A stretch of DNA of 30,766 nucleotides from a virus, in the IMG/VR virus record IMGVR_UViG_3300008262_000210, positions 1 to 30,766 of that record; one strand, written 5' to 3'. Positions 1 through 30,766 of the stretch are shown in pieces; position 1 is the first letter of the stretch, and each line of letters opens with the position of its first letter. The position numbers and the translations under genes are program-made. The notes beneath the pieces are model-generated. The model was not told the DNA's origin. It made no database searches and was given only the letters and a program-made list of their open reading frames with translations.

Positions 1-114
1 TCTTCACGCTTATCACATTCTTCTCCACTTGTGTTAATTATTACACTAATCTGTTCTTTTTTCAAGTTATCTATGACTTCTTTGAAAAAGTCATCATTTA
101 ATAGGTTTTTAGCC
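1..114. repeat. Left copy of 114-bp terminal redundancy
   Basis: These bases are identical to 30653-30766. Both copies fall inside coding sequence, and joining the ends gives an uninterrupted 79-aa gene. This is best read as the overlap of a circular or circularly permuted assembly. A physical direct terminal repeat is possible but less likely, because the break lies within the head-gene cluster rather than next to the terminase. Confidence 0.95.
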
Positions 115-140
115 CATTGTGCCAGTACGTGCTTGTCCAT
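1..140 (-). CDS. Small phage protein, 5' part (gene crosses the circular junction)
   Basis: ATG at 138-140 starts MDKHVLAQWAKNLL and reads leftward off position 1. Because position 1 equals position 30653, it continues on the right end to a TAG at 30553-30555. The complete protein is 79 aa and ends EKKWKIL. It is acidic in the middle, probably mostly helical, with no membrane segment or metal motif. The start lies 30 bp inside the end of the 723-aa gene, the tight overlap typical of this genome, and the scaffold gene follows. I do not recognise a family. Its place between portal and scaffold suggests a head-assembly or virion role, by position only. Confidence 0.8.
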   Translation of the reverse strand, partial: MDKHVLAQWAKNLLNDDFFKEVIDNLKKEQISVIINTSGEECDKRE

Positions 141-2280
141 ATTGGTTTTGTATTCCAGAAATAATATCGTTAATAGACAAAGTGCTTGCTAATGGCATAT
201 CTTGCTTGCTACCCAAGATGCTCATCAAATCGTTATAACTCAAGCTAGATGGTTTTGAGTATTTGATAGGCTCTGGTACTAGACCATATTTAGGGTCTAG
301 GAACTTTTCCCATTGAGTGCCACGCAACAGATTTTTGTCGCCAAAGTTAATTTGAGGCAATACAGTAGCAGTGGCAACACTTGGTTTTGGAGGAGTAGTC
401 CAAGTAGTAGGAACATTAACAATTGGATATTGAGTAGTACCACCACTTGTGCCACCGCCTGTACCCCCATTAGTAGCAGCGTTAATTCCTGCAAGCGTAG
501 TACCAGCACCAATTATCCTAATAATATCTGAAGTGGTTAATCCTGTGGGTGCACCCCCTCCAAAAATAGAAGTAATACCACGCAATAAATCAGCGCCTAA
601 TCCTGTGGGTGGCAGTCCCGCCTCTCCTGCTGCAATATCATCGACAGTAATACCTGAGGTTAGACTACCCGATGTTGGGAATCCTGCCTCTCCTGCTGCA
701 ATGTCGGCTGTTGTTATACCTGCGGTTAAACTACCTGTGGGTGGCAACCCTGCTTCCATTGCTGCAATATCAGCGGATGTAATTCCATCTGTTAGGCTTC
801 CTAATCCTGCATCTAAAGTACTAGAACCAATATTTCCAGTATTGGGATAAACGCCTAGTCCCGCATCTAGTGCGCTAGGAATAATATTACCTGTATTAGG
901 ATAAACACCCATTCCAGCATCCAAAGCGCTAGGAATAATGTTTCCAGTATTAGGATAAACGCCCATTCCAGCATCCAAAGCGCTAGGAATAATGTTTCCA
1001 GTATTAGGATAAACGCCCATTCCAGCATCTAGAGCAGATGTGCCACCTTGTAGATAACCACTTAATGCACCACCTGCGCCACCTAATAAAGCACCTTGAA
1101 GAATATCATTACCAGAAAGACCTGCTGTAGCACCGCCAAGAATAGCATTACCCAATGCACCTGTAGCTATTTCACTAGCACCAGCACCTAATATTGCATT
1201 ACCAAGCAAGCCACCCGCACCAGATGCAGCCAATCCAATCTGAATCAAAGGCATCAATTGACCTATATCAGAACTTGATGCGCCTGTTGTATAGAAAAGT
1301 GGAGTGCCGTCAGGAGCAAACTGAACACGATAGCCTGTGTTACCTTTACCTGCTGTAGTACCGCCAAATGCATTGCTTCCTGTTTCGTAGTTATTTGCAA
1401 TGGCTTGGCCTGTAACTTTATTGCCGAATGTTGTTTTTCCAGTGTCTCCAACTAACTTACCATCCACTGTCTTAATTTTTGATTGGTCAACTGGTACGTA
1501 AGATGAACCATACTCACCACCATCTCTAGCAACACCATAAACAGTTTCAAGTTTTGCGTCTTTGGGAACTTCAACCAAACGACTTTCAGGGTATGTTACT
1601 TCTCCAGTATCCGTACTGTTATAAGTCAGCGTTTTCCCTGTAGGCTCATAAATATAACGAGAAGTTTTGCCGTCTTCATCAGTTTGGGTAAAAACTCGTT
1701 TTCCGTTGTATAGCGTATCAATTGGTACTACAGGCTCTAAATCAGGAATTACACCAAATTGTTTAATGTCAGTAATGCCAGCAGTTGCCATCATTCTTGC
1801 CATGTCAGAAGCATTAGCTTGCGCAGTCCCCCATCCCTGACCTTGCCATTTATCCGTCAGGTTTTGCCCAAGAATTTGCTGGGTCAATGTGGCAGTGGCA
1901 GCATATCCAGTATCCGCAAGCACGTTACCTGACGCATCAACGATTTTGCCAGCAGCAGTTAGATATGTACCATTATTTAGATTAATTGGTGCTAAAGTTG
2001 TTGCTGTTGTAGTAGCTGGAGCAGTTGTCGTAGTTGTTGCAACTGGAGTAGTAGCAGTAGTAGTAGCTGTAGTAGCTGTAGTAGCTACAGGCTTAACTGC
2101 TGCTGGCTCTGTACCTTGCGCTCTTGCTGCTGCAACAGCACGTGCAAAAGATGCCTCCTCGTTAGCATCAATGACTGTGTCGCCACCACCTAAAAAACCT
2201 TCTGTCCAAAACTTTAAACCTGCTGGGTCTGCTTCACGACCAGTGTATTTGTCATATAACTGCTGAATAGTAAGCGCCAT
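109..2280 (-). CDS. Large repeat-rich virion-type protein (723 aa) between portal and junction gene
   Basis: Residues 8-29 (LYDKYTGREADPAGLKFW) resemble a DUF4214-like module. A Thr/Ala linker follows at roughly 65-95, then a mixed central region, a Gly/Ala-rich hydrophobic stretch around 335-410 (AASGAGGLLGNAILGAG), and two tandem repeat blocks. The first block is four copies of an 18-aa unit (PSALDAGMGVYPNTGNII). The second is three copies of a 22-aa unit (SLTxGITxxDIAAxEAG). The gene starts 2 bp after the portal stop, so it is cotranscribed with head genes. Gly-rich amphipathic stretches are typical of phage internal or ejected proteins, but that role is inference. A gene this long between portal and scaffold is unusual. 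Confidence 0.85.
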   Translation of the reverse strand: MALTIQQLYDKYTGREADPAGLKFWTEGFLGGGDTVIDANEEASFARAVAAARAQGTEPAAVKPVATTATTATTTATTPVATTTTTAPATTTATTLAPINLNNGTYLTAAGKIVDASGNVLADTGYAATATLTQQILGQNLTDKWQGQGWGTAQANASDMARMMATAGITDIKQFGVIPDLEPVVPIDTLYNGKRVFTQTDEDGKTSRYIYEPTGKTLTYNSTDTGEVTYPESRLVEVPKDAKLETVYGVARDGGEYGSSYVPVDQSKIKTVDGKLVGDTGKTTFGNKVTGQAIANNYETGSNAFGGTTAGKGNTGYRVQFAPDGTPLFYTTGASSSDIGQLMPLIQIGLAASGAGGLLGNAILGAGASEIATGALGNAILGGATAGLSGNDILQGALLGGAGGALSGYLQGGTSALDAGMGVYPNTGNIIPSALDAGMGVYPNTGNIIPSALDAGMGVYPNTGNIIPSALDAGLGVYPNTGNIGSSTLDAGLGSLTDGITSADIAAMEAGLPPTGSLTAGITTADIAAGEAGFPTSGSLTSGITVDDIAAGEAGLPPTGLGADLLRGITSIFGGGAPTGLTTSDIIRIIGAGTTLAGINAATNGGTGGGTSGGTTQYPIVNVPTTWTTPPKPSVATATVLPQINFGDKNLLRGTQWEKFLDPKYGLVPEPIKYSKPSSLSYNDLMSILGSKQDMPLASTLSINDIISGIQNQYGQARTGTMG
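601..798 (-). repeat. Three 66-bp coding repeats (22-aa unit)
   Basis: Inside the 723-aa gene, three consecutive 66-bp units encode SLT(D/A/S)GIT followed by DIAA-EAG and then LPPTG or FPTSG. The units differ at the DNA level, so this block looks older than the neighbouring 54-bp array. Confidence 0.85.
803..1034 (-). repeat. Array of 54-bp coding repeats (18-aa unit)
   Basis: Units lie at 803-856, 857-910, 911-964 and 965-1018, with a partial unit from 1019. The units at 911-964 and 965-1018 are identical base for base, which implies recent duplication. The unit encodes SALDAGMGVYPNTGNIIP. Period 54 keeps the frame, so copy number could change without breaking the protein. Confidence 0.93.
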
Positions 2281-2282
2281 TA

Positions 2283-4415
2283 TTAACCCCTAATCTCTAC
2301 GTTAGATGTAATGCCAGCACCAATCTTCATTGCTTTTAATTGTGCTTCTGCTTCAAACTCTTGTTGCTTCATGGCAAAGTAAGCCTGTTGTTTCTCACGC
2401 TCTAATTGCAACTTAGCAACTTCCTTCTCACGCATTAACTGCATTTCAAGAGCAGCCTTCTGTTGTGCCATCTCTGTATCAATCTGCATTTGTTGTTGTT
2501 TCAACTGAATGTCAGCTTGTGCTTTGGCTTGGTTAGCCTGTATCTCAGCTTGTGTCCTAGCCATAATTGCTTGAACTTCTGGAGGCATCTGCTGTTGTTG
2601 TGGAGCAGGATTGCTCAATGCTTGGTCTTGCTCTGGCGTAATCGCCTTGTAGAACTCAGCACTATCTTTAAACCCTGCAATCTCAACCATGCGTCCCAAT
2701 GTGCCACGATATTGAGCAGGTGAAACGTAAGGATTAGCAGGGCCGTACTGAGCAATCAACTGCTCTTGTTTAGCAAGAACCATAGTGAGCATAGCCATCT
2801 GTTCCTGACGATTCCCTGCACCCAAACCAACATTAATAGACACATCGTATTGGTTAGCCCATGTTCTAGGGTCAAACTCTACGAACTCACCACGCATACG
2901 AACCATTCGTGCTTTGTCTTGGTACTTGCAGAGTAAATGCAAGATGCCTTGGAACAAAGACTTAACGCCTGTCTCAGCAAAGATTCGAGCCATCAGTTCA
3001 ATCTTACCTGCGCCAGCTTGTTGCATTGAAGCTACCGCAGCAGCAGTCACGTTCTGCAAGATAGCAGGGTCTAAACCCTGTGAAGCATCAGATACGCCTG
3101 TACGCTTAGACTGAACTGTGTCCAGATACTGAAGCATTGGGAAAGCAGCTTGTGCTACGTTCTGAACAACTAACTGTTGAACAGCACCCTGTGACTTAGC
3201 CCTGATAACACCACCTGCGGTAGATGTAAGCAAATCGTCAAGGTTTACCTGACCCTCAACAGCAACCACTCGTGCATTGTTTGTCAGATATAAGTTATCC
3301 AACATCTGACGAGTAATAGTGGTCTTAATCAGTTGTAAGTCTGTTGTCCTATCTGCCAACGAGTTACCAAAGAACTTGTGTGGGATAGGAATAGGACAGA
3401 TTGAGTGGAAAGGAACATAGTCAACTTCCTCAACCATTTCCTTACCATCTTCATCTTGAAGAATCTCGTTTGAAGCGTAGAAAACTTGGGTCAGAGCAGC
3501 AATGCCCTTGCCATTCATATCAGTTTTGACATAGCACTCAAAGACTTCAATCTCTTGCATCGCAGGGTCATCAGTCTGCGTTTGGTAAGGTTGCTCACCA
3601 GCAGAATAACGAGCCACTCGCTCTGGTGTGTAAGCCAAAGCATCACCCATCTGTAAGCCTTCAACTTGCTTCTTGTTAAAGCCCATAGCAACCAAGTCAC
3701 TACGAGTCAACATCTGCCTGTGGGCTACGAATGGGCTATCAGCAATAGTTCTAGCCTTCTTGCTAATCAAGAACTCCTCTGGGGGTACGTTCTCAATCGT
3801 TACCTTGCCTGACTTCTTCTTTTTTTGGACAACTACGTTATGAGTAGAACCCATCACAGGCATACCCATAGGGTCTATAACTGGCTGACCCATTGGGTCA
3901 ATAATTGGAAACTCTGTCGTATCTTGCTCGACAATCTCCATAGTCTCATCACTCATCAGCATTGCTAACTCGTCATCAGACAAGTCAAAGTAACGCTCTT
4001 TTGTAATGTCTTCTTTGTTTTCCCAATACGCCTTAACGATGCCATTCTTCTGCATCAAAGCATCTTTGAACCAATCATGCAGAATGGCTACACCAGCGTT
4101 ATCACGATTGAAAACCCAATTGCAGTAATCAGTAGCTTGCTTAGCAGAGGCTTCATCCCTTGGGCCTTGTGGCTCAAAGACTACGATATTGTCTGAGCCT
4201 GTAAAGATACGAACTAAGCTAGGTAGCGCACCATCTATTGCTTCTGCCACTTCTCCTGTAACGATTTGAGACTTACCCTCAACTTCATTACCATATGGCT
4301 GTCGTAAATAAGCCTCCAGAGCCTGTTTGCGTTGTTCAACAGTTTCGCTTTCAATAAATCCAATTGCATCATCAATCTCTGATTGGATTATCGACATTAA
4401 CTCGTTCTGTGCCAT
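2283..4415 (-). CDS. Portal protein (P22-like, 710 aa)
   Basis: The portal is the dodecameric ring at the head vertex through which DNA is packaged and ejected, and on which terminase and adaptor dock. The N-terminus (EIDDAIGFIESE, then EVEGKSQIVTGEVAEAIDGALPSLVRIF around 43-70) is the characteristic start of P22/SU10-type portals. The 710-aa length fits that group. The last ~110 residues are a Q-rich helical stretch (QAEIQANQAKAQADIQLKQQ...), matching the C-terminal barrel or coiled coil of long P22-like portals. It follows TerL and a 63-aa coiled-coil gene whose end it overlaps by 44 bp. Family assignment rests on N-terminal motifs, length and position. Confidence 0.93.
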   Translation of the reverse strand: MAQNELMSIIQSEIDDAIGFIESETVEQRKQALEAYLRQPYGNEVEGKSQIVTGEVAEAIDGALPSLVRIFTGSDNIVVFEPQGPRDEASAKQATDYCNWVFNRDNAGVAILHDWFKDALMQKNGIVKAYWENKEDITKERYFDLSDDELAMLMSDETMEIVEQDTTEFPIIDPMGQPVIDPMGMPVMGSTHNVVVQKKKKSGKVTIENVPPEEFLISKKARTIADSPFVAHRQMLTRSDLVAMGFNKKQVEGLQMGDALAYTPERVARYSAGEQPYQTQTDDPAMQEIEVFECYVKTDMNGKGIAALTQVFYASNEILQDEDGKEMVEEVDYVPFHSICPIPIPHKFFGNSLADRTTDLQLIKTTITRQMLDNLYLTNNARVVAVEGQVNLDDLLTSTAGGVIRAKSQGAVQQLVVQNVAQAAFPMLQYLDTVQSKRTGVSDASQGLDPAILQNVTAAAVASMQQAGAGKIELMARIFAETGVKSLFQGILHLLCKYQDKARMVRMRGEFVEFDPRTWANQYDVSINVGLGAGNRQEQMAMLTMVLAKQEQLIAQYGPANPYVSPAQYRGTLGRMVEIAGFKDSAEFYKAITPEQDQALSNPAPQQQQMPPEVQAIMARTQAEIQANQAKAQADIQLKQQQMQIDTEMAQQKAALEMQLMREKEVAKLQLEREKQQAYFAMKQQEFEAEAQLKAMKIGAGITSNVEIRG

Positions 4416-4563
4416 GCTTGTCCTTTGGAGGGCGTCCCATTCTGGGTTTATCCAATTGTAACTCTTTTACCATATTTTCAAGCATTTCGAGACGTTTTTC
4501 AAGTTCTTTTACTTTAGGGGCTAGATTTACCCCTTGCATTGATACATACATCAGACAATCCAT
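4372..4563 (-). CDS. Small coiled-coil protein between TerL and portal (63 aa)
   Basis: The ATG overlaps the TerL stop by 13 bp and the end overlaps the portal start by 44 bp. The sequence has a strong heptad-type coiled coil (KVKELEKRLEMLENMVKEL, residues ~17-36) followed by a basic RMGRPPKDKHG segment. Internal ATGs at 4548 and 4539 are alternative starts. Context suggests an accessory factor of packaging or portal assembly. I know no specific family. The coiled coil and tight packing support a real gene. Confidence 0.7.
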   Translation of the reverse strand: MDCLMYVSMQGVNLAPKVKELEKRLEMLENMVKELQLDKPRMGRPPKDKHGTERVNVDNPIRD

Positions 4564-5813
4564 TTCGGCAGTTTGTTAATAGGCTTATCCCAAGTTGAAT
4601 GTCCTTCATCCAATCCAAGGGCTAAGTAGCGGAAAGAATCAGAGCCATGACTAGACCAATCGTGTAGTGGTCTTTCATAAAATATCTTACGCTTCTCATC
4701 GTAGTCTCTGCGGTAGTTTCTCAAGCAGTTGAGTCCTGTTTGAACCTTTGGCACATTAAACCAGCACCTTGGCAATAACCTTCTTACCGCTTGGATGCCA
4801 TCATCTAGTCCCATTCTGGGACTAATCTTGACTTCTAATCCAGCTTCTTCAAGCATTTCTAATCGGCTCTTACCTGTGCCTAACTCCCTGACCCTAACGT
4901 CATGGGGCAGAATATGCTCTGCTTTTAGATAGTCGTTGTCTTTAATCCACTTCACATAGTGGTCTAGTCCAACTCCGTGATTCTCGTAGTAGTCAAGCAA
5001 ACGCACCTCAGTACCCACTAACTGAGCCACCCAGATAGACGTAGAGTCACCCATTCCCAAGTCCCAAGCAGTAAAAGTTCTACTGATTTCCTCTCTGGGA
5101 ATCTCTTGCATATGCTTCTTGTCTTCTAGTTCATTGAGGATTTGCCCATAGTAAGAGCCTTCTACGGCAGCATCAAAGCTACACTCGAACTCTTGGCGGT
5201 ATTTATCCTCACCCATCTCATTCTTAGCAGCCTTTAGTTCTACATCATCTACCACCCCTGTCTCTGAGGCTTTGAACTCTAGCAAACCCCATCCTTCTTC
5301 TTTCTCTGCCCTGTCTCGCAGTTCTTTGAAGTGGTTGTGTCCCTTTGGCGTACCAATGAACAAGCACCAGCCTTTCCTGTCAGCTAGTGCAGGTCTTACT
5401 ATGTCTGTCCAAATCTTAGGATTCTGGTCACCAATCTCGTCTAGGATTACTCCATCGAAATACTGGCCTCGGAGTGTTTCTGGATTGTCTGAGCCAAACA
5501 ACTGGATGCGCCTACCCCAGAAGTCCACCCTTAGTTCTGAGATATTGCTAGTGCCACCCAGAGGCTCTGAATACTTCACAAGATAGTCCCATGCCACCCT
5601 CTTAGCTTGTCCGTAGGTAGGGGCTATATAAGCGTATCTAGGGGCTTCCTTTTGGTTGAGCAAAGCATCCTTGATTAAGTGGTTAATCGCAGAGACTGTC
5701 TTACCCATGCGCCTATGAGCAACAACAACGCCAAAACGCTTCTCATCCATTAACTCATGGATAGCAAGTTGTTGTTCTCTGGGTTTGTAGGCTATCTCGA
5801 TTACTTCTGCCAT
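4551..5813 (-). CDS. terL: Terminase large subunit (420 aa)
   Basis: This is the packaging motor ATPase and headful or site-specific nuclease. The ATPase has Walker A at 31-39 (VAHRRMGKT), Walker B at 119-126 (FDGVILDE) and coupling motif GTP at 154-156. The RNase H-like nuclease has acidic residues D251 (AWDLG), D304 (LPHD) and D392 (HGSDSFRY). All key residues are present, and 420 aa is normal for a compact phage terminase. It overlaps TerS by 13 bp upstream and a coiled-coil gene downstream. The ATG at 5813 gives MAEVIEIAYKPREQQ, the expected N-terminal adenine-binding Q motif. Confidence 0.96.
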   Translation of the reverse strand: MAEVIEIAYKPREQQLAIHELMDEKRFGVVVAHRRMGKTVSAINHLIKDALLNQKEAPRYAYIAPTYGQAKRVAWDYLVKYSEPLGGTSNISELRVDFWGRRIQLFGSDNPETLRGQYFDGVILDEIGDQNPKIWTDIVRPALADRKGWCLFIGTPKGHNHFKELRDRAEKEEGWGLLEFKASETGVVDDVELKAAKNEMGEDKYRQEFECSFDAAVEGSYYGQILNELEDKKHMQEIPREEISRTFTAWDLGMGDSTSIWVAQLVGTEVRLLDYYENHGVGLDHYVKWIKDNDYLKAEHILPHDVRVRELGTGKSRLEMLEEAGLEVKISPRMGLDDGIQAVRRLLPRCWFNVPKVQTGLNCLRNYRRDYDEKRKIFYERPLHDWSSHGSDSFRYLALGLDEGHSTWDKPINKLPKWIV

Positions 5814-6067
5814 TGGACGCTTATCTGAATGTCTTTACCTTCTTCTCCAGTTACTTGGAGTGGTAAGACCTTACCGATTAGTCCCATGAAAGCCTGTGGG
5901 TGTGTCTCTGCCTTGTCGATAAGGTAAGCAACACCACCTGCGCCCTCTAGTGCCTCAAGTATCATCTCTCTAAGAACAGCATTGCCCTTATCAAGACTTC
6001 CCTTCGGTCTTCCTGCGCCTTCTCGTGCGCCACCACGATATGAAATGTTTGATTGTTTTTCAATCAT
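5801..6067 (-). CDS. terS: Terminase small subunit-like DNA-binding protein (88 aa)
   Basis: The N-terminus YRGGAREGAGRPKGS (residues 10-24) is the basic GGxRxGAGRP motif common in phage small terminases. A helical segment (LREMILEALEGAGGVAYLI) and a short C-terminal tail (ITVQW-like) follow. It lies directly upstream of TerL and overlaps it by 13 bp. A strong Shine-Dalgarno (AGAGGAG) precedes the ATG. It would recognise phage DNA and load TerL. At 88 aa it is short for a TerS but common for this type. Confidence comes mostly from the motif plus position. Confidence 0.8.
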   Translation of the reverse strand: MIEKQSNISYRGGAREGAGRPKGSLDKGNAVLREMILEALEGAGGVAYLIDKAETHPQAFMGLIGKVLPLQVTGEEGKDIQISVQWQK

Positions 6068-6101
6068 TTTGTTTGACTCCTCTAGGGTTGGTCAAGTTAG
6101 T

Positions 6102-6122
6102 ATCTACTCACAACGAGCAGAT
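6102..6122 (-). other. Stem-loop upstream of the terminase genes
   Basis: On the minus strand ATCTGCTC-GTTGT-GAGTAGAT can form an 8-bp stem with one G-U pair and a 5-nt loop. It overlaps the end of the DUF6496-type gene region and precedes TerS. There is no T-run, so it is not a normal terminator. RNA processing or TerS recognition are possibilities without direct support. Confidence 0.4.
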
Positions 6123-6126
6123 TTAG

Positions 6127-6300
6127 TTATTTCATTCTACCCATCTTACGAGCAGCTTCACTTATGGCAATCGCAACCGCTTGCTTGGGATTCTTAACGA
6201 CTTTACCGCCCTTACCAGAGTGCAGTTCGCCTTTGCCAAACTCGTGCATTACAGCACCCATCTTGGCTTTTCCAGCTTTGTTCATCTTAGGAGTTTTCAT
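6127..6300 (-). CDS. DUF6496-like small basic phage protein (57 aa)
   Basis: The sequence KAKMGAVMHEFGKGELHSG then GGKVVKNPKQAVAIAISEA is the signature I associate with the DUF6496 family of small phage proteins. Function is unknown. The frame is open upstream to 6339, but the ATG at 6300 is preferred. GGTGA lies at the right distance before it, the preceding gene stops at 6305, and MKTPKMN is the expected start. It is rich in Lys, Gly and Ala, so nucleic-acid binding is plausible. It is one of four small basic proteins encoded just before TerS. Confidence 0.85.
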   Translation of the reverse strand: MKTPKMNKAGKAKMGAVMHEFGKGELHSGKGGKVVKNPKQAVAIAISEAARKMGRMK

Positions 6301-6304
6301 AGTT

Positions 6305-6555
6305 TCACCATTTGACCTTGTTAGCCCAATACGCTGCACTCATCTTACCCTTGGCAATATTCTCAGCGTGACGAGCCTTAAACGCTTCGTTACGCTTACT
6401 GCCATCAGGAGAACCCTTTACACCTTGTTGACCAAAGCGAATAAGTTTTACATCCTCACCAGACTTAGCTAAAACAGCATGAGACTTTGTAGGATGGCTA
6501 GGAGTAGTTTGGGCTTGTTATAGCCAGAAAACTGCTCAGAACCACGCTTAATCAT
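6305..6555 (-). pseudogene. Small phage protein broken by a 1-nt frameshift
   Basis: ATG at 6555 starts MIKRGSEQFSGYNKPK, then the frame goes off and stops at 6469 (28 aa). The -1 frame continues directly as TPSHPTKSHAVLAKSG, KLIRFGQQGVKGS and AFKARHAENIAKGKM, ending NKVKW at TGA 6305-6307. Adding one A to the AAA run at 6508-6510 (TTT on plus) restores an 83-aa protein, a type I recall from many phage genomes near terminase. The flanking genes overlap it properly (ATGA at both ends), so the position is a real gene slot. It may be a true mutation, a sequencing error or a frameshift. The site is not a canonical slippery heptamer in the zero frame. Confidence 0.85.
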
Positions 6556-6710
6556 TTCTTTTTAGCAGTCTTAGCTGCTTGCTTAAACGCATCCGCAGTA
6601 GGTGCGCCTTTTGAGCCTACCTTACGCATACGCTCTGGGGTTTTCCCAGCAGCCTTTTGAGCCTCGATACGCTTCTTCTTTGCAGCGATATTTGCGTACA
6701 AGCCCATCAT
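6552..6710 (-). CDS. Small basic phage protein (52 aa)
   Basis: The gene encodes MMGLYANIAAKKKRIEAQKA followed by a Lys-rich tail with GSKGAPTADAFKQAAKTAKKK. It starts in an ATGA overlap with the upstream gene and stops in an ATGA overlap with the downstream one, which is strong evidence of translation. The MGLYANI(A/N)AKK start is a pattern I recall from small proteins next to phage terminase genes. Function is unknown. Its high charge suggests nucleic-acid or capsid association, which is inference only. Confidence 0.8.
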   Translation of the reverse strand: MMGLYANIAAKKKRIEAQKAAGKTPERMRKVGSKGAPTADAFKQAAKTAKKK

Positions 6711-6832
6711 TTTTTAGGCTTCTTTGCTTTGTTCTTTGCAGTACGCTCACCACGCTCAGGCATTGGCTTAGGCTTCTTCTGCATCAATTTCTGCATCATT
6801 TCCATCGCTTGTTGGTTTGTCGTTCCCATCAT
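6707..6832 (-). CDS. Small Met/Lys-rich phage protein (41 aa)
   Basis: Two ATGs at 6832 and 6829 begin MMGTTNQQAMEMMQKLMQKK, and the protein ends in a basic tail PERGERTAKNKAKKPKK. It lies in a different frame inside the last 65 bp of the 168-aa gene and ends with an ATGA overlap to the next gene. Spacing fits the run of small basic genes here. No family function is known to me. Short length makes it less certain than its neighbours. Confidence 0.65.
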   Translation of the reverse strand: MMGTTNQQAMEMMQKLMQKKPKPMPERGERTAKNKAKKPKK

Positions 6833-7274
6833 ATTCATCCTCGGTTATTGGCCCACCACTAATCCATGCCTCACAAGTCCTCTTGGAAGCACACTTAAAA
6901 TCAAACACTTCGCAATAGCCTAAGTCGCCAGCATCAATGACTTCCCAAGCATCCATCTCTGTACCACCCATTTCCAAGCCTGATTCAATGCAAGCAAGCA
7001 TCTTAGGGGTTTGGATAAATGCAGCGCAGTTACCGCAACGAGACTTTTTGGCCTGTGCAGGAGAGATTCTCCAAGCCTTAGAAATATCACGCCAGTAATC
7101 CATGTTTGGCTCATTGGGATTCATTGGGCCATAGTTCGCCTTATCAATGGCTTTTTGGCGACACTCAAGATTGACTTCTACGTCACCTGTGGCAACTGGA
7201 CACGCTTCGCCATTTTTCTCTTGGCTTTGTATCTCAATCTCAATTTTTACGGATGGCTCTAATAATCCAGACAT
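6768..7274 (-). CDS. Cys-rich phage protein, possible metal or Fe-S site (168 aa)
   Basis: The conserved-looking core has cysteines at 80, 83, 95, 121, 128 and 134 (SRCGNCAAF ... GDLGYCEVFDFKCASKRTCEAW). This resembles a phage family whose Cys pattern is reminiscent of HiPIP-like iron-sulfur proteins, though binding is unproven. N- and C-termini are acidic and look disordered. It is the first gene after the 7308-7333 terminator and therefore probably the first gene of the late operon. The ATG at 7272-7274 has no strong Shine-Dalgarno. The 41-aa gene overlaps its end in another frame. Confidence 0.8.
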   Translation of the reverse strand: MSGLLEPSVKIEIEIQSQEKNGEACPVATGDVEVNLECRQKAIDKANYGPMNPNEPNMDYWRDISKAWRISPAQAKKSRCGNCAAFIQTPKMLACIESGLEMGGTEMDAWEVIDAGDLGYCEVFDFKCASKRTCEAWISGGPITEDEYDGNDKPTSDGNDAEIDAEEA

Positions 7275-7297
7275 AGGTGTCCCTAGGAGTTTGTACC

Positions 7298-7325
7298 ATT
7301 ATCTCATAAAAAAAAGAGGACGCAA
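7298..7325 (-). promoter_or_regulatory. Candidate late promoter overlapping the early terminator
   Basis: On the minus strand TTGCGT (7320-7325), a 16-nt spacer and GATAAT (7298-7303) resemble a sigma70 promoter. It would start the late operon about 20 bp before the ATG at 7274. The -35 box sits in the loop of the terminator hairpin. Sequence-only call, not strong. Confidence 0.35.
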
Positions 7326-7333
7326 GCCCTCTT
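7308..7333 (-). terminator. Rho-independent terminator of the leftward early operon
   Basis: The minus strand reads AAGAGG, an 8-nt loop, CCTCTT and then a run of eight T. It lies about 35 bp after the stop of the HNH/Ref-like gene (7369) and separates the early operon from the late one. Confidence 0.85.
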
Positions 7334-7368
7334 AAAACTCAATGGCAACTGAGTGCGTCCATTGTGCG

Positions 7369-7626
7369 CTAACCCAAAAGTTTTGCAAGCGTTAAATTTA
7401 AAATATCCATTTCATTTAACTTCATAACCTTCCAAATCCTAGCCTGTCCGTGAATTCCATTAAAGCTACCCTGATGGCAATCCTTGCATAAAGGAATACA
7501 TAAGTATTGGTTATGCTGAACAATGTGGTGTGCATCGCTTGGGCCAGAAGCATTGCAGACCCCACAAGGCATTTCTTTTATCTTTGCCAAGTGGCGTCGC
7601 TCCCTGTTATTGGGTCTGTTGTTCAT
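7369..7626 (-). CDS. Small HNH-type nuclease, Ref-like (85 aa)
   Basis: The protein has paired zinc ligands C21/C24 (CGVC) and C47/C50 (CKDCH), with H33-H34 (DAHHIVQH) and a late GIHG, an HNH/treble-clef layout. The start NNRxNxRERRHLAKIKEMPC and the CGVC...AHHI...CHQGSFNGIHG pattern recall the short phage relatives of the RecA-dependent nuclease Ref, from memory. It is the last gene of the leftward early operon and starts in an ATGA overlap with the gene before it. A role in phage recombination or DNA processing is likely, and the substrate is unknown. Confidence 0.8.
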   Translation of the reverse strand: MNNRPNNRERRHLAKIKEMPCGVCNASGPSDAHHIVQHNQYLCIPLCKDCHQGSFNGIHGQARIWKVMKLNEMDILNLTLAKLLG

Positions 7627-7832
7627 GCTTCTCTTACATAAACACCAAAGCTGGCAGCAGTATCGCCAAAAGGCAATTGCTCTATTTTTTGGGAAATACG
7701 CTTACGCTCTTGTCTAGCAACCAAATTAGCAAAGTTTTCAAGTATCAACATAAAGGTTTCATGGTTACTTCCAATTCCATAAATATCTAAACGAGCCTCT
7801 CGTGCCATGCAAATAATGTCTTCTCTAGTCAT
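7623..7832 (-). CDS. Conserved small phage protein (69 aa)
   Basis: The sequence MTREDIICMAREARLDIYG and a later ENFANLVARQERKRI match a pattern common in short early proteins of proteobacterial phages (MxREDIIRMAREAG ... FAxLVAxxER). Function is unknown. It has ATGA overlap downstream and an 8-bp overlap with the 30-aa membrane gene upstream. It is predicted soluble and helical. Confidence 0.8.
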   Translation of the reverse strand: MTREDIICMAREARLDIYGIGSNHETFMLILENFANLVARQERKRISQKIEQLPFGDTAASFGVYVREA

Positions 7833-7917
7833 ACAAAGCCCTTATAAAGTAAACCACTAGCGACCAAAAAGCCGCCAGTGAAATAACAATTAGTCGCCAA
7901 ACCGCCTGTTTACCCAT
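7825..7917 (-). CDS. Single-pass membrane microprotein (30 aa)
   Basis: The gene encodes MGKQAVWRLIVISLAAFWSL followed by VVYFIRALYD. A positively charged N-terminus precedes a ~20-residue hydrophobic helix. It overlaps the gene before it by 8 bp and the gene after it by 8 bp and fills the only gap between them, so translation is likely. Early phage microproteins of this kind often act on the host membrane, but nothing here shows a target. Confidence 0.65.
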   Translation of the reverse strand: MGKQAVWRLIVISLAAFWSLVVYFIRALYD

Positions 7918-8161
7918 GCTCGTAAGCAATAATCTTGGCATGGTCAGCCTCAGCAAGTAAGTGGCTAGTCAATCGCATTACACCTTCCATCTCAAGTTCT
8001 TTAAACTGTACGTCAGTAAAGATGCCCATGACGTTACGTCCTTCAAACCAGACTTCATCAATGTTCTCGTTGTAAGTTCCATCTGAGTCTTGCTCGTATT
8101 CCATCACAACAGTAACGATTACAGAGCCTTCACCAGTTGTTGTGTCAAATTCGTATTTCAT
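7910..8161 (-). CDS. Acidic hypothetical phage protein (83 aa)
   Basis: The start is MKYEFDTTTGEGSVIVTVVM, followed by alternating strands and a C-terminal helix (LTSHLLAEADHAKIIAYEHG). It is very acidic (EYEQDSDGTYNENIDEVWFEG), with no recognised domain. The Shine-Dalgarno AAGGAA precedes the ATG. It is the first gene after the promoter-like box at 8208-8218, so the 8161-7369 genes may form a separately started sub-operon. Confidence 0.75.
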   Translation of the reverse strand: MKYEFDTTTGEGSVIVTVVMEYEQDSDGTYNENIDEVWFEGRNVMGIFTDVQFKELEMEGVMRLTSHLLAEADHAKIIAYEHG

Positions 8162-8205
8162 TTTGTATTCCTTAAAAGTACCCTTGCGAATTGCTTGGGC
8201 TGATG

Positions 8206-8219
8206 CAAGTATAGCAAAC
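8206..8219 (-). promoter_or_regulatory. Internal early promoter with extended -10 box
   Basis: The minus strand reads TTTGCTATACTTGC. The 11-mer TTTGCTATACT (8208-8218) is identical to the two boxes in the divergent control region and contains TGn-TATACT, an extended -10. No good -35 is visible. It lies ~47 bp upstream of the ATG at 8161, in an 86-bp gap. Confidence 0.6.
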
Positions 8220-8247
8220 TAAACACAATAAAGCATAGGTGTTTTCC

Positions 8248-8580
8248 CTACTCCGTAGTTTTTACGCCAAGACGCTCACTTGCTTGCTCAGAACGCCATA
8301 TGTCTGCTTTCATCTGGGCAGCACTAAGCATCCATTTAAGGGTTTCTTCCTTTTCGATTGCCACCATAAGCCCTCGGAGTAAATCAGCATACTCAATGTG
8401 AGCATAGGCTTCTCGCTCTTGAGCCACGGCAGAATCTATCCCTCTGGCTAACGCTTCCTTCATCAGCAAAGCCTTTTTAGTTTTACGAAACTCCTCAAGG
8501 TAGATTCTTTGTGCTTTAGCCTCCGCAAACTTGGGTGCGTTTTCTATGATGTATTCAATGGCTTTGTAGGGTGCTTTCAC
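8248..8580 (-). CDS. Helical hypothetical phage protein (110 aa)
   Basis: The GTG at 8578-8580 is chosen as start. It forms a GTGA overlap with the preceding nuclease gene, and MKAPYKAIEYIIENA is the start I recall for this family of phage proteins. The frame stays open upstream to 8619. The body is almost all helix, with AKAQRIYLEEFRKTKKALLMKE and AAQMKADIWRSEQASERLG. The family recurs in phages of Proteobacteria next to recombination or replication genes, with no known function. The region 8162-8247 downstream holds only the promoter-like box. Confidence 0.8.
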   Translation of the reverse strand: MKAPYKAIEYIIENAPKFAEAKAQRIYLEEFRKTKKALLMKEALARGIDSAVAQEREAYAHIEYADLLRGLMVAIEKEETLKWMLSAAQMKADIWRSEQASERLGVKTTE

Positions 8581-8843
8581 TTGACTACCCCAATCATCCG
8601 TAGAGCCGCTTCTGGGCAATCTATTCTCGCTAAGGTACTACCAGACCAATTCTCGAAAAAGTCGGCTTGTAGCTTCGTTAAACGCTTTTTAGAGTCCGTT
8701 TTAATCTCCACCAGAAAGGTATGACCCTTGTAGCCAACCAAAAGGTCAACTGGTAAGCCAATAATCCAGACGTATGCACCTGCTACCCTAAGTGCAGAAA
8801 CTATCTGTTCTTGGTTTGCATCAACCCTTGCTGCGTGTCTCAT
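8577..8843 (-). CDS. VRR-NUC/resolvase-like nuclease (88 aa)
   Basis: The compact PD-(D/E)XK fold core is PVDLLVGYKG then HTFLVEIKTD, with D33, E46 and K48 as the metal and catalytic set, and E12 as a possible extra ligand. The N-terminus ANQEQIVSALRVAGAYVW is the helix that precedes the core in VRR-NUC proteins. Phage members of this size are thought to cut branched or flapped DNA. It overlaps the gene before it by 23 bp and the next by GTGA. Likely function is Holliday-junction or flap processing during replication, inferred from family. Confidence 0.8.
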   Translation of the reverse strand: MRHAARVDANQEQIVSALRVAGAYVWIIGLPVDLLVGYKGHTFLVEIKTDSKKRLTKLQADFFENWSGSTLARIDCPEAALRMIGVVK

Positions 8844-9051
8844 TTCGTATCCTTGTCATTCTGTCCCTCAAAAGCAAAGTATCTGACTTTCCTCTGATTC
8901 GTTCCAAGTCCACGCACACACCCTGCCACCAGAGCAACGCTTTGCTTGAGCCAATCGTCAATTTCTTTTGGTTGTACCTGCGTATCCACTCTTGGGCTTC
9001 GCAGTCCTTGAAGTGTTCTAATTCTGCTTGATTCATTTGTAGGCCATTCAA
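8821..9051 (-). CDS. Conserved hypothetical phage protein (71-76 aa)
   Basis: A TTG at 9049-9051 gives a TTGA overlap with the methyltransferase stop and 76 aa. The ATG at 9036 gives 71 aa (MNQAELEHFKDCEAQEWIRR). The core EAQEWIRRYNQK and WWQGVCVDLERIRGK ... LRDRMTRIRNE matches a short family I recall from proteobacterial phages. It is helical and basic, with no known function. Neither start has a strong Shine-Dalgarno. Confidence 0.75.
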   Translation of the reverse strand: MNGLQMNQAELEHFKDCEAQEWIRRYNQKKLTIGSSKALLWWQGVCVDLERIRGKSDTLLLRDRMTRIRNETRSKG

Positions 9052-9794
9052 AGTGATTCACTTAGGATTCTCCATGCTGTTGCAGCGCAAAGTGGAACTT
9101 GTCCGTTTCCAATGGCTTTAAGTCTGTCCACCCTATTGGCCACCCCATCAACCATTCGTATAGGCTCGGGTTGATTGAATGTGGAATGTGAGTCCCATTC
9201 TTGATTGCATTTTTGTACGCTCCAGAACCGCCTACATTCCCTCCTCCACTCGGAGTCGTTGGTGTTGGCCATGTTGAAATTCTTTTCTTCAAGGCTTTTC
9301 TGCTGTTGCTCCCACCATCTAATCCTGTTGTGTTGGGCGTGTGAAAGAAATTTTGGTTGTCTGGCAACAATCCAGATTCGCTTCCTTTCATGCTTCGCTC
9401 CAATGTCTGATGCTCCCAACACTCCCCATCTCGCATCAAACCCCATTGTGGCCAAGTCTCCGAGAACTCGTCCAAGTCCCCGAGAAGTGAGCATTGGTGA
9501 GTTTTCCACGAACACGAATCTGGGCTGTACTTCGTGAATGACCCTTGCCATTTCTCCCCAAAGTCCTGACCTTTCTCCGTCAAGTCCTGCACCTTTTCCT
9601 GCGGCACTAATGTCCTGACATGGAAATCCACCCGAGATAACATCGACTTTTCCTTTCCAAGGCTTTCCATCGAATGTACAAATGTCGTCCCAGATAGGGA
9701 ATCTAGGTAAGAGTCCATCAGCTTGCCGTTGCAGTAAAACTCTGCGTGGGTAATCTTCGATTTCAACGGCACACACAGTTCTCCATCCGAGCAA
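9048..9794 (-). CDS. Cytosine-5 DNA methyltransferase frame, out of frame with its start in this assembly
   Basis: This frame carries C5-methyltransferase motifs. Counted from the first in-frame TTG at 9794, they are PCQ with catalytic Cys at 58-60 (GGFPCQDIS), ENS at 97-99 in place of ENV, a motif VIII-like HERKRIWIV at 135-143, a short target-recognition region, and motifs IX/X as NRVDRLKAIGNGQVP at 220-234. Motif I is not in this ORF. It would be LFAGGGGGILAGHLLGW if the G-run at 9814-9824 were 12 (or 9) long instead of 11. The real start is then the ATG at 9847, coupled by ATGA to the gene before. As assembled the protein is either off, made by slippage, or the consensus is wrong. The enzyme would methylate phage DNA against host restriction. 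Confidence 0.85.
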   Translation of the reverse strand: MLGWRTVCAVEIEDYPRRVLLQRQADGLLPRFPIWDDICTFDGKPWKGKVDVISGGFPCQDISAAGKGAGLDGERSGLWGEMARVIHEVQPRFVFVENSPMLTSRGLGRVLGDLATMGFDARWGVLGASDIGAKHERKRIWIVARQPKFLSHAQHNRIRWWEQQQKSLEEKNFNMANTNDSEWRRECRRFWSVQKCNQEWDSHSTFNQPEPIRMVDGVANRVDRLKAIGNGQVPLCAATAWRILSESL

Positions 9795-9847
9795 ATGTCC
9801 TGCAAGGATTCCTCCCCCCCCCCCGCAAATAATGCCAACTCATTCAT
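9062..9847 (-). CDS. Overlapping-frame protein with SWKT and EWLMGWPIGW motifs (261 aa)
   Basis: With 11 G, the ATG at 9847 reads MNELALFAGGG and then this frame, open for 261 codons inside the methyltransferase. It is not random. It contains QDLTEKGQDFGEKWQGSF (88-105), SCSWKTHQCSLLGDLDEF (111-128), ETWPQWGLMRDGECWE (130-145), WPTPTTPSGGG (193-203) and EWLMGWPIGWTDLKPLETDK (231-250). I recall these motifs from a phage protein family of unknown function often annotated as methylase-related. The EWLMGWP...DLKPL segment is the shifted reading of the methyltransferase motif X DGVANRVDRLKAIGN. Start is ATGA-coupled to the replication-type gene. Function is unknown. Whether it is made, or only the methyltransferase, depends on the G-run. 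Confidence 0.6.
   Translation of the reverse strand: MNELALFAGGGEESLQDICSDGELCVPLKSKITHAEFYCNGKLMDSYLDSLSGTTFVHSMESLGKEKSMLSRVDFHVRTLVPQEKVQDLTEKGQDFGEKWQGSFTKYSPDSCSWKTHQCSLLGDLDEFSETWPQWGLMRDGECWEHQTLERSMKGSESGLLPDNQNFFHTPNTTGLDGGSNSRKALKKRISTWPTPTTPSGGGNVGGSGAYKNAIKNGTHIPHSINPSLYEWLMGWPIGWTDLKPLETDKFHFALQQHGES
9814..9824. repeat. Homopolymer: 11 C on plus, 11 G on coding strand
   Basis: This is an isolated C11 run in an AT-rich genome, eight codons into the methyltransferase locus and exactly at its FxGxGG SAM-binding motif. Twelve or nine G put the ATG at 9847 in frame with the methyltransferase, eleven give the 261-aa frame, and ten run to an early TGA. This length sensitivity is the hallmark of contingency loci, and such runs are also error-prone in sequencing. 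Confidence 0.95.
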
Positions 9848-10641
9848 GCCCTGCCTTTCATGTTTTGCATAATCTGACGAATATGGTCTGGCAATGGCGC
9901 AGCCTTTTTCGCATCTTCTTTAATTTTGAGTAAAGCAGGGTCAGGCTCATTTGATGGCGCAACTGTGAGCCTTACTCTGTCAGCAGGGTTTGCTTTAACA
10001 ATCCATTCTGCTTTTAAACCTTGGCTACCACGACTGCACCATTCAGCCAAAAACTTTTCCAAAGGCCAACCAAGTATTTTTGCTTCAGCGATAGCACCAT
10101 TCAAAACAGTTTGGGTAATCGGTGCTTTTTTGCTTTTACGCAAGGCTACCCAATCATCCCAAATTTGTTGTGAAACATCTGGAGGACAAGCAACGCTAGT
10201 TGCGCTATCTTTCTTTTTAGAAGGTGAAGATGTAGATGAAGATGAAGGGGTTGGTTTTTGTTTATCCTCTTGGATAACCTTATGGTTAACCTTTAAGTTA
10301 GGATTGCCACCCAATTTTCCACCTTCTGCACGCTTTTGTCTTAATTCTTCATCACGAATCATGCGTCTTGAGAAAATAGCACCATTGTCAATGTCATAGA
10401 CACCAGCTTCTTGAAGTTCAATTAGCCAATCAGCAACAACCTCAATTGATTCTCCAACCATACGAGCAAGGTTTGAAGGAAGGATAACCTTGTCTGCAAC
10501 CTTTAAATAGCCGTAAGGTGAACCTTCGTGCATGAAGCAAATCATGTCTATCCATAAGCCTCTTGCGCCAGTAGAGCATGAACGCAATGCAGTATCACGC
10601 AACCAATCGCTTGGGTAAAATTGAAAAGATGGACGCTTCAT
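9844..10641 (-). CDS. Replication-organiser-like protein (265 aa)
   Basis: The N-terminal domain begins MKRPSFQFYPSDWLRD and continues STGARGLWIDMICFMHEGSPYGYLKV, the pattern of DUF1376-like or phage replisome-organiser N-terminal (winged-helix) domains. A Lys/Ser-rich linker (TPSSSSTSSPSKKK) follows. The C-terminal half (IWDDWVALRKSKKAPITQTV ... AEWIVKANP) resembles the DNA-binding tail of such proteins. ATG 10641 is chosen over the upstream codon at 10665 because it makes an ATGA overlap with the HNH gene. Likely role is origin recognition or host helicase loading. No replicative polymerase or helicase gene is seen, so replication would use host enzymes. Confidence 0.8.
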   Translation of the reverse strand: MKRPSFQFYPSDWLRDTALRSCSTGARGLWIDMICFMHEGSPYGYLKVADKVILPSNLARMVGESIEVVADWLIELQEAGVYDIDNGAIFSRRMIRDEELRQKRAEGGKLGGNPNLKVNHKVIQEDKQKPTPSSSSTSSPSKKKDSATSVACPPDVSQQIWDDWVALRKSKKAPITQTVLNGAIAEAKILGWPLEKFLAEWCSRGSQGLKAEWIVKANPADRVRLTVAPSNEPDPALLKIKEDAKKAAPLPDHIRQIMQNMKGRA

Positions 10642-11042
10642 TTCTTTACCCACCAATCTGCACAAACAGCACCTAAGTCATAAATTGTTTGTTCGTTTGG
10701 ATGATTGATGCTTACCTCATGACCAATAAATCCAGCAATTAAAAAATATACTTCGTCTTTATTGCTTGGGCCATCTAATGGAATTCTTGCAATCAAATCA
10801 TTAAACTTTTCTTCAGTTTCATGCTGGTCTGAATGACAGTTTTTGCATAAGCTAATCAGTTGGCTGTTTTCATATTCCCAAACTTGACGGCCTTTAATGT
10901 ATTGTTTGTGATGAACATGGAGGGTTGATTTTCCATCTCCACAATACTGACAAGTAAATTCAGCATTGCTTAAAACCTCAAGTCGCTTTTTTTGCCAACG
11001 AGGGTCTAATAGCTGTTCCGCATAAGTGTTTTTTGTACGCAT
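10638..11042 (-). CDS. HNH endonuclease-like protein (134 aa)
   Basis: Zinc ligands C31/C34 (CQYC) and C66/C69 (CKNCH) flank HVHHKQY (42-48, metal and catalytic His) and an Asn-containing stretch before LISLC, the classical HNH order. N-terminal TYAEQLLDPRWQKKRLEVL is the usual lead-in for free-standing phage HNH proteins. The C-terminal 55 residues are without known motifs. It is followed by an ATGA overlap to the replication-type gene, so it is an integrated member of the operon rather than an obvious insertion. Confidence 0.85.
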   Translation of the reverse strand: MRTKNTYAEQLLDPRWQKKRLEVLSNAEFTCQYCGDGKSTLHVHHKQYIKGRQVWEYENSQLISLCKNCHSDQHETEEKFNDLIARIPLDGPSNKDEVYFLIAGFIGHEVSINHPNEQTIYDLGAVCADWWVKK

Positions 11043-11104
11043 TTAAGCATCTCCGCAAATCTCCCAGAAAGAAACTGCGGCAGGAGGGGAGTTCTCTTTT
11101 CGAT

Positions 11105-11118
11105 GGGGTAGCTACCCC
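11105..11118. other. Perfect 14-bp palindrome in the 104-bp gap
   Basis: GGGGTAGCTACCCC lies in the gap 11043-11146 between the winged-helix gene and the HNH gene. On the minus strand it is followed by ATCGAAAAGAG, with no T-run, so termination is unlikely. It could be a regulator site or an mRNA stem. The rest of the gap holds an imperfect CCGCA/TGCGG stem and a GGAG before the HNH start. Confidence 0.5.
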
Positions 11119-11146
11119 CCACCTAGCCGTGTTTCAAATCATTGTA

Positions 11147-11521
11147 TCAAATAAACTGATTATTTGTAATTTCTTTGGTAAATTTTGAATTAACTTTGTA
11201 AAAACTTCTAGCCTGTGCGTTCATTACAGCGTATTCAGACTTGGTAAAGATGCCCTTGGCATTGCGTATGTCAAAGGGGTTTAACTTGTTATATGGCTCA
11301 TCATTGGCAGCTTTTGTAGCCTGAATCATGCGTGGTTCTAGGGTGTACTTTTGTATCCAAGAACGTCCACTTTTAATTTTTTCGGCTGTAAGTTCTTTCT
11401 TACGAAGCATCTTTTTGCAAGCAGCCACGATAGATGTTCTTGGGATGCCTGTCAGATTCTCCATTTCATAGGATGTTAGAGGGCCGTTTTGTAGTGCTTT
11501 GATAATTGCTTCTTGTGTCAT
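11147..11521 (-). CDS. Winged-helix DNA-binding protein (124 aa)
   Basis: Start ATG 11521 forms ATGA with the Cro-like gene. The frame is open to 11584, but that would overlap the repressor. Residues 1-50 (MTQEAIIKALQNGPLTSYEM ... TGIPRTSIVAACKKMLRKKELT) form a helix-turn-helix plus wing typical of small phage regulators. The C-terminal half (KLNPFDIRNAKGIFTKSEYAVMNAQARSFYK) is basic and unknown. As second gene of the leftward operon it may regulate the early switch with the 50-aa protein, or serve replication. Confidence 0.75.
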   Translation of the reverse strand: MTQEAIIKALQNGPLTSYEMENLTGIPRTSIVAACKKMLRKKELTAEKIKSGRSWIQKYTLEPRMIQATKAANDEPYNKLNPFDIRNAKGIFTKSEYAVMNAQARSFYKVNSKFTKEITNNQFI

Positions 11522-11670
11522 TTGAACCACTCTGGTTTGAGTTCTTTTAGTTGATAAATTCGTAACTGAGGGATTGTCTTCCAATGGTTAACTGCTGCCC
11601 TAGTAATTCCTAATATTCTAGCAAGCTCACTCTGTGAGCCAGCAAGTGTGATAGCTTTTTTTATGTTCAT
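11518..11670 (-). CDS. Cro/YdaS-like repressor (50 aa)
   Basis: The start is MNIKKAITLAGSQSELARIL and it continues GITRAAVNHWKTIPQLRIYQ. The helix-turn-helix (SQSELARILGITRAAVNHWK) and the following IPQLRIYQLKELKPEWF are classic for Cro or YdaS-type mini-repressors. The start at 11670 lies only 7 nt after a TATACT -10 box, so the mRNA may be leaderless. It ends with ATGA overlap to the winged-helix gene. It probably binds the dyads at 11689-11703 and 11720-11732 to set leftward and rightward early transcription. Confidence 0.85.
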   Translation of the reverse strand: MNIKKAITLAGSQSELARILGITRAAVNHWKTIPQLRIYQLKELKPEWFK

Positions 11671-11676
11671 TCTACA

Positions 11677-11687
11677 AGTATAGCAAA
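11677..11687 (-). promoter_or_regulatory. Leftward early promoter, extended -10
   Basis: The minus strand reads TTTGCTATACT, with TGC before TATACT. Transcription would start about 7 nt further, at or next to the ATG of the Cro-like gene (11670). This is the mirror image of the rightward box at 11739-11749 (11-bp perfect inverted repeat). Confidence 0.7.
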
Positions 11688-11688
11688 A

Positions 11689-11703
11689 TCAACAAAATGT
11701 TGA
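11689..11703. promoter_or_regulatory. Operator-like dyad 1
   Basis: TCAACA-AAA-TGTTGA is a perfect 6-bp inverted repeat with a 3-bp centre. It lies just upstream of the leftward -10, where a repressor would block the polymerase. It is the best candidate site for the 50-aa Cro-like protein. Confidence 0.6.
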
Positions 11704-11719
11704 CTTAGGGAAAGCACCT

Positions 11720-11732
11720 AGACAAATAGTCT
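11720..11732. promoter_or_regulatory. Operator-like dyad 2
   Basis: AGAC-AAATA-GTCT is a 4-bp inverted repeat located 7 bp before the rightward extended -10 box, in the position of its -35 region. Its sequence differs from dyad 1, so it may bind another protein or be chance. Confidence 0.4.
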
Positions 11733-11738
11733 GTTTAC

Positions 11739-11749
11739 TTTGCTATACT
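11739..11749 (+). promoter_or_regulatory. Rightward early promoter, extended -10
   Basis: TTTGCTATACT is the same 11-mer as the leftward and the 8208 boxes. TAGACA about 19 bp upstream is a weak -35. The predicted leader before the first rightward ATG (11799) is about 43 nt and carries AAGGA as ribosome site. Confidence 0.7.
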
Positions 11750-11798
11750 CCACTCAGCCCACAACAAATCGTAAGTGGGTATTTTTAAGGAAAAGCAA

Positions 11799-11891
11799 AT
11801 GATAAGCAAAATAATTACATTCATTATTGAGGGCATCTTAGCCATCGTCATCTTTGGCGGTATCGGTGTATTACTGGCTTGGAGAGGCTAA
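11799..11891 (+). CDS. Membrane microprotein, first rightward early gene (30 aa)
   Basis: The gene encodes MISKIITFIIEGILAIVIFG followed by GIGVLLAWRG, almost wholly hydrophobic, one membrane helix with a GG motif. The Shine-Dalgarno AAGGA lies 8 nt before the ATG, and its stop overlaps the next ATG (TAATG). Being first after the rightward promoter, it would be among the first phage proteins made. Function is unknown. Membrane-targeting host takeover or superinfection exclusion would be speculation. Confidence 0.75.
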   Translation: MISKIITFIIEGILAIVIFGGIGVLLAWRG

Positions 11892-12067
11892 TGACTAGAC
11901 AAGACGCTATCAAAGACTTGTCGCACGATGACTACTGCTGTTACTGCACAGAACCCAAGGGCGACAAATATGTTTGCTGCTCAGAAAACCACTTCGTACC
12001 TTTCGAGGATTTATACGATGAAGACAAAGAAGCAATGATTGAAGAATATTTAAGTAAAGGAAATTAA
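11891..12067 (+). CDS. Cys-rich small phage protein (58 aa)
   Basis: The start is MTRQDAIKDLSHDDYCCYCT and cysteines occur as CCYC (16-19) and CC (30-31), suggesting a small zinc site. ENHFVPFEDL follows and an acidic helical tail ends the protein. The ATG is fixed by the TAATG junction. The DDYCCYC...CC.ExHFVPF pattern is familiar from other phages, with no known role. Confidence 0.75.
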   Translation: MTRQDAIKDLSHDDYCCYCTEPKGDKYVCCSENHFVPFEDLYDEDKEAMIEEYLSKGN

Positions 12068-12068
12068 G

Positions 12069-12734
12069 ATGTCAATTGAAGCACTACTCAAGTTAAATGT
12101 TAACGAGCATACTGAAAAGAAGCAAAACCTAACCTACCTATCATGGGCTTGGGCATGGGCTGAAGCACTTAAAGCAGACCCAAAGGCTACCTACAAAGTA
12201 GAAATGTTTGATGGCAAGTGCTACATGGAAATCAATGGCACAGCAATGGTCTGGGTGACAGTTACCATGTTTGACAAGCCAATGACCTGCCAGTTACCAG
12301 TAATGGACTCGGGCAACAAAGCAATTCCCTTAAAGGGCTATACAGCAGTTTCTAAGTATGGCAAAGAGTATCGGGTTGAGTGTGATGCGTTTGCGGTTAA
12401 CACAGCCATCATGCGTTGCATGACCAAAGCACTTGGCTTGCATGGACTCGGGTTATACATCTACGCTGGTCAGGATTTGCCAGATGAAGATAGCCCACCA
12501 GAAAAGATAATCATCACGCCAACTCAAGGCGCAATGGATACCATCCCAGAAGATGAACAGAATTATCTTAGAGAGTTAGCAATGGAGTTAATTGCTATCT
12601 GTGAGAAAGAAGAACCTAAGACAGCTTGGGTGAAGTTGGAAGCAGAGAACTTAGACAGCGAACAAAAGATTGCTCTATGGACATTGCTTCCTAGTAAAGT
12701 AAGAAGTGCATTGAAAAATGCGAAAGGTGTGTAA
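12069..12734 (+). CDS. Single-strand annealing protein, Sak3/DUF1071-like (221 aa)
   Basis: Residues 20-32 (NLTYLSWAWAWAE) are the signature of the DUF1071 family, which is assigned to phage annealing proteins (Sak3 type). The rest of the core follows with IPLKGYTAVSKYGKEYRVEC and FAVNTAIMRCMTKALGLHGL, and an acidic helical C-terminus from ~145. It would pair complementary strands for phage recombination and concatemer formation, acting with the small nucleases of the leftward operon. AAGGAAATTAAG precedes the ATG. No RecA-like or exonuclease partner is adjacent. Confidence 0.85.
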   Translation: MSIEALLKLNVNEHTEKKQNLTYLSWAWAWAEALKADPKATYKVEMFDGKCYMEINGTAMVWVTVTMFDKPMTCQLPVMDSGNKAIPLKGYTAVSKYGKEYRVECDAFAVNTAIMRCMTKALGLHGLGLYIYAGQDLPDEDSPPEKIIITPTQGAMDTIPEDEQNYLRELAMELIAICEKEEPKTAWVKLEAENLDSEQKIALWTLLPSKVRSALKNAKGV

Positions 12735-12735
12735 A

Positions 12736-12810
12736 ATGCAAGTGTGGCTAGGGTCTGCAGCCCGAAAGGAAACTCATCATTTCTTGCCACAACCTTTTGA
12801 TGACACTTGA
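12736..12810 (+). CDS. Possible 24-aa peptide
   Basis: The ATG, 7 nt after AAAGGTG, encodes MQVWLGSAARKETHHFLPQP then FDDT. It fills the gap between the annealing gene and the HNH gene and starts 1 nt after the preceding stop. It could be a real microprotein or the front part of a gene displaced by the HNH gene. Too short to judge from sequence alone. Confidence 0.35.
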   Translation: MQVWLGSAARKETHHFLPQPFDDT

Positions 12811-12823
12811 TGGAGTGACGCAT

Positions 12824-13261
12824 ATGCTTGGCAAAAAACAAATCAGACATGGACTTAGATACCATCCTTTATATGGACGTTGGTTAATGATGTGGCAGAG
12901 ATGCCATAACCCAAAAAACAACCGATATAAAGACTATGGTGAAAAAGGAATAATTGTCTGTGAACGATGGAAAGACTTTAGAAATTTTCTTAATGATATG
13001 GGTGAGCCTCCAGTTGGCGCATCAATAGAAAGAAAAGACAACTCTAAAGGATACTCTCCTGAAAACTGCATCTGGGCAAATAGCTTTGTTCAAATGAGAA
13101 ACACAAAAAGAACAAGACTTATTGAATTTAATGGAAAGTCTCAATGCGTTACTGATTGGGCTAAAGAAATTGGAATTCAAGAATCTTCGTTAAGAGAGAG
13201 GCTAGACAAATGGCCTTTAGAAAAAGCATTAACACAAGTAAGTAAAGTAAAGGAAATTTAA
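12824..13261 (+). CDS. Homing-type HNH endonuclease (145 aa)
   Basis: The order HPLYGRWLMMWQRCHNPKN, YKDYGEKGIIVCERWKDF, a (D/E)RKDNSKGYSPENCIWA core (69-85) and a C-terminal DNA-binding module (FNGKSQCVTDWAKEIG, 102-117) is that of phage free-standing homing HNH/AP2-type endonucleases. The start at 12824 has GGAGTG 8 nt upstream. An open frame begins at 12797 but lacks this. Its neighbours (annealing protein, ssDNA-binding-like protein) usually sit together, so the gene may be a mobile insert between them. Nicking of intronless sites is the known behaviour of the family. Confidence 0.85.
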   Translation: MLGKKQIRHGLRYHPLYGRWLMMWQRCHNPKNNRYKDYGEKGIIVCERWKDFRNFLNDMGEPPVGASIERKDNSKGYSPENCIWANSFVQMRNTKRTRLIEFNGKSQCVTDWAKEIGIQESSLRERLDKWPLEKALTQVSKVKEI

Positions 13262-13504
13262 ATGGAATACGATAACAATAACAGGGGTTCTCTCTTTAAG
13301 AACGACAGGAAAGACGATGCTAAGTTTCCTGATTACAAAGGCAGTTTAAATGTAGATGGCGTAGAATATTGGCTATCTGCTTGGCTTAAAGTAAGCAAGG
13401 ATGGGGCTAAGTTTATGTCCCTGTCTATCAAGAATAAGAACGCTGACGCTACTTTAAATAAACCCAAGAAAGCATCGTTTGAAGATGATTCTGTCCCATT
13501 CTAA
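13262..13504 (+). CDS. Small conserved phage protein, possible DUF736-like (80 aa)
   Basis: The start is MEYDNNNRGSLFKNDRKDD and it continues FPDYKGSLNVDGVEYWLSAW, a beta-rich fold, ending in an acidic EDDSVPF tail. The NRGSLFKN...DYKGSLNVDG..YW(V/L)SAW pattern is common in phage early regions beside recombination genes and resembles DUF736. The acidic tail is reminiscent of single-strand binding proteins, so ssDNA binding is a reasonable but unproved guess. AAAGGA precedes the ATG. Confidence 0.8.
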   Translation: MEYDNNNRGSLFKNDRKDDAKFPDYKGSLNVDGVEYWLSAWLKVSKDGAKFMSLSIKNKNADATLNKPKKASFEDDSVPF

Positions 13505-13545
13505 TTAAAATGGATATATACTTGTTGTACTTATAGGAGTGCAAC

Positions 13546-13980
13546 ATGGATAAATCTAAAGAATGTTTTAAATGCAAGACCATTAAGCCACTAGAGAGTT
13601 TTTACAAACACTCTCAAATGGCTGATGGTCATGTAAACAAATGTAAGGAATGTAATAAAAATGATGTTACAACCAACAGGAATAAGAATATTGAAAAAGT
13701 CCGTGAATACGATAGGGCGAGAGGGAAAATCCCAGAGCGTATCAAGGCGAATGTTGAAGTCAACAGGGCTTGGAGAGCAGAGGATTCCCGAAGACAAGTG
13801 GCTCATACTGCCGTCTCAAAAGCAATACGCAACGGAACATTGGTTAGACAACCTTGTGTCAGATGTGCTGAAGCCAAGGCCATCGCTCATCACGAGGATT
13901 ACGACCATCCTCTTATTGTCATGTGGCTTTGCCAGCCATGTCACAAACAAAGACACAAAGAATTAAAAAATGAATTTTAA
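13546..13980 (+). CDS. Zinc-binding HNH-type endonuclease (144 aa)
   Basis: There are two metal modules. An N-terminal zinc ribbon has C7/C10 and C33/C36 (CFKC ... CKEC) with the KPLESFYKHSQMADGHVNKC spacing typical of phage nucleases. A C-terminal module has C104/C107, HHEDYDHPL (115-123), C129/C132 and H133/H137 (CQPCHKQRH). The middle is a basic helix (RARGKIPERIK). The second half resembles endonuclease VII/HNH-type proteins. A good ribosome site (TAGGAG) lies 6 nt before the ATG. Confidence 0.75.
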   Translation: MDKSKECFKCKTIKPLESFYKHSQMADGHVNKCKECNKNDVTTNRNKNIEKVREYDRARGKIPERIKANVEVNRAWRAEDSRRQVAHTAVSKAIRNGTLVRQPCVRCAEAKAIAHHEDYDHPLIVMWLCQPCHKQRHKELKNEF

Positions 13981-14059
13981 GTTAACGGGGGGAACGCTGT
14001 GCAAAGGCTTTTCTAGCTTGCGGACGAGCAGTTAGTACCCCCACCTAAAGGAGAAAATA
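13981..14059 (+). other. 79-bp gap with pairing G/C runs
   Basis: GGGGGG near the start and CCCCC near the end, with CTG/CAG just inside, could close a long stem around GCAAAGGC...GCTTGC. AAAGGAG for the next gene follows directly. It could be an mRNA structure or a small RNA. No coding frame is evident. Confidence 0.3.
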
Positions 14060-14392
14060 ATGAATGATATTTTTGGCAACATGAAAGAATCAATGGAGAG
14101 ATTCTTTGGAACTGCACCTTTTAAGTTGGTAAGAAACCAAGACCCTACAACGAGCCATCAGGCTGCTCAAGGGGTAGACAGTACCAAGCTAGAGCAAATG
14201 GTCTACGAGGCTATTAAGGGCTTCCCTGATGGGTGTATCTCAGACGAGATACTGGAGATGTATCCAAACTACCCATATTCCTCTATAACAGCAAGGTATC
14301 GTGCTTTGTTAGACAAGGGATTTATTGAAGTGTCGGGTGTCAAACGTGGCAAATTTGGCAGAAATCAACGAATTATGAAAGCTGTCAAATGA
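14060..14392 (+). CDS. Winged-helix phage protein (110 aa)
   Basis: After a short N-terminal tail, RNQDPTTSHQAAQGVDSTKL (25-44) and LEQMVYEAIKGFPDGCISDEI, then YPYSSITARYRALLDKGFIE (71-90) give a three-helix winged-helix domain with a basic C-terminal wing (KRGKFGRNQR). The DP.TSH.AA motif is well known in small phage DNA-binding proteins. It may control rightward transcription or act in DNA metabolism. AAAGGAG precedes the ATG, and the end is an ATGA overlap. Confidence 0.8.
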   Translation: MNDIFGNMKESMERFFGTAPFKLVRNQDPTTSHQAAQGVDSTKLEQMVYEAIKGFPDGCISDEILEMYPNYPYSSITARYRALLDKGFIEVSGVKRGKFGRNQRIMKAVK

Positions 14393-14571
14393 TTGAAAAA
14401 CCACCTTATTCAAAGATTAGTTATCCCTCTGTGCCAAACAAGGATTTTAAATGGTCATCTGGGTCTGATGTTCAAGCCATCTGGAGAAAGCATGGATGGA
14501 CTCCACCCTCAGAGAAGATGCTGCCACCACCACCTGAGAAGTATCAAGAACCTTTAAGGAGAGTAAGATGA
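14389..14571 (+). CDS. Pro-rich small phage protein (60 aa)
   Basis: The start is MIEKPPYSKISYPSVPNKDF, then KWSSGSDVQAIWRKHGWTPP and a proline-rich tail (EKMLPPPPEKYQEP). The SGSDVQ.xWRKxGWxPPSE pattern recurs in phages of Proteobacteria, with no known function. ATGA overlaps on both sides place it firmly in the operon. Confidence 0.8.
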   Translation: MIEKPPYSKISYPSVPNKDFKWSSGSDVQAIWRKHGWTPPSEKMLPPPPEKYQEPLRRVR

Positions 14572-14876
14572 GTTACGCTGATGTAGAAATAAAGATAATC
14601 CAATGGTCAGAAGCCCGTAAGATTATTCCTAATAGCAACCCAGAGTCTCAGTTACTCAAAGCTGTCTCTGAGATAGGAGAACTAGCAGATGCCACGATTA
14701 AAAAAGACAGAGAAGCTATTGTGGATTCTGTTGGTGATGTCATGGTCTGCCTTATTAACTACTGCGCTCTACAAGACATCAATCTAGTAAACTGCATGGA
14801 AGTTGCCTATGACCAGATTAAGAATCGCAAGGGCATACTATTGCCTAACGGAGTTTTCCAAAAGGATGCTACTTAG
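14568..14876 (+). CDS. MazG-like nucleotide pyrophosphohydrolase (102 aa)
   Basis: The MazG metal motif is intact: KAVSEIGELADA (31-42, E35 and E38) and IVDSVGDVMVCL (51-62, D53 and D57). At 102 aa it is a single MazG domain, a size common in phages. Members hydrolyse NTPs or dNTPs, and phage versions are thought to tune nucleotide pools or alarmone levels during infection. It starts with ATGA overlap and is the last rightward gene, meeting the late operon head-on with 8 bp of overlap. Confidence 0.88.
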   Translation: MSYADVEIKIIQWSEARKIIPNSNPESQLLKAVSEIGELADATIKKDREAIVDSVGDVMVCLINYCALQDINLVNCMEVAYDQIKNRKGILLPNGVFQKDAT

Positions 14877-15012
14877 CTAACAGGTAAAGACCCACGTTTG
14901 AAAACGCATAACCTGCGTACACCACCGCCATGCTTGGATTGCCTTTCATTAGCTGTTCAGCAGCGATATAGGCGTAGATTGCACCAGTTAAGATAATTAA
15001 CCATGCACTCAA
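14869..15012 (-). CDS. Small membrane protein, end of late operon (47 aa)
   Basis: The TTG at 15010-15012 overlaps the stop of the phosphoesterase gene (TTGA). It encodes (M)SAWLIILTGAIYAYIAAEQ, then SMAVVYAGYAFSNVGLYLLAK, two hydrophobic helices with a short loop. I recall similar two-helix proteins (SAWLI..TG.IYAYIA.EQ) from phages. Its 3' end overlaps the oppositely transcribed MazG gene. No terminator is visible between the two operons. Confidence 0.75.
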   Translation of the reverse strand: MSAWLIILTGAIYAYIAAEQLMKGNPSMAVVYAGYAFSNVGLYLLAK

Positions 15013-15995
15013 AATGCACCTACATCAATGACTTCGCCCCTAAATTGAATCTGGTCTTCGTCAAACTTATGGACTAACTCAGGCCACAGTAGTTGTCCAT
15101 TAAAGAAGTTCAGCACCGCAAACCCTGACCTGTGGTTATTGGGGTTTATCTCAGCGTAGTTAAATTGAGGCCCGTCAGTCTCAGCCAAAGTCCCCGTATC
15201 TACACCATAGCGAATCCCGTTGTAGTCGTTAAAAGGGGTCACCTTTAGACTGTGTAGGTGTCCAGTAACGATTGACACACCAGCGTTTACTGTATTGTTG
15301 TGTGTGGCATGGACTCCACCTTTGTATCGGTGCTTGATAATGACTTGCTCAGTAGGCCATACTGCCCAACAAAAGTCCCAATCTGGGATATGGTCTGTCA
15401 ACTTAAAGCCTTGAACTTCCTTAAACTGTGGTGCGTGTTGGGCTAATCTATTGCCAAACCTAATATCGTGATTACCCCATGTAAACAGTAGCTTTACATT
15501 ATGTCTAGCAGCTTTAGCTACTTCTTCAATCTCACCCAACGCACCTTGCGTAGCTTTTAGTTCTTGAATAACAGAAGTATATGGTTGGTCAGTTACGTCA
15601 TGCCTTGATATAGACGCACCATCGAAAGCATCCCCGTTACATATCACCGCCTTGGGTTTGAACTCTTGGATAGCCCATAGAAGTCCTTTAAACGCTGTTG
15701 TGCGCTGACTTGGGATGAAGTGGGCATCGGAGAACACAATAACTGTTCCGTCCAGTATGCCAAGGTTTATTTGCTTTAAAGGAGAAAAGGATTGTGGTCT
15801 GTTTTTGTTATACAAATCACCTCGATGGTCTTTAGCATTGAGGGTCATGTTGTATTCTTTTTCAATCCACCTTCTACGCAAATGGGCTGCTCTGGTGTTG
15901 ATGCCTAGATGTTCAGCCATTTTTGTTGCAGACTGAAGTTGACCCCACAATTGAATAAACTCGGTGTCACTACAAGTCTCGTTATGTGCGCCCAT
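15009..15995 (-). CDS. Calcineurin-like metallophosphoesterase with HTH (328 aa)
   Basis: The metal-binding motifs of the superfamily are complete: D90-x-H92 (SDAHF), GDxxD at 121-125, GNHD at 174-177, H229 and GHLH at 245-248. Before them lies an N-terminal helix-turn-helix-like domain (ATKMAEHLGINTRAAHLRRR, 23-42), suggesting DNA association. Phage members are proposed nucleases or nucleotide phosphatases, and the substrate is unknown. It overlaps the metallopeptidase-like gene by 14 bp and lies near the end of the late operon. Confidence 0.85.
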   Translation of the reverse strand: MGAHNETCSDTEFIQLWGQLQSATKMAEHLGINTRAAHLRRRWIEKEYNMTLNAKDHRGDLYNKNRPQSFSPLKQINLGILDGTVIVFSDAHFIPSQRTTAFKGLLWAIQEFKPKAVICNGDAFDGASISRHDVTDQPYTSVIQELKATQGALGEIEEVAKAARHNVKLLFTWGNHDIRFGNRLAQHAPQFKEVQGFKLTDHIPDWDFCWAVWPTEQVIIKHRYKGGVHATHNNTVNAGVSIVTGHLHSLKVTPFNDYNGIRYGVDTGTLAETDGPQFNYAEINPNNHRSGFAVLNFFNGQLLWPELVHKFDEDQIQFRGEVIDVGAF

Positions 15996-16356
15996 TGGAA
16001 TCCTTAGAGAGTAAGTTTTCTAGCAAGTTAATAACCCTATGCTCTTGCATTTCTATTTCCTCATCTGACGATTTAGGGTCTGTGGCTGTACACATTAAGT
16101 CATGTAAGAAAACATGAAGTAACTCGTGAAGTGCAGTTTTATCTATGCTCTCAGGTGTTATCTTTTCAGCACCAAAGTCACCAAGTCGATAGGTAGCCAA
16201 TCTAGCTGTCTGGTTAAATTCCACAGATGCCATAGCTTGTTTGGCTGGCTTTATGCCTTTTTCTATGCGCCAATCACCAAGGCTTAAAACCTGCTGCCAT
16301 TTTCTGACACTTTGGGCAAATAACTCAGCATCTTTTGGCGTAGGAATGTTAGACAT
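15982..16356 (-). CDS. HELLH metallopeptidase-like protein (124 aa)
   Basis: The zinc protease motif HELLH is at 77-81 (KTALHELLHVFLHDL), with E105/H106 (EMQEHRVIN) as possible third ligand. This resembles short SprT-like or phage zincin-type proteins. The N-terminal part (WQQVLSLGDWRIE) is the usual beginning of such phage domains. It lies between endolysin and phosphoesterase. Cell-wall access, lysis control or host-protein cleavage are possible, none shown. AAGGTG precedes the ATG. Confidence 0.7.
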   Translation of the reverse strand: MSNIPTPKDAELFAQSVRKWQQVLSLGDWRIEKGIKPAKQAMASVEFNQTARLATYRLGDFGAEKITPESIDKTALHELLHVFLHDLMCTATDPKSSDEEIEMQEHRVINLLENLLSKDSNGRT

Positions 16357-16374
16357 TTCAACACCTTATATCAT

Positions 16375-16387
16375 AATTGTTACAATT
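16375..16387. other. Small dyad between endolysin and metallopeptidase gene
   Basis: AATTGT-T-ACAATT is a perfect 6-bp inverted repeat in the 30-bp gap, with TATAAG next to it on the minus strand. It may be a weak regulator or promoter element, or chance. Confidence 0.3.
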
Positions 16388-16890
16388 TAGTTTAAAAACA
16401 AAGCCACTTCAGCTTTGCGTCTTTTGACTAGCCCTGCCACTTCTTTACCACCTGCCTTAGTCCAAGACATAAAAGCCTCGGCAGCACCCTCCCAATCGCC
16501 ACGATTCACCTTCATGCGGATGGTAGACCTTTGGTAGTTGCCTAGCCCTGCGTTATACGCAAAAGAGACAACAGCGTCGAATTTGCTTTGATGACTAGCA
16601 AGAGCAGGAGAAAGTCGAAGAACACCACGCTCAAAAGTATTGATGTCAACCTTGAACAGATTGACCAGTTCATCTTTAGACCAAACACGAGCATCCTCCC
16701 CTTTAAGTTGGTAGTCAGACCTGATAAGCCCTGTGTAACCCTCTTTACGGACGTTTGGCAAGGCTAATTGGTCAGCATACATAGCGTGACCCCATCCAAC
16801 AGTCCAAATGGCAGCAGAGCAACGATAAGGCTTGTTCCTGTAGCCTTCAAAGAAGTGCATCAAGTCCTCACCAGCTTTGCTGACTTTCAT
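16387..16890 (-). CDS. Endolysin, GH24 lysozyme (167 aa)
   Basis: The protein degrades host peptidoglycan at lysis. Catalytic Glu15 (FFEGYRNKPYRC), Cys24 in the place usually held by Asp, and Thr30 (WTVGWGH) fit the E-8aa-(D/C)-5aa-T pattern of T4/P21-type lysozymes. FAYNAGLGNYQRSTIRMKVN (111-130) is the second conserved block. There is no signal or anchor sequence, so a holin must release it. It starts in ATGA overlap with the 3TM holin gene. Confidence 0.95.
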   Translation of the reverse strand: MKVSKAGEDLMHFFEGYRNKPYRCSAAIWTVGWGHAMYADQLALPNVRKEGYTGLIRSDYQLKGEDARVWSKDELVNLFKVDINTFERGVLRLSPALASHQSKFDAVVSFAYNAGLGNYQRSTIRMKVNRGDWEGAAEAFMSWTKAGGKEVAGLVKRRKAEVALFLN

Positions 16891-17390
16891 TTTTTAGCCC
16901 ATGAACGTGAGCCAAACCAAAACCCGATAATCCCTCCAAGCATTGCCATTTCATCGCTAGAGAAAATAACGTCAGTAATCCTAATCAAATCATCCATGTT
17001 GTTAACTAAACTAGGACGAGAGTAAACGTAATAGGCAATCCATGCGTTAATTGCACATAACTCAAAGATAAAAATGTAAGTCACGATAGGTCTTACAGTA
17101 CCGACAAAGTTCACTACCCAAGTGCTTGCTCTTTCCATGATTTTCTCATCATGCTTTAAAGCAGCCTCAGTCATCTGGGCATCAGTCTGCATGGCAATCT
17201 GGTCTGTGCGAATCTCCTCCATGCGCTCTTGAGCCTTAAACCCTTGAGCCATCATCTGTAACTGAAGTTCTACTTGAACCTTAGCCAAGGCTAACTCATG
17301 CTTTTGGTCATCTTTGTTCTGAAAGAAGTCTAGGAGTTTAGGTAAGCCAGAAATTAGCAAACCACCAAGTGTAGAAAATAGAGATAGCAT
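16887..17390 (-). CDS. Holin, 3TM family-like (167 aa)
   Basis: Hydrophobic segments lie at about 4-20, 100-122 and 147-160, separated by a long charged coiled coil (DDQKHELALAKVQVELQLQM). The VGTVRPIVTYIFIFELCAIN and FSSDEMAMLGGIIGFWFGSR blocks are those of the phage holin 3TM family. It would form the lesion that lets the endolysin reach the wall. It is ATGA-coupled to the endolysin gene, TAATG-coupled to the gene before it. Confidence 0.88.
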   Translation of the reverse strand: MLSLFSTLGGLLISGLPKLLDFFQNKDDQKHELALAKVQVELQLQMMAQGFKAQERMEEIRTDQIAMQTDAQMTEAALKHDEKIMERASTWVVNFVGTVRPIVTYIFIFELCAINAWIAYYVYSRPSLVNNMDDLIRITDVIFSSDEMAMLGGIIGFWFGSRSWAKK

Positions 17391-17539
17391 TACAGTCCAA
17401 TACGATTAAGTAGGAGATTAACAATTTTGTCCGACAAATCGTCAGGCAAAAACTTCAGAAACCCAAGGGCGTACAAAGCCACACATCCGTAAACGAATAT
17501 CTTTAAACATAGGTCAAAGGTCTTTTGGTACTCATTCAT
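17390..17539 (-). CDS. Small membrane protein in lysis cluster (49 aa)
   Basis: The gene encodes MNEYQKTFDLCLKIFVYGCV, then ALYALGFLKFLPDDLSDKIV, one hydrophobic helix (12-32) and an amphipathic tail. It starts in ATGA overlap with the 165-aa gene and its stop overlaps the holin start (TAATG), which is strong support. It could be an antiholin or pinholin-type helper, by position only. Confidence 0.75.
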   Translation of the reverse strand: MNEYQKTFDLCLKIFVYGCVALYALGFLKFLPDDLSDKIVNLLLNRIGL

Positions 17540-18033
17540 CTGCCACATCTACGAGTAGTTGCACAGAATTCCATCAATTCATTCACGCCAACAAAGACTA
17601 GAAACAAAACAAAGAATATTCCACCTATTGCCAAACCAATCTCTAGTTGTTCTTGCTCTTTCTGCTTGGCTTCTTTCTCTGCTTTCTTTAAAGCACTTAT
17701 TTCTTTAGCGTCTGCCAAGTCCATCTCTGCTTGACGAGCCTTAATCTTGTTCCAAACGTCAATCTTGCCTGTCTGCATAAACAGCATCTTGAGTTCTTCT
17801 TCAAACGCTCTAGCCTGTTCTAGTGCCATCTCAATCTGGAGGGCAGTCCCCATGTTTGAGCCTTTACCAGACTGCTTGGCTTGAAGCATTGCTTTTGTAG
17901 CTACAGACTTAGCGTCAAATAGCTTGCCAATCATGGGCGCAAGTGAGCCTAAGTCATTGGCAACATTAGCTGCCTTCTTGACCATGCTGATTGCTGACTG
18001 TATGCCAGCTAGTGCTGTGATGGGGTCAATCAT
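17536..18033 (-). CDS. Coiled-coil protein with C-terminal membrane helix (165 aa)
   Basis: The first ~60 residues are small-residue-rich helices (MIDPITALAGIQSAISMVKK). A long charged coiled coil (~68-130, LEQARAFEEELK ... KKAEKEAKQKEQEQLE) is followed by a membrane segment at 132-150 (IGLAIGGIFFVLFLVFVGV) and a short Cys/Arg tail. The topology (long coil, one helix) recalls spanin or membrane-anchored lysis regulators, though inverted relative to Rz. It is a family common in proteobacterial phages next to holin genes. Function unknown. Confidence 0.8.
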   Translation of the reverse strand: MIDPITALAGIQSAISMVKKAANVANDLGSLAPMIGKLFDAKSVATKAMLQAKQSGKGSNMGTALQIEMALEQARAFEEELKMLFMQTGKIDVWNKIKARQAEMDLADAKEISALKKAEKEAKQKEQEQLEIGLAIGGIFFVLFLVFVGVNELMEFCATTRRCGR

Positions 18034-18182
18034 TTTTTCTCAACCTTTTGCCACTCAAGGCATACTACCTTTCGGTTGTAAACATCACCTGTCCATGCCC
18101 ATCTGACACAACGATATTCAGTTTTTTCTTTACTAGATGCCACCAATGTAAACAAGGTTGAAAGCACCAGTAGCCATTTCAC
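18030..18182 (-). CDS. Small secreted/o-spanin-like protein (50 aa)
   Basis: The GTG at 18180-18182 overlaps the previous stop (GTGA). It encodes (M)KWLLVLSTLFTLVASSKEK, a signal-like start, then TEYRCVRWAWTGDVYNRKVV and CLEW. Two cysteines (22, 40) may form a disulfide in the periplasm. The YRC.RW...GDV(Y/F)NR.V.C.EW pattern recurs in phage lysis regions, usually after a short signal or lipobox. No clear lipobox Cys is seen here. A longer frame from 18299 is rejected because it covers the 30-aa gene. Confidence 0.7.
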   Translation of the reverse strand: MKWLLVLSTLFTLVASSKEKTEYRCVRWAWTGDVYNRKVVCLEWQKVEKK

Positions 18183-18271
18183 GTCATAGCCCAAACGATG
18201 ATGTAAAAACACCAGACGACAGTAATGCAAAAAAGGACTGCGGTAGTAAAAGCCACAGCCCAATCGTTCAT
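18179..18271 (-). CDS. Membrane microprotein in lysis cluster (30 aa)
   Basis: The gene encodes MNDWAVAFTTAVLFCITVVW then CFYIIVWAMT, one long hydrophobic helix. ATGA overlap with the 75-aa gene before it and GTGA overlap with the gene after it fix both ends. Likely lysis-related by position. Confidence 0.7.
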   Translation of the reverse strand: MNDWAVAFTTAVLFCITVVWCFYIIVWAMT

Positions 18272-18495
18272 TTTTTAATCCAAGTCTGCCAGACTGCACC
18301 AGCAGCCATGATTAACGCACCCACCCACAGAATAGGCTTGGCAGCAGAGGCCACCCATCCAAGCACCTTAAAAGCCCCATCCAAGGCGTGTATAGCCTCT
18401 ACAAGACCTTTAGTGTTCTGGTCTATGCTATCTACCTTATTCTCGACTTCAACGAGTCTGTCGTAGATTTGCTTATGGGTGACTTCGTTTTCCAT
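18268..18495 (-). CDS. XhlA-like membrane protein, possible second holin (75 aa)
   Basis: An N-terminal coiled coil (THKQIYDRLVEVENKVDSID, 6-25) is followed by a membrane segment at about 46-70 (WVASAAKPILWVGALIMAAG). This is the layout of XhlA/haemolysin-type holins and of pinholin partners. It opens a chain of six overlapping membrane or secreted small genes that ends with the endolysin. It follows the 85-aa gene by 2 bp. Confidence 0.7.
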   Translation of the reverse strand: MENEVTHKQIYDRLVEVENKVDSIDQNTKGLVEAIHALDGAFKVLGWVASAAKPILWVGALIMAAGAVWQTWIKK

Positions 18496-18497
18496 GA

Positions 18498-18755
18498 TTA
18501 CTCAGGCTTTGGATATTTTGCCTTTACAGCAAGACAAGCATCGATGTATGTCTGCACCTGTGCCGTGTCGCCTTTGACGATGCCATCAATGTAGTTGGCA
18601 ATGGGCGGGTATTCACCTGCTCGGTCACGTTGGTATTTGGTGCGTTCTAATGCTGCTTGTTCTATTGCAAACGCTGCTTCTTTTGCATCCCATTTTGCTT
18701 CTTCTTCAGCAGTAAATGGAACTGCGCCTTCTGATGTTTGGGTATAACGTGTCAT
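18498..18755 (-). CDS. Tail-fibre-associated small protein (85 aa)
   Basis: The segments TRYTQTSEGAVPFTAEEEAK, then RDRAGEYPPIANYIDGIVKG and AQVQTYIDACLAVKAKYPKP match a phage family encoded just after tail fibres, with Y..RA.EYPP..DQ-like motif, related to fibre-assembly or XkdW-type proteins. Chaperone function is inferred from position. It starts 9 bp after the fibre stop. Confidence 0.75.
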   Translation of the reverse strand: MTRYTQTSEGAVPFTAEEEAKWDAKEAAFAIEQAALERTKYQRDRAGEYPPIANYIDGIVKGDTAQVQTYIDACLAVKAKYPKPE

Positions 18756-18764
18756 ATCAAAGCC

Positions 18765-21572
18765 TTATGATTTTTGTATTCCGTACAAACGAAATGTTCC
18801 AGATGTAAAAGTTCCAATATTTGGCCTAAATCTAATTCTTGTTACTACTGCAGCTGTTGATTCTGTTCCACCACCAAGAGTAAAATTGTTGTTTAATGAA
18901 GTATCACTAGAACCATTATTTTGTCCTACCCAAGTACATCCCTGTGACCAACCAGTTGTTGAATTTAAATTGTATAAATTTATAGTACCAGACCGCATAT
19001 TTACGTTGACGTTAGATGAACCTCTGGTAATAACAAAATAACCAGTTTCTCCATTAGCAGTAAAATCAGAACCATTGGAAGAAGCGTAAATATAAGTAGT
19101 ACGATAAGTATTTTCTTGATAAGCCCCAGATTTATAAAACAACATCTCCAATCGTGGATTGCTAAAAGAAAAACTAACATTTTCAAATATGACAATGTAA
19201 TCATCGTAAGTAGAACTAAAGCCACTTGTAAAATCTAATGTCGATGGAGTGCCAGAAATAGTCTGCACAGAAATAAACGTCATTGCACCAGCACTAGCTG
19301 CCACCCAAGTTGGTGCGCTTGTTCCATTGCTTTGTAGAAATTGACCAGAAGAACCAGCAGATGTGTATGCGTGAGCAGAACCTGTACCATATCCAACACC
19401 ACCAGCAGTTGCTGTGGCTGTAGAGTTTGTTCCACCATTAGCAATTGGAAGTGTTCCAGTTACACCAGTAGTTAATGGAAGTCCAGTAGCATTGGTTAAT
19501 GTTGCAGATGTTGGCGTTCCTAATATTGGAGTAACTAGCGTTGGGCTTGTAGCAAAGACATTAGCACCAGTTCCAGTTTCATCAGTCAATACTGCTGCAA
19601 AGTTTGCACTTGTTGGCGTTGCTAAAAATGTTGCTACGCCTGTTCCTAAACCTGATACGCCTGTTGAAATTGGCAAACCAGTTGCGTTTGTTAAAGTACC
19701 GCTAGAGGGTGTTCCCAATTGAGGAGTGGTCAGGACAGGGCTTGTCAGAGTCTTGTTTGTCAGAGTTTCAACACCTGTTAATGTAGCAAAGCCACCTGCT
19801 GTAAACGCTGCGCTAGTCCATGTTGAGCCTGTCCACACAAACAAGTTATTAGTCGATGTATTCCAGTACAAAGCACCTGTGAGCAAAGCATTACCATCGT
19901 TGTCAACAGATGGTGCAGATGCTTTAGAGCCTAAATATCGGTCATCAAAGGCATCGTAAGTGTTAGCAGCATCAGTAGCACTAGCAGCAGCATTTGTTGC
20001 GCTTGTAGAGGCATTTCCTGCGCTTGTAGAGGCATTGGATGCACTCGTTGAAGCGTTGGATGCTGAAGTCGCAGCAGCAGCAGCACTTGTCGCAGCAGAT
20101 GTTGCACTACCTAAGATGCCATCAACATAAGTCTTAGTGGCAGCGTCTTGGTTATTGGTAGGGTCACCCAATCCAGTAATCTTAGACGTACCCATCGCAA
20201 TAGCACCACTCATCGTGCCACCAGTAGTCGATAACTTGCCACTCAGAGAAGTATCAACTTCAGTCTTTGTGTAAGCATCTGTGATACCGAAACCAGAGAT
20301 AGTCGTAGGATTCGTACCTGCTGTGATACGTCCATAAGCATCAGCCGTAACAGACTTGTATGTGCCAGCAGTAACAGCAGTTGTAGCCAAATCAATGTTG
20401 TCCGAATTAACAACAATACGGCTAGAAGACGCTGTTCCAACATCTAGTGTGTTACCTGTCTTTGTAAGACCTGCACCCGCAGTAATCTGACCTGCGCCAG
20501 AGAACTGAGCAAAGGTAATTGATGTACTACCCAAAGTACCGCTTGTTGGAATAGTACAGATAAATCCGTTATTGCCGTTTACTGTACCGCCCTCAACAAA
20601 GGTGTAAGCAGCTACCAACTCAGCATAAGTGTCAGCGTCTGTTGTTCTAGTCCATGAACCAGATGCACACAAGTAGATACCATTGTTAGAAGCAGTAGTC
20701 TGGTCTTTAACCAATACTCGGTCACCTGCAATAACAGAAACTCCGTCTATGGTCTGTGCGCCAGATAACGTAAGGTTTGCAGTAGAAGCAGCAACCACAG
20801 ACGCTTTGGCATCAATACCTTGGGCAATAGCGTCTACATAAGACTTGGTTACAGCATCAGCATCAGCCGTAGGAGTACCAAGACCTGTAATCTTGTTTGT
20901 ACCCATAGCGATAGCACCAGACATAGTGCCACCAGACAGATTTAGCTTCAAAGCGTCAGCAGTATCTACATAACCCTTAGTCGCTGCATCAGATGCGTTA
21001 ACAGGTGTAGCCAATCCTGTGATTGTTCCTACTGTCCCAGAGGACATATCCAATGTGCCATCAATCGTGACGTTATTGAATGTAGAAGTTCCTGTAGCCG
21101 TTGTGACGTTACCAGAGACATTGCCTGTCAGGTTACCTGTGACATTACCTGTTACAGCACCTGTGTGTGTTCCAGTGGTGTTACCAGTTACGTTACCTGT
21201 CAAACCACCAACAAAGCCTGTTGAGGCAGTTACTGTTGTTCCTGTGATAGCTTGGGCAGATGAGCCACCAATCACCGCACCATTGATTGTTCCACCAGTA
21301 ATAGTGGCAGACGATGATGTGAGTGGGCCTGACAGACCAGCCGTAGCCGTTAAAGTACCTGTTAGCGTAGATGTTCCAGTAACAGATAAGTTACCACCTA
21401 CAGTTACATTGTCACCAGCAGAACCATCTTGAAAGTTCTTCAACTGAGCCATCAATGTACGAATAGCATTGTTGACCAATGATGGGGCCATACCCTCCGC
21501 TAAGTTAATACTGTTAATGTCAGTATTGTTATTAGCGGTACTGCTGTATTCTGAAATCTTTGTCTTTGCCAT
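18765..21572 (-). CDS. Tail fibre/receptor-binding protein (935 aa)
   Basis: The N-terminus ([20 protein letters not shown] and [20 protein letters not shown]) is the virion-attachment type of podovirus fibres. The shaft contains beta-helical TGNVTGN repeats (~130-165), and two copies of [12 protein letters not shown](N/S)KITGLG...DA.TK.YVD. There is an Ala/Ser-rich coiled stretch ([17 protein letters not shown]). A predicted globular tip lies at 764-935, starting [20 protein letters not shown]. The tip DNA (about 18765-19283) looks richer in A/T than the shaft. It sits last among tail genes, followed by the small assembly-type gene. Confidence 0.88.
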
Positions 21573-21580
21573 GTTAGTCC

Positions 21581-23143
21581 TTATTGGATACCCAAAAGAT
21601 TGCGCTGTTCTTGGTCTAAATCTTCCATAGACAATAGACCTCTAGCAGTTACTGGTGTTACAGCCCTAAATGGACTACCAACTGTTTGTGGGATGCCACC
21701 AGTACGCATCATATTAGTTAAGTCTTCCACGCTACCTCTACGCATATTAGTAGCTAACCCACGAGAGCCAGCAGCACCAATAGTTAAAGGAATTCCAATC
21801 ATAGGTGCTAATGCTGTAGTTCCAACACTAAGACCAACTGGAACTACACCAGTAGGCGCAAAGCGACCAAAGAACTTCAGCATATTTTGAACATTACCAC
21901 CCTTGGCAGCTTTCTCAATAGCGTCCTGTTCATCCTTGGTAAACAATCGCATTTTCTTGTCATTCTTAGCAAGTTGGCGCAATTGTTTAGCAAGTGAGTT
22001 TTCTTCACCAGACTGAGTAAATTTACTCTTATCTAGTTTAGCCTCGTTAAGCATATCCTCAAAGACTTCAGACTTCTTCATCTTTGAGTAAGCGTTACGA
22101 GCCTCAGACCACAACTGACCTGCGTTTTTCATGTCTCCAGAAGCAATTGATTCTTTAGGGACAGTCATCAGGTAGTTATCGTAGTCATCCAAAAGAATAG
22201 ATGCCATCCGTCTTTCTTCTGGCTCAATACTTTTTTGACCAGAACGAATCATCTTACGCAATGCTTGAAGTTCAGTCCAATCTTTAGGTTGAGCAGTAGA
22301 AGTAAGTTCTTCAATAGCACCAGCAACTTTTGGAAATGCTTTAGGCGTATATCCCTCTTGCCTCAAGCCCTTGGCAATATCATCCATTGCATTAACAAAC
22401 TCATCAGTTTTTAACTGAACACCAGACCTTTGAAGTTGGTCATATCTGTCTGTTGCAATTCTGTCTAATGCTTGAGTAGATAATGCTTCTTGTTTTTGAG
22501 GACGCTTAACGCTACCAGCAGTACCTGTAGCCAATGTAGTAGCTGCGCCATATAAAGGATTACCAGTAGCTTCTGTAACTGTTTGACCAGACATAACAGC
22601 AGTAGGAGTCACAATCGCTTGTGTCTTAGGGGCTACAGCAAGTTGCTCTGTTACTCCACGAGTAACAGGAGATGCAGCAGTTGTAGATGCTTTAATCAAA
22701 GCAGGAATAGTTCTAGCCACACCTGTCATTGCTTCTAATCCACCACCAACAACTCGCTCAGTTGGTGTTTGTGTTTCTGGCGCAGCAGGTACACCAGAAC
22801 GAGTCATCAAGTTTTGAATAGCTTGAGATGCTGGAATAAAACGCTTATCAGTAAATGGAGAAGCAATTACATTTAATAGCGCATTGACTGCATCAGCAGC
22901 AGGAACAGCCATTGAGCCTACAAGAGCACCCAATGGGCCACCATAAGAGCCAATCTGTGCGCCAGCTAATGTTGGTGCAACAGCACGATAAGTTAAACCA
23001 GCACCACGCTCAAATGATTCTCTAAGTGTTGGAGATTTAGGCTGACCTTGATTAAGAACAGCTAAACCAGCATCGGAAACTTTAGTTAAGTCTCCTGATT
23101 GCAAAGCCAACAGGTCACTATCAGATAATTGAGTTAAGTCCAT
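21581..23143 (-). CDS. Virion/ejection-type protein (520 aa)
   Basis: The start [20 protein letters not shown] is followed by amphipathic Gly/Ala/Pro-rich helices ([20 protein letters not shown], 60-79) and a long helical middle with [20 protein letters not shown]. Such modular helical proteins with glycine zippers are typical of podovirus inner-core or ejection proteins. It is TAATG-coupled to the 420-aa gene and precedes the fibre. No enzyme motif is seen. Assignment is by composition and context. Confidence 0.7.
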
Positions 23144-24405
23144 TATCCACCGCCTTTTCTGCGTCTTTCAATTTCTGCTTGAATAGCATCTTGGCTTGGC
23201 AATCCACCACTTGCAGGGGCAGTTGGCAACTTAGGTATTGGTGCAGTAATCTGACTTGCAGCACGACCTGATGCAACTTCAGCAGATTTAAGCAAGTTGT
23301 TAAGACGCTCTTGCTTTGTTTTAACTGTTGTTGCGCTATCTCCCAATTGTGGGAAATATGATTTCTTGTAACCAGCCAACTGTTCACGGCTATAAGCAGC
23401 ACCAGTTCCTAATGTCAATGCCGCATCAAGAATATCCTCTTGCGCTGCTTCAACAACTTGTCGTTGGTCTGTATTTAATTTGTTTGGCAAAAAGTCTGTG
23501 CGTGATACAAAACGAGCAATTTCTGCTGGTGTACTTGGCATGGCGGCTTTAGGGTCTAAACCAATAGCTTCATTCATTTGTCCAACGCTGAAGTTCAAGC
23601 GACTTGCCAATGTTGCAGCTTTACGCTCACCCTCATTAGGCATATTGATTGTTGTGCTTGGACGCTTCTGGTCTTGCAATTGAATGTAAGCTGCCTGTTG
23701 ATTTTTAGGCAACTTCATAAAGTCTTGAAACTCTTTGATTGAAGCCGCAGGTGCATCAGGTGCTGTATAAAGAACACTCATGTCATCTTTATCAAGAACA
23801 ACATTTCCTACTGTTACAGTATCACGCTTCTTAGAACCAGCAACCAATCTTGGAGGCATACCAGCAGAAATCTCATAAAGCGCACCATTAACTTCTTTGT
23901 ACTCTGGTTGCAATTCTTTAAGTGCTTTACGTCCTTCAGCAGAACCCATCAGTTGTGGTGCAATACGAGCCAAATCAAAGCCAGCAGGTCTAGCAGCTAC
24001 AGCAGGTGTCTCACCCATGTAGCGACCATCTTCCTCAACCATCTGAGCAGGTCTAGCCATAACTTCTGGCGTAACACCTTGACCAAGAACGCCTTGAATA
24101 CGTCTTTGCTCAGCTAATGCTTGTTGCTCTAACTGACGCTTACGAATCATCTCTTGCAGTTGAGCATTTTGCAATTGCTCTTGCAAAGCACCTTGCATAC
24201 CGCCTTTGTAGGCTTGCTGACCAGCTTGCAATCCTTGAGCAATAGACTGACCAGTATTCCCACCTTGGAATAAACGCCCTGCTAGGGCATACAAGGCTTG
24301 TGCTTGTGCATCGTCACGATTACGAGCAATGTCAGCCTGTGACATACCGAGCAGACCCATTGTGTCTGCACCGCCTGTACCGAAAATGTCTAATAGTCCA
24401 GCCAT
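23143..24405 (-). CDS. Virion/ejection-type protein (420 aa)
   Basis: The segments MAGLLDIFGTGGADTMGLLG and AQALYALAGRLFQGGNTGQS (35-54) give an N-terminal hydrophobic/glycine-rich segment. A Q-rich helical part (LQEQLQNAQLQEMIRKRQLE) and a folded middle (FMKLPKNQQAAYIQ, PSTTINMPNEGE) follow. Similar proteins in SU10-type or P22-like genomes occupy the internal-protein slot. The start follows the 309-aa gene by 8 bp. No catalytic motif recognised. Confidence 0.7.
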   Translation of the reverse strand: MAGLLDIFGTGGADTMGLLGMSQADIARNRDDAQAQALYALAGRLFQGGNTGQSIAQGLQAGQQAYKGGMQGALQEQLQNAQLQEMIRKRQLEQQALAEQRRIQGVLGQGVTPEVMARPAQMVEEDGRYMGETPAVAARPAGFDLARIAPQLMGSAEGRKALKELQPEYKEVNGALYEISAGMPPRLVAGSKKRDTVTVGNVVLDKDDMSVLYTAPDAPAASIKEFQDFMKLPKNQQAAYIQLQDQKRPSTTINMPNEGERKAATLASRLNFSVGQMNEAIGLDPKAAMPSTPAEIARFVSRTDFLPNKLNTDQRQVVEAAQEDILDAALTLGTGAAYSREQLAGYKKSYFPQLGDSATTVKTKQERLNNLLKSAEVASGRAASQITAPIPKLPTAPASGGLPSQDAIQAEIERRRKGGG

Positions 24406-24413
24406 GTTAGTCC

Positions 24414-25316
24414 TTAGAAATCAAGCCAACCAGTTGGAGAAGTAGCAGCATAGTTGGTTGCAGCGTTATATGCAGCATTTGGGCCACTTAGCCAATTAGA
24501 TGCGCTATTCCACAAGTTACTAATGCCTTGTTGACCACCTAAGTTTTTATACAAGCCACCACCAACAGCAGCAAGACCTAATAGGTTTTGCAATGATGAT
24601 GTATCTGCTGCGCCACTAGCTGTAGACTGACCAACTCGTCCTAATGGGTTTCCATAAACCAACGATAGGTAGTTCTGTAAGTTTTGTTGTGGTTGGTTTT
24701 GCAAGAAGTTAAACTTAGCAATATCTGCTTGAGTTTGTGCGCCTGTGTATCCCTCACGGATTTGACCTGCTTGCAACATATTCTGAATGTCTTGGTAATC
24801 AGCTTGAGCCATTTGAGGCGCAGCCATCGTAGCAGCTTGCTGTCTTGCTCTCTCATCAGCGTAATTCTGGTAAGCCAGTTGACCAGCAGTATTAGCCAAT
24901 TGTTGACCAAACTGACCAGTTGCCCTGTCTTGCAATGAACCCATAGCACCAGAGCCATAACGCCCTGCTAGGCTAGACTTAGATGCAATGTCACCTAAAG
25001 TTGTTTGAAACTGAGTCTCAGCAGCCTTGGCAGCAGGTTGAAATGCACCTTGAAAGAAAGGGTTTCCACCTAGAAAACCACCAGAAACTGTGTTCTGTAG
25101 CTGATTCTGAGCAGATTGAAGTAAGGGATTACCCAAACGGGCACGAGCCTCTAAAGCCTGTAGACCAGTTTGAGTGGTAGTGCTAGGGCTTACATAAGTC
25201 TGACCACCATAGTACTGAGGCCCACCGCCCTGATAGGCTTGCTGTGCTTGCTGTAAGCCATACGAAAGGTAGGGCTGAATTGTTGGGTCAATTGACGATG
25301 TGGTAGTGGTAGCCAT
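24414..25316 (-). CDS. Tail/internal virion protein, Gln/Gly-rich (300 aa)
   Basis: The ATG at 25316 (MATTTTSSIDPTIQPYLSYG) is preferred because TAGGAG lies 6 nt upstream. The frame extends to 25343. Content is Q/A/G/Y-rich helices (LQQAQQAYQGGGPQYYGGQT; TTLGDIASKSSLAGRYGSGA), a family found in many uncultured podoviruses in the internal-protein position. It is probably part of the ejected set with the next two genes. Function unproven. Confidence 0.75.
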   Translation of the reverse strand: MATTTTSSIDPTIQPYLSYGLQQAQQAYQGGGPQYYGGQTYVSPSTTTQTGLQALEARARLGNPLLQSAQNQLQNTVSGGFLGGNPFFQGAFQPAAKAAETQFQTTLGDIASKSSLAGRYGSGAMGSLQDRATGQFGQQLANTAGQLAYQNYADERARQQAATMAAPQMAQADYQDIQNMLQAGQIREGYTGAQTQADIAKFNFLQNQPQQNLQNYLSLVYGNPLGRVGQSTASGAADTSSLQNLLGLAAVGGGLYKNLGGQQGISNLWNSASNWLSGPNAAYNAATNYAATSPTGWLDF

Positions 25317-25385
25317 CTTTACTCCTAGAGTTTCGGATTCCAAGATGGGTCATCCACGGAATCCATTATACATAAATTATTAAAA

Positions 25386-26159
25386 TTAACCAATAATTGC
25401 ATACCGATATGTCTTATTGGCAGTCGAATTTGCAAAGTGGGTTATCGTAGCCGTACCCTGTCCTTGGGAACTAGCGTAAATGTTTGTCAATGCTGATGGA
25501 GAGATGTAGTTCATCGTAGTAATCAAAGACGCTGTAGATGGGTAATTTGTACCAGCAGCGTAGGCTTGAAGACTTACTAATGCACTATCTGCTTCCCACC
25601 AAAGTTCAATGTAATCATTTGCATTTAGGCTTAAATAATAGTTCCATCCAACCAAACCACGACCATCAACTGAGCCATGTTTACTAGGTACAGCAAAGAA
25701 TCCTGTTGAGCCAGTAAGGTTAGTTCCGTTAACTTTTATCCAAACCCTTACATCATGGTCTTGCGAGTCAGTATTCTCAAACTGACCAGACCATTGAAAA
25801 TTATAAATGCCTGTGTTTTTGACATTCATCCTAGAACTATTGGATAAAGTTATGCCATTGGAAAAGTCCGTAGTGTCCATCGTCATTGCATAGGCAGTAT
25901 TTGCTGCAGCAAGAGTTTGGTCAACAAGGCTTTGGAAAGCCCCATAAGGCATATAGTCCGCATTGGCGGCAGCAGACGCTGGCGCAAACAAGATAACGCT
26001 GTCTGGGCCTATCCTTCTGTCTGTCAACGTAGTAGTTAAAGCACCACCTGTCGCTAGAGTCAAAGTCCCTGTGTTATTGGTCTTTCCATCCATGATGCCA
26101 CGGACAACTTCAGCCACAGCCCTCTGGTCACCACCAAACGCAGGTAGGCTTCTAAACAT
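25386..26159 (-). CDS. Tail-associated beta-sandwich protein (257 aa)
   Basis: The start MFRSLPAFGGDQRAVAEVVR is followed by GKTNNTGTLTLATGGALTTT (28-47), a motif common in short phage appendage proteins. A C-terminal region (TGIYNFQWSGQFENTDSQDH ... GRGLVGWNYYLSLNANDYIE) has the look of a C1q/TNF-like jelly roll. It is coupled by a 1-bp overlap to the tail-hub-type gene. It may be a head-fibre or tail-spike-like decoration. The gap 25344-25385 holds nothing else. Confidence 0.7.
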   Translation of the reverse strand: MFRSLPAFGGDQRAVAEVVRGIMDGKTNNTGTLTLATGGALTTTLTDRRIGPDSVILFAPASAAANADYMPYGAFQSLVDQTLAAANTAYAMTMDTTDFSNGITLSNSSRMNVKNTGIYNFQWSGQFENTDSQDHDVRVWIKVNGTNLTGSTGFFAVPSKHGSVDGRGLVGWNYYLSLNANDYIELWWEADSALVSLQAYAAGTNYPSTASLITTMNYISPSALTNIYASSQGQGTATITHFANSTANKTYRYAIIG

Positions 26160-27598
26160 CAGCGCACTCCCTGACCTGTCACATCAACATCCACAGCCAC
26201 AGCGTTCTTCCAATCTGCGCCAGTAGGAACAACTTGAATACGATGATAACGCCCTGCGCTACGCAAAGAAACCCTGTTCTCTGAGTCGGCAGCTACTGGA
26301 GTCCCAAAGGTAACGTCTTGGCTTAACAATGTGCGAGAAGCTACAGCAATCGTTGCAGAGCCATTGTCTACCTGTGGTCTAGCCAAAGTCACTACAGACT
26401 GCCCACCAAGGTCAATATCGCCAGTAGCAATGTTTCCTGTAAGACTTGCACCTGTGTAGGTATAAACCTTTGCACCTAGCGTACCACCAAGGAAATACTT
26501 ACCACCCACATACAAACGTGAATCTAAACTTGTCGTCAATGCGTCAATAGATGCGTTAATGCTATCTAATTGCTCAAGAGTTACAGCAGTCGTAGATGCC
26601 TCAGACAAGTAATCAGTACCTGCGTCTGCATAAGTCCATCTCTTTGTAGCAAAGTTGTAAATGATTAGTTTACGATTTCCGTCTGTAGCTACATAGTTCC
26701 AAATCACCAACTTACGGATAGGGTCAACAGCAGCAGACATAGAACCATAATCAGATTCTGATGCGTCATCAATAAAGAATCGGTCAACCTTCTCACTACC
26801 GATTGGCTGAACAGTCTGACCATCACACAGATAAAAACCATCGTCTGATAGGAAGAATGTAATCCCTTGGTACTGTGCAATAGAACCTGCAACCATACAT
26901 CCCTTATTACGAGAGATGTTGTCAAACTGGAATATGAACGGAGTACCCACATAGGTCATTCGGCTAATGGCTCTTTCTAAGAACACCAAACCAAACTCAC
27001 CACCACGGATTCCGACAATCTGTCCACCATCAGGAATATCTTGATAGTCAGACTGAGTGTTTACATTCTCTACCCAATCAGTCTCGTTATTAATAGCTGA
27101 CCAACGAACACGATATTGTTGTTGTGCAGAAGATTCATAAGTATTAGCGCAAACCACAAAGTCACGCACAACAGTAATGAACTTAGCAATAGGCGCAGAA
27201 GCACTTAAATTAGCAAATGCTGTAGAAGTTCCTAAAGTCCATGCTTGTAATACATCAGCATTGTTAGTTGTGATAACAGTCTTACCAAACTGAGTAAAAC
27301 GAACCTTGTCGTTAATACCAGTAGTCATCCCTGTCTTAACTTGAGTCAATGCGCCTACGCCATCTACTGTGTAAATCTTAGATGCACCAGAAGTAAACAA
27401 CTGAGTTGTAGAGTCTGGATTCTTGGCAGCGTACAAAGAAACCAAATCCTCGGCAGCAGTACCAGAGAACGCTACAGCACTAGGGAAAGGCCCATATCCA
27501 ACAGCCTGAGAAACCACGTTCTTAGCGTTAGTCAATGCACCAGTAATACCTGATTGGTCAGGCATCCACTCACCTAGTTGAATTCTTTGTGTAGCCAT
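26159..27598 (-). CDS. Tail hub/stabilisation protein, P22 gp10-like by position (479 aa)
   Basis: The ATG at 27598 (MATQRIQLGEWMPDQSGITG) lies just after the adaptor stop (27600) and is the likely start. The frame extends to 27655 inside the adaptor gene. Repeated beta segments (LFTSGASKIYTVDGVGALTQ; GIRGGEFGLVFLERAISRMT; ITFFLSDDGFYLCDGQTVQP; KLVIWNYVATDGNRKLIIYN) suggest a beta-propeller, as in P22 gp10. It would close the portal-adaptor channel. Family assignment is inferred from fold pattern and gene order. Confidence 0.72.
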   Translation of the reverse strand: MATQRIQLGEWMPDQSGITGALTNAKNVVSQAVGYGPFPSAVAFSGTAAEDLVSLYAAKNPDSTTQLFTSGASKIYTVDGVGALTQVKTGMTTGINDKVRFTQFGKTVITTNNADVLQAWTLGTSTAFANLSASAPIAKFITVVRDFVVCANTYESSAQQQYRVRWSAINNETDWVENVNTQSDYQDIPDGGQIVGIRGGEFGLVFLERAISRMTYVGTPFIFQFDNISRNKGCMVAGSIAQYQGITFFLSDDGFYLCDGQTVQPIGSEKVDRFFIDDASESDYGSMSAAVDPIRKLVIWNYVATDGNRKLIIYNFATKRWTYADAGTDYLSEASTTAVTLEQLDSINASIDALTTSLDSRLYVGGKYFLGGTLGAKVYTYTGASLTGNIATGDIDLGGQSVVTLARPQVDNGSATIAVASRTLLSQDVTFGTPVAADSENRVSLRSAGRYHRIQVVPTGADWKNAVAVDVDVTGQGVR

Positions 27599-27599
27599 A

Positions 27600-28220
27600 T
27601 TAGATGTATGTAGTTTGCATTGCCAAAGGAACGCCAGAGAATTGACCCTTCTCATCAGAACGAGTCAACGAACCCATAGCCCTGTCAAACATAGTTCCCC
27701 ATGTATTGATTCGAGCATCGTTCATCAAATAAGGCTCGGCTTCAATCAAAGCACCATACAAGAGCAAGTCAGGACAAACAGTCAAGAATGTATTACTTGT
27801 GTTTGATGTACTCAAGAAAGGAGGCGCAGCAGAGTAAACCAAACTCAATGTGTAAGCAAAATCAGGAATAGGTGCTAACTTAAATGTGCTTGCCAAGACT
27901 GTGTAATCCAATGGCTTACCTGCGTCCATGCTTCGTGAGTTACGAGAGAACAAAGACGGAGATTCATAGTTCAATGGGAATACAGGATTACCTGCAACCA
28001 CAAAATCTTTTACTTCTAAGAAGTCAGATGGGATATTAACTGTAGCAGTCCCAGATGTGCAGGTCAAAGATGTAGAAGTCAACATCTGACGAATACGCAA
28101 GTCTCTGCGTAAGCGTACTTCTGCCAAACGGATAAAGTCTGGAATCTGAGTCGTTAGGTCTGAACGAGCCAAGTATTCTGCAATAGTTGTCTGTAGTTCA
28201 GCATAGGTAGTAAAACTCAT
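27600..28220 (-). CDS. Head-tail adaptor, SU10/P22 gp4-type (206 aa)
   Basis: The start MSFTTYAELQTTIAEYLARS, then QIPDFIRLAEVRLRRDLRIR (25-44) and PSDFLEVKDFVVAGNPVFPL is the conserved beginning of the SU10-type adaptor family (related to P22 gp4). The length of about 200 aa matches. It binds the portal underside and the tail hub. ATGA overlap with the 101-aa gene and 1-nt gap to the hub gene place it in the expected order after the capsid. Confidence 0.85.
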   Translation of the reverse strand: MSFTTYAELQTTIAEYLARSDLTTQIPDFIRLAEVRLRRDLRIRQMLTSTSLTCTSGTATVNIPSDFLEVKDFVVAGNPVFPLNYESPSLFSRNSRSMDAGKPLDYTVLASTFKLAPIPDFAYTLSLVYSAAPPFLSTSNTSNTFLTVCPDLLLYGALIEAEPYLMNDARINTWGTMFDRAMGSLTRSDEKGQFSGVPLAMQTTYI

Positions 28221-28522
28221 ACAACTCCTGTTCTAGTGCGCCATGCACGATTCATTGGGTCATTCAAGAAAAGAGCAAAACGCTTTTCATCCAAAACAGC
28301 ATAACCACGCATGATGCCTTGTTTGTTTAGGTCATCAATCACAGTCAAAGGGATAGATGCAACCTTGTTGCCAAACAAATTATCAGACCATCTTGCTCGT
28401 TCATCAAAGGAGTTATATTCCTTTTTATTCTGCTCAATAATGGCAGATACATCTTGACGAGTTTGGATAACAATTCCACCCTCACCATCGGCATGAACAG
28501 CAGTTTCTCGAATGTTTGTCAT
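28217..28522 (-). CDS. Small head-region protein (101 aa)
   Basis: The start MTNIRETAVHADGEGGIVIQ is followed by TRQDVSAIIEQNKKEYNSFD and LDEKRFALFLNDPMNRAWRT. It has no signature of a capsid stabiliser, yet the same type of protein follows the major capsid in many SU10-like podoviruses. Its start lies downstream of the capsid terminator, so it is expected to be made less than the capsid. It ends in ATGA overlap with the adaptor. Confidence 0.78.
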   Translation of the reverse strand: MTNIRETAVHADGEGGIVIQTRQDVSAIIEQNKKEYNSFDERARWSDNLFGNKVASIPLTVIDDLNKQGIMRGYAVLDEKRFALFLNDPMNRAWRTRTGVV

Positions 28523-28550
28523 AGTGCAATTCTATCAGTTTGACTAGAAA

Positions 28551-28587
28551 AGAAAATGCCCCAGAGGGTTAGTCTGAGGCATTTTTT
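28551..28587 (-). terminator. Intrinsic terminator after the major capsid gene
   Basis: The minus strand has AAAATGCCTCAG, a 9-nt loop, and CTGGGGCATTTT followed by CTTTTC, a 12-pair stem (one G-U). It begins about 14 bp after the capsid stop (28601). The A-run before and T-run after make it nearly symmetric. Partial read-through would supply the tail genes. Confidence 0.85.
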
Positions 28588-28600
28588 AGGTCACACCAGA

Positions 28601-29551
28601 TTAAGGTGTCAAGTCAGCCAAAATGCCATGTGCAGCTTGGTTTTTAACTTCCAAGGTGTACTCAGCCAACAACTGTGTAGACTCATTGTCACCAGTCACA
28701 GCCAACTCGTTGGTCTGGAAGGGACGCAGATAAGCTACAGCAGCCATGTCTGGGTCAACGATAAACGCTGTGTCATCGCATGAGTTGGTAGAAGTCATAA
28801 AGCGGTTGGGGACAACAGAAATTGTGCCGAAATCGCTCATGTAAACATCCGCAGCCGCCACGATTGTGGTTGGTGTGTTAGACGGGGCCATGAAACGCTG
28901 TGCAGCGATACCAGCAAAAGCTGACACCAATTGCTTGTGTGCAGGGTTGACCATCAACACTTTGGGATTGCCACCAGAAGCGTAAACTTCTTTGATAACA
29001 GTCTTCAAGATGTCTTCTGTGAAGGTGCGATTTGTACCATTGGTACGAGCAGTAGTGCCCAAGTCACCAGCAACACCAGAAGTACCACCATCATAGTTGC
29101 TGTTCAACCATGCTTGCAGACCACCCAATTTACGAGCAGTAGAAGAATCACCATTGGAGGCAACTTGGTTGCTCAACAATGAAGTTTCCATGTCCCGCTT
29201 AATTTCAGCCGATGCTTTAGCCAATTGATAGGCTTTTTCAGATTTGCGGCCTGCTTTGTCAACGCTCTGCAAAGTGCCAGAAATCTTGATTGTTTTCTGT
29301 GCAATCTGAGTGCGGTTACCTACACGAGTAGTAGGAGACATAGTGGCATCTGATGCCGTGGCCCCTTCGACTGCGTAGTTCGTTAAAACAGCAGCCGAAA
29401 GTGAGTCCGTTTGCCACTCATGGTAAACAGCAGTAGCCTTTGTCTTGCCAATAGAAGACATGAAAGGTGTGTCTGTAGGGCTGATGTTATAGATAACGTC
29501 AGAGAGGTCTTCACGCATACCGATTGCGGTATATGTTTGATAGGTAGCCAT
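28601..29551 (-). CDS. Major capsid protein, SU10/DUF5309 type (316 aa)
   Basis: The start MATYQTYTAIGMREDLSDVI, then YNISPTDTPFMSSIGKTKAT, is the hallmark of the SU10 major capsid family (DUF5309, HK97 fold). The P-domain region has GNRTQIAQKTIKISGTLQSV, and the C-terminal QLLAEYTLEVKNQAAHGILA is also conserved. No N-terminal delta domain is seen, consistent with a separate scaffold gene upstream. GGAG lies ~11 nt before the ATG. A terminator follows. Confidence 0.93.
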   Translation of the reverse strand: MATYQTYTAIGMREDLSDVIYNISPTDTPFMSSIGKTKATAVYHEWQTDSLSAAVLTNYAVEGATASDATMSPTTRVGNRTQIAQKTIKISGTLQSVDKAGRKSEKAYQLAKASAEIKRDMETSLLSNQVASNGDSSTARKLGGLQAWLNSNYDGGTSGVAGDLGTTARTNGTNRTFTEDILKTVIKEVYASGGNPKVLMVNPAHKQLVSAFAGIAAQRFMAPSNTPTTIVAAADVYMSDFGTISVVPNRFMTSTNSCDDTAFIVDPDMAAVAYLRPFQTNELAVTGDNESTQLLAEYTLEVKNQAAHGILADLTP

Positions 29552-29569
29552 AATTTAATACTCCAAAAT

Positions 29570-30499
29570 TTAAAAGAATCGTTCAAATGCTTTAGCTGCG
29601 TCTGCGACTTTTCCTGTCTCACGCAACCTTTGCATAACCTGTTTATCCTGTGAATTCCTTGTAACTGGCGCAGAAGAACCAGAGCGCATCATCTTTGGGG
29701 CAGACTGGAGTTTTTTATTTAACTCTGGTTTGCTCTTTTGAAGTTGCTCATACTTCATTGCTTTATACAATGTATGCACAGCACGACTGTCATATACGGA
29801 ACTGAGTTCTTGGTCAGACCACCCTACAGACTTCGCATAGTCACGGATTTGTTTCCGAACCGCATCACCCTGTGGCGTAGCTAACTCAGGAATAAGACTA
29901 ACTAGCTTCTCAGATTCTTGACGGAGATGGCTTTGCAAAGAGGCTTGTTGCTCGGCTTGTTGCTGTTGGGCAATGCGTTGCTGTTCATTCCTGACTACTG
30001 CTAACTGTTTCTCACGCTGACTCTGTTCAGCTACCGCTACCGCATAACCGATAGGGTCTGTTTCCTTTAAAACATCTAAGTCCACACCCCGATTTTGCTG
30101 CGTAAGGAAGCTATCCAACGCTTGCAACTTCTGGGCATATGCCTGTCGCTCTTGTTTAACCTGCTCTAAATGACCACGTTCAGCTTCAATCGCCTTACGT
30201 TGTTCAGCTAGAGCCTGAGACTTTTTGGTGTAATCCGTTCCTTGTTGATAACCCTTGATAAGTTCGTCTAGTTCTACTTCGACTTCCTCACCAGATGCTT
30301 TGACTTTATATCTCTGCTTTGGCTGTTCCTCGGATTCCTCCTCAGAATACTCAACTTCATCAGTCTCTTGTTGGTACTCTGGTTGACCTTCGGTTTGGCC
30401 TTGTTCGGCTTCCTCAGAATCACCCATCATGCCCTCAAACGCTGAAGCGGCTTGGTTTACATCTAGGCTTTCACTCCCTTGTGGGTTGGTGTTTTCCAT
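29570..30499 (-). CDS. Scaffolding protein (309 aa)
   Basis: The sequence is very acidic at the N-terminus (EEAEQGQTEGQPEYQQETDE), then has KVKASGEEVEVELDELIKGY (66-85) and TDYTKKSQALAEQRKAIEAE, a long Gln/Glu coiled coil and a basic helical C-terminus (DAAKAFERFF) likely to bind capsid. The (V)ELDELIxGY..G.DYT.K.QxLAE motif is typical of podovirus scaffolds. It ends 18 bp before the capsid gene. It directs procapsid assembly and leaves or is degraded. Confidence 0.9.
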   Translation of the reverse strand: MENTNPQGSESLDVNQAASAFEGMMGDSEEAEQGQTEGQPEYQQETDEVEYSEEESEEQPKQRYKVKASGEEVEVELDELIKGYQQGTDYTKKSQALAEQRKAIEAERGHLEQVKQERQAYAQKLQALDSFLTQQNRGVDLDVLKETDPIGYAVAVAEQSQREKQLAVVRNEQQRIAQQQQAEQQASLQSHLRQESEKLVSLIPELATPQGDAVRKQIRDYAKSVGWSDQELSSVYDSRAVHTLYKAMKYEQLQKSKPELNKKLQSAPKMMRSGSSAPVTRNSQDKQVMQRLRETGKVADAAKAFERFF

Positions 30500-30517
30500 T
30501 TGTCATCTCAATAATCG

Positions 30518-30532
30518 CCAGAAACCTTCTGG
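30518..30532 (-). other. Perfect hairpin before the scaffold gene
   Basis: The minus strand reads CCAGAA-GGT-TTCTGG, a 6-bp perfect stem with a 3-nt loop, 19 bp upstream of the scaffold ATG. With the 30540-30557 stem it forms a tandem pair. There is no T-run, so not an ordinary terminator. An mRNA-processing or translation-control element is possible. Confidence 0.5.
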
Positions 30533-30539
30533 ACGGAGG

Positions 30540-30557
30540 TGTAGCCTAAAGGCTACA
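30540..30557 (-). other. Perfect 18-bp hairpin at the end of the junction gene
   Basis: TGTAGCC-TTTA-GGCTACA on the minus strand, a 7-bp perfect stem, contains the TAG stop of the 79-aa gene. Followed by ACCTCCG and the second hairpin. Tandem position suggests an RNA signal between 79-aa gene and scaffold. Confidence 0.55.
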
Positions 30558-30766
30558 GAATCTTCCACTTCTTCTCTCTAATCACAGTTTCCGAGGCCAA
30601 GCCTTCTAGGTGTCCTGTAAGTAGTTCAATAGTTTTAATGTGCCTATAAGCATCTTCACGCTTATCACATTCTTCTCCACTTGTGTTAATTATTACACTA
30701 ATCTGTTCTTTTTTCAAGTTATCTATGACTTCTTTGAAAAAGTCATCATTTAATAGGTTTTTAGCC
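30553..30766 (-). CDS. Small phage protein, 3' part (continues the gene at 1-140)
   Basis: In the frame set by the ATG at 140 (circular), this part encodes residues 10-79: AKNLLNDDFFKEVIDNLKKE, then ISVIINTSGEECDKREDAYR, HIKTIELLTGHLEGLASETV and IREKKWKIL, ending at TAG 30553-30555. Positions 30653-30766 repeat 1-114. A helical protein with mixed charge, no known family. Confidence 0.8.
   Translation of the reverse strand, partial: AKNLLNDDFFKEVIDNLKKEQISVIINTSGEECDKREDAYRHIKTIELLTGHLEGLASETVIREKKWKIL
30653..30766. repeat. Right copy of 114-bp terminal redundancy
   Basis: Same 114 bases as 1-114. The circular unit is 30,652 bp. Confidence 0.95.

Follow-up and report, generated by a model that had tools for sequence, protein, structure and literature searches.

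Does a Cro-like gene that starts beside two mirrored promoter boxes mark a lambda-type decision region, or a divergent early control region of another kind? The question arises from a sequence-only reading of positions 11,671 to 11,798 of the window, by which we mean the whole analysed stretch of 30,766 bases (IMG/VR record IMGVR_UViG_3300008262_000210), and it bears on gene control in uncultured environmental phages, of whose logic almost nothing is known. The record ends in a perfect terminal repeat (about 115 bases), so that it is most likely a circular assembly and complete. It encodes virion proteins, among others SU10-type portal and capsid proteins (PF23899, PF17236) and an endolysin (phrog_7), as well as a replication-initiation-like protein, and the closest named portals are those of the Manatee Spring phages (70 % identity) and of Methylophilales phage Venkman EXVC282S (53 % identity). 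Elsewhere in the window, a cytosine methyltransferase-like ORF (9062–9847, minus strand) apparently misses the N-terminal part that is present at the related locus L074; two frames overlap across this stretch, and truncation is possible. The large ORF at 109–2280 (minus strand) contains direct repeats at 805–1035 that are 81–83 % alike, at offsets of 108 and 162.

The elements described in the sequence-only reading are indeed present: an 11-bp box recurs as a perfect inverted repeat (AGTATAGCAAA on the left, TTTGCTATACT on the right), two dyads lie between its copies at the claimed coordinates, and the Cro-like (HTH) gene starts at the predicted leftward transcript start, its ATG lying 6 nt beyond the leftward −10 hexamer. 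Taken by itself, this pattern is nevertheless within chance. One 11-bp inverted pair within 100 bp was observed as compared to a shuffle mean of 0.97, with at least one such pair in 28 of 60 shuffles, and the dyads in 11671–11798 reach p values of only about 0.17–0.28 against shuffles; since these counts are near the shuffle expectation, the region can gain credibility only from comparison with relatives. A consensus promoter scan of the window listed neither promoter of the switch, and exact mirrored boxes are uncommon: when the 900 nt upstream of Sak were compared in 80 relatives, both copies were exact in 5. The window furthermore holds a third perfect TTTGCTATACT box, on the minus strand, that had escaped the earlier reading.

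Loci for comparison were chosen by a scan for Sak, which gave at least 599 confirmed stretches, and the best 80 of these were used together with the window. The first leftward gene was recognisable in 72 of the resulting 81 sequences, while the remaining nine were dropped for too little upstream sequence or an unrecognised first gene, and 60 regions proved distinct over 107 bases. These comprise 16 regions in which the first leftward gene is Cro-like (Cro-type, window included) and 44 in which it encodes an unrelated acidic protein of 59 aa (acid-type). All 60 distinct regions carry a TAGG/CCTA palindrome with at most one mismatch and 6–8 bp between the arms (16/16 Cro-type regions and 44/44 regions without a Cro-like gene; shuffle expectation 0.13–0.18), and the exact form is kept in 7/16 Cro-type and 38/44 acid-type regions (expectation 0.003–0.007), although the relatives are of common ancestry and the shuffle statistics hence overstate their independence. 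In the window, this palindrome lies between the mirrored boxes, has one mismatch in one arm, and was missing from the list of the sequence-only reading; column counts confirm that it rises above its surroundings. By comparison, the left dyad occurs in 9/16 Cro-type and 0/44 acid-type regions and the right dyad in 2/16 and 0/44, respectively, so that it is the central palindrome that would represent the common operator. The proposal that both dyads are operators thus survives in part only: the left one, confined to the Cro-type subgroup in the sequences compared, stays a candidate site, while the right one, retained in just two Cro-type regions, is probably incidental.

It is the place of the operator that is conserved; genome-wide enrichment as such is not borne out by the sequences. 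Counts of TAGGG-N5-CCCTA with one mismatch were modest and often near the reversed control across 16 records, and with two mismatches the window itself yielded 8 operator matches versus 11 for the reversed control, i. e., fewer than the control. Scanning viral contigs for the pattern TAGGGAAANCACCTA returned at least 120 loci, and a TTTGCTATACT-like box was found nearby in only 2 of the 120 listed; these matches are mostly chance. Comparison with relatives in any case supports the sequence-only reading in so far as two opposed putative promoters make up a compact divergent control region. The region appears as a real one, which that reading had centred on the wrong element and wrongly compared to lambda.

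Table 1. Features of the divergent region, its flanking genes, and the second module (coordinates of the window; promoters, operators, and leader are predictions).
Feature	Position	Strand	Remark
83-aa gene, first gene of the third promoter	7910..8161	−	Pfam: nothing above cut-off
Third TTTGCTATACT box, predicted promoter	8208..8218	−	−10 hexamer 22 nt from second operator
Second operator TAGGGAAAACACCTA (minus-strand reading; putative)	8236..8250		orthologous operator in 37/41 distinct regions
124-aa winged-helix protein, second leftward gene, candidate regulator	11147..11521	−	MarR/ArsR-type matches
50-aa P22-Cro/YdaS-type HTH gene, predicted leaderless	11518..11670	−	PF14549 and PF15943
Leftward extended −10 promoter TTTGCTATACT (TGC-TATACT), predicted	11677..11687	−	AGTATA 6 nt from ATG in 16/16
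Left dyad TCAACA-AAA-TGTTGA	11689..11703		between operator and leftward −10; candidate autoregulatory site of the Cro-like protein
Central operator TAGGGAAAGCACCTA (putative; family form TAGGG-N4..6-CCCTA)	11706..11720		its centre precedes the first base of either −10 hexamer by 31 bp
Right dyad AGAC-AAATA-GTCT (AGAC-N5-GTCT)	11720..11732		named in the sequence-only reading; probably incidental
Rightward extended −10 promoter TTTGCTATACT, predicted	11739..11749	+	best −35 only 2/6
Rightward 5′ leader: hairpin CCCAC...GTGGG and RBS	11756..11799	+	leader start predicted
58-aa CxxC...CC putative zinc protein, candidate regulator	11891..12067	+	upstream of Sak; no Pfam match
Sak-type single-strand annealing protein	12069..12734	+	PF06378, 132 bits; rightward operon

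A further aspect is the position of the operator relative to the promoter boxes. In the window, its edge lies 23 nt from the −10 hexamer on both sides, which would place its centre at about −43 of each start, provided that transcription begins 7 nt past the −10. Among the 60 distinct regions, the left spacing amounts to 23–24 nt in 43 and to 34 nt in three; in 11 acid-type promoters it is 24 or 26 nt depending on the choice of hexamer, one locus (L050) shows 54 nt plus a second left-hand element, and two regions were left unassigned by the script. When spacers at least 80 % alike were removed before counting, TANNNT was found at offset 22–24 in 14 of 18 left spacers (other offset triples: mean 1.9, maximum 6) and in 15 of 19 spacers of a third promoter, described below (mean 2.0, maximum 11), while only 5 of 21 distinct right spacers had it there, with other triples reaching up to 7. 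The rightward promoters of the Cro-type regions are nonetheless informative: all four with the operator 22–23 nt away carry TGn and match the −35 consensus at merely 2, 2, 2, and 4 of 6 positions, whereas all twelve with the operator one turn farther (32–34 nt) possess a −35 of 4–6/6. A −35 that is weak when the operator is near and good when it is one turn farther away is expected if the operator replaces the −35. On the right side, 42/44 acid-type regions share another conserved block, TGTGGCACATTA-like and 18–19 nt away, for which a −10 is not assignable with confidence; a sigma54 promoter at TGTGGCACATTA was considered and, as judged by eye, rejected, the −12 GC being missing at the proper distance.

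The same arrangement is found a second time in the window, where 11706–11802 is duplicated at 8250–8158 (76 % identical, E 1e-10). The duplicate has kept TAGGGAAA[G/A]CACCTA, the promoter box, and the leader with its RBS, and neither of the two dyads of the sequence-only reading. Of 41 distinct regions upstream of orthologues of the gene at 7910, 37 carry the operator (expectation 0.06), and its distance to the −10 is 22–24 nt in 25 of the 30 regions in which the script found a −10. Five relatives were furthermore read whole, and the sites recur at the switch and upstream of the 7910 orthologue (G003 and G009, with variants in G001 and G013). The sequence elements as such, as well as their conservation, spacing, and duplication, are matters of direct observation.

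These observations can be joined in one mechanism, in which promoter activity, start sites, binding, the sign of regulation, and the identity of the regulator are all inferred from the sequences. The central operator would sit midway between two back-to-back sigma70-type promoters of the extended −10 kind that lack a −35, and a dimeric regulator would occupy it at about −43 of both, i. e., in the place of the −35. Most likely, this regulator aids RNA polymerase at the −35-less promoters in class II or Mu-Mor fashion, and it would also bind at the duplicated operator-promoter-leader module, from which the leftward genes from 8161 would be driven. As both polymerases need the same DNA, firing of the two promoters should be mutually exclusive. 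In the subgroup of the window, the leftward transcript would begin at or beside the ATG of the 50-aa Cro-like protein, which may in turn repress its own promoter via the left dyad. We consider it about equally probable that this account as a whole (a dimeric regulator on a shared operator at about −43 of a divergent early region in a probably lytic, integrase-less phage) holds or fails, and it is weighed down by the weak spacing signal on the right-hand side, by the rival triple of 11/19 at the third promoter, and by the nature of the record, a metagenome contig. An operator-promoter module that keeps its places while the first genes are exchanged would offer a testable handle, with TAGGG-N5-CCCTA as a probe to fish for the regulator.

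The nearest parallel is provided by phage Mu, in which a Mor dimer at Pm occupies two 5-bp inverted repeats; these lie within a 16-bp element at −43.5, which takes the place of the −35 (PMC4390567). The likeness extends to 5-bp inverted repeats, an element of 15–16 bp near −43, and the lack of a −35, with the starts predicted here from the −10; unlike at Pm, the element would serve two back-to-back promoters and a third one, and its binding is putative. A regulator of the Mor family itself was rejected, as no match to the Mor/C family (PF08765) reached E ≤ 1 in any of 17 records.

The sign of regulation is less certain than its place. In the same source, extended −10 promoters are described as able to fire without an activator (PMC4390567), and a repressor would therefore fit in the window as well: an early phage protein could silence the two early promoters and the third one alike, similar to a lytic Cro. 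This reading draws on the fact that the promoters of the window are good ones of exactly this type, that the operator abuts the −35 position so that, once a dimer is bound, sigma region 4 would be kept out on both sides, and that rightward promoters with a −35 of their own keep the operator one turn upstream. On the other hand, the acid-type third promoters (TAACAT, without TGn or visible −35) would hardly fire unaided, and repression would not call for a spacing as narrow as the 22–24 nt observed in several unrelated spacers. We thus regard the repressor site as a serious possibility that probably does not apply. By our own reckoning, the regulator is more likely helping than blocking, with activation somewhat favoured, repression holding a sizeable minority share, and any other role a small one.

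Which protein might read the operator? The 50-aa protein scores 39.5 bits against P22_Cro (PF14549; cut-off 30.2) and also passes the cut-off of YdaS (PF15943), in which it resembles these families, its DNA target being putative. The hexamer AGTATA lies exactly 6 nt from the ATG of the first gene in 16/16 distinct Cro-type regions, which makes it probable that the mRNA of the Cro-like gene is leaderless. In the 44 acid-type regions, however, the operator is kept while the first gene is the unrelated 59-aa protein, for which structure modelling gave helices only, at modest confidence (pTM 0.41). With the first gene interchangeable and the operator retained, the Cro-like protein is unlikely to act as the general reader of the central operator, and the left dyad is left as the only plausible candidate site for it. 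Reading of this dyad by the Cro recognition helix is at best unproven, as helix and dyad types do not match across 17 proteins, a point of difference from the P22 Cro and YdaS families.

The sequence-only reading had likened the region to a lambda-type decision between lysis and lysogeny, in which the 50-aa protein would act as Cro on the two dyads, with an unrecognised second repressor as its competitor. This explanation can cite the P22_Cro match, the divergent promoters flanking operator DNA (as far as sequence and conservation tell), and the occurrence of the left dyad in Cro-type regions only. Against it, tyrosine integrase (PF00589), resolvase (PF00239), and Peptidase_S24 (PF00717) were each found in 0 of 17 records, some of which may be incomplete, with profile controls positive in 14, 10, and 10 of 14 genomes, respectively; the remark of that reading that no integrase or second repressor was evident is borne out to this extent. 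In addition, the species-genome collection contained as sole Sak relative one 3.7-kb contig of a Burkholderiales metagenome-assembled genome (MAG), the first gene is exchanged while the operator is kept, and the right dyad is scarcely retained. We therefore find a lambda-type decision very improbable; the phage is probably integrase-less and lytic, and a Cro-like gene next to mirrored promoters does not imply lysogeny.

A certain resemblance to known switches is still evident. Lambda OR with PRM and PR likewise has divergent promoters around common operator DNA, and one lambda promoter with a site near −42 gives rise to an mRNA whose first gene lacks a leader. The region of the window differs from lambda OR by its single shared and conserved operator, its interchangeable first gene, and the S24-type repressor and integrase that were searched for and not found. 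For lambda cI, a leaderless mRNA is mentioned in a study on phage PY54, in which the cro and cI mRNAs of immB are reported to be leaderless as well and a single Cro operator lies between the divergent repressor genes (PMC4488713). PY54 immB shares with the window a Cro-like gene, a probably leaderless mRNA, and a single site between divergent genes; in contrast, PY54 is a temperate phage that has a prophage repressor, and its Cro binds the single operator, whereas Cro-like gene and operator do not travel together here. Among the named relatives, Venkman EXVC282S has a Cro-like gene at its divergent point and no TAGGG-N5-CCCTA (at most one mismatch) in that gap, while Manatee Spring phage MW202710 shows the geometry of the window with a degenerate operator.

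With the Cro-like protein an unlikely reader, other candidates come into view. The winged-helix protein encoded by the second leftward gene could bind the operator that its gene adjoins, and its fold, of MarR/ArsR type by its matches (best E 4e-4), is modelled with a pLDDT of 84–92 over residues 1–60 in the AF2 block. Its gene was found in 16 of 19 records searched, or in 16 of 17 when the IMG/VR records alone are counted, but it is not beside the operator in three loci that carry one (L058, L074, and L076) and is missing from record G011, by which it is ruled out as sole reader. Furthermore, its recognition helix (residues 28–40) has no invariant residue among 12 aligned variants, although the arms of the operator are constant. 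On balance, we think it unlikely, if conceivable, that this protein reads the operator. Related to this, one record of 68,218 bases (G010), about twice the usual length, has two switch-like operators, one adjoining a winged-helix gene and one without, and possibly represents two phages fused during assembly.

A host transcription factor, from whose regulon the early phage promoters would borrow, could explain why the operator is constant while the adjoining phage regulators are exchanged. TAGGG-N5-CCCTA was, however, not enriched versus the reversed pattern when 28 genomes were examined from the family to which the Burkholderiales MAG belongs, a weak test in that this family may not be that of the host; 13 of the 28 contained any copy, and one of them (G040) has 20 copies, nearly all of them TAGGGTCWGACCCTA. 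A host factor as reader strikes us as quite improbable. The 58-aa CxxC...CC protein is encoded beside Sak in 72/72 regions, which is in part a selection effect, as the loci were chosen by Sak. It may conceivably be the activator, of unrecognised family, of a phage-wide module from which a large family of uncultured phages would run its early genes, with a host factor as the other option; a single shared dimer would then replace the −35 at the two back-to-back promoters and once more at the third one, and the next gene downstream, Cro-like or coding for the acidic helical protein of 59 aa, would be freely exchanged. Such an either-or control of the early genes, without a pair of repressors, is a tentative idea that we would not expect to be confirmed.

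Returning to the divergent promoters and their shared operator, the rightward transcript opens with a micropeptide of 30 aa (11800–11892, plus strand), of single-helix membrane type and preceded by a good RBS. A like peptide, ending in IFGG[IW]GV[LM]LA[WY]RG, opens the right side in 9 of the 16 Cro-type loci in which the script found the first gene, out of 17 Cro-type loci in all. Hairpins are present at the 5′ end of both the rightward and the third leader (11757–11783, plus strand, and 8200–8176, minus strand), and in relatives of the other group the stem is mirrored (GTGGG...CCCAC). Fold z-scores of these hairpins were −2.0, −1.1, and −2.1, and an apparent compensatory change was seen in a single case (L017, n=1). 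Four acid-type records additionally contain an array of AGGGTTTACC/AGGGTTTCTACC-like repeats in a second intergenic gap (G003, 28929–29010; G005, 35790–35880; G009, 26209–26270; G013, from 36204 on), which is a candidate for an operator cluster, an origin, or a packaging site.
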